Below are positions 1-64,000 of a stretch of DNA of 64,000 bases, piece after piece. How positions within the stretch are numbered: position 1 is the stretch's first letter; each line of letters begins with the position of its first letter. The notes below the pieces were generated by a model. It made no database searches. It worked only from the letters and a program-made list of their open reading frames with translations, and was not told where the DNA came from. The translations under genes and the position numbers were made by a program. The DNA is from Candidatus Nanopelagicales bacterium. Lineage in GTDB: Bacteria; Actinomycetota; Actinomycetes; S36-B12. The stretch is taken from NCBI GenBank assembly GCA_018402235.1, contig JAGYJJ010000004.1, forward strand, positions 889,256 through 953,255. The letters are read 5' to 3'.

Positions 1-432
1 TCCACGTGCCACGAGCGTTGAGTGACTCGTGACTACGAGTTCGCCCGAGACCGTACGGATCTCTGCACGCGTGGTGAGGATGTCATTACCTGCTGCTGAG
101 CGGATGCCATCGATCGTGACGGTTGCTACCAACTCATCACCGGCAACTATGGGACGGGCGTATTCGAACCGCTGATCACCGTGCACCACACGGGTGTAGT
201 CCAGGCCCAAATCCGGATCCATGACAACGTTCTCGGCAGCGGCCATCGACAACCGGATCGCGTAGGTGGGGGGCGCCACCACATCCGAGAAGCCACGGGC
301 GCGAGCGGCATCTACATCGAAGTAGACCTCATCGATCTCACCCAGAGCGCGCGCGAACTCGCGAACCTTCTCTCGTCCCACCAGATAGGGAGCAGACGGT
401 GGATACGAGCGACCGATGAAATCAGGATTCAT
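1..432 (-). CDS. hadA: HadA-like (R)-hydroxyacyl dehydratase subunit, partial
   Basis: The frame is open from an ATG at 432 to the window edge, giving 144 residues of the N-terminal part; the 3' end lies outside. It begins MNPDFIGRSYPP and contains 'VVAPPTYAIRLS', 'VVHGDQRFEYARPI' and 'GDELVATVTIDGI', typical of the FAS1-like (MaoC-like) dehydratase domain. In mycobacteria HadA pairs with HadB to dehydrate 3-hydroxyacyl intermediates in fatty or mycolic acid elongation; here a general fatty-acid or polyketide dehydratase role is the safer reading. The order tRNA-Thr, tRNA-Met, rpmG, hadA matches the common actinobacterial arrangement, which supports the name. HadB should follow to the left, beyond the window. 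Confidence 0.8.
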   Translation of the reverse strand, partial: MNPDFIGRSYPPSAPYLVGREKVREFARALGEIDEVYFDVDAARARGFSDVVAPPTYAIRLSMAAAENVVMDPDLGLDYTRVVHGDQRFEYARPIVAGDELVATVTIDGIRSAAGNDILTTRAEIRTVSGELVVTSHSTLVARG

Positions 433-462
433 GCGAGCGCTGGGTTCGTGAGAACCAAGGAA

Positions 463-630
463 CTAACGCGTTTCCTTGTGCACGGTGTGCTTGTTGCACT
501 TGGGGCAGAACTTCTTCACCTCGAGGCGATCGGGGTCGTTGCGCCGATTCTTCTTGGTGATGTAGTTGCGCTCCTTGCAGTCTTCGCACGCCATGGTGAT
601 CTTCGGCCGTACGTCGGTGGCCTTAGCCAT
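463..630 (-). CDS. rpmG: 50S ribosomal protein bL33
   Basis: A 55-residue basic protein, [19 protein letters not shown]..., carrying two CxxC pairs (CEDC and CPKC) that form the zinc ribbon of the Cys-containing bL33 type. It binds 23S rRNA in the large subunit near the E site. The start ATG at 630 is preceded by GGTAGGAAGAC, a good ribosome binding site. It lies about 70 bases after tRNA-Met on the same strand and 30 bases before hadA, so tRNAs, rpmG and hadA may be co-transcribed. Length and sequence are normal for the family; the four-cysteine form suggests translation of this copy when zinc is available. Confidence 0.95.
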
Positions 631-703
631 GTCTTCCTACCCTTCGTGCGACTGCTTCGCCGCTTTGCGTGAATCGATCTGTTCGTGTGCAGCTGTTCCT
701 TCG

Positions 704-777
704 TAGCGGGGGCGGGACTTGAACCCGCGACACAGCGATTATGAGCCGCTTGCTCTGCCAGGCTGAGCTACCCCGCC
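704..777 (-). tRNA. tRNA-Met (CAT)
   Basis: A complete cloverleaf of 74 bases can be drawn: acceptor GGCGGGG pairs with CCCCGCT (one G-U), D arm GCTC/GAGC, anticodon stem AGCGG/TCGCT around loop CTCATAA, T arm GCGGG/CCCGC with TTCAAGT. The anticodon is CAT. The first acceptor pair is a G-U, not the 1-72 mismatch of a typical initiator, so this is probably elongator Met; an Ile2 tRNA with modified C34 cannot be excluded. The 3' CCA is not encoded. Confidence 0.93.
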
Positions 778-837
778 TTGCACGGGCGATCCCGAGGTCT
801 CGACGAACTCGAGTTTCCCGACAACATCCGTGCGCCG

Positions 838-910
838 AGCCCCAATACGGAATCGAACCGTAGACCTTCTCCTTACCATGGAGACGCTCTGCCGACTGAG
901 CTATTGGGGC
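838..910 (-). tRNA. tRNA-Thr (GGT)
   Basis: 73 bases folding into a cloverleaf: acceptor GCCCCAA/TTGGGGC, anticodon stem TCTCC/GGAGA with loop ATGGTAA giving anticodon GGT, T arm ACGG-TTCGATT-CCGT. Discriminator base is T, as often for Thr. CCA is not encoded. It lies 60 bases upstream of tRNA-Met on the same strand. Confidence 0.93.
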
Positions 911-1000
911 CTGAAGCCGGTAAAGAGTACCTGGGCCTGCGCCGTGCTCCCACCCCAGCCCCGACCTGCCAAGTGATCACAGATGGGCTTCACTAAAGAC

Positions 1001-1958
1001 ATGTCAACGAATCACGATCACGCAAACCGGCAGCGCTGGACCGTGGCCGAGATGCCCGACCTCACCGGCCGCACGGCTCTGGTGACCGGCGCAAATTCCG
1101 GCCTTGGCTTCTACACCGCCCAGGCCCTGGCCCGCAGCGGAGCCTCGGTCACTATGGCGGTGCGGGACGTGACCAAGGGCAACCAGGCCAAGGAACTCAT
1201 GGGGCCGGTATCGGGCAACCTGGAGGTCTGGCGCCTGGACCTCAGCGACCTCGATTCGGTGCGCACCTTCGCCGACGCCTGGTCCACCGCACACTCAGGC
1301 GGTCTGGATCTGCTCATCAACAACGCCGGGATCATGGCGATCCCCCGGCGTGAGAGCTCCGATGGTCACGAACTGCAGTTCGCCACCAACCATCTCGGCT
1401 CACTTCGCTCTGACCGGCTTACTGTTGCCGGCCCTCGTGGCTATCCCGCACTCGCGGGTGGTGAACGTGTCTTCGAGTGCGCATCGGATGGCCAGGCGCA
1501 TCAACTTCGAGGACCTCATGGGCGAGAAGAAGTACAGCAAATGGGGCGCCTATGGTCAAAGCAAACTCGCAAACCTGCTGTTCACATCCGAACTACAACG
1601 ACGTCTCGCCGCGAACGATCTGAGCGTTACCGCGTCCGCTGCGCACCCGGGTTTCGCCGCTACCAACCTCCAGGGCGTGGGTCCCAGCATGCGCGGCGCA
1701 AAGTTCGAGGGGCGGATTACCGCACTTGCCAGCAACCTCATCGCTCAATCACCCCAAATGGGCGCACTTCCGATCCTGTTCGCCGCCACGATGCCCGGGC
1801 TACCGGGCGACTCCTACGTTGGTCCCGGTGGCCGTGGCGAAGTCAAGGGCCACCCGAAACTTGTCGACCGGTCGCAATCGGCCAAGGACATCTCCCAAGC
1901 TCAGCGCCTGTGGTCAGTGAGCGAGGAACTGACCGAGGTCACCTACCCACTCGATTGA
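1001..1958 (+). CDS. Short-chain dehydrogenase/reductase, frameshifted
   Basis: A classical SDR of about 318 residues when the frame is repaired. The first frame holds the NAD(P)-binding motif TGANSGLG (near residue 34) and NNAG (near 109); the second holds NVSSSAH and the catalytic YxxxK as YGQSKLAN. The frame breaks at 1400: after ...NHLG an extra T must be skipped to read HFALTG, the usual continuation. The sequence resembles the actinobacterial group labelled 'protochlorophyllide reductase-like/retinol dehydrogenase-like oxidoreductase'; the substrate is unknown. ATG at 1001 was chosen over an in-frame ATG at 983; neither has a clear ribosome binding site. The gene sits alone on the plus strand between tRNA-Thr and tRNA-Tyr. 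All motifs survive, so a base-calling error is more likely than a pseudogene. Confidence 0.8.
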
Positions 1959-1980
1959 TGGGCGCAATGGGCGACGCTGG

Positions 1981-2063
1981 TGGCAGGTAGTGGATTCGAA
2001 CCACTGTAGGCATAAGCCGACGGATTTACAGTCCGCTCCCATTGGCCGCTCGGGCAACCTGCC
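1981..2063 (-). tRNA. tRNA-Tyr (GTA)
   Basis: A class II tRNA of 83 bases with a long variable arm: acceptor GGCAGGT/ACCTGCC, anticodon stem CGGA.../TCCG with loop containing GTA, T arm with GGTTCGAATCC. Unlike the two other tRNAs in the window, the 3' CCA is encoded directly after discriminator A (bases 1978-1980). Confidence 0.93.
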
Positions 2064-2113
2064 GTACTGCTGTGCAGCGCGGGACACGATACATGCCTGT
2101 GTGATCGCTTCGA

Positions 2114-2765
2114 TCAGCCCTTCGGTCCCAAGAGAGCAAGGGCACCAGCCATAGATTTCGATGTCTTTATCCGCATGCGCATTTGCTCATCGAAACCGTC
2201 TGCTGGTACCCCAATGAAGTCAGCACCAGCCGCTATCGCGGCCTGCGCATCCCACGTCGAATCACCGATCATCACCGCGCTTGTGGGCTCGACCCCAAGA
2301 AGCCGGCAGGCCTCGAGCACGCCGTGGGGTTCTGGTTTCGGGCGGATGAGTGGATCACGGCCCACCACCACGTCGATCTCCTTATCGATGTCCAGATCGT
2401 GGTGGTCGAGCACCGCGATGGCCACATCGGCCGGAAGCAAGGTCACAACGGCTGTTGGCACCTCTTGCAGTCATCGGTCGGCATTCCGCCACGGTGGGCA
2501 TCAGGTGGGATTGCGCGATCGCAGCTCGTTCGTGTACCGCTATGGCGTCGGAGACCTCGCCCCAGCGGGGGTCACCCAAGAGTGAGTGCAGCACGCTCAT
2601 ACACGCCATCGTCGCTTTATCCCAGTCGGTATCCGGCACCTCTGCGTCAGACCATGATCCGACGAGTTGCCGGACATCGTGAAGCGCCGCTTCGTAATTG
2701 GTGAAGGACTGCAGATCGATCAGGGTTCGATCCAAATCCAGCAACACCGCCCGCGGAGCCCTCAT
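2114..2765 (-). CDS. HAD-superfamily phosphatase, frameshifted
   Basis: About 216 residues after repair. The N-terminal frame starts [15 protein letters not shown], giving HAD motif I DxDxT; the C-terminal frame has motif III lysine in 'RPKPEPHGV' and motif IV '[12 protein letters not shown]'. The frames join near 2461-2480, where one surplus base must be removed; an alternative start for the second frame (GTG at 2461) would leave it without motif I. Architecture fits phosphoglycolate phosphatase-like or pyrophosphatase PpaX-like enzymes with an alpha-helical cap; substrate cannot be read from sequence. The long open stretch upstream of 2765 is not family-like, so the ATG just before the DxD strand is used. 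It is transcribed toward tRNA-Tyr, with YajQ divergent on the other side. Confidence 0.75.
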
Positions 2766-2875
2766 ATTCACAGACTCACACGCCGACGCTCTCAAGGCAG
2801 AGCCTTTCGAAGAACGTTCCGCCGAGCGGCAGTAGGGTCCTTCAGGTTGCAAGGAACCGATTTCGGGAGGGGACC

Positions 2876-3366
2876 ATGGCAGACAGCAGCTTCGACATCG
2901 TCAGTGAAGTCGACAAGCAGGAGGCGGACAATGCCCTTAATCAAGCCGCTAAGGAAGTAACCCAGCGCTTCGACTTCAAGAACACCGGCACCACCATCGA
3001 GTGGAAATCGGACATGGTCGTGGAAATCACCTCCGGGACCGAAGAGCGGGCTCTAGCCGCACTGGATGTTCTGAAGGACAAGGTTGTAAAGCGGGGCATC
3101 AGTTTGAAGGCACTCGACCACGGCGACCCACGTGCCTCGGGCAAGGAATACAAGATCAACGGGACCTTCAAGTCCGGTATCAGTACCGAGCAGGCCAAAA
3201 ACTCAGCAAGTTGATCCGCGATGAAGGCCCCAAGGGAATCAAGACGCAGGTGCAAGGCGACGAACTCCGCGTCACCCATAAGAGTCGCGACGCACTGCAG
3301 GAAGTCATTACTTTGGTCAAAGGGGCTGATCTGGACTTTGCAGTCCAGTTCGTCAACTATCGCTAG
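2876..3366 (+). CDS. YajQ family nucleotide-binding protein, frameshifted
   Basis: The protein starts [16 protein letters not shown] and, with one base restored, runs to 163 residues, the usual YajQ length. Both ferredoxin-like halves are present: '[11 protein letters not shown]' in the first and '[13 protein letters not shown]...[10 protein letters not shown]' in the last. The frame is lost at the A-run 3197-3201: with six A's it reads [18 protein letters not shown], with five it stops after ...KNSAS. YajQ proteins bind nucleotides (cyclic di-GMP in Xanthomonas) or RNA; the role in actinobacteria is not settled. Ribosome binding site GGAGGGG precedes ATG 2876. Its 3' end overlaps the convergent NuoI-like gene by 14 bases. 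Confidence 0.85.
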
Positions 3367-3700
3367 CTGACTCAGCCAACCAACGTGCGAGTTGCTGGGT
3401 GTCCTGACTCAGTCCTGACCGCGTAGACGCGGGATAGTTGAAATCCGGCTTCCACTCGAGGGCATCGAAGGGACACACCTCGATGCAGATGCCGCAGTAC
3501 ATGCACAGGCCATAGTCGATGCGGAAGTCATCGAGCACATTCACGGTGCGGGGCCGCGCTCCTAGCTCCTCTATCTGCTCTGGATGGGAGTCAAGTTCGA
3601 TGCACCACGTGGGGCATTCCTTTACACACAACATGCATGACGTGCATGCGTCCGGAATCAACGCGATAACGCCACGACGCGGAGACGGTTCACTGGTCAT
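3353..3700 (-). CDS. NuoI-like two-[4Fe-4S] ferredoxin-type subunit
   Basis: 115 residues with two complete CxxCxxCxxxCP motifs: [12 protein letters not shown] near residues 19-30 and [12 protein letters not shown] near 66-77. The spacing matches NuoI/TYKY-type complex I subunits, but it is shorter than the full NuoI in the main operon (15767-16342) and has a different tail. It is the last gene of a three-gene unit with NuoB-like and NuoC-like genes and overlaps the NuoC-like gene by 11 bases. Inference: it passes electrons between a ferredoxin-linked donor, perhaps the adjacent KOR, and the N2-type cluster of the NuoB-like partner. A generic dicluster ferredoxin is the alternative. Confidence 0.8.
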
Positions 3701-4166
3701 CGGTGATCCACTCCACTCTCACTCCCGGTGGCAACTTGCGACGACGACGTCCACTATCAGAGTCCGCGCCCGGCCAGGGCGTCTCCACGCGTGCCTCCAG
3801 CGGCGATGACTTGCGCAGCGGGGTGCGATCTGCACTCCGCAGCAGTAGTGGTTCGGTTGATTCACGCCCTGTGAACTCAACCCCGAACATCTCCGCTGTC
3901 TCACGTTCGTGCCACTCGGCACCGCGGAACATCAAGGCGAGCGAGTCCACCCGGGGAGAATTCGCATCAACCCGGCACGTCACGATCACGCAATCCCCCG
4001 ACCCCGGGTTCACTAAACACACGACCACATCGAGCGCATCAAGTTCGCTTTCCCGATCGATCGCAGTCAGCCAATCGACTACGCCCAACCCTCGTTCAGC
4101 AAAGGAAGCACAGGTTTCCACCCACGCAGTTGGTGCAACCGAAACCACCTCTTGTTCGGTGATCAT
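3690..4166 (-). CDS. NuoC-like 30-kDa subunit paralogue
   Basis: 158 residues. The segment 'GAEWHERETAEMFGVEF' matches the signature of the complex I 30-kDa subunit (compare [14 protein letters not shown] in the main NuoC of this window). Upstream 'WLTAIDRESELDALDVVVCL' fits the family's N-terminal sheet. NuoC is a structural subunit holding NuoB and NuoD together in the peripheral arm. Here it overlaps the NuoB-like gene by 4 bases (ATGA) and the NuoI-like gene by 11, so the three are probably translationally coupled. No NuoD-like partner is encoded next to it, which is unusual because NuoC and NuoD normally act as a pair. Identity is clear; function of this copy is inferred. Confidence 0.8.
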   Translation of the reverse strand: MITEQEVVSVAPTAWVETCASFAERGLGVVDWLTAIDRESELDALDVVVCLVNPGSGDCVIVTCRVDANSPRVDSLALMFRGAEWHERETAEMFGVEFTGRESTEPLLLRSADRTPLRKSSPLEARVETPWPGADSDSGRRRRKLPPGVRVEWITDDQ

Positions 4167-4618
4167 GCCGCCGCCATCGAATCGACCAGGCGTTCGAGTT
4201 CGGCCACCAGGGCCTCCGGGCGAGGTGGGCAGCCCGGCACATAGGACTCCACCGGGAAGGATCGAATGCCCTTCGCCACGGTGGGTGCATCCCAGTAGGG
4301 ACCCCCGCTGGTGGCGCAGGCACCGAAGGACATCACTCGGACCGGTCCTTGCTGGACGAGTTCGGCGTGCAACCGCTCGAGAGCGGGTTCGAGCGCCTCG
4401 GTGATCGTTCCGGCTACCACGAGCACCGTTGCCGTGGGAGGTTCGGGCTTAGGAGGTTCGGCCTCCTCACGCACCAAGAGCCCGGTAGCCGCGGCGGCTT
4501 CCACCTCCAGCGAGCAACAGGCGAGCCCCGCCCCCATCACCTGAACCCGAGCATTGGGCCGAGATGCCAGTCGCCACACGACTAGCAGGTTAGTCGTGGT
4601 CTGGTCATAGACCGCCAT
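4163..4618 (-). CDS. NuoB-like [4Fe-4S] (N2-type) subunit paralogue
   Basis: 151 residues from ATG 4618. All four cysteine ligands of the N2 cluster are present: the CC pair in 'GLACCSLEVEAA', a third in 'FGACATSGG', and the last in '[12 protein letters not shown]'. The main NuoB (24092-24646) has the same set, so this is a second copy. A long open frame continues upstream but overlaps korA antisense and does not resemble NuoB, so the ATG at 4618 is taken. It opens the NuoB-C-I-like unit and is divergent from korA. The family also includes small subunits of [NiFe] hydrogenases; without a large subunit nearby the function remains open. Confidence 0.85.
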   Translation of the reverse strand: MAVYDQTTTNLLVVWRLASRPNARVQVMGAGLACCSLEVEAAAATGLLVREEAEPPKPEPPTATVLVVAGTITEALEPALERLHAELVQQGPVRVMSFGACATSGGPYWDAPTVAKGIRSFPVESYVPGCPPRPEALVAELERLVDSMAAA

Positions 4619-4708
4619 TCGGAACCCGACATGGTCATGCGACACAAAAAAGAGCAGAATGTGACGACCATGGGCTCGCCCTACCCGGGCCACGAAGAAA
4701 CAGGTGAC

Positions 4709-6583
4709 ATGACCAAGCAGGTCGTACAAGTCGACAGGGTCGTGATCAGGTTCGCCGGGGATTCCGGCGACGGTATGCAACTGACCGGCGACCGATTCAC
4801 ATCCGAGGCAGCGTGGATGGGCAATGACCTGCTGACCTTGCCGAACTTCCCAGCTGAGATCCGCGCGCCAGCCGGCACTCTCCCCGGGGTCTCGTCCTTC
4901 CAACTTGCGTTCGCCGATCACGACATCACCACCCCCGGCGACCAGCCGAATGTCCTGGTGGCGATGAACCCGGCAGCTCTCAAGGCGAATATCGGTGACC
5001 TTCCACGTGGATCGGATCTCATCGTCAACACCGACGAGTTCAGCAAGCGAAATCTGGAGAAGGTCGGGTATTTGGCAAGCCCGCTTGAGGACGACTCGCT
5101 TGAGGCCTACCGCGTGCACCCCATTGCCCTCACCTCGATGACCGTTGAGGCACTGAAGGATTTCGACATCACCAAGAAGGAGGCCGAGCGAGCAAAGAAC
5201 ATGTTTGCCCTCGGCCTGCTGCTGTGGCTCTACCACCGGCCAACGGAGGGGACCGTCGAGTTCCTGCGAAAGAAGTTCGCAAACAAGCCGGAGATCATGA
5301 ACGCCAACATTGCGGCGTTCGAAGCAGGCTGGTCCTTCGGTGAGACAACCGAAGAGTTCAGCGTTCAATACGAGGTGAAGCCGGCGCCTATGCCGGCGGG
5401 CACGTATCGGAACATCACCGGAAACCTCGCACTGTCCTACGGCCTCATCGCTGCCTCTGAGCAGTCGGGGCTCACGTTGTTCCTTGGTTCATACCCGATT
5501 ACTCCAGCCTCGGACATCCTGCACGAGCTCAGCAAGCACAAGAGATTCGGCGTGATGACCTTCCAGGCCGAGGATGAGATCGCCGGCATCGGCGCGGCCC
5601 TCGGTGCTTCCTACGCAGGATCCCTCGGCGTGACCACCACCTCCGGGCCAGGAATCGCACTGAAGTCGGAAACCATCGGCCTTGCCGTGTCCTTGGAATT
5701 GCCGCTCATCATCGTGGACGTACAACGAGGTGGTCCCTCAACCGGCCTGCCGACAAAGACCGAACAGTCCGACCTGCTGCAGGCGATGTTTGGACGCAAC
5801 GGTGAATCACCCGTGCCGATCGTGGCGCCGCAAAGTCCCGCAGATTGTTTCGATGCCGCGATCGAAGCGGCCCGCATTGCGGTCACGTATCGCACCCCGG
5901 TGTTCTTGCTGTCCGACGGCTACCTCGCCAACGGCTCCGAGCCCTGGCGTTTGCCCGACCTCGAGACCCTGCCCACGATCGATCCGAACTTCGCCACAGT
6001 TCCCAACCACACCAACGACGACGGCACCGAAGAGTTTTGGCCCTACCAGCGAGATCCCCAGACCCTTGCCCGGCCGTGGGCGATTCCTGGAACCGCCGGG
6101 CTCGAGCACCGCATCGGAGGCCTGGAGAAGGCCGACGGTTCGGGCAATATCTCCTACGACGCCGACAACCACGACCACATGGTTCGTCTGCGCCAGGCAA
6201 AGGTCGATGCCATCGCCCAGACGATCCCTGATCTGGAGGTAGACGATCCCAGCGGCGAGGCGAAGATCTTGATCCTGGGCTGGGGTTCCACGTATGGACC
6301 AATAGGTGCGGCCTGCCAGATCTCCCGCCGCGCCGGCATCAAGGTTGCCCAGGCGCACCTTCGCCACCTGAACCCCTTCCCAAGCAACCTCGAAGAGGTG
6401 CTCCGGCGCTACGACAAGGTGGTGGTTCCCGAGATGAACCTCGGCCAACTCAACATGTTGTTGCGGGCGAAGTTCTTGATCGACACCTACGGCTACAACC
6501 AGGTCCGCGGTCTTCCCTTCAAGTCCTCTGAACTTGTCGACGTCATTACTGAACTGAATCAACAGATGGAAGGCGCGCAATGA
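4709..6583 (+). CDS. korA: 2-oxoacid:ferredoxin oxidoreductase, gamma-alpha fusion subunit
   Basis: About 624 residues. The N-terminal gamma domain begins 'RVVIRFAGDSGDGMQLTG'; the alpha (pyrimidine-binding) domain follows with 'GSYPITPASDILHELSK' and 'FQAEDEIAGIGAALGASYAG', ending in the domain II-like 'ILGWGSTYGPIGAA' region. With KorB it converts 2-oxoglutarate (or a related 2-oxoacid) plus CoA to the acyl-CoA, reducing ferredoxin; in actinobacteria it can replace or supplement 2-oxoglutarate dehydrogenase. In-frame ATGs occur at 4631, 4637, 4670 and 4709; I use 4709, just before the conserved start, because it leaves a 90-base divergent promoter region with the NuoB-like gene. Stop overlaps korB start (ATGA). 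Confidence 0.92.
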   Translation: MTKQVVQVDRVVIRFAGDSGDGMQLTGDRFTSEAAWMGNDLLTLPNFPAEIRAPAGTLPGVSSFQLAFADHDITTPGDQPNVLVAMNPAALKANIGDLPRGSDLIVNTDEFSKRNLEKVGYLASPLEDDSLEAYRVHPIALTSMTVEALKDFDITKKEAERAKNMFALGLLLWLYHRPTEGTVEFLRKKFANKPEIMNANIAAFEAGWSFGETTEEFSVQYEVKPAPMPAGTYRNITGNLALSYGLIAASEQSGLTLFLGSYPITPASDILHELSKHKRFGVMTFQAEDEIAGIGAALGASYAGSLGVTTTSGPGIALKSETIGLAVSLELPLIIVDVQRGGPSTGLPTKTEQSDLLQAMFGRNGESPVPIVAPQSPADCFDAAIEAARIAVTYRTPVFLLSDGYLANGSEPWRLPDLETLPTIDPNFATVPNHTNDDGTEEFWPYQRDPQTLARPWAIPGTAGLEHRIGGLEKADGSGNISYDADNHDHMVRLRQAKVDAIAQTIPDLEVDDPSGEAKILILGWGSTYGPIGAACQISRRAGIKVAQAHLRHLNPFPSNLEEVLRRYDKVVVPEMNLGQLNMLLRAKFLIDTYGYNQVRGLPFKSSELVDVITELNQQMEGAQ

Positions 6584-7638
6584 GCACCGACGCATTCCCG
6601 GCTTTGTCCTTGATCCCCAAGTCCGAGGTGGAGTTGAAGGCAAAGGACTTCAAGACCGACCAAGAGGTTCGGTGGTGCCCCGGCTGCGGCGACTACGCGA
6701 TCCTCGCAGCGGTTCAGGGCTTCATGCCAGAGATGGGGCTGAAGAAGGAGAACATCGTCTTCGTCTCCGGAATCGGGTGCTCATCGCGCTTTCCGTATTA
6801 CATGGACACCTATGGCGTCCACAGCATTCATGGACGTGCGCCCGCGATCGCCACCGGAATCGCCACCACCAGGCCGGACCTGTCCGTGTGGGTGGTGACC
6901 GGTGATGGCGACGCCCTGAGCATTGGCGGCAATCACCTGATCCATGCGCTGCGGCGCAATGTGAACCTCAAAATCCTGCTGTTCAACAATCGGATCTACG
7001 GCCTCACGAAGGGTCAGTACTCCCCTACCTCCGAGCAGGGGAAGATCACTAAGTCCACCCCACAGGGATCTTTGGACTACGCCTTCAACCCGGTGTCTGT
7101 GGCTCTGGGCGCCGAAGCGACTTTCGTCGCCCGCACCATCGATTCAGATCGCAAGCACATGACCGAAGTGCTTCGGGCGGCCGCCGCACATGAAGGATCA
7201 GCACTCATCGAGATCTACCAAAACTGCAACATCTTCAACGATGGCGCATGGGAACCCCTCAAGGAGAACGATGTTCGCGAGGACAACCTCATCCGCTTGA
7301 ATCACGGTGAGCCAATCGTTTTCGGCAACAGCCAGGACAAGTGCGTTATCCGAGATTCCGACGGTCACCTGCAGGTCATGGATGTTGCGGATGTTGACCC
7401 ATCCGACATCATCGTCTTCGATGCCCATGCTAAGGATCCCGGTCTTGCTTTCGGGCTTTCTCGTCTGTACAACCCGCGCACGCTAACCAACACCCCAATC
7501 GGTGTTTTCCGCGCTGTGACCCACCGCGAGGCCTACGATCGCATGGCCCAGCAGCAGGTGGCCGACGTGATCGCCGAAGAGGGCCCGGGGGATTTACGCT
7601 CATTGCTACATGGCAACGACACATGGAGCATTACATGA
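6580..7638 (+). CDS. korB: 2-oxoacid:ferredoxin oxidoreductase beta subunit
   Basis: 352 residues. 'VRWCPGCGDYAILAA' supplies cluster-binding and TPP-domain cysteines, 'VSGIGCSSRFPYYM' a further one, and 'VTGDGDALSIGGNHLIHALRRN' plus 'NNRIYGLTKGQYSPTS' the thiamine diphosphate/Mg2+ site. Typical of the KOR beta subunit that carries TPP and a [4Fe-4S] cluster. It overlaps korA by four bases, and its stop TGA overlaps an ATG at 7635 that is the likely true start of rarD, so three genes appear coupled. The KGQYSPTS segment is usual for the 2-oxoglutarate enzyme, but pyruvate or other 2-oxoacids cannot be excluded from sequence. Confidence 0.92.
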   Translation: MSTDAFPALSLIPKSEVELKAKDFKTDQEVRWCPGCGDYAILAAVQGFMPEMGLKKENIVFVSGIGCSSRFPYYMDTYGVHSIHGRAPAIATGIATTRPDLSVWVVTGDGDALSIGGNHLIHALRRNVNLKILLFNNRIYGLTKGQYSPTSEQGKITKSTPQGSLDYAFNPVSVALGAEATFVARTIDSDRKHMTEVLRAAAAHEGSALIEIYQNCNIFNDGAWEPLKENDVREDNLIRLNHGEPIVFGNSQDKCVIRDSDGHLQVMDVADVDPSDIIVFDAHAKDPGLAFGLSRLYNPRTLTNTPIGVFRAVTHREAYDRMAQQQVADVIAEEGPGDLRSLLHGNDTWSIT

Positions 7639-8625
7639 GAACGCCCATCCATTGATAGCGACAATCAACTGACCGCCAGTGCAAACGAAACAGCAGCCCA
7701 GCAGCACCGCCTGGGGCTGCTTTTCGGCATTCTCGCCTACGCCCTGTGGGGGGCTTTCCCGATCTACTTCGCACTTCTCGATGCGGTCAGTCCCATCGAG
7801 GTGGTCGCCCACCGCATCATTTGGACACTGGTCTTTCTCATCATCGTCATCACCATCGCCAAGACCTGGCGCAGCGTTAAGCGCGCCCTTAACGCCAAGA
7901 CGATCCTCATTTTGCTGGCAGCAGCAGTATTCATCTCGATCAACTGGCTCTTCTACGTATACGCGGTAGCCACGGACCAGGTGGTGCAGGCATCACTGGG
8001 CTACTTCATCAATCCGCTCATCTCGGTGGCACTCGCCGTGATCTTGCTGCGGGAGCGGCTACGCATCACCCAGTGGGTGGCCGTCGCTATTGCGGTCGTG
8101 GCCGTTGCAGTCCTGACGGTCAGTTACGGCTCGGTACCGTGGATCAGCCTGGTTCTCGGCTTCAGTTTCGGCATGTACGGACTTCTCAAGAAAGTGGCCA
8201 ACGTCGGCTCAACCGAGAGTCTCGCGATCGAGACTGCCGCGCTCGCTCCTTTCGCCTTCGCCCTGATGGGATTGTGGGAATGGAATGGTCAAGCTGCGTT
8301 CGTCCTCGACGGTTGGCAGATCAGCATCCTGCTCGTGCTTTTGGGTCCGGTCACCGCGCTGCCACTGCTCGCCTTCGGCGGTGCTGCAACGCGTATTCCC
8401 CTCTCCACGCTTGGTCTGCTGCAGTACATAACGCCGATTCTTCAATTTGCCCTCGGCGTCTTCGTTTTCAACGAGGCAATGCCCGCCAGTCGATGGATCG
8501 GCTTCTTCATCGTATGGACCGCGCTGGTGGTCTTCTCCATCGATGCCTACCGACATTCCCGACAACGCAGTCGCGACCGGGGCAACAAGCTCATCGACGA
8601 ACTAGAAGTGAGTGAACCCACGTAG
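7635..8625 (+). CDS. rarD: RarD-type EamA permease, apparent 5' frameshift
   Basis: The RarD signature runs in one frame from about 7654: 'GILAYALWGAFPIYF', 'VVAHRIIWTL', 'NWLFYVYAV', 'ASLGYFINPL', then ten hydrophobic segments in all. That frame has no ATG, GTG or TTG before GTG 7801, which lies inside the conserved first part. An ATG at 7635, overlapping the korB stop as ATGA, starts MRTPIH and would enter the RarD frame if one T at 7652-7653 were removed, giving about 329 residues. I therefore annotate from 7635. EamA transporters export metabolites such as amino acids; RarD was named for chloramphenicol sensitivity in Pseudomonas, and its substrate is unknown. Confidence 0.82.
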
Positions 8626-8635
8626 TGTTGTGGAT

Positions 8636-9634
8636 TCAGCCGGTCCGGTTCACAACGTAATCACACAACATCGTGAGGGCGTGTGTAGCCGGAACGTCGG
8701 GCAGACCAGCAAGTGATCGCCGCGCATCATCGGCCCAGCGGTGCGCTTCGGCGCGAGCTTCGTCGAGGCTCGCGTGGCTACGCAAGAGCACAAGAGCCTC
8801 CGCATGCTCCGCGTCGTCGATCAGCGGCCTACCGAGGAGTTCTTGGAGACGAGCGTCTTGAGTTTCGGTGCTGCTCAGCGCATACAGCCCAGCGAGAGTG
8901 GGCACCCCTTCACGCAAGTCGGTGCCGGGCGTTTTACCCGACTGATTGGATTCAGAAGTGATGTCGACGATGTCGTCGGCCAGCTGGAATGCAATGCCGA
9001 TGGCCTCACCGAATCGACTCATGACATCGATCGTTTCTTGGTCGGCTCCAGACATCATGGCGCCGAATCGTCCAGCAGTGGCAATAAGCGAACCCGTCTT
9101 GTCTGCAAGGACCTGAAGGTGGTGCTTGACCGGATCCATGCCATCAGCCGGACCGACGCTTTCCATGATCTGGCCGGTACACAGGCGTTCGAATGTGCGG
9201 GCCTGGATGCGCACAGCTTCTGGACCTAGGTCAGCGAGAATGTCCGACGCACGGGCGAAGAGGAAATCACCCGTCAAGATGGCAACGGTGTTGTTCCAAC
9301 GGGAGTTGGCCGACGGCGCACCGCGACGCAATTGGGCCTCGTCCATGACGTCGTCGTGATACAAGGTTGCCAAGTGCGTCAATTCCACAACTACGGCCGA
9401 CTTAATGACATCGGGATTAGCCGGCCGGGGGCCAAGGTGACTCGCGAGCAGAGTTAGCAGCGGACGGAACCGCTTACCGCCGGCATCGACCAGGTGTCGC
9501 GAAGTCTCGGTAACAAAGGGGTAATCGCTGACCACGGCGCTTCGAAGTTCGGTCTCGACTTCCTCAAGGCACCGGCTGAGCGACTCATCCAGGGCAGGGT
9601 CGACGGAGAGCTCACCCAGGGGACTCTCGGTCAT
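8636..9634 (-). CDS. All-trans polyprenyl diphosphate synthase (menaquinone side chain)
   Basis: 332 residues with the two aspartate-rich motifs of long-chain prenyl synthases: 'LYHDDVMDEAQLRRG' (FARM, DDxxD) and 'QLADDIVDITS' (SARM). Basic motif 'GGKRFRPLLTLL' near the N terminus binds isopentenyl diphosphate. These enzymes condense IPP onto allylic diphosphates to make the C40-C50 tail attached by MenA. The small residues before the FARM are compatible with a long product, but chain length cannot be read with certainty. It starts 12 bases after nuoN and is most likely the last gene of the nuo transcript, linking quinone tail supply to complex I; actinobacterial nuo operons often end this way. 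Convergent with rarD, 10 bases apart. Confidence 0.9.
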   Translation of the reverse strand: MTESPLGELSVDPALDESLSRCLEEVETELRSAVVSDYPFVTETSRHLVDAGGKRFRPLLTLLASHLGPRPANPDVIKSAVVVELTHLATLYHDDVMDEAQLRRGAPSANSRWNNTVAILTGDFLFARASDILADLGPEAVRIQARTFERLCTGQIMESVGPADGMDPVKHHLQVLADKTGSLIATAGRFGAMMSGADQETIDVMSRFGEAIGIAFQLADDIVDITSESNQSGKTPGTDLREGVPTLAGLYALSSTETQDARLQELLGRPLIDDAEHAEALVLLRSHASLDEARAEAHRWADDARRSLAGLPDVPATHALTMLCDYVVNRTG

Positions 9635-9646
9635 GGCTCGACGGTA

Positions 9647-11179
9647 CTACCGGATGAAGACATCGGCATTCGTGAGCAGGTCCAAGACCGGCTGGGGCAT
9701 GACCCCCAAGATCACCGTCACGGCCACGCTGGCCGCGAGGGCCACGGTGGTGAAGGCCGAAGGCACCGCCACAACCGCGGTCTGTTCGGTGGGTTTGGAG
9801 AAGAACATGATGACAATGACCCGGACGTAGAAGAAGGCCGCAATGAGGCTCGCGACCACGCCGATGATGACCAGCCAGGCGGCTCCGGCCTCAACCGCAG
9901 CAACGAAGACCAAGAACTTGCTCACGAAGCCGCTGGTGAGCGGGATCCCGGCTAAACCCAGGAGGAATATCGACAAAGCCGCGGCAACAATCGGCGACTT
10001 TCGACCCAAGCCGGCCCAAGCTGCGAGGTTCGTTGCCTCACCATTGGAATCGCGCACCATCGAGACGACCGCGAAGGTTCCTACCGTGGCGAAGCCATAG
10101 GAGATGACGTAGAACTTCGTGCTCTGCAGGCCAGCCGGAGAAGCCGCAGCCAGGCCAACCAGGATGAAGCCGGCCTGGGCGATCCAGGAGTAGCCGAGCA
10201 GGCGCTTAATGTCGGTCTGGACGAGGGCAAGGATCGAGCCCAGGATCATCGATGCACTGGCCACGATCCAGATGATCGGTTCCCAGTCCCAACGAACGCC
10301 GCCGAAGGCCACGTAGAGCAGGCGCAGCAGCGCACCGAAAGCTGCGATCTTGACGGTGGCCGCCATGAAACCGACAACCGGAGTGGGGGCACCTTGGTAG
10401 ACATCGGGTACCCATTGGTGGAAGGGAACAGCACCGATCTTGAACAGCGGGCCCACCATCAACATGCCAATACCGATGAGCAGGATGATCGACTCACTTG
10501 GCTTGCTCGAGATCGTTTGCGCGATCTCGGAGAAATTGATTGATCCGCTGTAGCCGTAAACCAGGGCAGCGCCATAAAGGAAGAAGGCCGAGGCGAAGAC
10601 CCCGAGCAAGAAGTACTTCAGCGCCGCCTCCTGGCTGATGAGTCGGCGGCGGCGAGCCATGCCGGTCATCAGATACAAAGGAAGGGAGATGACTTCAAGG
10701 GCTACGAACATCAGCAGCAGATCGTTTGCGCTTACGAACAGCAGCATGCCCAGCACCGCGAAGAGCGTGAGCGGCCAAACCTCGGTCTGCAGATACCCGC
10801 GCTGGGTGAACTGCCTTTCCTCTTCCGAGCCGGGAAGCGCGGAAACGCGGGAAGCGAACGCATCGCCCACCGGATCGATGGATCGTTCGGCCATAAGTCC
10901 CACGCCGAGGATCGCCAAGATCACGATCGAGCCTTGGAACAACAACGCCGGTCCATCGATAGCCACCGATCCGCCGGCGGTCAGCGTGCGAGTGGAGGCG
11001 TTCAGGATGATCAGAACAAGCGAGGTGATCAGGGCACCGAAGACGAGCAGCAACTGCAGGAAACGCCGCGTGCTTCGAGGGGCGAACGCCTCCACCAGAA
11101 CCGAGACGACGGCCGCAGCGAAGATCACGATCATCGGTGAGATCGCGAAGTAATCAATGCTAGGTGGGGTGAAGTTCAC
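9647..11179 (-). CDS. nuoN: NADH-quinone oxidoreductase subunit N
   Basis: 510 residues, about 14 membrane segments. Antiporter-like (Mrp) core with 'LFVALEVISLPLYLMTG' carrying the TM5 glutamate and 'KIGAVPFHQWVPDVYQGAPTP' carrying the TM7 lysine and the discontinuous helix, plus 'LLGYSWIAQAGFILVG'. One of three proton-pumping subunits of the complex I membrane arm. Start ATG 11179 overlaps the nuoM stop by four bases. Length is slightly longer than E. coli NuoN, as usual in actinobacteria. Confidence 0.96.
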   Translation of the reverse strand: MNFTPPSIDYFAISPMIVIFAAAVVSVLVEAFAPRSTRRFLQLLLVFGALITSLVLIILNASTRTLTAGGSVAIDGPALLFQGSIVILAILGVGLMAERSIDPVGDAFASRVSALPGSEEERQFTQRGYLQTEVWPLTLFAVLGMLLFVSANDLLLMFVALEVISLPLYLMTGMARRRRLISQEAALKYFLLGVFASAFFLYGAALVYGYSGSINFSEIAQTISSKPSESIILLIGIGMLMVGPLFKIGAVPFHQWVPDVYQGAPTPVVGFMAATVKIAAFGALLRLLYVAFGGVRWDWEPIIWIVASASMILGSILALVQTDIKRLLGYSWIAQAGFILVGLAAASPAGLQSTKFYVISYGFATVGTFAVVSMVRDSNGEATNLAAWAGLGRKSPIVAAALSIFLLGLAGIPLTSGFVSKFLVFVAAVEAGAAWLVIIGVVASLIAAFFYVRVIVIMFFSKPTEQTAVVAVPSAFTTVALAASVAVTVILGVMPQPVLDLLTNADVFIR

Positions 11180-12735
11180 TGCTCGCTCCCTTCACTCGAG
11201 AGCGAGGAGTCCACTTCGGCTACCGAGACGAACTGCAAGGTCCGCTCCACCGCCGGATTGATCACGTTCAGTAATGGCGCGGGGTAGAAGCCAAGGACGA
11301 TGGACAGTGCAGCGATCGGCACGAGCGCTGTGATCTCTCGGCCCTTGAGGTCGGTCATCTTGATTCCACCGGCATCCAGGCTCGGGTTGAGCGGGCCGGT
11401 CATGGTCTTTTGGTAGACGCGAAGCATGTAGGCCGCAGTGATGACGATGCCGAGGGTGGCCAACGCACCCACCCAGATGTAACGCTCGAAGGCACCCAGC
11501 AGAACCAGGAACTCACCCACGAATGAGACGAGGCCAGGAAGGGCGAGGGAGGACAGCGCAGCGAACAGGAAGAAGCCCGCAAGGACTGGCGCCGTCTTGT
11601 TCACGCCGCCGTAGTCGGAGATGAGCGCCGATTCCCGTCGCCTAGACATCAAGAATCCGGCTGTCAGGAAGAGGGCAGCCGTAGACAGACCGTGGGCGAC
11701 CATGTACACGACCGAGCCGGTTCCGCCGGAGCTGGTGAAGACGAAGATGCCCAGGGTGATGAAACCGAAGTGGGACATCGAGGAGTAGGCGAACAGTCGC
11801 TTCATGTCCTGGGCGTTCAGCGCGATGTACGCGCCGTAGAAGATTCCGATCAGCGCCATGCCGATTACCACTGGTGCGTAGAAATCACTCGCTGCGGGGA
11901 AGATCGGAAGCAGGTAACGGATCATGCCGAAGGTGCCGACCTTGTCGAGCACGCCGATCAGCAGCACCGAGGTGCCCGGCTTACCTTGCGCGGCGGCATC
12001 GGGCAGCCAGGTGTGGAATGGCCACAGCGGTGCCTTGATGGCGAAGGCGAAGAAGAAGCCAAGGAAGAGCATCTTCTGGGTATTCGGGTCGATGTCCAGG
12101 TTGACCAGCGTGAGGAAGTCGAAGGTGCCGGTACCGAGTTGTCGAGCAGACACCACATAGAGGCCAACCATCGCGGCGAGCATGAACAGCCCACCGAGCA
12201 GGCTGAACAGCAGGAACTTCACTGCCGCGTAGGAGCGCTGAGGACCGCCGTACTTACCGATCATGAAGTAAATCGGGACCAGCATCACTTCGAAGAACAC
12301 GTAGAACAAGAAGACGTCGGTGGCAACGAACACGCCGATCATGAGCGCCTCGAGGACCAAAATGAGCGCGAAGTAGCCCTTGACCGAGCCGCCTGCCTCC
12401 TGATCCTCCTCGATGTCCCGCCAACCGGCGAGGATGGTGACCGGGACGAGAGTGGCGGCCAGGGCAACGAGCACCAACCCGATGCCATCCACACCCACCG
12501 AGTAGCTGATGCCCAGGGCCGGGATCCATGGGTAGGACTCCACGAACTGGAACGGCTCGGTTGAGGAGCCGTTGAACTGCAGGGCCATCGCGATGGTTCC
12601 ACCGAGGACGACGAAAGAGACTGCGAGCGCCACCTGCTTGGCCAGCAGCGGCTTGGAACTGGGCAGCAGGGCAACCACGATGCTGCCGAGTAACGGCAAC
12701 ACCCCGAGTGTGGTCAACCAGGGGAACGCACTCAC
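11176..12735 (-). CDS. nuoM: NADH-quinone oxidoreductase subunit M
   Basis: 519 residues with about 14 membrane helices. 'FYVFFEVMLVPIYFMIG' has the conserved TM5 glutamate, 'KAPLWPFHTWLPDAAAQGKPG' the TM7 lysine and HTWLPDAH-like motif (last residue here Q-shifted), and 'RLFAYSSMSHFGFITLG' the TM8 region. Antiporter-like proton channel in the membrane arm. ATGA overlaps with nuoL upstream and nuoN downstream show tight coupling. Normal length and no missing motif; the C-terminal tail is Ser/Glu-rich and short. Confidence 0.96.
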   Translation of the reverse strand: MSAFPWLTTLGVLPLLGSIVVALLPSSKPLLAKQVALAVSFVVLGGTIAMALQFNGSSTEPFQFVESYPWIPALGISYSVGVDGIGLVLVALAATLVPVTILAGWRDIEEDQEAGGSVKGYFALILVLEALMIGVFVATDVFLFYVFFEVMLVPIYFMIGKYGGPQRSYAAVKFLLFSLLGGLFMLAAMVGLYVVSARQLGTGTFDFLTLVNLDIDPNTQKMLFLGFFFAFAIKAPLWPFHTWLPDAAAQGKPGTSVLLIGVLDKVGTFGMIRYLLPIFPAASDFYAPVVIGMALIGIFYGAYIALNAQDMKRLFAYSSMSHFGFITLGIFVFTSSGGTGSVVYMVAHGLSTAALFLTAGFLMSRRRESALISDYGGVNKTAPVLAGFFLFAALSSLALPGLVSFVGEFLVLLGAFERYIWVGALATLGIVITAAYMLRVYQKTMTGPLNPSLDAGGIKMTDLKGREITALVPIAALSIVLGFYPAPLLNVINPAVERTLQFVSVAEVDSSLSSEGSEQ

Positions 12736-14627
12736 GAGAGCCTCACCAAGATCAGCGCGAGGACGATGATGAAAACGCCCCCGACCATGGACAACGCATA
12801 GGAACGAACGAAACCGGTCTGACTACGACGAAGTCGAACAGCTAGGTCTCCGACGAAGGACGTCACGCCGCCCACAAACCCATCCACTGCTTTGGTATCG
12901 AAGGTGGTGAGAGCCTCGGCTGTGCGATAGGTGGGTTGCACCACCAGGACGTTGTTAACGGCATCACCGTAAAGGTCCTGCCGAGCAGCTCGGGTGAGCA
13001 CATTCCCGCGCGGCGCTTCGATCGGCACTTCCTTGCGTGCGTACATGACCCATCCGATGACCGCACCGATGACTACCACCACGAGGGTGACGGCGATGTA
13101 GAACGCGGTGGGCAGCGGTGTGGGAACCGACTCGTAGCCGGTGACGGGCTCAAGCCAGGTTTCGATATTGCCCCAGAAGAGCAGCGCCATACCCAAGAAG
13201 GTCGAGCCGATTGCCAAGATGATCAGCGGGATGGTCATTACCGGCGGCGACTCGTGCGGGTGCGCATCGTCCTCCCACCGAGCCTTGCCGAAGAAGGTCA
13301 TCGCCACCATACGGGTCATGTAGAAGCCGGTGATTCCCGCCGCAAGGATGGTTGCCGCACCAATGATCCAGTTGCGCTCGAAAGCGGCGTGGATGATCTC
13401 GTCCTTCGACCAGAAGCCCGCGAAGGGCGGAATGCCAATGATTGCGAGATAGCCGGCCATGAAGGTAATGAAGGTGATCACCATCAAGCCCTTGAGCGCG
13501 CCGTAGCGGCGCATGTTCACGGTGTCGTTCATGCCGTGCATCACCGAGCCGGCACCGAGGAACAATCCCGCCTTGTATACGCCATGGGTGAGCAGGTGGA
13601 AGATCGCGAAGATGTAGCCGATCGGGCCTAGGCCCGCGGCGAAAACCATGTAGCCGATCTGGCTCATCGTGGATCCGGCTAGCGACTTCTTAATGTCGTC
13701 CTTGGCCGAACCGATGATCGCGCCCATGAATATCGTGATCAGGCCCACCACTACCACCGCAGTTGCCGCCCAGATCGCTGCGTTGTAGATCGCATTGCTA
13801 CGCACGATCAAGTACACGCCTGCAGTAACCATCGTGGCGGCATGGATGAGCGCCGACACAGGTGTGGGGCCCTCCATCGCATCGAGAAGCCACGCCTGCA
13901 ATGGGAACTGCGCGGACTTACCGGCTGCCGCCAGAAGTAGGAGCAGGCCGATCGCAGTGAGGGTTCCCTCGCTGGCCTCGCTGGCCTGGCCGAACACATC
14001 CTGGAAGGTGATGGACCCGAAGGTGATGAAGATGAGCATGATCGCCAAGGACAGACCAACGTCGCCCACGCGGTTGATGATGAATGCCTTCTTGGCCGCG
14101 GCCGCCGCGCTGGGCTTGCGCTGCCAGAATCCGATGAGCAGGTAGCTGGCCAGACCTACGCCTTCCCAGCCGACGTACAGCAGAAGGTAATTGTTCGCCA
14201 GGACCAGGATCAACATCGCGGCAACAAACAGGTTCAGGTAGCCAAAGAACTTCCGGCGGTCCGGGTCGTGGGCCATGTAGCCCAGGGAGTAGATGTGGAT
14301 CAACGCACCCACGATGGTGATGAGAAGAACGAACACCATCGAGAGTTGGTCGAGTTGCAGCGCGAACGAGGCTTGGAAACTGCCGACGAAGACCCAGTCG
14401 TAGACGTTTTGGACCACGGTGCGCTGCTCGGCCGGCTGATCCATCAGCGCCAGCAGCATGAGAACGCCGATCACCGCAGAACCAACCACCGTGAGAACAG
14501 CTAGGTACGGCCCCCACGAGTTGGTACGACGACCACCGAAGAGCAAGATCACCGCACCGACTGCTGGTAGGGCAATGAGCACCCACAGCAGTGCGAAGAT
14601 CCCCTCCGCGGGGATGATCTGGGTCAC
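12732..14627 (-). CDS. nuoL: NADH-quinone oxidoreductase subunit L
   Basis: 631 residues. The antiporter core shows 'LYVGWEGVGLASYLLIGFW' (TM5 glutamate), 'KSAQFPLQAWLLDAMEGPTPVS' region (TM7 lysine, written here within positions near residue 235) and 'AGSTMSQIGYMVFAAG'. The C-terminal third contains the long amphipathic lateral helix and final TM ('LSMVGGVFIIVLALILV') that clamps the membrane arm. Distal proton pump of complex I. It overlaps nuoM by four bases and follows nuoK by 16. No frameshift in this large gene. Confidence 0.96.
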   Translation of the reverse strand: MTQIIPAEGIFALLWVLIALPAVGAVILLFGGRRTNSWGPYLAVLTVVGSAVIGVLMLLALMDQPAEQRTVVQNVYDWVFVGSFQASFALQLDQLSMVFVLLITIVGALIHIYSLGYMAHDPDRRKFFGYLNLFVAAMLILVLANNYLLLYVGWEGVGLASYLLIGFWQRKPSAAAAAKKAFIINRVGDVGLSLAIMLIFITFGSITFQDVFGQASEASEGTLTAIGLLLLLAAAGKSAQFPLQAWLLDAMEGPTPVSALIHAATMVTAGVYLIVRSNAIYNAAIWAATAVVVVGLITIFMGAIIGSAKDDIKKSLAGSTMSQIGYMVFAAGLGPIGYIFAIFHLLTHGVYKAGLFLGAGSVMHGMNDTVNMRRYGALKGLMVITFITFMAGYLAIIGIPPFAGFWSKDEIIHAAFERNWIIGAATILAAGITGFYMTRMVAMTFFGKARWEDDAHPHESPPVMTIPLIILAIGSTFLGMALLFWGNIETWLEPVTGYESVPTPLPTAFYIAVTLVVVVIGAVIGWVMYARKEVPIEAPRGNVLTRAARQDLYGDAVNNVLVVQPTYRTAEALTTFDTKAVDGFVGGVTSFVGDLAVRLRRSQTGFVRSYALSMVGGVFIIVLALILVRLS

Positions 14628-14643
14628 GTATCCGTCCTATTCG

Positions 14644-14943
14644 TCAGTACTTCAGCAAGTTCGGTTCGTCGATCGATGCCGATCGCCTGGTTCGGAAAAT
14701 GGTCACGATGATGGCGAGCCCAACAACTACTTCGGCAGCAGCCACCACCATCACGAAGAACGCCACCACCTGTCCATCGAGGTTGCCGTTCATGCGCGCA
14801 AAGGAGACAAACGCCAGATTCGCTGCGTTGAGCATGAGCTCCACGGACATGAAGACGATGATCGCGTTTCGGCGAACGAGAACTCCGATCGCACCGATAC
14901 TGAAGAGCAGTGCCGAGAGCAGGACGTAATTCGCGGGGTTCAT
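14644..14943 (-). CDS. nuoK: NADH-quinone oxidoreductase subunit K
   Basis: 99 residues with three membrane helices. '[21 protein letters not shown]' region carries the conserved TM2 glutamate (E of SVELMLNA) and '[18 protein letters not shown]' the TM3 glutamate, both needed for proton translocation in the family. MrpC/NuoK fold. ATG 14943 overlaps the nuoJ stop (ATGA). Length is exactly the family norm (about 100). Confidence 0.96.
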
Positions 14944-15770
14944 CGCTGCTCCCCCTCACTTCCCTCATCCGCGTCCTCAAATCCGCTATCAACAACGGAC
15001 TCCCCTGCCGCGATCTGACGGATGTCCTCAAGGTCGGCTTCGTTGACCTCACGAACATCGGCGCGAGCCCGCAAGGGTTCGGGGACGCTCACATCGCTGG
15101 TGCTGCCATCGGGCAGGAGCGCGGGGGTGTCCACCGCGTTGCTGCGGGCATACACACCCGGGGGCGGCAGCTGACCGGGGTGCTGACCGGACGCGAAACG
15201 CTCTTGCGAAAGTTCGCGCTGGGTCTTCTTGGGCAGCCAACGCTCGCGGTGGGTCAAGATCATCGCACCCATGGCAGCGGTGATCAGCAAGGCCGCGGTC
15301 ACCTGGAAGGCGATCACGAAGTCGCTAAAAATCAACGCAGCCAGACCCTCGACGTTGCCGCCCTGGGCTGAATTGGCAGCGTCAAGCCCAACGGATGAAG
15401 TCTCCATCAGGCCGTTGCCGAGGCCGGCGATAAGCAGGATCGAGAAGCCGATGCCCAGCAGCAATGCGGCAACGCGCTGACCCTTGATCGTCTCGATCAA
15501 GGAATCCGAGGAATCGACGCCCACCACCATCAACACGAACAAGAACAGCATCATGACTGCGCCGGTGTAGACGATGATCTGCACCATTCCCAGGAACGGC
15601 GCGGCGTTGGCCACGTAGAGGATCGCCAGGTTGATCATCGTCAATGCAATAAAAAGGGCGCTGTGCACTGCCTTACGGGATATGACCATGCCCAGGGCAC
15701 CGATCACCGCAAGGGTGCCGCTGACCCAAAAGACAATGGCTTCGCCGGTTCCTACCTCGCCCCCTGTCAT
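14940..15770 (-). CDS. nuoJ: NADH-quinone oxidoreductase subunit J
   Basis: 276 residues: five membrane helices in the first 170, with '[20 protein letters not shown]' containing the characteristic YxGAVMxLFLFV pi-bulge helix (TM3), then a hydrophilic C-terminal extension of about 100 residues rich in acidic and proline residues. The extension is typical of actinobacterial NuoJ and absent in E. coli (184 residues). Structural and coupling subunit next to NuoA and NuoK. Overlaps nuoI and nuoK by four bases each. Confidence 0.95.
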
Positions 15771-16342
15771 GAGGCGCGCTCAACGTCCCCGCCCGAGGAG
15801 GCGTTTCGCTGCTGTTCTGGCTTTGGATCTAACACCGCTCCGGTGACCTTGTTTGAGTAATAGTCCTGATCCGTTGTGCCCGGCACCATGGGGTGAGGCG
15901 GCGCAACCATACCGGGCAGCAACGGAGCGAGAAGTTGGTCCTTCTCGAAGATGAGATCCGCGCGGCTGCTATCGGCTAATTCGTATTCATTGGTCATAGT
16001 CAAAGCGCGTGTGGGGCACGCCTCGATGCACAGTCCGCAGAAGATGCAGCGCAGGTAATTGATCTGATACACGCGTCCATAACGTTCTCCCGGCGAGAAG
16101 CGCTCTTCATCGGAGTTGTCTGCGCCCTCAACGTAGATGGCATCCGCCGGGCAGGCCCACGCGCACAGCTCGCAGCCAATGCACTTCTCCAGGCCATCAG
16201 CCCAGCGATTGAGTTGGTGCCGGCCGTGGTAGCGCGGCTTGGTCGGCTGCTTGTCCTCGGGGTACTGCTCGGTGACAACCTTCTTGAACATGGTCGTGAA
16301 GGTCACGCCGAAGCCACGGACAGCCTGGGGTAGTTCAGGCAT
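15767..16342 (-). CDS. nuoI: NADH-quinone oxidoreductase subunit I
   Basis: 191 residues from ATG 16342 ([15 protein letters not shown]). Two CxxCxxCxxxCP motifs, '[16 protein letters not shown]' and '[16 protein letters not shown]', bind clusters N6a and N6b that carry electrons from NuoG toward NuoB. An open frame extends upstream over nuoH but has no family similarity; the chosen start overlaps the nuoH stop by eight bases. It is the full-length copy; a shorter NuoI-like paralogue lies at 3353-3700. The Pro-rich C-terminal tail is usual in actinobacteria. Confidence 0.95.
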
Positions 16343-17673
16343 CGGGTTCCTCCTTGGCATCGGCGGTAGAAGTGGACGTGACCTCGGCGGTGGTGACCGT
16401 AGCCCGGCGTGGGGTGTACTCGAAACGCTGCCCCGGGAGCGGAGGCACGGGGTGCCCAGTGGACACACCGGTGAGGACCTCGTTGGCCCTCTGAGCGCTC
16501 TGTTCGTCGTCGTCAGCGCGTTGCTGAGCCCTGCGGTCGGAGCGGATCTGCAGCATCCAGGATGCACCGAACAGGACCGCGATGATCACCGCGCCGCTGA
16601 TGAGAAGTTCGGTGTTGGTCAGACCAACATCACTTCGGAACAGTCGCGCGATGGATACGACCACAACCCACACCAGCGCCGCCGGAATGAGTACCTTCCA
16701 GCCGAACTTCATGAACTGGTCGTAGCGCAAGCGCGGAAGTGTGCCGCGCAGCCAGATAAAAATGAAGATGAACAACTGAACCTTGATCAGCCACCACAGC
16801 ACCGGCAACCAGCCGGAGTTGGCGCCCTCCCATAAGGACAGCGGCCAGGGCGCGAGGTAGCCGCCGAGGAACAAAGTGGTGGCGAGCGCGGAGACGGTCA
16901 CCATGTTGATGTACTCGGCGAGGAAGAACATCGCGAATTTCAACGATGAGTACTCGGTATGGAATCCACCCACCAGCTCACCTTCGGCCTCGGGGAGGTC
17001 GAACGGCGCCCGGTTGGTCTCACCCACCATTGAGGTGACGTAGATCAGGAAGCTCGGAAGCAGAATGACTGCGAACCAGATCGGCTGCTGAGCCGCGACG
17101 ATCTGCGAGGTGGACATCGAACCGGCGTAAATGAACAACGGCTACAAAGGACAGGCCCATCGCGATCTCATACGAGATCACCTGCGCGGTGGATCTCAGA
17201 CCACCGAGCAGTGGGTAGGTGGAACCAGAAGACCAGCCGGCGAGCACAAGTCCGTAGACACCGATCGAGGCAATCGCCAACACGTACAGAACCGACACCG
17301 GGAAGTCGGTGAGTTGCAGCGGAGTTTCCACTCCGAAAATCGAGACAGTGGGGCCGAAGGGGATCACCGCGAAGGCGATGAAGGCTGCGGTGGCGGAGAT
17401 GACCGGTGCCAGCCAGTACACACCTACATGCGCGGCTTTGGGAATGATCTCTTCCTTGAACGCGAGTTTGAAACCGTCCATCAAGGACTGCAGCAACCCT
17501 TGGGGGCCGACCCGGTTCGGGCCGATGCGGTTTTGCATGCGAGAGACGACGCGGCGTTCCCACCAGATGGTGAACAAGGTGAGAAGGACCAAAAGACCGA
17601 ACACGGCCACCGACTTGCCGAGGACCAACCACCAGGGATCGCCTCCGAACAGCCCGAACTGTCCTCCGGTCAT
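16335..17673 (-). CDS. nuoH: NADH-quinone oxidoreductase subunit H, frameshifted
   Basis: About 445 residues when repaired. The first frame has '[21 protein letters not shown]' region (quinone-site loop, near residues 37-57) and '[10 protein letters not shown]'; the second has '[20 protein letters not shown]' region and '[20 protein letters not shown]' region, all hallmark NuoH. The frame breaks near 17136: '...MGLSFVAV' must skip one G to continue 'FIYAGSMS'. NuoH anchors the peripheral arm and forms the quinone channel; an inactive NuoH would disable complex I, and every other nuo gene is intact, so a sequence error is likely. The C-terminal 60 residues are a hydrophilic extension. Confidence 0.92.
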
Positions 17674-20072
17674 GACAAGCCTCCTGCTTGTGTTCCAGCA
17701 GCGAGTCGAACGCCGTCGCCGTAACCGGCGCCAAGATCCCGGTAGATGCGGCTGCCATCGGAGTTCATCGGCAGCCAGACCACCGAATCGATCATCGAAT
17801 CGTCGATCTCGACGGGTGCGGTGATGGACCCAGCTGGGCCATGGACGGTGGCTGCTTCCGCGATGCCGTGGGCCTGCGCGGTGCGTGCGGACATGCGGGC
17901 GACCGTGGGCCGGGCGGTGGCCGCAAGGTGCGCGTCGCCTTCTTGCATCACACCGAGGTCAAGCAGCAGACGCCAGGTTTCCAACCGCACACCGTCGGTG
18001 GTGGTGGATGCGCGTGTTGGGCCCATGGTGGCGCGGGCACCTGTCCAGGGGCCGAGACGACCCATCTGCGCGCGAAGATCGTTGACTGCACCGGGCAGCG
18101 AGTGGCCCATCGAATCTGCGAGCATCGCCAGGACCGATGCGTCCGAGCCCATCATGGCATCGCGAAACACCTGACCGAAGGGACGCGGGCGCCCCTCCCA
18201 ATCCAGGAAGGTGCCGGACTTCTCGGTGACCACACCCACCGGGAGCACCACGTCGGCCATCTCGGTGACAGCGGAGTGATGGTTTTCCAAGGACACGATG
18301 AAGTCGACCTTGCCCAAAGCCTCGGCAGCTTGATGCGGGTAGTCGGACAGTTCCACGCCCCCGACCACAACACCCCGAATGCGACCGGCATCAACGGCGT
18401 CGTGCAGGGCCAGACCTGACAGGCCTTGCTGCGGGAGTGCGGAAACCTCAATGCCCCAGATCTGCGCAACTTCGCTGCGTGCAGTGGGGTCGGAGATTGG
18501 GCGACCACCGGGGAGCAGGCCCGCGATCGCACCAGCGTCGAGTGCACCGCGCTCCCCTGCGCGCCTCGGCACCCAGGCCAGGGCCGCACCTGTTTGCTGC
18601 GACAGTTGCACTGCCGCGCTAAGTGTCCCGGGTGAACTAGCAGCGCGTTCGCCCACCATGATGACCGCGCCCGGCTGGGCCAGTGCCTGCTGGATGTCTT
18701 GCGGCAGGTTGGCCAGGGCCGCTGCTTCCTGGCCCGGCTTTGCGGGGATCAGCGTGCCGTTCATCTTGGCAAGGCCCCGGGTGGCGCCGGCGGCAACCGA
18801 GACGACGGTGACGTTCTTGCCCGAAGCGTTGCTCGCGGCCTTGCGCAAGCGCAAGAAGACAATCGGTGATTCGTCCTCGGGCTCGAAGCAGGCGAGCAGC
18901 ACGATCGGAGCGTTTTCAAGGTCCGCGTACTCGACCTTTATCGGGGTCCCAGCTATGTGCGCCGCGAGGAACTCGCGCTCCTCTTCGGAGTTGGCGCGGG
19001 CGCGGAAGTCGATGTTGTCGGTGCCCAGGGCAACGCGCGCGAAGCGGGAGTAGGCGTAGGCGTCCTCCATGGTGCTGCGCCCACCTACGAGCACGGCGGT
19101 GTCCGTGCCGGCCGACTGCAAACCGCGGGCCGCAACAGCAAGGGCCTCGGGCCACGACGCAGTGCGCAACTCACCGTTCTCACGCACCAGCGGCCACTCG
19201 ATACGCCCCTGTTGCAGGTAGGCGAAGGCGAAGCGACCCTTGTCGCAGTTCCACTCCTCGTTGACCTGGGGGTCGTCCCACGCGAGACGACGCGTGACCG
19301 TGCTGCGTCGGTAGTCCGTGCGTAGTGCGCACCCCGAGGCGCAGTGCTCGCACGAAGTGGGCACCGAAACCAAATCGAACGGACGTGCGCGGAAGCGGTA
19401 GGTGGCGCTGGTCAGTGCACCGACAGGGCAGATCTGAATGGTGTTGCCGGAGAAGTAGGAGTCGAATGGTTGATCGTCGGCCGTACCGACCTGCTGCTGC
19501 GCCCCGCGCTCAAGAAGTTCGAGCATCGGATCGCCGGCGATCTGGTCGGCGAAGCGAGTGCAGCGAGCACATGACACGCAGCGCTCGCGGTCAAGAAGAA
19601 TCTGGGCGCTGACGTTGATGGGTTTGTCGAAAGTGCGCTTCTCTTCGGTGAAACGTGATTCCGGACGGCCAATACTCATCGCCTGGTTTTGCAGCGGGCA
19701 CTCGCCACCTTTGTCACATACCGGGCAATCGAGCGGGTGGTTCAAGAGCAAGAACTCCATCACGCCCTCTTGCGCCAACCTCGCTACGTCGGAGGAGTAC
19801 TGCGTGTGCACCTGCATGCCATCGCTGACCACCTGGGCACATGCCGGTTGTGGCTTGGGCACACCATCGATCTCGATCAGACATGCGCGACATGCGGCAA
19901 CCGGCTCCAACAGCGGGTGATCACAAAAACGCGGGATCTCTATGCCGAGCATCTCAGCGGCACGAATCACTAGCGTCCCCTTGGGGACGCCGATCGCGAC
20001 GCCGTCGATGATGACAGTGACGAGTTCGGTGGGTACCGCTACCTGCGTTCCTGGTTCGTTGGTGATCGTCAT
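17670..20072 (-). CDS. nuoG: NADH-quinone oxidoreductase subunit G
   Basis: 800 residues. N-terminal [2Fe-2S] domain: '[21 protein letters not shown]'-type cysteines (residues about 50-67); then '[14 protein letters not shown]' with the histidine and cysteines for clusters N5/N4; 'CVSCARC...CPVGAL'. 'CEHCASGC' followed about 27 residues later by C in 'NCDKGRF' supplies the four ligands of extra cluster N7, present in E. coli and Thermus but lost in mitochondria. The rest is the molybdopterin oxidoreductase-like fold without Mo function. Largest subunit of the NADH-oxidising arm. Overlaps nuoF and nuoH by four bases. Confidence 0.96.
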
Positions 20073-21379
20073 CGAGCACCAGCTCCAGCAAACACATACG
20101 AAGCCACCGGATCGAACTGCTCATCGGCCGAGGTGTGGGTCGCGGCCTCGAATTCGTCGCGGAAATACTTCAGGGCTGCCGGATACGGCGTGGCAGCTGC
20201 GTCGCCAAGAGCACAGAAGGACCGGCCGGCGATTTGTCCGCACAGGTTCACCAGTGTTTCCATTTCACCTTCAGTGCCGTGGCCATGCTCGAACTTCTCG
20301 AGCACGCCGGTGATCCAGTACGTGCCTTCACGGCACGGGGTGCACTTGCCGCAGGACTCGTGCTTGTAGAACTCCAGCCATCGGGTAACTGCCTTGACCA
20401 CGCTCGTGGTTTGGTCGAACAACATGGGTGTTCCGGTGCCAAGCATGGTGCCGGCCTCGGCCATCGCCTCGTAGGTGAGCGGAAGATCAAGGTGCTCGGG
20501 GGTAAGCATCGGGACGGACGATCCACCGGGAATCCAGAACTTCACGTTGCTGCCATCGCGCATTCCGCCGGCGTAATCGAGCAACTCGCGCATGGTGATA
20601 CCGAGTGGTGCTTCGTAGATGCCCGGGCGCTTCACGTGTCCGGAAACGGCGAACACTTTGAAGCCAGGTGACTTCTCGGTACCGAACTGACGGAACCACT
20701 CCACACCGCGATCCACGATGTAGGGAACATTGGCGATGGTCTCTACGTTATTGATGACCGTGGGCGATGCGTACAAGCCTGCGACCGCCGGGAACGGCGG
20801 CTTCAGGCGTGGCTGGCCGCGGTAACCCTCGAGGGAATCCAGCAGGGCTGTTTCCTCACCGCAGATATAGGCACCGGCTCCGGAGTGCACAACAACATCG
20901 AGATCGAAGCCGCTGCCCAGGATGTTCTTGCCGATCAGTCCGGCTTCCTTTGCCTGACGCACCGCGAAAGCGACCTTGCGGATCGCGTTGGGCACCTCAC
21001 CGCGAATGTAGATAAACGCGTGGTTTGCCCGAATCGCATAGGAAGCGATGATCACGCCTTCCACCAAAGCGTGCGGGTTGGCCATCATGATCGGGATGTC
21101 CTTGCAAGCACCGGGCTCGGATTCGTCGGCGTTAACCACGAGATAGTGCGGCTTTCCATCGCCCTGCGGGACGAATCCCCATTTCATGCCGGTGGGGAAG
21201 CCCGCTCCGCCGCGACCGCGAAGACCTGAGTCCTTGACCTGGCCGATGATCGCGTCCGGATCCATCTTCAGCGCCTTGTCGAGCGCGGTGTAACCACCCA
21301 CGGCGCGGTAGCCGTCGAGTGTGTACAGATCCGGCCGGTCCCAAAACTCGGTGATGACCGGCGTCAATGGGGTAGCCAT
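20069..21379 (-). CDS. nuoF: NADH-quinone oxidoreductase subunit F
   Basis: 436 residues. 'GLRGRGGAGFPTGMKWGF' is the glycine-rich NADH/FMN-binding loop, 'NADESEPGACKDIPIM' the FMN site, 'GAGAYICGEETALLDSLEG' the second FMN loop, and 'ESCGKCTPCREGT' with a later cysteine ('FCALGDAAA') binds [4Fe-4S] cluster N3. Takes hydride from NADH onto FMN. Its ATG overlaps the nuoE stop by one base (TAATG) and its own stop overlaps nuoG. All residues needed for NADH use are present, so the main complex is an NADH-linked one. Confidence 0.97.
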   Translation of the reverse strand: MATPLTPVITEFWDRPDLYTLDGYRAVGGYTALDKALKMDPDAIIGQVKDSGLRGRGGAGFPTGMKWGFVPQGDGKPHYLVVNADESEPGACKDIPIMMANPHALVEGVIIASYAIRANHAFIYIRGEVPNAIRKVAFAVRQAKEAGLIGKNILGSGFDLDVVVHSGAGAYICGEETALLDSLEGYRGQPRLKPPFPAVAGLYASPTVINNVETIANVPYIVDRGVEWFRQFGTEKSPGFKVFAVSGHVKRPGIYEAPLGITMRELLDYAGGMRDGSNVKFWIPGGSSVPMLTPEHLDLPLTYEAMAEAGTMLGTGTPMLFDQTTSVVKAVTRWLEFYKHESCGKCTPCREGTYWITGVLEKFEHGHGTEGEMETLVNLCGQIAGRSFCALGDAAATPYPAALKYFRDEFEAATHTSADEQFDPVASYVFAGAGAR

Positions 21380-22017
21380 TAGATGTCCCTTCCTGACATG
21401 CCCCGCTCCTTCGCGATGGTCAAACCGGCGAGCATCTTGGCATCCACACTCGGGGCATCAGCCAAACCGTCGTCCGGAAAAGCGAGCGTGTGTTCGGTCG
21501 CCTCGAAGTCACGGATCACCGGGCCCCGCGTTGAGTGAACTTCCTCTCCGCGGCGCAACTGCTCGATGACCTCGACCGCACTCGAAGGCGTGACGTCGTC
21601 CATGTACTCCCAGTCGACGGTCATCACTGGGGCGTGCGTGCAGGCTGCTTGGCATTCGATGCGCTCGAGGAAGAACTCGCCATCGGCACTCGCGGTGTTG
21701 TGACCAGCACCCGTGGCTTCGGTAAGGGCGTCCCATACTGCGTCGCCACCGAGGAGTCCGCACAGCGTGTTGGTGCACACACCGATGTGGTGCTTACCCA
21801 CTTTGGTGCGCTTGTACATCGTGTAGAAGGTGGCCACGGCGGTGACTTCCGCGGGAGTGATCCCCAGGACGTCGGCGCATGCATTGATGCCGTCGGTGGT
21901 GATTTCATCCTCTTCACTTTGGGCCAGGTGCAACATCGGCAGTAGCGCGCTACGCGCGCTGGGGTAACGCCCAGCGATCTCGCGCATCTGGTCCCGAGTG
22001 CTTTCACTGATCGACAT
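21379..22017 (-). CDS. nuoE: NADH-quinone oxidoreductase subunit E
   Basis: 212 residues. Thioredoxin-like [2Fe-2S] subunit: first ligand pair in 'IGVCTNTLCGLLGG' (Cx4C) and second in 'IECQAACTHAP' (Cx3C), binding cluster N1a. N-terminal helical part 'ALLPMLHLAQSEE...ITPAEVTAVATFYTMY' is typical. The C-terminal 60 residues extend beyond the E. coli protein, as in other actinobacteria. Starts nine bases after nuoD. Confidence 0.96.
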   Translation of the reverse strand: MSISESTRDQMREIAGRYPSARSALLPMLHLAQSEEDEITTDGINACADVLGITPAEVTAVATFYTMYKRTKVGKHHIGVCTNTLCGLLGGDAVWDALTEATGAGHNTASADGEFFLERIECQAACTHAPVMTVDWEYMDDVTPSSAVEVIEQLRRGEEVHSTRGPVIRDFEATEHTLAFPDDGLADAPSVDAKMLAGLTIAKERGMSGRDI

Positions 22018-22026
22018 TGATAGTCC

Positions 22027-23382
22027 CTATCGGTCCACGCCACCCATGACCGGATCGATGCTCGCGACGGCTGCGATGACGTCGGCGACCATGCTCCCCT
22101 CGGACATAGGTGCGGTTGCTTGCAGGTTGTTAAAGGACGGATCGCGGAAATGAACTCGGTACGGGCGGGTTCCCCCGGCGCTCACTACATGCGCACCAAG
22201 TTCACCCCGAGGCGACTCAACGGCCACGTAGACCTGGCCAGGTGGAACGGTGAAGCCCTCGGTCACCAACTTGAAGTGGTGAATAAGCGCTTCCATTGAT
22301 TCGGACATGATGTGCTTGATGTGCTCAGTGGAGTTGCCTTGGCCGTCCGCGCCAACCGAAAGTTGAGCAGGCCAGGCAATCTTCTTGTCTTCAATCATCA
22401 CCGGACCGGGCTTCAAACGATCCAGGCACTGTTCAACGATCTTCATGGACTCCTGCATCTCGGCGATGCGGATGAGGAAACGACCGTAGGCATCACAACT
22501 GGTCTGGGTAGGAACGTCGAACTCATACGTCTCGTAACCGCAGTACGGCTGAGACTTCCGCAGATCATGTGGCAGTCCCGTGGAGCGCAAAACCGGTCCC
22601 GTCATTCCCATTGCCATACAGCCTTGCAAATCCAGGTAGCCGACTCCAACTGTGCGGCCCATCCAAATCGCGTTATCGACCAGCAGATCCGCAGTGTCTT
22701 TCATTCGCTTCTTCAAGATCGGAAGTGTCTCGCGAATGTTCTGCTCGGCACCCTCGGGCAGATCCTGCGCCACACCGCCGGGGCGGAAATATGCGCTGTT
22801 CATCCGCAGTCCAGTGACCATCTCGAAGATGTCGAGCACCAGTTCGCGTTCGCGGAATCCGAAGATCATTGCCGACAACGCACCCAGTTCCATCCCTCCC
22901 GTGGCCAGCGCCACCAGGTGCGAGGAAATCCGGTTAAGTTCCATCATCATCACGCGGATCACGTTGGCTCGTTCGGGGATCTGGTCGGTGATACCGAGGA
23001 GCTTTTCGACGGCCAACACATACGCCGCCTCGTTGAAGAACGGGGCGAGGTAGTCCATTCGGGTTACGAAGGTGACGCCTTGCACCCAGGTGCGAAATTC
23101 GAGGTTCTTTTCGATACCGGTGTGCAGGTAGCCGATGCCACAACGCACCTCGTTGACCGTCTCGCCATCAAGTTCCAGGATCAACCGAAGCACGCCGTGC
23201 GTAGACGGATGTTGGGGACCCATGTTGACGACGATGCGTTCTTTCTCGCCCTCGGGAGCCGTGGAGATCGTGTCCCAATCGCCCCCGGAGAGGTTGTAGA
23301 TGGTCCCCTCGGTGGTTTCGTAGGACCCGGCGTAGATGTCTTCGCCCGGCGTAGCTGCAGAGGTGTAAATGACGTCTGACAT
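22027..23382 (-). CDS. nuoD: NADH-quinone oxidoreductase subunit D
   Basis: 451 residues from ATG 23382 ([15 protein letters not shown]), which overlaps the nuoC stop by one base (TGATG). '[21 protein letters not shown]' region holds the quinone-site His of HPSTHG; '[15 protein letters not shown]' and 'MARTDY'-like '[13 protein letters not shown]' follow. 49-kDa subunit derived from [NiFe] hydrogenase large subunit, forming the quinone head-group site with NuoB. An upstream open extension is dismissed as non-family. The only NuoD in the window. Confidence 0.97.
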
Positions 23383-24095
23383 CAGTTGTACGACCTCCGA
23401 TTGTCCGGTGCCGGAATGGTCGCACCCTTGTACTCGACCGGAATTCCCCCGAGCGGGTAATCCTTGCGCTGCGGATGACCAACCCAGTCGTCGGGCATCT
23501 CGATGCGCGTCAACGCGGGGTGGCCGTCGAAAACAATTCCGAAGAAGTCCCAGGTCTCGCGCTCGTGCCAATCATTGGACGGGTAAACGCCCACGATGGA
23601 CGGGATGTGAGGATCGGAATCGGGCGCCGTGACTTCCATGCGGATACGACGGTTATGTGTGATCGACAAGAACGGGTAGCACGCATGCAGTTCACGGCCC
23701 TCGTCGTCGGGGTAGTGCACGCCGTTAACGCCCATGCACATCTCGAAGCGAAGCGCGGGTTCATCACGCAGCACGCGTGCGAAATCGATGACGTTCTCGC
23801 GCTTGACGAAGAAGGTGATCTCGCCGCGATCCACCACCACCTTCTCGATAACCGAGGAGGCCGGCAGATTGCGCGCCTGCAGGGACAGTTCGATTTCGTC
23901 GGCAACTTCGTCGAACCCATGCCCGTACGGACGCGCGGTGCCACCGGGCATCACGATCGGGGCCACGAGGCCACCGAAACCACTGGTGTCCCCAGAGCCT
24001 GAAACACCGAAAGCACCCCGGCGCACGCCGACGATGTCGATCGACTCGACTCCGTCTGGAACCACGGGTACTACCAAGGCATTGTCTTCACTCAC
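23382..24095 (-). CDS. nuoC: NADH-quinone oxidoreductase subunit C
   Basis: 237 residues. Core signature '[21 protein letters not shown]' region and '[18 protein letters not shown]'-like end ('[18 protein letters not shown]'). The first 80 residues are a Gly/Val-rich, weakly conserved actinobacterial extension. Start at 24095 overlaps the nuoB stop by four bases. Structural subunit bridging NuoB and NuoD. C and D are separate genes here, not fused as in E. coli. Confidence 0.95.
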
Positions 24096-24646
24096 CGCAG
24101 CAGACCCTTCATCTCCAGCGTGCTCGGTGTGGCGAGGGCGAGCTTTTCGTTTTCAACCATCTCGGTCTTGGCATTCACGCCGAGCTTCATGTCTTGGATC
24201 TGATCGTGGATCTTCAAGATCGCGTCAATCAACATTTCCGGACGTGGCGGACAACCGGGCAGGTACATGTCCACCGGCACGACGTGGTCGACGCCCTGCA
24301 CGATGGCGTAGTTATTGAACATTCCTCCGCTGGATGCACATACGCCCATCGCCAGCACCCACTTGGGGTTGGGCATCTGGTCGTAGATCTGCCGAAGAAC
24401 CGGAGCCATTTTCTGACTCACCCGACCGGCGACGATCATCAAGTCAGCCTGCCGCGGAGAGGCGCGGAACACCTCCATGCCGAAACGCGCGATGTCGTAA
24501 CGCGGGCCGCCGGTTGCCATCATCTCGATCGCACAGCAGGCCAGTCCAAACGTGGCGGGCCATAGCGATCCCTTGCGGGCGTAGCCGGCCACCTTCTCAA
24601 CGGTGGTCAGCAAAACACCAGACGGGAGTTTTTCTTCCAAGCCCAT
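24092..24646 (-). CDS. nuoB: NADH-quinone oxidoreductase subunit B
   Basis: 184 residues from ATG 24646 ([17 protein letters not shown]). The N2 cluster ligands are the CC pair of '[15 protein letters not shown]', C in '[14 protein letters not shown]' and C in '[13 protein letters not shown]'. N2 is the last cluster before quinone. An open frame continues 14 codons upstream, but ATG 24646 lies one base after the nuoA stop and gives the family's normal N terminus. A shorter paralogue is at 4163-4618. Confidence 0.96.
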
Positions 24647-24647
24647 A

Positions 24648-25007
24648 TCAGTCCCACTCCAATCCGCCACGGCGCCATTCGTATACATACGGAACAGCGA
24701 GGTTGAGCAAGAACAACATCATCGCAATCAGGCCAAAGGCCCCGAGTTGATCGAACGCAACGGCCCATGGATACAAGAAGACAAGTTCGATGTCGAAGAT
24801 GATGAACATCATCGCCGTTAGGTAGTACTTAACTGGGAAGCGGCCGCCGCCCATCGGTTGCGGGGTGGGTTCGATGCCGCATTCATAAGCGTCGTACTTC
24901 GCACGGTTGTAGCGCTTAGGTCCGGTGAAAGAAGCGATCACCACGGAGAAAGCAGCGAAACCGAAGGCCAAAGCCCCCAGGACGAATATCGGCGTGTAGA
25001 CATTCAC
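24648..25007 (-). CDS. nuoA: NADH-quinone oxidoreductase subunit A
   Basis: 119 residues, three membrane helices. '[29 protein letters not shown]' covers the conserved loop with the essential Cys-Gly-Ile-Glu segment (ECGIEP) near residue 48. Start is GTG at 25007; a GAGGAG lies about 12 bases before it, slightly far. First gene of the nuo operon; the leader upstream (25008-25186) carries a promoter-like element and a Rex-type operator described separately. Confidence 0.95.
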
Positions 25008-25090
25008 GGCGCCGGGGACTCCTCGGGTTCTCGTGTCGGGAATCTAGATCTGGTTGCGTGGTCGAGCGGATTTCACGGCGCTTTGCGCGC

Positions 25091-25108
25091 TTGTGAATTC
25101 CTTCACGA
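25091..25108. promoter_or_regulatory. Rex-type operator upstream of nuoA
   Basis: The 18-mer TTGTGAATTCCTTCACGA is a TTGTGAA-N4-TTCACAA palindrome with one mismatch (G for A near the end). This is the recognised operator form for the NADH/NAD+-sensing repressor Rex in Streptomyces and Gram-positive bacteria. It lies 84 bases before the nuoA start and 8 bases downstream of a -10-like hexamer, about +1 to +20 of the predicted transcript, where binding would block RNA polymerase. A rex gene is in this window (41739-42515). Complex I regulation by Rex is known in S. coelicolor. Confidence 0.75.
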
Positions 25109-25116
25109 CCAGTCCG

Positions 25117-25144
25117 AGCATAGTCGCCAACGCCCTCGTGACAA
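25117..25144 (-). promoter_or_regulatory. Predicted sigma-70-type promoter of the nuo operon
   Basis: Read on the minus strand: TTGTCA (25139-25144), 16-base spacer, TATGCT (25117-25122). The -35 differs from TTGACA at one position and the -10 fits TAnnnT. Transcription would begin near 25108-25111, at the edge of the Rex-type operator. Distance to nuoA start is about 100 bases. It is a pattern match only; another TAGATT hexamer lies nearer the gene without a -35 partner. Confidence 0.5.
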
Positions 25145-25186
25145 AAGGCACGGTAATCGGATCGACGAAAGGGGCCGGTAGCACCA

Positions 25187-25876
25187 TTAGCGCACGCCCC
25201 GATGCAGCGCCACGATCCCGCCGCTGAGGTTTCGCCAGGCGACCTGACGCCAACCGGACTCGAGCATGTCTGTTGCCAGTGCGGCCTGATCGGGCCAGGA
25301 GCGGATCGACTCGGCCAGGTATTCGTAGGCATCGGGGTTGGAGGAGGTCTTGCGTGCGACTGCGGGTAGTGCGCCCATCAGGTAACGCGTGTACACCTCG
25401 CGGAAGGGCGCCCAGGTCGGTTGGGAGAACTCGCACACCGCGATTCGCCCGCCTGGCTTGGTAACACGCAGTAGCTCGCGCAGACCAGCGTGCCGATCGT
25501 GCACATTGCGCAGACCGAAGGAGATGGTCACAGCGTCAAAGGACCCATCGGCAAAGGGCAACGCCAAGCCGTCGCCTGCCACGAACGACATTCGGGGGTT
25601 GCGGTCATGGCCTACGCCCAGCATCCCGAGGGAGAAATCGCACGCGACCACGAAGGCTCCACCCGCCGCGATCGGCTCGCTGGAGGTCCCGGTTCCGGCA
25701 GCCAGGTCCAAAACGCGATCCCCTGGCTGAGCCGCTACGGCCTTCGTCACCTCTTTGCGCCACCGACGCGTTTGACCCATAGCCAACAGATCGTTGGTGA
25801 GGTCGTAGCGCGCCGCGACGTCGTCGAACATCGCCGCGACATCCTGCGGAGACTTGTCCAAACCTGCTCGGGCCAT
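25187..25876 (-). CDS. menG: Demethylmenaquinone methyltransferase
   Basis: 229 residues from ATG 25876 ([18 protein letters not shown]). SAM-binding motif I '[16 protein letters not shown]', post-motif acidic '[11 protein letters not shown]', and UbiE/MenG signatures '[13 protein letters not shown]' and '[14 protein letters not shown]'-like end ('[17 protein letters not shown]'). It methylates demethylmenaquinone to menaquinone, the last pathway step. An ATG 11 codons upstream gives a longer form; the chosen one fits homologues. Divergent from menF by 57 bases; upstream of and on the same strand as nuo, but the 179-base gap with its own promoter suggests separate control. Confidence 0.93.
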
Positions 25877-25933
25877 GGCTGCATGCTTGCACGCGAACAG
25901 GACATTCACCCGGCGGCCACCTACCCTGAGGCC

Positions 25934-27179
25934 GTGCCTGCCACCTACGAGTCATCCGATCAGCTGATCGCCACTACGCGTCCGCTGGAGGACATGGGGG
26001 ATCTGATCGCGCTGCTGCCGCCCGGCGACAACGTGTGCTGGGTGCGCCGCGGAGAGGGCCTCGTCGGATGGGGAGTTGCAGCCCGGCTACAGGTCCGCGG
26101 CGTGGAGCGCTTCTCGCGAACCCAGCGCTGGTGGTCGGAACTATGCGACCGGCTGACGATCGACGATTCGGTGAGTGTCCCTGGCACCGGCCCTATCGCA
26201 TTTGCTTCCTACGCCTTCGATCCGCAGGATGCGTCCGAAGTGGTGGTTCCTGCGGTCCTCGTTGGACAGCGCTCCGGGCAAAGCTGGATCACCGTGATTC
26301 ACCGACCTGGTGATGATTCACCGTCAGTGCCACTGCCGAACGTTGTGCCGACATCCACATCGGCACAGTGGCACGACGGTGCATTGAGTGCCCCGGAGTG
26401 GGAGAAGATCGTTGGCCGCGCCGTGGAGCGCATCAACTCTGGTGAACTCGACAAAGTGGTTCTCGCGCGTGATGTGGTGGCCGAAGTTCAAGGTGGCCTA
26501 GATAAGCGGATGCTCCTCACTCGATTGGCTCAGAGTTACCCGACGTGTTGGACCTTCGAAGTTGCAGGACTCGTCGGAGCAACGCCGGAACTACTCGTTC
26601 GCAGAACCGGCGATCTCGTCACCAGTCGAGTGCTGGCGGGAACCGTTCGACGGCGGGGCGATGCGCAGGCCGACGAAGGGCTCGCCCAGCAGTTGCTGGC
26701 AAGCGATAAGGACTTGGCCGAGCATGCGTACGCGGTTCGCTCGGTTGCCCGAGCCCTGGCCGCGCATTGCACCGATATGGATGTCCCGGAGAACCCCACG
26801 GTTCTCGAGCTTGCCAACGTGCAGCACTTGGCCACCGACGTGACCGGACGCCTTGCAGACGATGCACCCCTTCTGGCGCTACGCAGCATCCCTCCATCCG
26901 ACTGCGGCGGTCTGCGGAACACCCACCGAACGAGCGCTGGCGATGATCGCCGAGCTCGAGGGGATGTCGCGCGACAGGTATGCCGGACCCGTGGGCTGGT
27001 TTGATACGCGCGGCGACGGTGAATTCGGCATTGCGCTTCGGTGCGCTCATGTCGATGAGCAGGCCGGTCTAGTACGCGCATTCGCCGGCTGCGGGATTGT
27101 TTCTGGTTCAGACCCAGAACGTGAGCTCGCTGAATCGAATGCGAAATTGGTGCCGATCCGCGAGGCACTCACTACCTAG
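25934..27179 (+). CDS. menF: Isochorismate synthase, frameshifted
   Basis: About 414 residues after repair, from GTG 25934. The chorismate-binding domain spans the C-terminal two thirds: '[12 protein letters not shown]', '[17 protein letters not shown]', '[13 protein letters not shown]', '[13 protein letters not shown]', then in the second frame '[22 protein letters not shown]' region and '[19 protein letters not shown]'. The frames join at 26882, where one extra C must be dropped (LLAL to AASLHP). MenF converts chorismate to isochorismate, committing it to menaquinone; siderophore-type synthases are the alternative, but the surrounding men genes settle it. The stop overlaps the convergent TetR-ACT-GNAT gene by eight bases. 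An open stretch upstream of 25934 runs antisense to menG and is not family sequence. Confidence 0.9.
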
Positions 27180-28866
27180 ACAGTTGCAATCGGTAGGCCC
27201 GCGAACCTGAACTCAGATTGTCCGCCGGCTCCGATTCCCATCGCCCAGGTGGGTTGGACTCGGGCGTGGGCAACATGGCGCGCATGGCTTCGTTTCCACC
27301 CAGGACGTAGGCAACTACCTCGGTGAATCCCAAGCGCGGTGCGGCTTCGAGTAGATGGGCCAAAAGCAACCGTCCGATTCCCCTCCCGTGCCAGGAGTCT
27401 TCGACCAGTAATGCGATCTCACCAACAGATGGATCGTGCGGGCCGAGTGGGAATGCATTGCCGATAGCGATGACGTTCTCATCACTGGTCGTATCGCTCT
27501 CGGTGACCATGAGAGTCATGCCTCGGTGACCTCCAGAGATGCGCCTGAGGTTCTCTTCGCGCCAGGAGTTCTTGGGCGTGAAGTAACGGTGTAACAGGCT
27601 TTCCTGCGAGCAGCGTGAGTGCAGTGCTTCGACCGCTGTGGTGTCCTCTGGTCGGGCCAGACGGGTCACGATCTCAGAGCCATCAGCCAGTGAATCGCGC
27701 CAACCGAATCCCTCGGTGCCGCGCACAACCGTGACTGCATCAAGAAGTTGAAGCAGGGCTGAGGCTCGCGCATACTCACCGTTAGTGAAAGGCGCGGCCG
27801 CTCGTCGCAGCACCACATGCCTGTCGACCGTCCACTGCAAGCGTGCGGTGTTTGCCGAGGAATCATCACCCACGGATGCGTCGACCACCTCCCATGAATC
27901 GGCAAGCAGCAGATCCGCGGCAGCCCGCGGTGCGTAGTCCGGATGCGCAAGCAACTGGGTGCTCAGTTCAAGCACGCGCGCTGCAACGTCTTCGGTATCC
28001 GATGCTTCGCCACGCCCAACCACCACATCGGTGCCTACCGATCGAAGTGCATCGATGATGACAACGCGATTGATGGCATCGTCTGACGTGAGGATCAAAT
28101 CGACCAAGGAATACTCGCGAACATCCCCGGTAGCTGTTGCGGTGAGGCTCACTACCGATACCTCCAGCAAGGACAGCACCCGCGTCAATTGGGCAATCGC
28201 CCCCGGAGCGTTGGCGACGCTCACACGCGCCCGCCAGACGCGAGCCGTGGCAGGGACAGGTGTGATGCCAGCGTGGCTGTCAGCGACCAGCGCATCGATG
28301 ATGCGCGCGGTCAGTGACGTCCACGCACCGGTGTTGTGAGCACGCGGGACGATCGGTGCTAGCACGGCCAGCCCCACGCCTACCGCAAGCACGTGCAAGA
28401 CGGCGGCTTCATGGTCGGCGCGAGATTTCGAGGAGAGGTCCAGTTGCTTGAGCACTTCCTGCACGGCCGTCCACCGGCGTTCCACCCGCGCTCCCACAAG
28501 TGCGCGAAGGGGTTCGTCGTAGGGGGCTGCCGTAAGAGCCTGCAACTCCCTGGGATCCCATGCCGCGGTCGGATCGCCCAGTACCTGCTGTGCAGCAGCT
28601 AACAGGGCGGCCACGGCGGAAGCGGTCGGATCGTCGGCCTGTTTGCGCATCGCGTCGGCAACCGGCGCATCCGGCAGACGCTCAACTACCTCGCGCAGCA
28701 GGTCACTGCGGTGTTCCCCGACAGCACTCACCGAACGAAGATTCACATCAGCTGATTTCGCAATATCGTGTCGACTGACATTCACCACACCGTGCTGCGC
28801 GAAGAGTTCAGCAGCCGCAGCAATGATCTGCTCTCGACGCTCCGCACGCTCACGGTCGCTACTCAT
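27172..28866 (-). CDS. TetR-like HTH / ACT / GNAT acetyltransferase fusion
   Basis: 564 residues in three parts. Residues about 8-62 form a TetR-type HTH ('REQIIAAAAELFAQHGV...VSRHDIAKSADV'); 63-195 look like a helical TetR ligand domain. Residues 211-285 match an ACT fold ('RVSVANAPGAIAQLTRVLSL' with the Gly-Ala-Ile regulatory loop). Residues 398-560 are a GNAT domain with acetyl-CoA motif 'DSWHGRGIGRLLLAHLLE' (489-506). Inference: a ligand- or amino-acid-sensing regulator joined to an acetyltransferase. The HTH recognition region lacks the usual aromatic (VSAVGEHRSDLL instead of YHHFxSKxxLL), so DNA binding may be weakened. It follows menD by 41 bases on the same strand and may be in the menBCD unit. 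Target and ligand are unknown. Confidence 0.75.
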   Translation of the reverse strand: MSSDRERAERREQIIAAAAELFAQHGVVNVSRHDIAKSADVNLRSVSAVGEHRSDLLREVVERLPDAPVADAMRKQADDPTASAVAALLAAAQQVLGDPTAAWDPRELQALTAAPYDEPLRALVGARVERRWTAVQEVLKQLDLSSKSRADHEAAVLHVLAVGVGLAVLAPIVPRAHNTGAWTSLTARIIDALVADSHAGITPVPATARVWRARVSVANAPGAIAQLTRVLSLLEVSVVSLTATATGDVREYSLVDLILTSDDAINRVVIIDALRSVGTDVVVGRGEASDTEDVAARVLELSTQLLAHPDYAPRAAADLLLADSWEVVDASVGDDSSANTARLQWTVDRHVVLRRAAAPFTNGEYARASALLQLLDAVTVVRGTEGFGWRDSLADGSEIVTRLARPEDTTAVEALHSRCSQESLLHRYFTPKNSWREENLRRISGGHRGMTLMVTESDTTSDENVIAIGNAFPLGPHDPSVGEIALLVEDSWHGRGIGRLLLAHLLEAAPRLGFTEVVAYVLGGNEAMRAMLPTPESNPPGRWESEPADNLSSGSRAYRLQLSR

Positions 28867-28907
28867 CGCCTGGGAAAGCCCTATCCCATCGCTCGCCCAT
28901 CACGTGC

Positions 28908-30656
28908 TTATCCCTCGCCTATCGCTTGGCGCACCGCATCTTGAATGCTTCGCAAGGTAGCAGCCTCGATCGATCGCTCACAGGTGCGGATGACGATCAC
29001 GTGTACTCCATCGCCGAGGCGGTCATCTACAGCACTGCGCAGTGAATCGAGGCCCTCCACCGTGGCAACCGAGACCCCGTAGGCGGCGGACAACTCGTCA
29101 AGTCGAATACCAAGCGGAACTCCGAACACTCTCTCGAAGTAACGATCAAATACCGGTTCGCCCTGTTCGAGTGTGGAGAAGATGCCAGCACCATCGTTGT
29201 CGGCTACAACGATCACCAAATTCGGCCGGGACTCACCGACAGGGACGGCTAGCGCATTGGAGTCGTACCAAAATGCTTGATCGCCGAGCAACAGCACAGC
29301 CGGACCGCCACCGATCGACTGCTCGCCTACAGCTGCGCCCCATGCAGTCGAGACACATCCATCGATGCCGGAGGTGCCACGGTTACCGAGCACGCTCACT
29401 CCATTCAAGGATCGTCCAGCGAACGAGCCGATGTGCCGAACAACCGACGAGGACCCGAGAAACAACTGCCCGTCTTCAGGGACAGCATCGGCCACAACGC
29501 GCGCCACCTGCATGCCGGTCGGTACTCCAGTCTGCGACCCGAGCACGGTTTCCACCGCGGCCGCAGCAAGCAGATCGGCGCGTTCCCAATCCGCCCACCA
29601 CGTTGGGTCGTTCGGCGCGCTTTCCGGCGGCAGCGGCACAGACGCCACTACAAGATCAGCGCTGCGCGTCGGATCGCTCCACGCGGCACGCGTATCGACC
29701 GCCACGTGCATCTGAGATCGAGCGATCACTGACGTAAGGGATCGATACAAGCCGACCCGGCCCACCGTGATCACGAGATCGGGTACGTGCTCTGCGATGA
29801 ACGTATCGTCGGCGCACACGAGCGGCCCGTGCGCCAAACCCGTCTGCGAACCACTGGCTCGCCCTGATGGCTCGGAGATGACCGGCCAGCCGAGGGAGTC
29901 GCCCAGTTCATCGATGAGGTCGACGGAGTCGTCGTCGTCGTGATCTCCCACCACGATCAAGCCGCGCGCGGGCACAGTCGCGTTCTCGTCCAACAGCGCA
30001 AGTGCTTCGTCCAGCGGGACGCTCATGCCCGCAACCAACCGAGCATCAGCTGTCCAGGGTCGGGCCTCGGGCCGGCCATCCAACGATGGTGGCAGCGGCT
30101 GGAGCAGCTCGGGGCCCACTAACGGTGTGTCGAAAGGTGCATTCAGATGCACCGGTCCAGGATCAATCGAATCGGTGGCTCGGGCAACCAAGCGGGAGAC
30201 AGTCGAACGCCAATACCGATTCAATTCCGGATCTTCATGCGCGGTGTCCATGTCACATTCCGTCCGGACAAAGCCTGAGAAGATCCCCACCTGATCGATC
30301 GTCTGATTGGCGCCCACGTGACGCATGTGCGGGGGGCGATCGGTAGTGATCACCACCAAGGGAACTCGCGACTCGTGCGCTTCGACCACCGCGGGCAATA
30401 GATTCGCAACCGCAGTGCCGGAGGTAGTGATCACTGCTGCAGGCACCCCTGTTGCCTTTCCGATGCCTAGAGCGAGGAATCCCGCAACGCGCTCATCGAC
30501 GCGCACATGTCCGCGTATCTCGCCGCGTTCTTCTGCCGCGGCCACAGCAAGAGACAGTGGGGCCGACCGTGATCCCACACCGAGAACAACGTCCGTCACT
30601 CCACAACGGACCAGTTCGTCGACCATGACAAGCGCTTGGGCGATGGAAGGTTCCAC
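28908..30656 (-). CDS. menD: SEPHCHC synthase (MenD)
   Basis: 582 residues from GTG 30656 (VEPSIAQALVMVDELVRCG), four bases after the menC stop. 'DVVLGVGSRSAPLSLA', 'RVDERVAGFLALGIGKATG' with the catalytic Glu, 'TSGTAVANLLPAVVEAH' and 'ITTDRPPHMRHVGANQTIDQ' are MenD signatures; the TPP/Mg2+ region is 'LLGDQAFWYDSNAL' through 'VVADNDGAGIFSTLEQG'. It joins isochorismate and 2-oxoglutarate-derived succinic semialdehyde-TPP to make SEPHCHC. An open frame continues 35 codons upstream over menC without similarity. Second- or third-last gene of menB-menC-menD. Confidence 0.93.
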   Translation of the reverse strand: MEPSIAQALVMVDELVRCGVTDVVLGVGSRSAPLSLAVAAAEERGEIRGHVRVDERVAGFLALGIGKATGVPAAVITTSGTAVANLLPAVVEAHESRVPLVVITTDRPPHMRHVGANQTIDQVGIFSGFVRTECDMDTAHEDPELNRYWRSTVSRLVARATDSIDPGPVHLNAPFDTPLVGPELLQPLPPSLDGRPEARPWTADARLVAGMSVPLDEALALLDENATVPARGLIVVGDHDDDDSVDLIDELGDSLGWPVISEPSGRASGSQTGLAHGPLVCADDTFIAEHVPDLVITVGRVGLYRSLTSVIARSQMHVAVDTRAAWSDPTRSADLVVASVPLPPESAPNDPTWWADWERADLLAAAAVETVLGSQTGVPTGMQVARVVADAVPEDGQLFLGSSSVVRHIGSFAGRSLNGVSVLGNRGTSGIDGCVSTAWGAAVGEQSIGGGPAVLLLGDQAFWYDSNALAVPVGESRPNLVIVVADNDGAGIFSTLEQGEPVFDRYFERVFGVPLGIRLDELSAAYGVSVATVEGLDSLRSAVDDRLGDGVHVIVIRTCERSIEAATLRSIQDAVRQAIGEG

Positions 30657-30660
30657 GGGC

Positions 30661-31674
30661 TCAGCCTTCCACGCGTCGATGACTGGCGCTGCGCTCGTAG
30701 CTGGCATAGGCCGCTCCAAGGCGCTCGCGCCACCACGTTGCCCGTTCGTCGCTGCTGGCATCGGCAGCGGCCAGTAGCGAATCTAGGTCGGGTGAATACC
30801 TCCGTACCGCGATGCGGCCGTCGCGCGGCAGCACCGACGGATCGGTCAAATCGCGCTCGAAGAGTGTCCCGGTGCCCAGACCACTTGCCAAGGGCAGGTC
30901 TGCCAACGAAGCAGCGGCCGCGAGGGAGGTACTCAACCCCACTCCGGTGTCCAACGATCCACTCACCACCACGGGAACCCCCACGCTCTGGGCAACGCGC
31001 AACGTCGCGTGCGCACCACCGAGGGTCATGGGTTTGAGGATGGCGTAGTCCACGAGACCCGTGAGGTTCACACTTTCAGGATCACCCGACAACCGGATCA
31101 CTTCATCCGCAGCAACCGGAATATCGATTTCAGAACGTAGCCGCACCATGTCGTTCAGGTCGGCACACGGTTGTTCCACGTATTCGATTCCATAGGACCG
31201 CAACCGCCGAAGAGATGTGATGGCCTGATCCAAAGACCAGAGCGCATTGGCATCGAGGCGGATCTTCCCGTCAACGCCAGCACTATCGAGGGCATCGCGC
31301 ACGGCCACCACGCGCGCTTCATCGTCGGCAAGGGATCGCCCTACTTTCACTTTGATCGTGGAGCAACCGCATTCACCGATCGTTTCGCGCGCGAGCAAAC
31401 CTGCTCGACTCGAATCAACGTCGGGGATAATCGCGTTCACTTCGATCGAATCGCGAATCGACACCGGCCACGTGCCCCAGGAGGCTTCGATGGCTGCCCC
31501 GAGCCAGCGTCCAGCGCGCTCGTTGTCGTAGTCGTCGAACGGGGCGAACTCACCCCACCCGGAAGGCCCTTTGATGAGCATGCCTTCGCGAACGTGAAGA
31601 CCGCGAAAGGGAACGCGCAGCGGGACGGCGAAGGGAATAGCCCCAGCGAGGATTTCGTCGAGGGTGGGGGTCAC
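30661..31674 (-). CDS. menC: o-Succinylbenzoate synthase
   Basis: 337 residues, enolase superfamily. '[17 protein letters not shown]' contains the catalytic KxK lysine; metal ligands are D of '[10 protein letters not shown]', E of 'YVEQPCADL' and D of '[10 protein letters not shown]'; the second catalytic lysine is in '[12 protein letters not shown]'. It dehydrates SHCHC to o-succinylbenzoate. The sequence is of the shorter actinobacterial type. Start overlaps menB stop by four bases; menD follows after four bases. Confidence 0.92.
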
Positions 31675-32603
31675 GGTCGACGAGGGAACTGACCGAAGTC
31701 GGGTTGACGCTTTTCCTTGAAAGCATCCCGACCCTCCTGTGCTTCCTCGCTCATGTAAAACAGCAGCGTCGCATCTCCGGCCAACTGCTGAATACCAGCA
31801 AGGCCATCGTCCGCTGCGTTATGCGACGCCTTCAGCATCCGAAGGGCCAACGGCGACAACTCCAACATGTCCTTCGCCCATCGCACCGTCTCGATTTCCA
31901 AATCCTCGATCGGAACAACCGCGTTCACCAAACCCCAGTCGAAGGCCTGTTCAGCACCGTATTGGCGGCAGGTGTACCACACTTCACGCGACCGTTTTTG
32001 CCCAATCGTTCGCGCCAAAAGACCTGATCCGTATCCACCATCGAAAGACCCCACCTTCGGTCCTGTCTGACCGAATCGTGCGTTGTCCGCGGCGATACTC
32101 AGATCGCAAACAACGTGCAGGACGTGGCCACCTCCGATGGCATAGCCGGCAATCATCGCAATGACCGGTTTGGGTGTGCGCCGAATCTGTATTTGGAGGT
32201 CGAGCACATTTAGCCGTCCGATTCCCCTGCTCGCGACGTCGTCGTCGCCGATATAGCCATCATCACCTCGGATGACTTGATCCCCGCCCGAACAAAAGGC
32301 GAGGTCGCCTTGTCCTGTCAGGATGATCACGCCAATGGAATCATCGTCGCGCGCCCGGTTCATGGCGTCGGCCAGTTCGAACAGAGTTTGTGGCCGGAAG
32401 GCATTGCGCTTTTGCGGACGGTCGATCGTGATCTTCGCGATACCTGCATCCTTCCCGACAGAAATCTCGTAGCGGATATCGCGATACTCGCCTACCTGCT
32501 CCCAGGCGCACCCCGCCCGCATGGAGCTGTGCGCCGGGTCTTGCCATACCGGTGAATCTTCCGGAGCAACCGGCGGGAGGGGGTATCGCGTGCGGGTATC
32601 CAT
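31671..32603 (-). CDS. menB: 1,4-Dihydroxy-2-naphthoyl-CoA synthase
   Basis: 310 residues from ATG 32603 ([16 protein letters not shown]). Crotonase fold: '[15 protein letters not shown]' (oxyanion hole and the SGGDQ typical of MenB), '[21 protein letters not shown]', '[17 protein letters not shown]' and '[19 protein letters not shown]'. It cyclises OSB-CoA to DHNA-CoA. The 40-residue N-terminal stretch before the crotonase core is usual for actinobacterial MenB. First gene of menBCD, divergent from menE with only 43 bases between them, which must hold both promoters. Confidence 0.94.
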
Positions 32604-32646
32604 GCTGGCAACGCTACCGGCAGCCCCTACGCTCGGCACGGTGTCG

Positions 32647-33855
32647 ATGAGCGAGCGGTCAGACCATGCCACTGATCCCGCGCTCGCCATCATCGAAGTT
32701 CCCAATGGGCCTGCCAGTATCGATGCGCTGTGGGATCCGATCGCGAGCGCCTTGGACGGCGCAGCGCCTCTCGCGCTCATTCCGCAAGCCTCTTCCCTGA
32801 CACCGGAGGCCATGGTTCAGGGGATCCGAAGCGCGATTGCTCCCGCGTTGCCGGTGGGCAAGGACACGGCCATCATCTTGAGCACATCCGGGTCCACCGG
32901 GCAACCACGCGGGGTGTGCTTAACCAGCTCGGCACTCACGGTGTTTGCCGCGCACGTCAACAATATGGCCGGTGGTGATCCCACCTGGGTCTTAACCATC
33001 CCGCCAACATCCATCGGCGGCCTGAACGTCCTGATTCGAGCACGAGCGACCGGTCGGCAACCTGTGGCGGTTGCCAGCGTGGGTGGAGCCGACCGCTTTA
33101 CCGACGTCGGATTCGCTGAAGCAGTGAGTGCGGCCGCTGCCACAGGTCACCGTGTTGCGGTGTCTTTGGTGCCGGTGCAACTGCCGCGCTTACTCGAATC
33201 CACCGTGGGGCGACGCGCTTTGTCGGAGTGTTCGCTCATCTTGGTGGGAGGTGCTGCGTTAACCCCGCAGGCAGCCCGCGATTGCGCGAGTGCTGGGATC
33301 TCGATCACCACCACGTATGGGATGACCGAAACAAGTGGCGGCTGCGTGCTCGATGGCTACCCGCTGCCCGGTGTTGAGGTACGGCTCGATGAATCGGATG
33401 GACGCATATTCCTCGCCGGCCCCATGCTTGCCCAGGGCTACCGCGATGGTGCAAACGAGGCATTTGCCGATGGCTGGTTGCGAACCCAGGATCGTGGGCG
33501 CTGGATAGACGGTCGCCTCCACGTTCTGGGTCGACTCGACGATGTGGTCTTGGTGAACGGTGTGAACGTCGATCTCGTGGCTATCGAGGATCGAGCAAGC
33601 GATCATCCAGCGATCGAAGCTGCTATCGCGCTCGCAGTTCACAACGACAACGACGTTCACATCGAAGTGATCTTCATCGGACAGCCCATCACCCACGGCG
33701 ACCTTCGGCAGTGGATCGCGCAAACTCTCGGCTCGCCCGCGAGTCCCGCTGCGAGCCACCGGGTGGATTCTTTTGCCTTGACATCCAGTGGGAAGGTCGA
33801 CCGACGCAGCACCGCTGCACGTCTTGACCTCGATGTTGTCGAGGACGAACTGTGA
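32647..33855 (+). CDS. menE: o-Succinylbenzoate-CoA ligase
   Basis: 402 residues from ATG 32647 ([15 protein letters not shown]); a GTG two codons earlier is possible. AMP-binding P-loop '[15 protein letters not shown]', '[11 protein letters not shown]', '[16 protein letters not shown]' (A5) and '[20 protein letters not shown]' (A8), with the catalytic lysine of A10 in 'TSSGKVDRR'. It activates OSB to OSB-CoA via the acyl-adenylate. At about 400 residues it is shorter than the E. coli enzyme, common in actinobacteria. Its stop overlaps the GTG start of menA (GTGA). Confidence 0.93.
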
Positions 33856-34745
33856 CGTCTACAGCACTGTGGCTGGCTGGAGCTCGACCAAAGACATTGC
33901 CCGCGGCGATCGCACCTGTCCTGGTCGGTACCGCGCTAGCTGGGGCGAATGGGATCCCCGGGCGGGCGGCGTTAGCGCTACTCGTTGCTCTGGCCCTGCA
34001 GGTGGGGGTGAACTACGCCAACGATTACAGCGACGGCATCCGCGGAACGGACAACGCTCGCGTGGGTCCGATTCGGCTCGTGGGTCAGGGGCTAGCACCG
34101 GCACACCGAGTGCGTGCCGCGGCGCTTATCGCCTTTGCCATCGCTGCAATCGCCGGACTGATACTGGTGTTCATCAGCGGCCACTGGTGGCTGCTGATCG
34201 TTGGCGCGGCTTCGATTGCCGCTGCTTGGTTCTACACCGGTGGTCCGCGCCCCTACGGTTACGCCGGACTGGGTGAGGTGTTCGTTTTCGTCTTCTTCGG
34301 ACTGGTGCCGGTCTTGGGCACGCTCTACGTTCAAACCGGTGCTGTCGATAGCTCAGCAGTCTTGGCATCCGTGGGCGTGGGTTCGCTCGCGTGTGCCATC
34401 TTGGTGACGAACAATTTGCGCGACATCCCCACGGACGCCGAGGCTGGAAAAAGGACACTCGCAGTGCGCCTTGGGGACCGCCGCACGCGGCACTTCTACA
34501 TGCTGCTGATCTCACTAGCTTTCGTGGTGATCGTCGTGATCGCGTTCACGATCCCGTGGGCAATTCTCGGCTTAGTCGCCCTTCCCTGGGCTGTCCGACC
34601 GCTGCGCGTCGTCGGTGGCGGGGCGGTCGGGCCCGGACTCATCCCAGCCCTGGTCGGCACCAGCCACCTGGTCATCGCCTACGCCGTCGCCTTGTCCTTG
34701 GGCTTGTACATGGGCCTGTTCCTCCCAGTGGTCCTCCGCCTGTGA
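33852..34745 (+). CDS. menA: 1,4-Dihydroxy-2-naphthoate polyprenyltransferase
   Basis: 297 residues, about nine membrane helices, UbiA superfamily. First Asp-rich motif 'NYANDYSDGIRGTD' (near 56-69) and second 'NNLRDIPTDAEAGKRTLAVRLG' binding Mg2+-prenyl diphosphate. It attaches the polyprenyl tail (made by the synthase at 8636-9634) to DHNA, giving demethylmenaquinone. GTG start at 33852 overlaps menE. The first 24 residues, 'LAGARPKTLPAAIAPVL', are typical MenA. A DUF4229-like gene on the opposite strand overlaps its 3' end by about 170 bases if that frame is read to its stop. Confidence 0.94.
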   Translation: MTSTALWLAGARPKTLPAAIAPVLVGTALAGANGIPGRAALALLVALALQVGVNYANDYSDGIRGTDNARVGPIRLVGQGLAPAHRVRAAALIAFAIAAIAGLILVFISGHWWLLIVGAASIAAAWFYTGGPRPYGYAGLGEVFVFVFFGLVPVLGTLYVQTGAVDSSAVLASVGVGSLACAILVTNNLRDIPTDAEAGKRTLAVRLGDRRTRHFYMLLISLAFVVIVVIAFTIPWAILGLVALPWAVRPLRVVGGGAVGPGLIPALVGTSHLVIAYAVALSLGLYMGLFLPVVLRL

Positions 34746-34991
34746 CGCCGCGTCGATACGGGCGTTTATCCGGCCAAAGAACCCACCCACGACCGAACCC
34801 ATCGCTGTTCGTTGCCGGTTGAGCACCACCAGGCTGATCAGCCCGGAGGCGACAATCGCGATGACTGCCGCCCATAGGCCGCGGATGGGCGTGAGCAACT
34901 GCAGGAGAAGCCAGACCCCCACAAAAAGCCCGACTCGCATCGCCGTGTAGACGGCGACGGATCCTGCTCCTTGCCTTGGACTCTCGGCCAC
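34572..34991 (-). CDS. DUF4229-like small membrane protein
   Basis: Up to 139 residues from GTG 34991. The core 'AVYTAMRVGLFVGVWLLLQ' ... 'LISLVVLNRQRTAM' gives two membrane helices and an LxRQR turn, matching the DUF4229 family of small actinobacterial membrane proteins (function unknown), followed by a basic-acidic 'RINARIDAASQAEDH'. The last 55 residues are Gln/Gly/Asp-rich and lie antisense to menA; either the tail is real and disordered or the true end is nearer 34745 and obscured by a base error. Another start at 34940 (ATG) is possible. This neighbourhood (menA followed by a DUF4229 gene on the other strand) is one I recall from other actinobacteria. Confidence 0.65.
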   Translation of the reverse strand: MAESPRQGAGSVAVYTAMRVGLFVGVWLLLQLLTPIRGLWAAVIAIVASGLISLVVLNRQRTAMGSVVGGFFGRINARIDAASQAEDHWEEQAHVQAQGQGDGVGDDQVAGADQGWDESGPDRPATDDAQRSDSPGKGD

Positions 34992-35066
34992 CCCTCCACG
35001 GTACGCGCCCAGGCCACGGATCTCCGAACTGTGGTCTAGGGAACTGCCAGTTACCATTACCGAACC

Positions 35067-35372
35067 ATGCTCCGCGTTGTCATAGTCCTGCTCGCCGTCG
35101 CGCTCTACATCTACTTCATCATCGATGTAGTTCGTACGCCGAAGAGTCAGGCACGCACGTTTCCCAAGTGGCTCTGGCTGATGCTCGTCATCATCCTGCC
35201 CTTGCTTGGCGGCCTGTTATGGCTCCTCTTGGGTCGGACCTGGCCGCAAGGTGGCGGCTTCTGGCGCAAGCGTGGTCCTACTGCTCCCGACGACGATCCT
35301 CGATTCCTGCGCAAATTAGAGGACGACGTGTGGAACAAGAAGATGCGTAAACGCCGCGGGGAAGCATCCTGA
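35067..35372 (+). CDS. PLDc_N-domain small membrane protein
   Basis: 101 residues: 'LRVVIVLLAVALYIYFIIDVV' region and 'WLWLMLVIILPLLGGLLWLLLGR' form two membrane helices, and the whole fits the PLDc_N (phospholipase D nuclease N-terminal) domain of unknown function; the tail is basic (KKMRKRRGEAS). ATG 35067. It faces the DUF4229-like gene divergently and is followed 10 bases later by the convergent ccsB stop. No catalytic PLD domain is present, so it is a stand-alone membrane module. Confidence 0.75.
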   Translation: MLRVVIVLLAVALYIYFIIDVVRTPKSQARTFPKWLWLMLVIILPLLGGLLWLLLGRTWPQGGGFWRKRGPTAPDDDPRFLRKLEDDVWNKKMRKRRGEAS

Positions 35373-35382
35373 GTTCGAGCAA

Positions 35383-36345
35383 CTAAACGCCGGCGTACGA
35401 ATGCAGGCTGTTCACGAAGATATTGACTCCGAAGTAGTTGATCAAGAAGGTGACCAGCCCAAGGATCGCGATCCACGATGCTTTGTCGCCTCGCCACCCC
35501 GCCGTGCTGCGTGCGTGCAGGTAAGCGGCGTACACAAGCCAGGTAATGAGCGCCCAGGTCTCCTTGGGATCCCATCCCCAATAACGACCCCAGGCATTTT
35601 CCGCCCAAATTGCGCCGGCGATGACCGAGAAGGTCCACAGGGGGAAGGAGAAGGCGATCAACCTGCTGGTGAAGGTCTGCAGCTTCTCGGCGCTTGGCAC
35701 TGAGTTCATTGGCCCGTGCCACTGCTTGCCCGAACGTACACGTCGCGACTGAACCAAGGACAACCCAGCACTTGACGCGGCAACGGTGAAAGCTCCAGCG
35801 CAGATGATGGCCGCAGAAACGTGGATGACGAGCCAGTAGGACTTCAGCGCAGGTACCAACTGCGCGGCCTCGGTGTAAAGGACGGTCACCGCAAGCCCTA
35901 ACGTCAACAGGGCCGGGGCAACTACGAACAGTCCAAGCCAGCGCAGATCCCTGCGCGTGGACATCGCCAAGAAGACCACGAGCACTCCCCATGCGGAACT
36001 GATGGAGAACTCGTACATGTTGCCCCACGGAACTCGACCGGCCCACAAACCGCGAAGTACCAAGGCCAAGGTCAGGAATCCGGTGGCAAGCCAGGTTAAG
36101 GACATGGCCACATTGGCAACCCTGCGACCAGGATCGCGAACCTCGCTTGGCACCGATCGATCAAGGACTGCGACGCTTCCGGAGTTGGAACTCACCTGCG
36201 CGGAGGCGGCGCCAGAGGCTGCGCGGCTTCGGCCACTTGAGAAGTACGCAGCGAACAAGATCATCGCGACAGTGAGAGTGACCATGGTTGCGTAGATCGC
36301 TGCGTTGCTCGCTTCGGCCAGGCCCATCGATTCAGCGGCGGTCAT
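35383..36345 (-). CDS. ccsB: System II cytochrome c biogenesis protein CcsB/CcsA type
   Basis: 320 residues, about eight membrane helices. The haem-handling WWD-like motif is 'WGRYWGWDPKETWALITWLV' (near 255-274), and conserved histidines occur in 'YWLVIHVSAA' and 'YAAYLHARS'. It carries haem across the membrane and attaches it to CxxCH of apocytochrome c with ResB. Start ATG 36345 overlaps the resB stop by four bases. Last gene of the resA-ccdA-resB-ccsB unit. 'ccsB' is the usual actinobacterial label; ResC/CcsA is the same family. Confidence 0.93.
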   Translation of the reverse strand: MTAAESMGLAEASNAAIYATMVTLTVAMILFAAYFSSGRSRAASGAASAQVSSNSGSVAVLDRSVPSEVRDPGRRVANVAMSLTWLATGFLTLALVLRGLWAGRVPWGNMYEFSISSAWGVLVVFLAMSTRRDLRWLGLFVVAPALLTLGLAVTVLYTEAAQLVPALKSYWLVIHVSAAIICAGAFTVAASSAGLSLVQSRRVRSGKQWHGPMNSVPSAEKLQTFTSRLIAFSFPLWTFSVIAGAIWAENAWGRYWGWDPKETWALITWLVYAAYLHARSTAGWRGDKASWIAILGLVTFLINYFGVNIFVNSLHSYAGV

Positions 36346-37883
36346 TCTCGAGCCTTCCCTTCAGACGCTTCCAGGACTTCACGAACATCGTCGGAGACAT
36401 CAGCTGCCTCGCTTTTACTCAATCCTGCGCTTCGTACGAGCGTACTTCCGTTGTCTGCGGGCTGCGCCTTGACCCAGACACGGCGGCGGCGCGTGAATAG
36501 CGAAATGGTCAGTCCCACCGTGGCGATCACGGCAGCCGCCAGGGCAGCTTCCTTGCCCGGATCGAAGGCGATCTGGAATGAGGCCCAGCGCTGCCAACCG
36601 GTGAACTCGATCTCCCCTTGCCCGAAATCCCAGGTCTGACCTGGGATTAGCGCCCGTAGTCCGATCTGTTCCATTGCCTCGGTCTTCAAGGTGTAAACAC
36701 TTTGCGGGATGCCGGAGTCCAAACCGAGGTCGCCTTCCCACACCGACAAGAAGACCGATGGATCATCGGGCTCGGGAAACGCCGAATGCGGACCACGAAT
36801 ATCGTCGATGGCCGAAGTGGGAAGGAAGATCCCTCGAAAGCCCAGTTGGGGGGTGGAGTCGGGAACCTTGATAACACCCGTGGAAGTGAAGTTGCCGTCC
36901 TGAGGAAGGAAGACAACGGCGTCGTCCAACACAGTTGCACCCGATGAGTCACGGACGATGAAAGTCGGCGCAAAGCCGTGCCCGACGAGGAAGATCTTGG
37001 CGCCGGCGATGGTGAGCGGGTAGTTCACCTCGATCAGGTCCGGTTCGATTGGCTCACCGGGTGAGCGCTGTACCTCGACGGTCGCCTCGAACAGACGTGG
37101 CGATCCACGTTCGGCCTCGCGGCGTTCGAACTCGACGGCAAAGTCCTCGAGTGTGAATGCGAATGGCGGAATGGTGTCTGCCGAGGACAACCGACCACCG
37201 CCCCAGGCGTCGTACTGGGTCAACGTGTTGGAGAAACCACTGCCCTCTTTGACGATAACGTTTCCTCGCCAACCGAAGAGTCCACCGATAGCTACCGCGG
37301 CAAGTATCAGCACGAGTGCGAGATGGAAGACAAGGTTTCCGGTCTCGCGCAGGTACCCCTTCTCAGCCGAGACCCACACCTGCGAGTCGCTTGTACCTGT
37401 CCGAACTCGCCAACGCTGGCCGCGTAGAAACTCCACGGCGTTATCGATGACAAGCGCTGGGGGCAGTGCCGATGTCTGCTCGTGGAACGCCTGCAACCTG
37501 GATAGGTTCTTGGGGGCCACCGGTGGCTGGCTGCGCATTGCTCGCCAATGAACTCCCACGCGGGGCAACACACACCCGATCAGCGAGATGAATAGCAAAA
37601 GATAGATCGCTGCAAACCAGGGAGCTCCGAAGACGTCGAAGAAGCCGAGCCGATCGAGGATGGGGCCGACGGTTGGCTGCTCCTCGAGCCACTCATCGAC
37701 CAACAGCGGGTTGTTCCCACGCTGGGGCAGGATCGACCCTGGGATGCTCGCCACCGCGAGTGCGAACAACAAGATCAGCGCCGTTCGCATACTGGTCAGT
37801 TGTCGCCAGACCCACCGCCAAAAGCCCGCTGCATCCAGCGGCGGGGGCGGCGCTTGGGTCTCGAGGGCGGGCGAAGCGGTCAT
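36342..37883 (-). CDS. resB: Cytochrome c biogenesis protein ResB
   Basis: 513 residues from ATG 37883 (MTASPALETQAPPPPL); a TTG seven codons earlier also exists. Four membrane helices: near 35-55 ('ALILLFALAVASIPGSILPQ'), 90-110 ('FAAIYLLLFISLIGCVLPR'), about 185-205 and about 460-480 before a basic tail 'FTRRRRVWVKA'. 'GSILPQRGNNP' is the ResB signature. The large loop between helices 3 and 4 lies outside the membrane. Acts with CcsB in haem ligation. Confidence 0.93.
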   Translation of the reverse strand: MTASPALETQAPPPPLDAAGFWRWVWRQLTSMRTALILLFALAVASIPGSILPQRGNNPLLVDEWLEEQPTVGPILDRLGFFDVFGAPWFAAIYLLLFISLIGCVLPRVGVHWRAMRSQPPVAPKNLSRLQAFHEQTSALPPALVIDNAVEFLRGQRWRVRTGTSDSQVWVSAEKGYLRETGNLVFHLALVLILAAVAIGGLFGWRGNVIVKEGSGFSNTLTQYDAWGGGRLSSADTIPPFAFTLEDFAVEFERREAERGSPRLFEATVEVQRSPGEPIEPDLIEVNYPLTIAGAKIFLVGHGFAPTFIVRDSSGATVLDDAVVFLPQDGNFTSTGVIKVPDSTPQLGFRGIFLPTSAIDDIRGPHSAFPEPDDPSVFLSVWEGDLGLDSGIPQSVYTLKTEAMEQIGLRALIPGQTWDFGQGEIEFTGWQRWASFQIAFDPGKEAALAAAVIATVGLTISLFTRRRRVWVKAQPADNGSTLVRSAGLSKSEAADVSDDVREVLEASEGKARE

Positions 37884-37929
37884 GGTCCTACCAGTGTCCG
37901 ACAACTTTCTGAAGTTCGCGAGCGTGGCC

Positions 37930-38700
37930 TCATAACGCCGTCTCGAAACCCGGGATAGTCACGCGCAGCCAGATGGTGAATTGCAGCCACAGGCCACTGA
38001 CCAACAAGACACCCACGAGCACGAGCATCCCGCCACCGATTCGCATGATCCATGCGTAATGGCGCCTGATGAAGTCTGTAGCCGTGGCGGTTCGGTCGAT
38101 GAAAAGCCCGAATGCGATGAAAGGCAAACCCAGACCCAGGCAGTAGGCGAAGGCGAGCAACGCCCCACGCGCGGCACTTGCCTCGGCAAGAGCCAGCGAC
38201 TGCACGGCGGTGAGGGTGGGCCCAATGCAGGGGGTCCAGCCCAGACCGAAGAGGACACCAAGAAGCGGTGCACCGGCCACTCCCCACGTTGGTGCCTTCA
38301 TCATGCGGTATTCGCGCTGGAACCAAGGCAGTACACCCATGAATGCCAAACCCATGATGATGACGAGCACCCCCATGACGCGGGTGATGATGCCTTCGTA
38401 ACGCAAAAGCACCGAGCCGAGGCCGCCGAACAACGCGCCGTAGGAAACGAACACCACACTGAAACCGAGTACGAACAAGACACTGCCAAGCAACACGCGT
38501 GAACGCTGAGTACCAGCAGCAAGTTCGGCACCGGTCAATCCAGTTACATAGGAAACGTAGCCCGGAGCTAGCGGTAGCACGCATGGGCTCACGAATGCGA
38601 CTAGTCCGGCCAAGATCGCGATCGGAATCGCAATGAGTAGGGAACCGCTGGTGATCAGCGTCCCGATATCACCCACGCTCCTCACCTCGATCGACTTCAT
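37930..38700 (-). CDS. ccdA: Thiol-disulfide transporter CcdA
   Basis: 256 residues, six membrane helices. The two redox cysteines are in '[12 protein letters not shown]' (helix 1) and '[14 protein letters not shown]' (helix 4), both followed by the family Pro. CcdA moves reducing power from cytoplasmic thioredoxin to the extracytoplasmic ResA-like protein, keeping apocytochrome CxxCH reduced. ATG 38700 overlaps the resA-like gene by 32 bases; internal GTGs at 38685 and 38676 give smaller overlap and are alternatives. Followed by resB. Confidence 0.93.
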
Positions 38701-39247
38701 CGATCACCCCACGCAGGGTTGCAGCACTCACCTTGCCCAAGATTCGAGCGGCTACTCGACCTTCCCGATCCACAACGAGCGTGGAGGGAATCGCCTGGGG
38801 AGGAAGGGAGTCGGAGAAAAGCAACTGAAGGCGCCCGTCTGCGTCTTGGACGCTGGGGAAGGTCAGTCCCATCGTCTCGACGAATCGCTGAGCCGACAAC
38901 GTCGAATCTCGGGTGTTCAATCCAACGAACTGCACCCCATCGTCTTGCACCTGGCTCCAGACTTCCTGAAGTTCAGGGGCCTCAGCGCGACACGGAGCGC
39001 ACCACGAGGCCCATACGTTCATCACCACTACGTCTCCACGATCATCGATGAGCGCGTACTGATCGCCATCCAACGTGGTTCCAACCAATGCAGGAGCAGG
39101 TACCCGGTCAGCAGGATCGATCAAAACGATCGACCCATCGCCCCCTACAAAGCCAGAACCTGAGCCAGCGCCTGAATCCGCGCCCTCGGCTCCCCCACAC
39201 GCAGTCAACGCGAGTACAGCGGCAGCCAAGACAAGCAGAGGCTTCAT
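38669..39247 (-). CDS. ResA/TlpA-type thiol-disulfide lipoprotein
   Basis: 192 residues. Signal peptide ends in a lipobox 'LTAC' with Cys17 as lipid anchor; a Gly/Ser-rich linker follows; the thioredoxin fold carries '[15 protein letters not shown]' (C83, C86) and cis-Pro 'AIPSTLVVD'. It reduces apocytochrome c outside the membrane using electrons from CcdA. It is the first gene of the cytochrome c maturation unit; a histidine-phosphatase gene is directly upstream (3 bases), so this unit may start further back. Confidence 0.9.
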
Positions 39248-39250
39248 TCG

Positions 39251-39895
39251 CTATGCGCCCGCGATCTTGCTGGCGCCGGGAAGGAGCTCCCGAGCCGGCT
39301 CGGTATAGGTGATCGCTACGAGCCGATCGTCATCAAAAGTGAGCGATGTCAAGGACGCGAGGGTGCACTGACGAGATCGCGGATCGTGCCATAAGCGTCG
39401 ACCTTCCGCATCTAACCGTGCGATCCAAATCGGCAGCTGATGGCTGACCAGCACAGATTCACGACCATTTGCCGCATCACGCGCATTGTCGATCGCTTGC
39501 TTCATACGTTCCGCGACGACGTCGTACGGTTCACCCCAACTTGGCCGAAACGGATTCCACAGATGCCGCCATGTGGCTGGTTGACGCAGTACGCCGTCTC
39601 CAACACTCACCCGCTGACCTTCGAAGATGTTGTCGGCCTCGATCGCCAGTGGTTCGGTGATGATCGGATGACCATGTACGGCTGCTATCGGTGCGGCGGT
39701 CTGCTGGGCGCGTTCCATGGGTGAGGAGATCACCGCGGCGATGTCGTGACCAGCGAGGGCCTCAGCCGCCACCTGCGCCATCTGCTCGCCGCGATCAGAC
39801 AGTCGATACCCCGGCAACCTTCCGTACAGGACACCTTCTGGGTTGTGGACTTCGCCATGGCGAAGTAGATGCACCACGCTGCGCTTCTCGGTCAC
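39251..39895 (-). CDS. Histidine phosphatase family protein (GpmB-like)
   Basis: 214 residues. Catalytic 'LLRHGEVHNPEG' holds the phosphorylated His and Arg, 'ISSPMERAQQTAAPIA' the second Arg, and 'LVSHQLPIWI' the second His. Phosphoglycerate-mutase-like phosphatase; the substrate is not evident. AGAGGTGACC before the ATG is a good ribosome binding site. It lies 44 bases downstream of the HemD-fusion gene and 3 bases upstream of the ResA-like gene, all on one strand, a position also seen in other actinobacteria between hem and ccs genes. Confidence 0.88.
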   Translation of the reverse strand: MTEKRSVVHLLRHGEVHNPEGVLYGRLPGYRLSDRGEQMAQVAAEALAGHDIAAVISSPMERAQQTAAPIAAVHGHPIITEPLAIEADNIFEGQRVSVGDGVLRQPATWRHLWNPFRPSWGEPYDVVAERMKQAIDNARDAANGRESVLVSHQLPIWIARLDAEGRRLWHDPRSRQCTLASLTSLTFDDDRLVAITYTEPARELLPGASKIAGA

Positions 39896-39939
39896 CTCTT
39901 GAGCCTAAGCAAAGCCCACGGGGATACGAAGAGGGGTCC

Positions 39940-41742
39940 TCACGACTTGCGCCGACCAGCCGCCTTGCGTTTGCTCGGGCGCCATTCACCAGTACCCGCC
40001 TCTTCCACCTGCTGACGAAGAAGGAGTCCATGCTCGGCGAGCGCAGCGACAAGACCTTCCGGTGTGCTGTCTTGCGCAAGTACATCGACCCTCAGCCCGT
40101 GCTCTTCTGCGGTTTTGGCTGTGTTGGGGCCGATGCACGCAACGATCGTGGACTGATGGGGCTTTCCGGCGATCCCGACCAGATTGCGCACAGTGCTGCT
40201 CGAGGTGAACATCACCGCGTCGAAACCACCGGTCTTGATGGCTTCGCGAACCGGCGCCGGCGGAGGTGCAGCTCGCACCGTTCGGAACGCCGTGATGTCC
40301 TCGACCTCCCAGCCGAGTTCAGTGAGACCAGCGGCGAGGGTGTCGGTCGCGATATCTGCACGTGGCAAGAACACTTTGTTGATCGGGTCAAGAAGTGAGT
40401 CGTACGGCGGCCATACATCGGCGAGACCACTCGTGCTCTGATCCTCGGTGGGCACCAAATCCGGCCGAACACCGAACTCAATGAGCGCCTCGACGGTACC
40501 GGCACCACATGCTGCAATCTTGAGGCCAGCAAAGGAGCGCGCATCGAGACCATATTCCTGGATCTTTTCCCGCACCGCGCGGACCGCGTTAGCGGATGTG
40601 AAGCCGACCCATTCATAGCGTCCGGAAACGAGCCCGTGCACGGCGCGCTCCACCTGCTGCGGGGTGCGCGGCGGCTCCACCGAAATCGTGGCAACCTCAC
40701 TCGGCACCGCACCTAGTCGCCGCAACAGGGCCACGAGTGTGGCTGTGTTGTCTTGCGTGCGGGGAATGAGCACCCGCCAGCCGACGAGAGCTTTACGCTC
40801 GAACCAATCCAGCCGATCACGCTGCTCGACTACTTCACCAACTACAACGAAACCGTTCTTGCGGGATTGTGCATTTTCAGCAGCATCACCCAAGGTTGTG
40901 ACTGTTGTGTGCTGATCGACAGTGGTGCCATCACGCGTGACAGCAACTGCGGTAGCCGCTGGCTTACCCGCATCTAGCAGCGCTTTGGCGATCTGTGCGA
41001 GGCGACCTGCTCCCGTGGGAAACACTGATGTCACTCGCGGAGCAATCAATTCCTCCCACTTGATACCCGAGTCCTGTGCATCCAGGATGCGCACCTCGCG
41101 TGCCTTCCCTCCGAGCAGGCCGTAACCGGCATATGCGGGGATGCCGGTCACATCGCTGACCGCCGGCACGATCTCCACATCAACCTTGGATCGACGAACT
41201 GCGCTCACTTCACCAAGCAGGTTCGCGCCCAACGCCGGATCTCCCGCCATCAGCCGAACAACCGACTTACCGACCTTCGCGGCATCGATCGCCGGCTTGA
41301 TGCGATCGGCGGATGTACCGGATGCGTCGGGATCGATAACTGAAATAGCTTCCGGCGAAGCGAAGGCTTCGGCAACGTGCACAGCGGGCTTGTCGACAAG
41401 CACCAGTTGGGCCTCGCTCAGGAGCTTCGCACCCTTGTGCGCGATCAGTTCCGGTTCACCCGGGCCTGCAGCGACGAAGGAAACACTGGGCATCTGCGGC
41501 GTGGAGTCACGGCGCACGGAGGGCACATCGTTTCCCTCGTCGATCGGCGCAACAGCAGCCTTCTTGGCGGGCGCTTTTTTGGCAGGCGCCTTTTGAGCAG
41601 CCGTCTTTTTGGCAGGCGCCTTTTGAGCAGCCGTCTTTTTGGCGGGCGCCTTCTTCGCGGGCGCCTTCTTCGCGGGCGCCTTCTTGCTCGTGGTCTTCTT
41701 CACGGAACTTCCTGCTGCCTTCTCCCGCTTATTGGGACTCAT
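39940..41742 (-). CDS. hemD: Uroporphyrinogen-III methylase-like/HemD fusion with Lys-Ala tail
   Basis: 600 residues. Residues 15-62 are a Lys/Ala/Pro repeat (KKAPAKK units) like histone-H1-type tails. Residues about 84-330 resemble an SUMT (CobA-type) methylase but key motifs are eroded: 'AAGPGEPELIAHKGAK' for the SAM loop and 'RLMAGDPALGANLLGE' where RGGEE is expected. Residues about 335-590 are the HemD domain ('GWRVLIPRT', 'VGFTSANAVRAV', 'MFTSSSTVRNLV', 'ACIGPNTAKTA'), which closes hydroxymethylbilane to uroporphyrinogen III. The methylase part may be inactive. ATGA overlap with rex indicates co-translation. hemA and hemC, usual between rex and hemD, are absent here. Confidence 0.9.
   Translation of the reverse strand: MSPNKREKAAGSSVKKTTSKKAPAKKAPAKKAPAKKTAAQKAPAKKTAAQKAPAKKAPAKKAAVAPIDEGNDVPSVRRDSTPQMPSVSFVAAGPGEPELIAHKGAKLLSEAQLVLVDKPAVHVAEAFASPEAISVIDPDASGTSADRIKPAIDAAKVGKSVVRLMAGDPALGANLLGEVSAVRRSKVDVEIVPAVSDVTGIPAYAGYGLLGGKAREVRILDAQDSGIKWEELIAPRVTSVFPTGAGRLAQIAKALLDAGKPAATAVAVTRDGTTVDQHTTVTTLGDAAENAQSRKNGFVVVGEVVEQRDRLDWFERKALVGWRVLIPRTQDNTATLVALLRRLGAVPSEVATISVEPPRTPQQVERAVHGLVSGRYEWVGFTSANAVRAVREKIQEYGLDARSFAGLKIAACGAGTVEALIEFGVRPDLVPTEDQSTSGLADVWPPYDSLLDPINKVFLPRADIATDTLAAGLTELGWEVEDITAFRTVRAAPPPAPVREAIKTGGFDAVMFTSSSTVRNLVGIAGKPHQSTIVACIGPNTAKTAEEHGLRVDVLAQDSTPEGLVAALAEHGLLLRQQVEEAGTGEWRPSKRKAAGRRKS
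41581..41640. repeat. Exact 30-bp tandem repeat in hemD 5' end
   Basis: Bases 41581-41610 and 41611-41640 are identical 30-mers. They encode two copies of KAPAKKTAAQ on the minus strand. Adjacent stretches (41556-41580 and 41641-41695) hold shorter 15-base variants encoding KAPAK. The exactness suggests recent duplication or slippage, so copy number may vary between strains. Confidence 0.9.
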
Positions 41743-42515
41743 GCGTTCATCGCCTTCCTGTCGCCGGAAACCGATCGCTGCGGATCGAGTTCGGTGACCA
41801 CGGAGCCGGCCGGGTTCTTTCGACGTTGCTCATGGAAGGCGAGCACCTGCAGCTCCACAGCCAAATCGACCTTGCGGACTTCCACGTCAGTTGGAACATT
41901 CAGCACAACCGGCGCGAAGTTGACGATGCTGTGCAGCCCCGCCTTAACCATTCGCTCGGCGATGTCTTGCGCGGCGTCCGCGGGAGTCGTGATCACGCCG
42001 ATGTGCGCTCCTTGATCAGCGACCACCTCCGCCAACTCCTCGACAGGACGGACAGTGAAACTGCGGTCCACTACCGCCACCGTTGAGCCGACCACATCGG
42101 GGTGGGAGTCGAAAAGCCCCAGGATCCGAAAACCCCGGCTGGCGAAACCGCGATAGGAAACGAGCGCCCGGCCGAGATTGCCAACCCCCACGACCACAAC
42201 TCCCCAGGGAGAGGTCAGGCCCAGTTCCCGAGCGATCTGGTATCCCAAGAACTCGACCTCATAGCCCACACCCCGCGTTCCGTAGGAGCCGAGGTAGGAA
42301 AGGTCCTTACGCAACTTGGCGCTGGTCACACCGCACGCGGTTGCAAGTTCTTCACTTGAGACGGTGATGATCCCCTGCTCGGCCATCGCGGTGAGAACCC
42401 GGTGGTAGATGGGCAGGCGGGCCACCGTGGCTTCGGGGATGGAATTGCCCTTGCCACCCGCGCACGGCAGGGGCCCGGCGGATTCGCGGAAATCGGGAAG
42501 TGGCACGTCCGTCAC
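41739..42515 (-). CDS. rex: Redox-sensing transcriptional repressor Rex
   Basis: 258 residues from GTG 42515. Winged helix with 'IPEATVARLPIYHRVLTAM' and 'SSEELATACGVTSAKLRKDLSYLGSYGTRGVGY' region, then Rossmann NAD(H) fold 'VVVVGVGNLGRALVSYRGF' and the family C-terminal 'LAVELQVLAFHEQRR'. Rex binds DNA when NADH/NAD+ is low and leaves when NADH rises. The frame is open to TTG 42584, but a Rex-like palindrome and promoter hexamers lie at 42556-42584, so the downstream GTG is preferred. Overlaps the HemD fusion by four bases. Likely targets here are itself, hemD and nuo. Confidence 0.93.
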   Translation of the reverse strand: MTDVPLPDFRESAGPLPCAGGKGNSIPEATVARLPIYHRVLTAMAEQGIITVSSEELATACGVTSAKLRKDLSYLGSYGTRGVGYEVEFLGYQIARELGLTSPWGVVVVGVGNLGRALVSYRGFASRGFRILGLFDSHPDVVGSTVAVVDRSFTVRPVEELAEVVADQGAHIGVITTPADAAQDIAERMVKAGLHSIVNFAPVVLNVPTDVEVRKVDLAVELQVLAFHEQRRKNPAGSVVTELDPQRSVSGDRKAMNA

Positions 42516-42555
42516 CTGGTAGTCGGATCCGGCACGAATGCCGGTTGGCGGCGCA

Positions 42556-42584
42556 ACAGTAAGGGCTCGTGCACGAATGCACAA
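42556..42584 (-). promoter_or_regulatory. Candidate rex promoter with Rex-like palindrome
   Basis: Bases 42567-42584 read TCGTGCACGAATGCACAA: half-sites TCGTGCA and TGCACAA around a 4-base spacer, the geometry of a Rex operator, with GTGCA in place of the GTGAA core. On the minus strand TTGTGC (42579-42584), 17 bases, then TACTGT (42556-42561) make a weak sigma-70-type promoter, with the palindrome over the -35 and spacer. Distance to the rex GTG is about 40 bases. Autoregulation of rex is known in Streptomyces; the site here is inferred. Confidence 0.5.
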
Positions 42585-42608
42585 AGTTGAGCGGACGCCT
42601 GAGTCCGA

Positions 42609-42887
42609 TTATCGGTCTAAAGCCGAGGCAAGCCTCGTGGGATCCACCCGGTAGAAGTCATGGCGCTGGCCATCCACCATGACCACGGGGATGTACTCGG
42701 CGTACCGATCCGCGAGACCTGGATCGTCCTCAATCGAGACAACCCGGTAGCCGATCCCCCGCGGCCGGCATACCTGGGCAACAACCCACTCAGCTTCCTC
42801 ACACAGGTGGCAGCCGGGTCGTCCGATGATGACGACGCGCGGCTGGTCTGCCGACACCTCGGCAGGTGAGGGCAATTGTTCGTCCAT
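42609..42887 (-). CDS. Glutaredoxin-family protein
   Basis: 92 residues from ATG 42887 (MDEQLPSPAEVSADQ); a GTG at 42923 would add 12 residues. The redox motif is 'GRPGCHLCEEAEW' (CxxC at about 26-29) and cis-Pro 'YIPVVMVDGQ', as in the DUF836 glutaredoxin-like group common beside rex/hem and SerB1-like genes in actinobacteria. It probably handles thiol-disulfide exchange in the cytoplasm; its partner is unknown. It is 93 bases upstream of rex on the same strand and divergent from the SerB-like gene. Confidence 0.85.
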   Translation of the reverse strand: MDEQLPSPAEVSADQPRVVIIGRPGCHLCEEAEWVVAQVCRPRGIGYRVVSIEDDPGLADRYAEYIPVVMVDGQRHDFYRVDPTRLASALDR

Positions 42888-42960
42888 CGGAGCATTGTGC
42901 AAGAGCAAGAGGTTGTGTGACACGACCCACCGAGTGGGAACTGTGCGTACTCTGCCTCGT

Positions 42961-43818
42961 GTGAGTGCTCCCGACGTTCTGACGTCTTATCGCCGCGCCG
43001 GCCAGGCTTCGGCTTCGGCCGCTCACACGGTCGATCACGTGCCGTCGAGTGCCGCCGCATTCTTCGACGTCGACAACACGATCATGCGCGGATCGAGCCT
43101 CTTCCATCTTGCCGTCGGTCTAGCCAAGCGCAAGTACTTTCGTGCCAGTGAGATAAGCGGCTTCGCCCGAAAACAAATCAAATTCGTTCTGAGTGGATCT
43201 GAAGACCTCGAGGACATGGCCTCCGCTACCGAAGCGGCGCTGTCCTTCGTTCAGGACCGCCCCGTTGCTGAACTCCAAGATCTCGCTGAGGAAATTTTCG
43301 ACTCCGAGATGATCGACAAACTCATTCCCGGAACCCTGGCGCTTGCCCAGGGACATCTGGACTCCGGTCAGCAGGTGTGGCTCGTCACCGCGACGCCGCA
43401 GGAATTGGCAGCGGTGATCGCGCGCAGGCTCGGCCTTACCGGCGCTTTGGGCACCGTTGCCGAAAGCCGTAGCGGCGCATACACAGGTCACCTCAATGGT
43501 CCGCCCTTGCACGGTCTGGCTAAGGCTGAAGCCGTTCGGGCTCTTGCCTTAGCCGAAGGACTGGACCTCGCCGACTGCAGCGCCTACTCAGATTCGGTCA
43601 ACGACGTCCCGATGCTGTCCTCGGTCGGAAATCCGGTGGCAGTGAACCCCGATCCCGAATTGCGCGCGCATGCGCTGGCTAATCACTGGCGGATTCGTGA
43701 CTTTCGACGCCGAGCTCGGCTCCGCCCGTACGTTGCCCCGGTTGCGACTGGTGCGTTGGGAGTAGCTGTGGGCATGGCATCCGGTTACGCGGTGGCTCAC
43801 TTGCGCGGTAAGCGCTAG
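42961..43818 (+). CDS. SerB1-like HAD-IB family hydrolase
   Basis: 285 residues from GTG 42961 (VSAPDVLTSYRRAGQ). HAD motif I is 'AFFDVDNTIMRGSS', motif II 'WLVTATPQELA', motif III Lys in 'LHGLAKAEAVRAL', motif IV 'AYSDSVNDVPMLSSVG'. A hydrophobic C-terminal segment 'GALGVAVGMASGYAVA' may anchor it. HAD-IB enzymes include phosphoserine phosphatase; the mycobacterial neighbour SerB1 is of this group, but serine biosynthesis is not proven by context. Convergent with the acyltransferase gene, sharing CTAG across both stops. Confidence 0.88.
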   Translation: MSAPDVLTSYRRAGQASASAAHTVDHVPSSAAAFFDVDNTIMRGSSLFHLAVGLAKRKYFRASEISGFARKQIKFVLSGSEDLEDMASATEAALSFVQDRPVAELQDLAEEIFDSEMIDKLIPGTLALAQGHLDSGQQVWLVTATPQELAAVIARRLGLTGALGTVAESRSGAYTGHLNGPPLHGLAKAEAVRALALAEGLDLADCSAYSDSVNDVPMLSSVGNPVAVNPDPELRAHALANHWRIRDFRRRARLRPYVAPVATGALGVAVGMASGYAVAHLRGKR

Positions 43819-44765
43819 CCGAAAACCCCACCGCGCTGAGCAAGTAGGTCGTACAAACGTCGTTGGATTCGTTCGCGCACTTGATCGGTGATGTCGAACA
43901 ACACAGCCGGATCGTCGGCAGAGCCAGGCGGCAGATGATCGGTGGGAATGGGGTCGTCGAAGTGGATCAACCACTTACTGGGCAACGGGATAAGTCCCAG
44001 CGGCCCGAGTGCAGGAAACGTAGGGGTGACCGGAAAGAAGGGAAGCCCGAGGAAGCGTGCCAGCACAGACGCATTCGCGATCATCGGGTAGATCTCTTCG
44101 GCGCCGACGATGGCTGTGGGGATGATCGGAACTCCCGTACGTACGGCAGCCGAAACGAATCCACCACGACCAAAACGCTGCAGGCGGTAGCGCTCGGCGA
44201 ACGGCTTACCGATGCCCTTGAACCCTTCCGGCCATACGCCCACCACCTCACCGGAAGCCAACAGGCGCTCGGCGTCCGCGTGACAGGCCAAGGTATGCCC
44301 CGCTCGGCGGGCAAGGTCGCCGATGAAGGGCGTTTGGAACACCAAATCCGCGCCCAACATCCGAAGATTGCGGTGGGCGGGGTGTTCGTCGTGCACCGCA
44401 ACCTGGGTCATGACCGAATCCAGCGCGATAGTCCCGGAGTGATTCGCGACGATCAGGGCTCCTCCGCCTGAGGGAACGGCATCGATGCCCGAGACCTCCA
44501 CTCGGAACCAATGGCGGTATAGCGGCCGGAAGATCTCCATCAACACCCGATCGGTGAACTGCGGATCGAACCCGAAGTCATCCACCGAGTAGTCCCCCGT
44601 CAATCGTGATTTCACGACTTCGAGGGTGGACGTGAACTCCTCGCTTCGGTCCTCGCCTTTGACCTCGCCCGCGTGAGCTGCGAGGCGCGCGGGGGAAATC
44701 GGTCGCGGGCCGGTGGCCCCGACGCGACGTGCTGCCTTGGACGGACGAATGCGCTGTTCATCCAT
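43815..44765 (-). CDS. PlsC-type 1-acylglycerol-3-phosphate acyltransferase-like protein
   Basis: 316 residues from ATG 44765 (MDEQRIRPSKAARRVG). The acyltransferase block I is 'IVANHSGTIALDSVM' (N-H-S-x4-D in place of NHxxxxD) and block III 'GVWPEGFKGIGKPF' (EG in place of FPEGTR). The first 100 residues are a hydrophilic, charged extension. It transfers acyl chains to lysophospholipid-like acceptors; the modified block I is common to this actinobacterial subgroup, next to a GalE2-like epimerase in mycobacteria. Overlaps the epimerase stop by eight bases. Confidence 0.87.
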   Translation of the reverse strand: MDEQRIRPSKAARRVGATGPRPISPARLAAHAGEVKGEDRSEEFTSTLEVVKSRLTGDYSVDDFGFDPQFTDRVLMEIFRPLYRHWFRVEVSGIDAVPSGGGALIVANHSGTIALDSVMTQVAVHDEHPAHRNLRMLGADLVFQTPFIGDLARRAGHTLACHADAERLLASGEVVGVWPEGFKGIGKPFAERYRLQRFGRGGFVSAAVRTGVPIIPTAIVGAEEIYPMIANASVLARFLGLPFFPVTPTFPALGPLGLIPLPSKWLIHFDDPIPTDHLPPGSADDPAVLFDITDQVRERIQRRLYDLLAQRGGVFG

Positions 44766-45711
44766 GGGCGTGCACCGCCGATGCCAAAGATGCAAGTGCC
44801 TCATGGCTTCCAAAGCGCGGCCAGAACCCAAGGTTGTCTGCCGCAGCGCTGGTGTCGAGGGCTCGGCCATAGGTCAAGTAGCGAATTTGATCGCGGGAGA
44901 AATCCGCCCACGCACCGCGAGCTAGGGATCGGCCCACGAAGGACAGCGTGCTCACCGGAACAGGAAGCATGATTCGGTTCATGGCGTGCACCGCCTGGGA
45001 CAAGAGGACAACCCCATCGCCGGCGATGTTGTATGTCCCGCGTGATCGTTGCACCACCGCTTTGAGGGTGACGTCGATCGCGTCGTCCTCGTGCACGAAC
45101 TGCAGACGTGGGTCGAAGCCGAGAACAGTGGGAACCACCGGCATGGTCAAGTAGGACGTCATACCCGTGCGCATACCCGGTCCGACGATATTTGCGAACC
45201 GCAGCGTGGTGATGTGCACATCGCTTCGACGGCGGCCGAATGCACGAACATAATCTTCGACTTCAGCGGAGTCTTTCGCCCAGCCGGAGGTCGGCGGATG
45301 CCGGGGTGGAACATCTTCGGTGACAAGCGCTGGATCGCGTGGACCTGAGCCATACACTGCCGCGGTCGACTTCACCACGAGATGGCGCACCGATTCCGAG
45401 CGCTGACACGCTGCCAGCAACTGCATGGTTCCGATGACGTTTATGTCCTTCATCACCGATCGCCCACCTGCTTGACGAGGCGTGGCAATAACTCCCATAT
45501 GGACCACGGTGTCTACACCCGCGTCCTCCATGATCCGCCCGAGCACAGGGTTGCGGATGTCGGCGCGAACAAACTCAGCCGTTAGAGGGGCCGGGGGTGG
45601 AATAACGTCCACCCCAATGACTCGGTCCACGCCCGGTTGACCAACAAGAAGGTCGGCCACCATGCCGCCGAGATACCGGGAGACCCCGGTCACCACGGCG
45701 ACGACGCCCAC
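44758..45711 (-). CDS. NAD-dependent epimerase/dehydratase-like extended SDR
   Basis: 317 residues. N-terminal Rossmann loop 'VTGVSRYLGGMVADLL' and 'RADIRNPVLGRIM'. The position of the catalytic YxxxK reads 'SGWAKDSAEVEDYVR', so the tyrosine is missing while a lysine remains; 'STAAVYGSGPRDP' keeps the Ser/Thr and 'LRFANIVGPGM' the C-terminal substrate region. Mycobacterial GalE2-like proteins in the same neighbourhood are equally atypical. It may bind nucleotide sugar or lipid-linked sugar without epimerase activity, or use another residue. Upstream bS22 ends only 12 bases away, suggesting one transcript. Confidence 0.85.
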   Translation of the reverse strand: MGVVAVVTGVSRYLGGMVADLLVGQPGVDRVIGVDVIPPPAPLTAEFVRADIRNPVLGRIMEDAGVDTVVHMGVIATPRQAGGRSVMKDINVIGTMQLLAACQRSESVRHLVVKSTAAVYGSGPRDPALVTEDVPPRHPPTSGWAKDSAEVEDYVRAFGRRRSDVHITTLRFANIVGPGMRTGMTSYLTMPVVPTVLGFDPRLQFVHEDDAIDVTLKAVVQRSRGTYNIAGDGVVLLSQAVHAMNRIMLPVPVSTLSFVGRSLARGAWADFSRDQIRYLTYGRALDTSAAADNLGFWPRFGSHEALASLASAVHAHG

Positions 45712-45723
45712 GGCGTCTTCTAC

Positions 45724-45822
45724 CTACTTCTTGTTGCGGCGCTGAACCCGCGTACGACGGAGGAGTTTGCGGTGCTTCTTCTTGGCCATTCGCTTACGTC
45801 GCTTCTTGACCACAGAGCCCAT
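45724..45822 (-). CDS. 30S ribosomal protein bS22
   Basis: 32 residues, almost half of them Lys or Arg: [12 protein letters not shown]... ending RRNKK. This is the actinobacterial small basic protein once called AURKAIP1/COX24-domain protein and later placed in the mycobacterial 30S structure as bS22. Start ATG 45822 is preceded by GAGTAGAGGCAGTTC. Short enough to be missed by gene finders. It lies between the HTH gene and the epimerase gene, its standard position. Confidence 0.9.
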
Positions 45823-45928
45823 GAACTGCCTCTACTCCCTCGTCCACCGGCCGCGCCGGGAATCTGTGCTTCGCTGCTCGAAGCGATCAAGCCGGAAGCC
45901 TACCCCGTGCCTTGGGACCAACGAATTG

Positions 45929-46135
45929 TCAGGCTGTCTCGACGTAGGAATCGCGCAGGTAATCGTGCACCGCCTGCTCGGGAACGCGGAAAGAGCGGCC
46001 AACGCGCACGGCTGGCAGATCGCCGTTATGCACGAGCCGGTACACGGTCATCTTAGAAACCCGCATGACGGCGGCGACTTCAGCGACAGTCAAGAACTTC
46101 ACATCGCCCAAGGGACTATCCGCGGTAGTGGCCAT
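45929..46135 (-). CDS. Excisionase-family HTH DNA-binding protein
   Basis: 68 residues from ATG 46135 (MATTADSPLGDVKFLTV); another ATG four codons earlier sits directly on the GAAGGA ribosome binding site, so the inner start has better spacing. 'LTVAEVAAVMRVSKMTVYRLVHNGDLPAVRVGRSFRVPEQAV' spans a MerR-like winged HTH of the excisionase family. Found in the same place in mycobacteria (between proC and bS22). Function unproven; no integrase nearby, so it is a housekeeping regulator rather than a phage excisionase. Confidence 0.88.
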   Translation of the reverse strand: MATTADSPLGDVKFLTVAEVAAVMRVSKMTVYRLVHNGDLPAVRVGRSFRVPEQAVHDYLRDSYVETA

Positions 46136-46255
46136 CGTCGAAACCATCCTTCACCTCGCACCGGCACCCCGGCGACCTGAAGGGGAACACTAGTGGCCTC
46201 TGGGGTCGGCGGGAAAGTTGAATCGGAAAAAATTGTCTTCATCTTTCATCGAAAC

Positions 46256-47467
46256 TCACCAGCCCTCAGGATCTGGATCGAGGCCATGAAGCGGGAATAC
46301 CGACTCCCGGGTGGCCAAAATGGCGGCGTCGACGGGGTCGCTGGGGTTCCATCCTTGGACCAAGTCTCGTGGCCACGGGGTCGCGCCATCGGTCATCAGG
46401 ATCGGAGCAATGCGACCGAGTGCGTGGTGCACATACTCTGCGAAAGCCGGCGGCACCGGCGTTTGTGGATCGATGGGTCGGCCTTCCACCTCAGCCACCA
46501 GGTGCGTCCACGCACGCGGCACGACGTCGACCCATTCGTAGCCACCCCCGCCAACGCAGACCAGGCGTCCTTCGGCGTATTGATGCGCCCAGCGGTGCAC
46601 CGCCGAGAACCCCATCCGCTGACCGTCCACAGTTAGCGCCAAATGGGCAAGCGGATCTTCTACATGCGAGTCCACACCATTTTGCGCGACGATCACCTGC
46701 GGCCCGAACGCCTCGAGAATTTCGGGAACTACGCCGTGCAGAGCCCGCAGCCACCCTTGATCACTCGTCCCCGCGGGCAGCGCAATGTTGACCGCGCTCC
46801 CGGGCGCTTTCGGGCCGCCGGTCTCACCAGGAAAACCCGTGCCAGGGAATAGCGTTTGCGGGCTTTCGTGGATGGAGATGGTCAGCACCCGGGGTTCATT
46901 CCAAAAGATGGACTGGACGCCATCTCCGTGGTGAACATCGAGGTCGATGTACGCGATGCGCTCAGCTCCGTTGTCCAGCATCCACTGGATGGCTACTGCG
47001 ATGTCGTTATAAATGCAAAAGCCTGCAGCTCGGACGGCCATCGCGTGGTGCAGCCCTCCAGCGAGGTTGACCGCGTGAGCAGTCTGTCCTTGCCATACGG
47101 CCTGCGCAGCTGCCATCGATGCGCCGCAGACACGAGCCGACGCACGATGCATATTCGCGAACACGGGATCATCGCTGGTGCCCAGTCCTCGAGATGGATC
47201 GGGCACCGGCGGCTCACCACCTGCGGCTCGCACGGCCGCGATGTACTGGCGATCGTGCACCCGCTCCAAGATCTCGTCACTAACGGGGTGGATGTCGCCC
47301 ACAACATCGACGCCCCCACCTTCATTCAGCCCGAACTCTTCAATCAAACGCATCGCAAGTTGGACCCGAATCGGGGCAAGCGGATGGCCAGGCCCAAAGT
47401 CGTATTCCGCGAGGGCGTCGTCCCATACCAACGACGTGGTGCAACCGTGAGCTACCGGATCAGTCAT
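46256..47467 (-). CDS. AcuC-type class I deacetylase
   Basis: 403 residues. Histone-deacetylase-like arginase fold with 'GGLHHAMAVRAAGFCIYND' (His-His pair), 'YIDLDVHHGDGVQSIF' (zinc ligands Asp/His), 'TISIHESPQTLFPGTG' and 'VAQNGVDSHVEDPLAHL' (zinc Asp). AcuC deacetylates acetyl-CoA synthetase lysine in Bacillus, controlling acetate use; the target here is unknown. Start ATG/GTG at 47467 overlaps the proC stop by four bases, so ProC and AcuC are coupled. The GNAT domain at 27172-28866 is the only obvious protein-acetyltransferase candidate in the window. Confidence 0.9.
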   Translation of the reverse strand: MTDPVAHGCTTSLVWDDALAEYDFGPGHPLAPIRVQLAMRLIEEFGLNEGGGVDVVGDIHPVSDEILERVHDRQYIAAVRAAGGEPPVPDPSRGLGTSDDPVFANMHRASARVCGASMAAAQAVWQGQTAHAVNLAGGLHHAMAVRAAGFCIYNDIAVAIQWMLDNGAERIAYIDLDVHHGDGVQSIFWNEPRVLTISIHESPQTLFPGTGFPGETGGPKAPGSAVNIALPAGTSDQGWLRALHGVVPEILEAFGPQVIVAQNGVDSHVEDPLAHLALTVDGQRMGFSAVHRWAHQYAEGRLVCVGGGGYEWVDVVPRAWTHLVAEVEGRPIDPQTPVPPAFAEYVHHALGRIAPILMTDGATPWPRDLVQGWNPSDPVDAAILATRESVFPLHGLDPDPEGW

Positions 47468-48282
47468 GCCGACGGATTCGTGCCCTCGGCCAGTTCCCGG
47501 GCGCGATCGCGATTAGCGCGCATCGCATCCACGACTATCCCTCGTACATCTGCTGCGTCGAAAACGCCGGTGGCTGCGGCGGTGGTCCCGCCCTTCGAGG
47601 TAACCGACGCACGCAACTCCACGGCCCTGCCTGGATCGACAGCGAGAAGCTCCGCGGCGCCGGCCAGCGTGTGGGCGACAAGAGTGTTCGCAACGTCCTC
47701 GGGCAGACCGAGTTCCACAGCCCCCATAGTCATCGCCTCAGCTAGGTAGAACAGATATGCCGGTCCGCTGCCAGATGTTGCGGTCAGAGAATCGAGTAGA
47801 TCCTCAGCGATCGGAACCACCAGCGAAACCGAGGACAGCAGGCTACTCACCAGTTCGACTTGGTCGTGATCGCATGCGCTGCCAGCTGTCAGGCCAACCA
47901 CACCGCGTCCCACGCGAACCGGGGTGTTCGGCATGGTGCGAATGACGGACGTTTCGCTGGGCAGCTCCCGCTCCAGCGCATCAAGGGTGACCCCCGCTGC
48001 GATGGATACGACAATCGCGTCGGTTGGCAACGAGGGGCTTATCGATCGCAGCGTGTCCACAATGTGATGTGGCTTCACCGCGAGGAAGACGACATCGGCA
48101 TCACCGACCGCTACCGGGAGACTGGACACGCGAACATCGCCGCGATCCTGCCACCACTGCGCACGCGCGGCATCTGCCTCAACAATCGTCACCTCGACCC
48201 CATCGAGTGCCACCAAACCCTCGGCTATGGCGCCACCCATAGCGCCACCACCGATCATCGCTACCCGCGTTGTTCCCGGCAT
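47464..48282 (-). CDS. proC: Pyrroline-5-carboxylate reductase
   Basis: 272 residues from ATG 48282 (MPGTTRVAMIGGGAMGGAI). NADPH-binding 'MIGGGAMGGAIAEGLV', 'VFLAVKPHHIVDTL', and the ProC signature 'DLLDSLTATSGSGPAYLFYLAEAM' region. It reduces pyrroline-5-carboxylate to proline. The frame is open upstream for 42 codons but only the inner start fits the family. A 49-residue ORF ends four bases before its start. Confidence 0.93.
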   Translation of the reverse strand: MPGTTRVAMIGGGAMGGAIAEGLVALDGVEVTIVEADAARAQWWQDRGDVRVSSLPVAVGDADVVFLAVKPHHIVDTLRSISPSLPTDAIVVSIAAGVTLDALERELPSETSVIRTMPNTPVRVGRGVVGLTAGSACDHDQVELVSSLLSSVSLVVPIAEDLLDSLTATSGSGPAYLFYLAEAMTMGAVELGLPEDVANTLVAHTLAGAAELLAVDPGRAVELRASVTSKGGTTAAATGVFDAADVRGIVVDAMRANRDRARELAEGTNPSA

Positions 48283-48286
48283 CGGG

Positions 48287-48436
48287 CTACCTTGCCACAG
48301 CGCGCTTGATGGTGGATCGATCGAGTGGAAAGCACACGCGAACTGTCTCGCCTTCACGGAGCAGACCCTCCGCTGTTGCCTCTTCGGAATCGGGAACACA
48401 AAATTCATAGCGACCGTAGGTCCAGACCCGCGTCAC
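48287..48436 (-). CDS. Small ORF (49 aa) upstream of proC, unrecognised
   Basis: Open from GTG 48436 to TAG 48287, 49 residues: starts VTRVWTYGRYEFCVPDSEEA, then an acidic middle ('GLLREGETVRVCFP') and a basic end ('STIKRAVAR'). It overlaps the 3' end of the upstream unknown gene by 32 bases and ends four bases before proC, a coupled position. Composition and codon use look coding: balanced charge, two cysteines, third-position GC. It might instead be the frameshifted C terminus of the upstream gene, given the frequency of single-base errors in this window. I do not recognise a family. Confidence 0.45.
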   Translation of the reverse strand: MTRVWTYGRYEFCVPDSEEATAEGLLREGETVRVCFPLDRSTIKRAVAR

Positions 48437-48971
48437 GTGCCGCAGCCCTACACGCACCTAAGACCCGAGGTGTTCGAGTCCACAAACTAAGCCGATCAAT
48501 TTGATTATCGGCAACGGCGGCCACCAGCACCTTCGCACTCCGGACGAACGACTTCTCGCGCTCAGCTCGCGCGCCGAAACAAGGATCTGTGAAACCCTCC
48601 GGAATTAACTCATCGAGTGCCACCAACGCTCCACTCATGTCCCCGCACCATCGTTCGGCACTTTTGGCAGCCGCCACGATCATCGGGGCAACATTCAATG
48701 CGTCGAAGGTTTCATGCGTTTCGGCAAGCCACGCAAAACGCCCATCGCCCACTACCTCGGATCGAACAAAGTTACGGGGCACGGCCACGTCGGTGATGGA
48801 TGACAGGTCAGCGCTGGCCCAGCGATCCAAGAACGAGGCAAGTTGCCCAGCAGCAACGTCGGGTCCAACACGAAGTGCCAACCAAAATCCCGAGTCCGCC
48901 GCGTCACTGGCACTTTCGATGATGGTCGGACGCTCAACGCCCAGACGGCGCAAGAGTGCGTTGCCTGGCAT
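48405..48971 (-). CDS. Conserved-looking protein of unknown function
   Basis: 188 residues from ATG 48971, overlapping the TetR-gene stop as TGATG (a GTG one codon earlier is also possible). No recognised motif: no signal peptide or membrane helix, a mostly helical, acidic-neutral protein with 'VPRNFVRSEVVGDGRFAWLAE' region and 'ALVALDELIPEGFTDPCF'. In mycobacteria an unassigned gene sits in the comparable place before proC. Its C terminus may be altered by a base error because a plausible alternative frame follows (48287-48436). Confidence 0.7.
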   Translation of the reverse strand: MPGNALLRRLGVERPTIIESASDAADSGFWLALRVGPDVAAGQLASFLDRWASADLSSITDVAVPRNFVRSEVVGDGRFAWLAETHETFDALNVAPMIVAAAKSAERWCGDMSGALVALDELIPEGFTDPCFGARAEREKSFVRSAKVLVAAVADNQIDRLSLWTRTPRVLGACRAAARDAGLDLRSL

Positions 48972-49603
48972 CACTTACCCGACGACGTGCCTGCTGACTT
49001 GCCCGGTGAGCCACCGGGAAGCGGCCGAGTTGGATCCAACAGGGTCTGAATGGTCGGTGCGACGAGGGCAACTACCTCGTCTTCGGAGGCCGACGCCAGT
49101 GGCTCGATATGCGCCGCGTAACGAGCCACCAGGACTCCACCGAGGTAGGACGTGATCAATGCCCCGCGCATCTTGGCGTCTGGGATCCCCGCGAGGACCA
49201 GCACCTGATCAACCACCTCACCTGAGACGAACTCCCACAAGGCGCGCACTGCACCGGGCGTGGCATTGAATGCTTCGGGAACTCCTGGCGCCAAGGAACC
49301 TACGTCCGAGCGAACCTGCTCATCTTCTGCCGCCCGCAAAGCCAACCGGACCAGGCGTTCTCCCATGCCGTCTAATCCCGGTGCGACCAGCCGAGGGATT
49401 GCCGAAGCAGGGTCGAAGGGTAAATCCATGACCGCGGCAAACAACTCCGCCTTATTGCGGTAGTAGGAAGCAAGCACGGACGGGCCCACCCCGGCGGCCG
49501 CGGAGATTGAGCGCACGGTTGCAGCTGCGTAGCCGCGCCGCTCGAAGACAGCCCGAGCCGCCCGCTCTATGGCTGCGCGCCGATCGTCGCTTGCATCATT
49601 CAT
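48971..49603 (-). CDS. TetR-family transcriptional regulator
   Basis: 210 residues from ATG 49603 ([16 protein letters not shown]), overlapping the TIM-barrel gene stop as ATGA. HTH near residues 14-60: '[45 protein letters not shown]', with the canonical YYRNKAELF helix end. The C-terminal ligand domain resembles the group with a '[11 protein letters not shown]' loop. The ligand is unknown. It is co-oriented with the flanking TIM-barrel and unknown genes, so it may control this unit. Confidence 0.88.
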
Positions 49604-50391
49604 GGCTGCGTCGTCCAAGCACGTTGGGTGAACTCCAAAGTTTCGCGCAGATCAGCGATTCGTTCATCACGGTCGGCGGCAGCACGCGTGGTGACCTCAG
49701 CAATCACCATTCCTGCGAATCCGGAATCACGCAAAAACTGCAGCACTTCGGTAACAGGCTGATCGCCGCGTCCGGGTACTAGGTGCTCATCGCGCGGAGA
49801 GTCGGTGCCATCGGCCAAGTGAACATGCGCCACGCGATCACCGAGGTCAGCCACCATTTCGCGTGGATCAGTCCGCGAGACAGCCGTGTGGGACAAGTCC
49901 ACGGTGGTGTGCCGGTAGTCCTGATTTCGGATGTCCCAATCCGGTGAATATGCGCCCAAGGCGGACGGCCCTGCGCGCCAGGGATACATGTTCTCCACCG
50001 CAAAACGCACGTGGGTCACTTCCTCCATGCGCGCGATGCCGCCCTCGAACGCGCGTGCATACTCGCGCTGCCACCGAAAAGGCGGGTGAACCACCACGGT
50101 AGAAGCCCCCAACTGTTCTGCTACGGCTCGAGCTTTGTCCAACTTTCCCCACGGATCGGTACCCCACACGCGCTGGGTGATCAACAGACACGGTGCATGA
50201 ATCGAAAGGATCGGGATTTGGTAGTGGTCCATCAGTGCTTCCAATGTTGCCGAGTCCTGGCTCATTGCATCGGTTCCCACCATGACCTCAACACCGTCAT
50301 AACCAAGTGCGCTAGCCAGCTCGAAGGCAACCGCAGTCGACTCCGGATACACCGACGACGTAGACAGTCCGATCGTGATGTCAGGAGACAT
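49600..50391 (-). CDS. Sugar-phosphate isomerase/epimerase-type TIM-barrel protein
   Basis: 263 residues from ATG 50391 ([18 protein letters not shown]), overlapping the P-type ATPase stop by eleven bases. AP-endonuclease-2-like barrel: '[10 protein letters not shown]', '[11 protein letters not shown]', '[10 protein letters not shown]', '[12 protein letters not shown]', '[11 protein letters not shown]', '[23 protein letters not shown]', with metal-binding Glu, His and Asp at the strand ends. Related proteins in mycobacteria occur in the same ppx-proC neighbourhood. It may act on a phosphorylated sugar or inositol; the substrate is unassigned. Confidence 0.87.
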
Positions 50392-52741
50392 CGACGCCTG
50401 CCCTCCTCCATCGATCAGCGATGATCCCGGCGATCCACACCGCAATTGCTCCCACGATTCCCACACCCACAGCAACCAGGCTGTAGCGCTCCGGGCCAAG
50501 GCTGAGTGCGAAGAACTCGGACAACGGTGGGATGTAGAGCACGGCAACAAAGGCCAGCACCATACCGACGATGATGCCCCATCGCACAAAGTTCAGTGGT
50601 CGGGCTGCGATAGCCAGTACACCCGTCGCAACGATGAACAAAGTGACGGTTGCCGACTGCTGTGCATTCAAAACCGGCTCACCGACCCAGAGAGCTACTG
50701 CGTAACTGGTCCACGAGGACAGCGCCGCGATGATGCCAGCTGGTACAGCAAAGACAAGAACTCGCTTGAAGAACCCGGGGCGGAAACGTTCCTTGTTGGG
50801 CATCAAGGCGAGGAAAAAGCCGGGGATTCCGATCGTTAGTGCACTGACCAGGGAGAGGTGTCGCGGGAGGAATGGGAAGGCGACCGCGAAAACACCGGTC
50901 ATCACCGAGATAATCGTGGCGTACACGCTCTTGGTTAAGAAGACGTCGGAGACCCGCTCGATATTTCCCAAAACTCGACGGCCTTCAGCTACCACACTTG
51001 GCAACACCGACCATCGACTATCGAGGAGTACCAATTGAGCAACGGCGCGCGTGGCCCCCGATCCCGAACCCATTGCGATGCCTAGATCGGCGTTCTTCAA
51101 CGCCAGGACATCGTTCACGCCATCGCCGGTCATCGCAACGGTCGAGCCGCCAAGATGCAGTGCATCCACCATCTGCTGCTTCTGCGCAGGGCTGACCCGG
51201 CCAAAGACCGACCGTGTGGACATGACATGTGCGAGTTCATCGGTATCGGTCGGTGCATCGCGTGCATCCACCGGTTTGTCGGCACCGGGGACCCCTGCTT
51301 GCCCAGCAATCGCAGCAACTGTTTCAGCGTTGTCGCCCGAGATGACCTTGATTCGGACACCCTGGTCCAGGAAGTACTGAACGGTTTCGCGCGCATCGGA
51401 TCGAAGCTTTTGATCAATCACCACAAGACCAACGGGAGTAACGGGACCAGGTCCAAATTCCGCATCCAATGCCCGATCCGATCCTCGCGCAACCACGAGC
51501 ACCCGCGCACCTTCACTTGCGAATGGTGCGGCCGCTTCGTGCACATCCTGTGCATCTGGCGCGACCATCTCCGGTGCACCGATCACCCACGCGCCATGAT
51601 CAATGAAGGACACAGAAGCCCACTTGCGCGCGCTGGAGAAGGCAACCGAGTCCTGGACACGCCAGCCCGGGTCTGGGCACGCCTGCTCAATTGCCAGGAT
51701 CGTTGGATTGGGCGAGGTTTCAGCGGCTGCGATGGCGCCTAGCGCGTCGCGCACATCCGATTCCAAGGCCCCGCCCAACACGACCACGTTCCCGAGGTGC
51801 ATTCCTGGCTCGGTAAGCGTGCCGGTCTTGTCCGCACAAACTGTGTCGACCCGAGCTAAGACCTCCACTGCAGGCAGGTCCTGCACGAGAACTCGTCGTT
51901 GGGCGAGCCGGATAACCGAGACGGCCATCGCGATCGAGGTGAGTAGCACAAGACCCTCGGGAACCATCGTCACAACGCCCGCAATGGTTCCGCGGATAGC
52001 TTCGTTAACCGGAAGATCCGCTCGAATCAACTGCGAGGTGAGCAGTAACACGCCAACTGGGACGAGGATGTAGCTGACAATGCGAATGAAACGGTTGATG
52101 GCATCGCGCAGTTCGGAATTGGTCAACTCGAACTTCTTGGCTTGCTCGGTCAAGCCAGCGACGAAGGATTCCCGGCCAACGCGCGTGGCTTGATAGGCGC
52201 CGGATCCAGCCACTACGAAGGAGCCCGACATCGCGACATCCCCGACATGTTTGTCAACCGGGTCTGCTTCACCCGTGAGCAAGCTTTCATCGATCTGCAG
52301 GCCATGAGCCTCCAGAACCTCGCCGTCAACAACGAGTTGGTCTCCCGTCCGCAGGATGATCACATCGCCGAGCACCACCTCGGAGGGACGGACCTCATCG
52401 TCCTGGCCGTCACGGCGCACCACCGGTTTGGCCTCACCGATCACCGCGAGCTTCTCTAAAGTCCGAGCTGCACGAAACTCCTGAATGATGCCGATCAAGG
52501 TGTTCGCAACGATCACGAAACCGAAAAGCGAATCCTGGATGGGTGCAACCAACAACATGATGACCCACATCGACCCGATGAGTCCGTTGAACCAGGTGAA
52601 GGTATTACTTCGGATGATGTCGCCCAAACTGCGGGCATTGGCCGTCGGGGCCTCATTGACCTGCCCCCGTTCGATGCGCTCGCGGACCTGGGCATCGGTC
52701 AGCCCGGTTGCCAGGAGCGTGGCCGCCTGTGCCGAGGTCAT
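50381..52741 (-). CDS. P-type cation-transporting ATPase (CtpE-like)
   Basis: 786 residues from ATG 52741 ([16 protein letters not shown]), overlapping the ppx stop as ATGA. Actuator '[12 protein letters not shown]', phosphorylation '[14 protein letters not shown]', nucleotide '[11 protein letters not shown]' and hinge '[24 protein letters not shown]'. M4 is '[18 protein letters not shown]', with PEGL as in P2-type/CtpE transporters, and there is no N-terminal heavy-metal domain or CPx motif. Mycobacterial CtpE imports Ca2+; calcium or another divalent cation is plausible. It lies in one unit with ppx. Confidence 0.9.
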
Positions 52742-53667
52742 GGCGTGAGCGCGTCCATCCGACGCAAGATGACTCCTTCGCGTAAAGCCCACGGGCATAC
52801 ATCGAGTTCCTCCACCTCGAGTAGATCCATGGCCGCCTCCGCGACGATCGCCCCGGCAAGTAACTGTCCCGACCGGCCAGCAGACACTCCTGGCAGTTTG
52901 GCGCGCTCATCTGCACTCAGCCCCGAGAGCAAGGTGACCAATTGCCGAACATCGGATGACTTCAGGCGTCGTCGCGTATGCAGCCCCTCCGACGAGGCTG
53001 GAGCACCGGCGATACGCGCCAGTTGCTTGAAAGTCTTGCTCGTTGCCACCGACAGCATCGGCGGAGCCGAACGACGCAGCGGGCCGATCGAATCGGCGAT
53101 CATCGCGCGGGCATGTTTGCGCAACGCCTTGATCTCAGTTGGATCAGCGGGATCGGAGGTGATGAAGCCCCGGGTCATTCGCCCGGCTCCCAGGGGCAAG
53201 GACACGGCTACATCGGGCTCCTCGTCGCTCCCAGCGGCTAATTCCAAGGAGCCCCCACCGATATCGATCACCAATAAGCGACCAGACGACCAGCCGAACC
53301 AGCGGCGCACCGCCAGGAAGGTCAACCGCGCTTCGTCGTCGCCGGACAGCACGTCGATGGTGATTCCAGTGCGTTCTCGGATCTCGGTGATCACCGCGTC
53401 CCCGTTACCCGCATCGCGAATCGCGGAAGTGGCGAAAGCGATGATCTCGAGTGCACCTCGATCCTCAGCGAGTTCCTGCCCTTCGTGGATGAATGCGATC
53501 AGCGAATTGACCAGTGCCTGGTCCACGTTGCCGTCGTCGTCGATGTGCTCGGCCAATCGCATCGGGGCTTTGTGCTTGGAAGCAGGTATCGGAGCCGCTC
53601 CGTAGTGGGCATCGACGAGCAACAGGTGAACAGTGTTACTCCCAACATCCAGGACACCCATGCGCAC
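52738..53667 (-). CDS. Ppx/GppA family exopolyphosphatase-like protein
   Basis: 309 residues from GTG 53667 (VRMGVLDVGSNTVHLL). ASKHA-type phosphate motifs 'VLDVGSNTVHLLLVD' (phosphate 1), 'DIGGGSLELAAGSDEE' (phosphate 2) and the family segment 'CPWALREGVILRR' at the end. Such proteins hydrolyse polyphosphate or pppGpp; the short single-domain form resembles mycobacterial Ppx1. First gene of a ppx-ATPase-TIM barrel-TetR unit. An ATG two codons in is an alternative. Confidence 0.9.
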   Translation of the reverse strand: MRMGVLDVGSNTVHLLLVDAHYGAAPIPASKHKAPMRLAEHIDDDGNVDQALVNSLIAFIHEGQELAEDRGALEIIAFATSAIRDAGNGDAVITEIRERTGITIDVLSGDDEARLTFLAVRRWFGWSSGRLLVIDIGGGSLELAAGSDEEPDVAVSLPLGAGRMTRGFITSDPADPTEIKALRKHARAMIADSIGPLRRSAPPMLSVATSKTFKQLARIAGAPASSEGLHTRRRLKSSDVRQLVTLLSGLSADERAKLPGVSAGRSGQLLAGAIVAEAAMDLLEVEELDVCPWALREGVILRRMDALTP

Positions 53668-53738
53668 GAGCCCACCTTACGTCCACAGCCCACCCCCGCG
53701 CCCTCGCTGTTGTCACCCCTTTCGCCTAGGCTCACCGG

Positions 53739-54500
53739 GTGCCTGAAGTTCCTTTGGATTTTCCACGCCAATGGGTCGAGTTCGTCGACCCAGCCGATGA
53801 GGATCAATTGATCCGCGCCGATCTCACCTGGTTGACCTCCAGATGGGAGTGCATCTTCGGTCGCGGCTGCAAGGGCATTGATCCCAACCGTCCCGACGCC
53901 GGGTGTTGCACGCACGGCGCGCACTTCTCGGAAAAGAAGGACAAAAAGCGAGTTGAGAAATGGGTCGAGAAGCTCTCCCCGGAACTGTGGGAGAACCACG
54001 ATCTGGGGAAGAAGGGCGGATGGACCGAGAAAGAAGACGGTCAGAGCAAGACCCGCGTCATTGACAACGCCTGCATCTTCCACAACTCCGAAGGATTCGA
54101 GGGTGGCTACGGCTGCGCGCTACATCACCTCGCCAACAAGGAGGGCGTCTCATTCATCGAGACCAAGCCCGAGGTCTGCTGGCAGCTTCCTTTACGACGT
54201 ACCTACGAGGATCGCGATTACGAGGACGGCACCGAACGGTTGGTGGTGGTCCTGGGTGAATACGACCGTCGTGGTTGGGGTGAAGGTGGCCACGATTTTC
54301 AGTGGTATTGCACCGGCAATACCGAGGCACACAATGCACCCGACCCGGTCTATATCGGTTCCAAAAACGAGATCATTGCGCTGATCGGGCAGTCGGCCTA
54401 CGACGTTTTGGCGCAGATGTGCGACAAGCGCGATGCGTTACTCCGCAAGAACCCCACGGATCCAGCCCTCGCCCCGCACCCGGCCGATCCCGTTACCTAA
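53739..54500 (+). CDS. Conserved cysteine-rich actinobacterial protein
   Basis: 253 residues from GTG 53739 (VPEVPLDFPRQWVEFVDP). Cysteines cluster as 'WECIFGRGCKG', 'DAGCCTHGAHF', 'NACIFHNSEGFEGGYGCALHH', 'EVCWQLPLRR', 'WYCTGN'. This pattern is like the zinc/iron-binding YkgJ/DUF3109-type proteins and is highly conserved in Streptomyces, where it is of unknown function. A metal or Fe-S site is likely. Its start lies 70 bases from the divergent ppx gene; radA follows with a 10-base gap. Confidence 0.82.
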   Translation: MPEVPLDFPRQWVEFVDPADEDQLIRADLTWLTSRWECIFGRGCKGIDPNRPDAGCCTHGAHFSEKKDKKRVEKWVEKLSPELWENHDLGKKGGWTEKEDGQSKTRVIDNACIFHNSEGFEGGYGCALHHLANKEGVSFIETKPEVCWQLPLRRTYEDRDYEDGTERLVVVLGEYDRRGWGEGGHDFQWYCTGNTEAHNAPDPVYIGSKNEIIALIGQSAYDVLAQMCDKRDALLRKNPTDPALAPHPADPVT

Positions 54501-54511
54501 CACCGCAGCCC

Positions 54512-55921
54512 GTGGCCAAGTCCAAGCCCTCCTACGAGTGCTCCGCATGCGGGGCCGCTTCACTGCGCTGGACCGGCAAGTGCGTGAAGTGCGGCCAGTT
54601 CGGCACCGTCGCCGAGGTCGTGCCGACCACTCCAGCTCCGGGACGAAGGGCATCCACCCAAGGGGCCACACCCATCACCGCCGCCAAACCCGTCTCCGCC
54701 ATCACCGCCCAAGGCCCCGTACCGCGCATCACCACCGGCATCGGCGAGTTCGATCGGGTTCTCGGCGGCGGCCTTGTTGCCGGGCAGGTACTGCTCGTGA
54801 GCGGTGAGCCAGGTGCAGGCAAAAGCACCTTGTTACTCACGGTCTCCCACTCGATCGCGGAAAAAACCGGTAAACCCGCGTTATATGTTTCCGGCGAAGA
54901 GAGCGTTGATCAGATAGCCGTGCGCGCATCGCGCATCGGCGTCGATAGCGAGCAACTGTTCATTGCCGACGAAACTGACCTTGCGGCCGTGATCGGCCAT
55001 ATCGATGCCCTCGGCAAAGACATCTCCCTTGTAATAGTCGATTCGGTGCAGACCATCGCCTCGGCCGACGTCGATGGCCGAGCCGGTGGCGTTGCCCAGG
55101 TGATGGAGGTCGCCCAGGCGCTCACCCGTGTTGCCAAAGACCGCGGTATCCCAATCTGCCTGGTCGGTCAGGTAACCAAGGAATCCACCGTGGCCGGGCC
55201 GCGCGCCCTTGAACACATCTGCGACGCCACACTGTCCCTTGACGGCGATCGTCAAACGTCCCTAAGACTCTTGCGCGCGGTGAAGAACCGCTACGGCCCC
55301 GCCGACGAAGTCGCCTGCTTCGAGCAAACCGACCGCGGCATGGAAGAAGTGGTCGATCCGAGCAGGCTGTTCCGAGAAGAACGGCAAGCGCCGGTTCCGG
55401 GAACGTGCGTCACGGTCACTATCGAAGGGCGCCGTGCCATGCTCGCCGAGGTGCAAGCACTCGTTGCCCCCACCACCAATCCGAACCCCCGCCGCGGAGT
55501 TTCCGGCCTCGACTCATCACGAGTAGCGATGCTCGTAGCGATCACCGAACGCGTTGCCGGACTCAAGCTCGCGGACAAGGACGTCTTCGTGGCAACCGTC
55601 GGTGGCATTCGGCTCTCCGATCCAAGTACCGATCTTTCAACGTGCCTGGCGATCGCCTCAGCCGGTAAGGACCTTCCGATCCCGTTGAACGTCGCAGCGA
55701 TCGGTGAAGTGACCCTCTCCGGGGACATCCGCCGCGTCCCGATGATCAACCAGCGCGTTGCCGAAGCAATGCGTTTGGGCTACGGCCGCATCCTCGCGCC
55801 GGCCGGCACCAAGAGCTCACTCGACAAGCGCGGGGACGGCGCCCAGATCATCGAGGTGAGCAACCTCGGCGAGGCCTTCCAGCAGATCCGCTCAGCAAGC
55901 GAAGCCAAGCCCGGCTTCTAG
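54512..55921 (+). CDS. radA: DNA repair protein RadA
   Basis: 469 residues from GTG 54512 (VAKSKPSYECSACGAASL). N-terminal zinc finger CxxC...CxxC (C10, C13, C24, C27), RecA-like ATPase with Walker A 'SGEPGAGKSTLLL' and the RadA-specific 'AVKNRYGPADE' motif, then an S16-protease-like C-terminal domain without serine protease activity ('GVSGLDSSRVAMLVAITER'). It promotes branch migration in recombination. Long open frame upstream is not family sequence. No clear ribosome binding site before the GTG. Confidence 0.95.
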   Translation: MAKSKPSYECSACGAASLRWTGKCVKCGQFGTVAEVVPTTPAPGRRASTQGATPITAAKPVSAITAQGPVPRITTGIGEFDRVLGGGLVAGQVLLVSGEPGAGKSTLLLTVSHSIAEKTGKPALYVSGEESVDQIAVRASRIGVDSEQLFIADETDLAAVIGHIDALGKDISLVIVDSVQTIASADVDGRAGGVAQVMEVAQALTRVAKDRGIPICLVGQVTKESTVAGPRALEHICDATLSLDGDRQTSLRLLRAVKNRYGPADEVACFEQTDRGMEEVVDPSRLFREERQAPVPGTCVTVTIEGRRAMLAEVQALVAPTTNPNPRRGVSGLDSSRVAMLVAITERVAGLKLADKDVFVATVGGIRLSDPSTDLSTCLAIASAGKDLPIPLNVAAIGEVTLSGDIRRVPMINQRVAEAMRLGYGRILAPAGTKSSLDKRGDGAQIIEVSNLGEAFQQIRSASEAKPGF

Positions 55922-55991
55922 CTCTTCGAGTTCAATGCGCGTGGTCGTGGCGGCGCAGCGTGGGAAGTCGCACTGAGGGAAGCGCAAGCGA

Positions 55992-56025
55992 CTCAGTCCC
56001 GCTTGTTGCTCAGTCCCGCTTGTTG
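55992..56025. repeat. 17-bp tandem duplication at a gene end
   Basis: CTCAGTCCCGCTTGTTG occurs at 55992-56008 and again at 56009-56025. The second copy contains the stop codon and last codons (NKRD) of the minus-strand gene at 56010-56657, so the first copy is a duplicated stop-region placed just downstream of it. Possible hairpin or slippage site; not obviously a terminator. Confidence 0.85.
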
Positions 56026-56657
56026 CTGAGTGCGAAGGGAACGCCCTCACTCTCGATATTCACATTGCGGCCGACCACCTCGTAGCGTCCGGCCTTGGCC
56101 TTGCGGCCCTTACCGTCGTCAGGACAGCCCTTCTGGCTCAGGCGGCTCCTCCAAGTGATGCTCGACACCGCCTGCTGGCCAGGCTCCATCAAGGTTATGT
56201 CTTCTTGTTCGTCGGTAGCGCAGTCATCACTTGACCACACGTGGTAGCCACCTGAAGTGATCTTCAGTTCGTTGGCCTTGGATCCGATGTCACGAAAGCA
56301 GGCAACATCGCCAACGTTGGTGATGGACAAGGTGAGGACCGGGTCCTGCTGGCCCACGCGATAAGTCGATGAGTCGGTGGTGGCAGCAACTTCGATGGCC
56401 GAATCCGCGCACTCAGTGGGTTCGGTGGGTATCGCAGGGACTTCCTCAGCGACGATGATCTCCCCGTTCTCGTCGACGGTCTCCTCGGTGATCTCCTCGG
56501 TGGCATTGACCGATTGTCCAGGGGCGGCGGCGGTGCGCGAGCCGAGGAACCACCAGGCACCCAGGAGCAGGGTGACCACAATCAGCAGCACGGTGCCGCG
56601 GCGCATCCAGTAGACCAGGGGCGGCTCAGGCCCCACTGGCTGCAACATCCCGGACAT
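56010..56657 (-). CDS. Membrane-anchored protein of unknown function
   Basis: 215 residues from ATG 56657 (MSGMLQPVGPEPPLVYW), with TGGAG five bases before it; a GTG three codons upstream also exists. One membrane helix ('GTVLLIVVTLLLGAWWFLG', about 22-40), then an acidic linker and an extracytoplasmic domain with four cysteines and 'DPVLTLSITNVGDVACFRDIG', a beta-sandwich-like pattern seen in actinobacterial proteins of the DUF4232 type near radA or mutY. Probable cell-surface protein; function unknown. Transcribed away from mutY. Confidence 0.75.
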   Translation of the reverse strand: MSGMLQPVGPEPPLVYWMRRGTVLLIVVTLLLGAWWFLGSRTAAAPGQSVNATEEITEETVDENGEIIVAEEVPAIPTEPTECADSAIEVAATTDSSTYRVGQQDPVLTLSITNVGDVACFRDIGSKANELKITSGGYHVWSSDDCATDEQEDITLMEPGQQAVSSITWRSRLSQKGCPDDGKGRKAKAGRYEVVGRNVNIESEGVPFALSNKRD

Positions 56658-56720
56658 GATCTCCACGGTACTGCGGGATACCCGGTGTCATGAACCAAGA
56701 GCCATGAAACGATCCGGGCC

Positions 56721-57602
56721 GTGGCGAAAGACACAACTGCGGCCGATAGGCAGGCGGTGGATCAGGTCTGCTCGTGGTTCACCGAGAACGCTCGGCCGCT
56801 GCCGTGGCGGGGTACCTCGCCGTGGGGCGTGATGGTCTCGGAATTCATGCTCCAGCAAACACCTGTCACCCGGGTGGAGCCGGTTTGGCGAGTGTGGATG
56901 GACCGCTGGCCCGCGCCTTCGGATTTGGCAGCACAGGCGTCGGGGGAGGCTGTTCGCGCCTGGGGACGTCTGGGATATCCGCGACGGGCTTTGCGGCTGC
57001 ATGCGGCTGCTTCGGTGATCGCATCAGACTTCGGTGATCAAGTGCCATCCGACGAGGCGACACTGCGCTCACTGCCTGGGGTGGGCGACTACACAGCAGC
57101 CGCGATCTGCGCCTTTGCTTTCGGCCAGCCAACAGTGGTGCTCGACGTTAACGTGCGCCGGGTCATCTCCCGAGCCTGGGCCGGAATTTCCGAACCACCC
57201 CAGCACCTCACCTCGGTGGAACGGGCGATGGCTGCCGCACTCGCCGGTGCGGCCAGCGATGGTGCGACATGGGCGGCAGCCAGCATGGAACTGGGCGCCA
57301 TCGTGTGTACGCGGAAGGACCCCTCATGCGGCGCATGTCCATTGCGACGCAAGTGTCGGTGGCAGGCGGAAGGTGCACCCGAACAACTAGTGCCGCGCAA
57401 GCGTCAACCGCGATTCGACGGCAGTGATCGACAAGCTCGGGGGCGAATGATGCTCATGCTGCGCGAGGGCGACGGCCTGGTTAGCCGTGCCGAGTTACTG
57501 GCGATTGTCAAGGACAGCGAGCAGGCGCAGCGGGCATTGGCGTCGCTGGTGGCTGATGGGCTTGTAGTGCGTCGTGGTTCGCTCTACTCACTGCCTGACT
57601 AA
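56721..57602 (+). CDS. mutY: A/G-specific adenine glycosylase
   Basis: 293 residues from GTG 56721 (VAKDTTAADRQAVDQV). Helix-hairpin-helix 'LPGVGDYTAAAICAFAF' and catalytic Asp in 'VVLDVNVRRVISRA'; catalytic Glu in 'VSEFMLQQTPVTRV'; [4Fe-4S] ligands Cx6Cx2Cx5C in 'CTRKDPSCGACPLRRKC'. It excises A mispaired with 8-oxoG. The C-terminal NUDIX-like domain is short, as in some actinobacterial MutY. The stop lies at the edge of a 14-bp tandem repeat. Confidence 0.93.
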   Translation: MAKDTTAADRQAVDQVCSWFTENARPLPWRGTSPWGVMVSEFMLQQTPVTRVEPVWRVWMDRWPAPSDLAAQASGEAVRAWGRLGYPRRALRLHAAASVIASDFGDQVPSDEATLRSLPGVGDYTAAAICAFAFGQPTVVLDVNVRRVISRAWAGISEPPQHLTSVERAMAAALAGAASDGATWAAASMELGAIVCTRKDPSCGACPLRRKCRWQAEGAPEQLVPRKRQPRFDGSDRQARGRMMLMLREGDGLVSRAELLAIVKDSEQAQRALASLVADGLVVRRGSLYSLPD

Positions 57603-57670
57603 TCAACCCGACCTAATCAACCCGACCTAATCAACCCGATCCAATCAACCCGATCTAATCAACCCGATTC
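57601..57670. repeat. 14-bp tandem repeat, five copies
   Basis: AATCAACCCGACCT is repeated five times in a row, the last three with changes at one to three of the final bases (GATCC, GATCT, GATTC). It covers 57601-57670, including the mutY stop (57600-57602) and the first codons to stop of the convergent gene (57659). A minisatellite between convergent genes; length polymorphism is likely. Confidence 0.95.
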
Positions 57671-58099
57671 GCGTGGCAGCGGTTGTCGATCTCCGGTTCG
57701 AATGACGGTGCGCTCCCCCAGAGGTGACGCAAGAGCTACGTCGACCCACGCGCGATCACCGGCGATACCGGTCACCGGACAATCTGAGGTTCGCGAGCGC
57801 TCCACTTGCGCTTGGATCTCCACCCTCGCTCCTCGCTCGAAAGCCACCACCTGTATCTGCTCATCAGGACACAAGCCTCGCGGTGGAAGAGCGACTGCAA
57901 TCTGGATCGCTTGCTCACTCGTAGTAGGGCGGTAGGCAACGGGCTGGAGGTCCTCCGTGACCAGACCAAGCGAACGCAGCGGACCGACGCCGCCCACGAG
58001 ACCTGCCGCACCTACCAGGACACCCATAACGACCAGCACGACGACGATCCACCAGACAAACCGGGGAACGCGACGACGCGGACCGTCGAACTCGTTCAT
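57659..58099 (-). CDS. Membrane-anchored protein of unknown function
   Basis: 146 residues from ATG 58099 (MNEFDGPRRRVPRFVWW); a GTG at 58129 gives ten more. One helix 'WWIVVVLVVMGVLVGAAGLVGG' anchors it; the remainder is an extracytoplasmic domain with two cysteines (CPDEQ and DCPVTG). No family recognised. It sits between mutY (convergent) and clpC (same strand, 54 bases upstream); its final three residues, RESG, fall inside the 14-bp repeat. Confidence 0.7.
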   Translation of the reverse strand: MNEFDGPRRRVPRFVWWIVVVLVVMGVLVGAAGLVGGVGPLRSLGLVTEDLQPVAYRPTTSEQAIQIAVALPPRGLCPDEQIQVVAFERGARVEIQAQVERSRTSDCPVTGIAGDRAWVDVALASPLGERTVIRTGDRQPLPRESG

Positions 58100-58153
58100 C
58101 CCCGGGATAAGTGGTCCGGACGTCACCACTCACCCCGCGTCGAGAACGCCTCG

Positions 58154-60664
58154 TCAGTCCTGACCGGACTCTTGTCCTGCGGTCTCGATCGGAGGCGCAT
58201 CCGGCAATTCGGCCTTGGGAGTGGGCGCGAACGTGAAGGAGCGGTCATCTCCCTCTCCTTCGACATCCACAAGAACGATCGAGCCCGGAACCAGGTCCCC
58301 GAAGAGCATCCTCTCACTCATCGGGTCCTCGATCTCGCGTTGAATCGTTCGACGCAGCGGTCGCGCGCCCAAGGTCGGGTCGTAGCCTCGCTCGGCCAGC
58401 AGCGACTTGGCCGCCGGGGTGAGTTCGATGGCCATGTCTTTGTCCTGCAGGCGCTTTTCCAAACTCGCGATCATCAGGTCGACGATCTCGATGATCTCTG
58501 CCTCGGTGAGCTGGTGGAAGACGATTACGTCGTCAATGCGGTTCAAGAACTCCGGCCGGAAGTGCTGTTTGAGTTCTTGCTGAACCTTATTCTTCATCTG
58601 CTCATAGGCATTGGTCTCGTTGCCATCAGGGGCGAAGCCGAGCATTAAGCCCTTCGACACATCACGGCTGCCCAGGTTGGTGGTCATGATGATGACGGTG
58701 TTCTTGAAGTCCACCACGCGACCTTGTGCGTCGGTGAGGCGTCCTTCCTCCAGTACCTGCAACATCGAGTTGAAGATGTCCGGGTGAGCCTTTTCAACCT
58801 CATCGAATAGCACGACGCTGAACGGCTTGCGGCGAACCTTCTCGGTGAGCTGTCCGCCCTCTTCGTAGCCGACGTACCCGGGAGGTGAACCGAACAGACG
58901 TGACGCCGTGTGTCGCTCGGAATACTCACTCATGTCCAGCGCGATAAGTGCGTCCTCATCACCGAACAAGAACTCTGCAAGGGTCTTGCTCAGCTCGGTT
59001 TTGCCGACGCCCGACGGGCCGGCAAAAATGAACGAGCCAGCCGGACGACGCGGATCCTTCAGACCGGCGCGGGTGCGACGGATCGACTGCGACAGCGCCT
59101 TGATGGCGTCCTCTTGGCCGATCACCCGGCGGTGAAGTTCCTCCTCCATCCGGCGCAACTTCTCGAGGTCGTCTTCGCTGAGATCCGAAACCGGAATACC
59201 GGTCATGAGAGCCAGAACTTCACCGATTAACTTCTCGTCGACCTCGGCAACAACATCGAGATCGCCGGCCTTCCACTCACGCTCGCGTTCGGCCTTCTCG
59301 GCTAGCAGGTTCTTCTCGACATCACGCAAAGACGCAGCCTTCTCGAAATCCTGCGCATCGATTGCCGACTCCTTTTCCTTACGGACATCGGCGATGCGAT
59401 CGTCAAACTCACGCAGATCCGGCGGAGCGGTCATCCGGCGGATGCGCAGCCGTGATCCCGCCTCGTCGATGAGGTCGATCGCCTTATCCGGCAACTGCCG
59501 ATCCGAGATATAGCGGTCGGACAGGCGGGCTGCGGCGTCAAGAGCACCATCGGTGATGGACACCCTGTGATGGGACTCGTAGCGATCACGAAGACCCCTG
59601 AGGATCTCAACCGTGTGCTCGACGTCTGGTGCATCAACCTGTACGGGAGCGAAGCGTCGTTCCAGTGCGGCATCCTTTTCGATGTACTTGCGGTATTCAT
59701 CGAGGGTGGTGGCACCAATGGTCTGCAGTTCACCGCGAGCCAACATTGGCTTGAGGATGCTGGCTGCGTCGATTGCACCTTCGGCAGCGCCCGCACCGAC
59801 GAGGGTGTGCATCTCGTCGATGAACAACACGATGTCGCCGCGGGTCTTGATCTCCTTGAGCACCTTCTTCAAGCGCTCTTCGAAATCGCCTCGGTAGCGA
59901 CTACCGGCAACCAGTGCGCCGAGGTCGAGGGTGTACAGCTGCTTGTCCTTGAGGGTCTCGGGAACCTCACCACGGATGATGTCCTGCGCGAGTCCCTCAA
60001 CGATCGCGGTCTTACCCACACCGGGCTCACCGATCAAAACCGGGTTGTTCTTGGTGCGGCGGGACAGCACCTGCATCACGCGCTCGATCTCCTTGGCGCG
60101 GCCGATAACCGGGTCGAGTTGACCCTCGCGCGCAGCTGCGGTCAGGTTGCGGCCGAACTGATCGAGGACCAAGGACGACGACGGTGTCCCTTCGGCCGGA
60201 CCGCCGGCCGTGGCCGGCTCTTTGCCCTGGTAGCCGGACAGCAACTGGATGACCTGCTGGCGAACACGATTCAAATCGGCGCCGAGCTTGACGAGCACCT
60301 GGGCAGCAACGCCCTCACCCTCGCGGATGAGGCCGAGCAAGATGTGCTCGGTGCCGATGTAGTTGTGGCCGAGTTGCAAAGCTTCGCGAAGCGAGAGTTC
60401 CAGCACCTTCTTGGCGCGCGGAGTGAAGGGGATGTGCCCGCTGGGTGCCTGCTGACCTTGGCCGATGATCTCCTCGACCTGCTGGCGTACGGCCTCCAGG
60501 GAAATGCCGAGGGACTCCAGCGCCTTGGCGGCGACGCCCTCACCCTCGTGGATCAGGCCGAGCAGGATGTGCTCGGTACCGATGTAGTTGTGGTTGAGCA
60601 TGCGTGCTTCTTCTTGGGCAAGAACCACGACTCGGCGAGCCCGGTCGGTAAACCTCTCGAACAT
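58154..60664 (-). CDS. clpC: ATP-dependent Clp protease ATP-binding subunit ClpC
   Basis: 836 residues. Two Clp_N repeats (about 1-145; '[20 protein letters not shown]' and '[21 protein letters not shown]'), first AAA+ with Walker A '[17 protein letters not shown]', a UVR-like coiled linker around '[19 protein letters not shown]', second AAA+ with '[19 protein letters not shown]', C-terminal '[16 protein letters not shown]' sensor region. Unfolds substrates for ClpP. Single essential unfoldase in many actinobacteria. The 165-base region to ppc is the divergent control region. Confidence 0.97.
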
Positions 60665-60742
60665 CCGTCAACACCCCATCGGCAACTCTCGGCGACTTTT
60701 CCTACCGGGCTTCATCCCGGTCAGATCATTCTCCTGCATAGA

Positions 60743-60755
60743 CGCGCCAGGCGCG
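60743..60755. promoter_or_regulatory. Palindrome between clpC and ppc
   Basis: CGCGCCAGGCGCG is a perfect 6-1-6 inverted repeat 78-90 bases upstream of clpC, next to TATGCA (60735-60740 on the minus strand) that could be a clpC -10. It contains CGC-N5-GCG, the spacing of ClgR/ClpC regulators in actinobacteria, but the flanks do not match the ClgR consensus well. Unassigned operator or RNA hairpin. Confidence 0.3.
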
Positions 60756-60829
60756 ACCACGGATGCCGATGGAGCCCTACGCCCACCGCGAAACCCACCT
60801 GAAACGCCCGCTGGGGAACAATCGCCCTC

Positions 60830-63520
60830 GTGACCTCCGATGACGCTCGCCTGCGCTCTCATATCCGCCTCCTGGGGGACCTCCTGGGCCAGACCCTCGT
60901 GCGCCAGGAGGGACCTGCGCTGCTGGAGCAGGTCGAGGAGGTCCGTCTGGCAGTCCGGAACGATCCGGCGCGGGCCGCGGCGGTATTGGACTCGGCGGAT
61001 TTGGATACCGCCACCAAACTGGCGCGGTCCTTTTCTATCTACTTCGATCTGGCGAACGTGGCCGAGCAGGTGGAGCGGGCGCACGATGCGCGAGACGACC
61101 GCCGGGAGAAGGCCGGTCCGCTAAACCGGGTGGTCGATGCCGCGCAGGCCGCAGGTATCGAACGGGCTTTGGTTGAGCAGGTTGCCGCAGCCATGTCGGT
61201 TCGCCCGGTGTTCACCGCGCACCCCACCGAAGCCGCCCGCCGATCGGTCCTGGTCAAACTGCGGCGTATCGCCGACATCCTGCTGAACCACGACCTCAGT
61301 GAGGGTGAGCGAGCACGACATACGGCCGAGATCATCGACCTGCTTTGGCAAACAGATGAACTACGTCTTGAACGTCCCCAGGTTCTCGACGAAGCACGTA
61401 ACGCGCTGTATTACCTCGATGACCTCACCCGCGGCCCACTCGGTCGCGTCCTTGAGGATCTCGCAGCAGCCTTTGCGCAATTGGGTGTCGCTTTGCCGCC
61501 TGATGCACGCCCGGTCAGTTTCGGCTCCTGGATTGGCGGAGATCGCGACGGCAATCCATTCGTCACCCCGCACGTCACAGAGGATGTTGTTCGGTTCCAG
61601 CGCGATCACGCAGTCTTGGATCTAGTTCCCCATATCGATCGACTCCTGGAAGACCTCTCGATTTCCGAACGCATCGCGGGAGCGAGCGAGGAACTGCGCG
61701 AGTCGGTGAAGCGTGATCTCACCTATCTGCCCGACCTCGATCCGCGCTTCCTTCGTATCAACGCTGAGGAGCCAATTCGGCTGAAACTCACCGTGGTGTG
61801 GACTCGGCTTCGGCTCACGCGAGAGCGACTCACGAAGGGCGCACCGCATAGCACGGGTCGGGACTACGACAGCACCCGGGAGTTGCTCGACGATCTGTTG
61901 TTGATTCGATCCGACCTTCTCCAACACCGCGGTGAACTGGCCGCACACGGAGTACTGGACCGAGCGATTCGCGTGGTGGCCTCCATCGGTTTGCCACTCG
62001 CAACATTGGATATCCGCGAGCACGCGGGTAGGTTCCACGAAGCAGTGGGAGAGTTGTTCACCCGATTGGGATTTTCCTACGGTGATCTAACACGCGTGGA
62101 ACGCACGGAACTTCTCGCAGATGAGCTGAGCGCTCTGCGGCCCTTAGCGCCGAACCCGCCGCACCTCAGCGACAACTCGATGGTGACTTATCGGATGATG
62201 GAGACGATTCGGTCCCTGCTCGACACTTACGGCGCACGGCCCGTCGAGTCGGTGATCGTTTCCATGACCCGGGGAGTAGACGACATCCTCGCTGCGGTGG
62301 TTCTCGCACGCGAGGTGGGGCTCGTCGATGCCGTGAAGGGAACTGCGCGCGTGGGTTTCGTCCCACTGTTGGAGACGGTGGAGGAACTCCGCAACGCCGA
62401 CACCATCATCGAAGGACTCCTGCAGCATCCGGTTTACCGATCGATTGTCGCCTCACGCGGCGACGTGCAAGAAGTGATGCTGGGTTACTCGGATTCAAAT
62501 AAGGACGCCGGCATCACCACCTCCCAGTGGGAGATTCACCTAGCTCAGCGGCGCCTGCGCGACATCACCAAGAAATATGGCGTGCGCCTGCGCCTTTTCC
62601 ACGGTCGCGGCGGAACCGTGGGGCGCGGCGGTGGACCCACCTACGACGCCATCTTGGCTCAACCGTGGGGTGTTTTGGACGGTCAGATAAAGGTCACCGA
62701 ACAAGGTGAGGTGATCAGTGACAAGTACCTGCTGCCCGCTCTCGCCCGGGACAACCTCGAGCAGATGGTGGCCGCAGTTCTCGATGCATCCTTACTTCAT
62801 CGCCGACCTCGCCAGTCCAACGCCGAGATCGATCGCTGGGATTCGGTCATGGACACCACCTCCTTGGCTGCCCAGGCGAAATACCGTGAACTCGTCGAGG
62901 ACCCGGACCTGCCCCGCTACTTCACGCTGTCTACTCCCGTTGAGGAGTTCGGCGCGATGCACCTGGGGTCGCGTCCAGCGCGTCGCCCCGACGGCAGTGC
63001 GGGTATCAGCGACCTTCGCGCGATCCCGTGGGTTTTTGGATGGACCCAATCCCGCCAGATTGTTCCCGGTTGGTTCGGTGTCGGTTCAGGATTGCATGCC
63101 GCGCGCGACGCCGGATTCGAGCTCGACCTTGCAGATATGCATAAGCATTGGCACTTCTTCTCCAACTTCATTTCCAATGTATCGATGACACTGGTCAAGA
63201 CGGACCTTGATGTTGCACGTCAATACGTCGACCGGCTCGTGCCCGTCGAACTCCACCGAGTTCTTCAAGGATATTGAAGAGGAGTACAAGCGAACGGTGG
63301 AGGAGATTCTTCGAATCACCGGACAATCGGAGTTGCTGGCCGATAATCCGACACTGCGACGAACACTGGCAACGCGAGACACCTACCTATTGCCGTTGCA
63401 CTCGCTACAGGTCTCCTCCTGGACCGCATTCGCTCGGGAGCCGATTCCAGCGAACAACTGCGACGAGCGCTCTCTGTGACGATCAACGGCATCGCAACCG
63501 GTCTACGCAATACCGGCTGA
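60830..63520 (+). CDS. ppc: Phosphoenolpyruvate carboxylase, two frameshifts
   Basis: About 896 residues from GTG 60830 after repair. Catalytic His in 'VFTAHPTEAARRS', 'SWIGGDRDGNPFVT', 'VMLGYSDSNKDAG', 'LFHGRGGTVGRGGGPTY', and the C-terminal 'LPLHSLQV' ... 'TGLRNTG' ending QNTG-like. Frames break at 63260 (one extra G; VELHR then FFKDIEEEY) and near 63415 (one C missing; LHSLQVS then LLDRIRSG). The last 85 residues would otherwise be lost, and the C terminus is part of the active site. Both breaks lie within 160 bases, suggesting poor local base accuracy. Converts PEP and bicarbonate to oxaloacetate. Confidence 0.93.
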
Positions 63521-63532
63521 TCAAAAGGTCGA

Positions 63533-64000
63533 CTAGCTGAGTTCCAACAGCATCCGATGGTTACCTAAGGTGTTGGGTTTAACGCGTTCCAGTCCGAGGA
63601 ATTCGGCAACACCCTCGTCGTAGGACTGCAGGAGCTGTTCGTAGACGTCGTGGTCCACGGGCGCCTCAGTGATTTCGGCGAAACCGTGCTCTGCGAAGAA
63701 ACCGACCATGAAGGTCAGGCAGAAAACCCGACGCACGCCGACATTTCTCGCGCGCTGTAGAAGTTCCTGCAAGATCAGCGAGCCCAAACCTTGACGTAGG
63801 TGAGCACCGGATACGGCGAGGGTGCGGACTTCGGCAAGGTCCTCCCACATGACATGCAAAGCCCCGCAGCCCACGACCACACCGTCGATCTCGGCCACCA
63901 CGAATTCTTGGACATCCTCGAAAAGCGTGACCGAGGCCTTCGCTAGGAGGTGGCCGTCGACTGAGTACTCGTCGATCAATGAGCGGATGGCTCGCACATC
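63533..64000 (-). CDS. ArgA-like GNAT acetyltransferase, partial
   Basis: The frame runs off the right edge; about 155 residues are visible: '...DVRAIRSLIDEYSVDGHLLAKASVTLFE' (start outside), acetyl-CoA motif 'GAHLRQGLGSLILQELLQRA', and 'VRRVFCLTFMVGFFAEHGF'. The segments 'GCGALHVMWEDLAEVRTLAV' and 'VFCLTF' match actinobacterial amino-acid N-acetyltransferases (ArgA-type, N-acetylglutamate synthesis). A GTG at 63997 is an internal codon, not the start. Stop lies 12 bases from the ppc end, convergent. Confidence 0.8.
   Translation of the reverse strand, partial: DVRAIRSLIDEYSVDGHLLAKASVTLFEDVQEFVVAEIDGVVVGCGALHVMWEDLAEVRTLAVSGAHLRQGLGSLILQELLQRARNVGVRRVFCLTFMVGFFAEHGFAEITEAPVDHDVYEQLLQSYDEGVAEFLGLERVKPNTLGNHRMLLELS

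Follow-up and report, generated by a model that had tools for sequence, protein, structure and literature searches.

AAPatA enzymes (MaKat, SvePatA and AmiPatA among them) are the closest described relatives of the protein analysed here. They are actinobacterial proteins in which an ACT domain, a linker and a GNAT domain with a Pat-type catalytic glutamate follow one another. In vitro, 24 such ACT-GNAT proteins acetylated acetyl-CoA synthetase (Acs) and showed a response to Asn or Cys, and DxPGxL is the ACT signature of these characterised amino-acid-responsive enzymes (PMC6434083). Other Pat enzymes carry different partners. In the mycobacterial Pat proteins Rv0998 and MSMEG_5458, the sensor N-terminal to the GNAT domain is a cyclic-nucleotide domain, with neither an ACT nor a TetR domain, and in S. 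lividans Pat and E. coli PatZ the GNAT domain is fused to an acyl-CoA-synthetase-like (NDP-forming) region.

Lysine acetylation was first reported to control respiration in 2024, in B. subtilis, where acetylation of K471 by AcuA inactivates MenE and a sirtuin removes the acetyl group, and where a proline at position -6 is part of the acetylation motif (PMC11619455). AcuA is a different GNAT, encoded in the acu locus without any TetR or ACT fusion. The system described below resembles that of B. subtilis, with its AcuA and AcuC, in having a GNAT and a deacetylase of the AcuC type as well as a tie to menaquinone synthesis, a comparison of how the systems might work only. It lies in a stretch of 64,000 nucleotides from an actinobacterium (the window), in which a TetR module stands in front of an ACT-GNAT protein.

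Architecture and kinship of the TetR-ACT-GNAT protein

The TetR-ACT-GNAT gene (27172..28866, minus strand) encodes 564 residues from an ATG start without an internal stop. A sequence-only reading had described one frame joining a TetR-like helix-turn-helix (HTH) and ligand domain, an ACT domain and a GNAT acetyltransferase, and Pfam, AlphaFold modelling, fold searches and homology all uphold this description. As judged by sequence and model, the gene is an intact fusion of a TetR HTH with its helical domain, an ACT domain, a linker and a GNAT domain, in that order. A chance or decaying reading frame is ruled out by dN/dS and by full-length homologues, 19 of which align with the protein end to end. 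The full-length AlphaFold model has a mean pLDDT of 76 and a pTM of 0.54, with residues 179-204 at low confidence.

The HTH occupies residues 1-63 (28678..28866, minus strand). Pfam TetR_N matches residues 14-43 with an E-value of 2.7e-5 and 24.3 bits, just above the curated cut-off of 24, and the assignment is supported by the model helices and by relatives, most of which score 30-50 bits when tested, with E-values from 1e-7 to 3e-13 in distant ones. The recognition segment, VNLRSVSAVGEHRSDLL, is unusual, as had been remarked before. Residues 64-200 (28267..28677, minus strand) form a helical region resembling a TetR ligand domain, modelled with low confidence beyond about residue 140; the sequence profile matched the TetR regulator 2nx4 over profile positions 4-178.

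The ACT fold spans residues 207-287 (28006..28248, minus strand) and is followed by a linker domain common to ACT-GNAT proteins (residues 288-387; 27706..28005, minus strand), recognised by homology and in the model. When each domain was checked with HMMs, as the sequence-only reading had proposed, the HTH and GNAT domains passed their Pfam cut-offs, but the ACT domain (residues 214-255, E 7.5e-4, 19.7 bits) fell below its cut-off of 27 and is backed instead by AlphaFold, fold search and homology. Modelled separately with 46 relatives, the ACT-linker piece reached a pLDDT of 87.5 and matched 2nyi (Z 12.0), the AHAS regulatory subunit (11.1), homoserine dehydrogenase (10.6), SerB2 (10.1) and the aspartokinase ACT domain; the sequence profile likewise picked up homoserine dehydrogenase and aspartokinase over their ACT regions (E 5e-4 to 1e-3). 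Since ferredoxin-like folds, NikR and ribosomal protein S6 among them, come close to true ACT domains in score in this search, the ACT call rests also on the homology of residues ~205-535 to the actinobacterial ACT-GNAT proteins of the AAPatA family, which likewise place an ACT domain ahead of a GNAT domain in a single actinobacterial protein.

The GNAT domain (residues 388-564; 27175..27705, minus strand) matches Acetyltransf_1 over residues 433-531 (E 2.7e-8, 34.5 bits against a cut-off of 20.7) and is closest to Pat enzymes in both sequence and fold. Pat enzymes lead both fold rankings and the sequence-profile ranking; the best solved match, at Z 19.9 (rmsd 2.6, 161 aligned positions), is the GNAT domain of S. 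lividans Pat crystallised in complex with part of an acetyl-CoA synthetase, and Rv0998 and E. coli PatZ are also among the top fold matches. In the profile alignment, the catalytic E235 of Rv0998 falls on E483 (codon at 27418..27420, minus strand), which is invariant in the 19 homologues. One feature may fit less well: the acetyl-CoA-binding motif QxxGx(G/A) reads HGRGIG in the window protein, and QGxGLG or HGRGIG in its relatives. At E 1e-15, the family profile picked out no other Pat-like GNAT in the window's genome.

The protein departs from AAPatA in its N-terminal TetR module, in its place within a menaquinone (men) locus and in its ACT ligand motif. At the DxPGxL site (beta1-alpha1), its ACT domain reads NAPGAI, with the Gly kept and the Asp lost; across the window's family the Asp is lost in nearly all members and the Gly in most, while related proteins outside the family keep a DxPGxL-type motif. 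Sensing of an amino acid through the ACT domain, as suggested earlier, is weakened by this degradation of the signature.

Together, these comparisons suggest that the protein is probably a protein acetyltransferase; of the two activities that the sequence-only reading had offered, acetylation of a protein or of a small molecule, the Pat-type GNAT domain and its aligned catalytic Glu predict the former. We lean, less firmly, towards a Pat-type protein lysine acetyltransferase that is related to AAPatA, carries a TetR module in front and is tied to quinone or acyl-CoA metabolism. The same reading knew of no common protein with the full architecture. Its rarity holds, but ACT-GNAT without TetR is the characterised AAPatA family, so that two thirds of the architecture were already known and, on sequence grounds, the novelty is the TetR module. 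No published TetR-ACT-GNAT fusion was found in a literature search that covered mainly open-access papers and was judged by title and abstract.

Distribution of the gene and its place in the men locus

Of the 85 genomes in the window's family, 37 encode the full TetR-ACT-GNAT protein; within the same order it recurs in two genomes from a second family, and elsewhere in the class a few further genomes have it. At E 1e-60, a sample across the phylum yielded one match in 396 genomes, the window's own. Carriers include metagenome-assembled genomes, several of them under the name Candidatus Nanopelagicales, and the host group of the men-embedded gene consists of uncultured aquatic actinobacteria. 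Three records titled Bifidobacterium breve (L054, L057 and L062) hold a Nanopelagicales-type men locus, and their titles are probably wrong. In a tree of the ACT-GNAT part, all TetR-bearing proteins form one clade (support 100) beside AAPatA, and thus a single fusion event is the simplest account. One genome outside the order, G119, has two copies, on C270 (L088) and C209.

In the window, menD (28908..30761, minus strand; assigned from its sequence and its constant position within the men block) lies just upstream of the gene, with a gap of 41 bp. Both genes lie on the same strand, so the earlier description "beside menaquinone genes" was right and understated. Upstream of menD on that strand are menC (30661-31674) and menB (31671-32813, start codon uncertain); menE, for the AMP-forming o-succinylbenzoyl-CoA synthetase, lies at 32521..33855 on the plus strand. 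On the other side, menF (25490..27179, plus strand) is convergent with the gene. Its frame is broken near the 3' end in the assembly: conservation along a 504-aa frame ends near 26.86-26.9 kb, and the C-terminal part of the conserved sequence follows in another frame up to 27179, by a frameshift or an assembly error.

This placement is conserved. The block is arranged menA-menE / menB-menC-menD / menF / menG-nuoABC across genera, and the gene stands between menD and menF in every locus of the window's family with enough flank, and likewise in two genomes of family f7. Most genera have it on the strand of menD and two on that of menF, with close spacing in both orientations. Outside the order its neighbours vary and men genes are not nearby; in family f33, an AMP-binding (acyl-CoA synthetase-like) gene lies ~100 bp upstream (L091, 8-823), a plausible target. 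Twenty relatives without the gene retain the block, with menF next after menD and, in 18 of them, less than 0.9 kb between the two. Two of these relatives hold remnants between menD and menF, one with an internal deletion (L131, 6788-7163; G010) and one with an N-terminal piece split between frames (L140, 4622-4998; G016). The gene has thus been lost repeatedly from a block that stayed in place. Where it is present, all domains are under purifying selection, with a whole-gene dN/dS of 0.09 between the window and its nearest relative.

Candidate eraser, TetR module and possible targets

We then propose a mechanism for the Pat-type, AAPatA-related enzyme that we favour. It would acetylate acyl-CoA-making enzymes as a switch, and its expression with menBCD, or with menF in other genera, would couple acetylation to quinone supply. 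The conserved place between menD and menF in two orientations, purifying selection, the invariant E483 and the single TetR-bearing clade beside AAPatA are consistent with such a role; the repeated loss of the gene from men loci that look otherwise unaltered and the HGRGIG form of the CoA-binding motif speak against it.

A candidate eraser is encoded at 46256..47467 (minus strand), an AcuC-type deacetylase of the histone deacetylase family (PF00850, E 1.1e-81), whereas MenE acetylation in B. subtilis is reversed by a sirtuin (PMC11619455). The sequence-only reading had pointed to AcuC in the same window, and co-occurrence across the family genomes strengthens that hint of a link: 35 of 37 carriers and 22 of 41 non-carriers have AcuC (Fisher p 3e-5, with shared ancestry only partly removed). 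The association gives p 1e-4 under within-genus permutation and p 0.006 with genome size and completeness accounted for, and it weakens when only the more complete genomes are compared (p 0.004-0.02; within genus 0.01-0.02). In ten compared genomes AcuC lies 18-21 kb from the TetR-ACT-GNAT gene. Sirtuins showed no co-occurrence with the gene.

One possible role of the TetR part is DNA binding, a men promoter being one conceivable site, so that transcription and acetylation are controlled jointly and DNA binding is tied to acetylation or the acetyl-CoA state. TetR-family regulators share the HTH and helical domain with the window protein, which would be co-transcribed with men genes, judged by position. 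Where present, the HTH is strongly constrained, having the lowest dN of all domains (0.054; dN/dS 0.04, window against nearest relative), and family f7 shows a near-canonical recognition segment, TVTRHF, with strong TetR_N scores. However, the window protein differs from such regulators in its fusion to ACT-GNAT and its unusual recognition segment, and in three genera (L064, L068 and L074) the HTH is gone with the rest kept. A misplaced gene start does not account for this loss, as only ~75-110 bp separate the end of menD from the conserved LPFPP motif in these loci, against ~230 bp in the window, leaving no room for an HTH. The three do not group together in the ACT-GNAT tree, and therefore more than one HTH loss is likely; the acetyltransferase part appears to be the indispensable one. 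Loss of DNA binding, raised by the sequence-only reading, would fit the HTH deletions but is harder to square with the low dN of this domain in the window's lineage. No palindromic operator stood out above shuffles in the men regions or upstream of the gene, which is weak evidence. We regard a bifunctional regulator as the strongest competitor, though a rather unlikely one, and retain the Pat-type enzyme, for which the HTH losses count in favour.

As to its targets, the case for acyl-CoA synthetases appears evenly balanced. Among the AMP-forming ligases of the genome, some, including the acetyl-CoA synthetase, carry the motif PKTRSGK, and Acs is the safer guess for the window protein; MenE is a possibility in other genera. 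A dedicated MenE acetyltransferase throttling menaquinone synthesis directly would suit the operon context, the precedent of K471 in B. subtilis and the Leu-Pro kept at -7/-6 before the lysine in MenE of most carrier genera. In the window's genus, however, MenE lacks the -6 proline before its active-site lysine whether or not the gene is present (window, L042, L043 and L121-L124), which also tells against our favoured reading; the MenE acetylation motif did not covary with the presence of the gene, the gene is away from men genes outside the order, and MaKat did not acetylate E. coli MenE (PMC11619455). We consider a dedicated MenE enzyme unlikely.

GNAT folds are catalytically diverse, and phosphinothricin-type members rank behind the Pat enzymes among the fold matches, with lower Z scores; a small-molecule or peptide N-acetyltransferase is nevertheless improbable, given that Pat enzymes come first by both profile and structure and that the relationship to AAPatA is direct. 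Least probable of all is a dispensable hitchhiker on its way out of a conserved gene block, as its absence from many relatives, the two remnants and the HTH deletions might suggest, in view of a whole-gene dN/dS of 0.06-0.23 across eight pairs, its retention across genera in two orientations and its non-random association with AcuC.

Implications for Pat enzymes and menaquinone synthesis

It is tempting to speculate that the TetR domain of the favoured Pat-type enzyme senses a quinone-pathway or acyl-CoA metabolite, that acetylation controls Acs (and MenE in some genera) with AcuC as the eraser, and that respiration would be set by reversible lysine acetylation; we hold this extended model only tentatively, and consider it similarly doubtful that the men pathway itself is under the control of the protein. 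If the model is true, a TetR module has turned from a DNA-binding regulator into the sensor of an enzyme. The TetR module would extend the known set of sensors in Pat acetyltransferase fusions, namely the cyclic-nucleotide and ACT domains, and gene position would link a Pat-type enzyme to the synthesis of menaquinone (vitamin K2). The orthologues with and without the HTH offer a ready comparison for deciding between a TetR part that works on DNA and one that serves purely for sensing.
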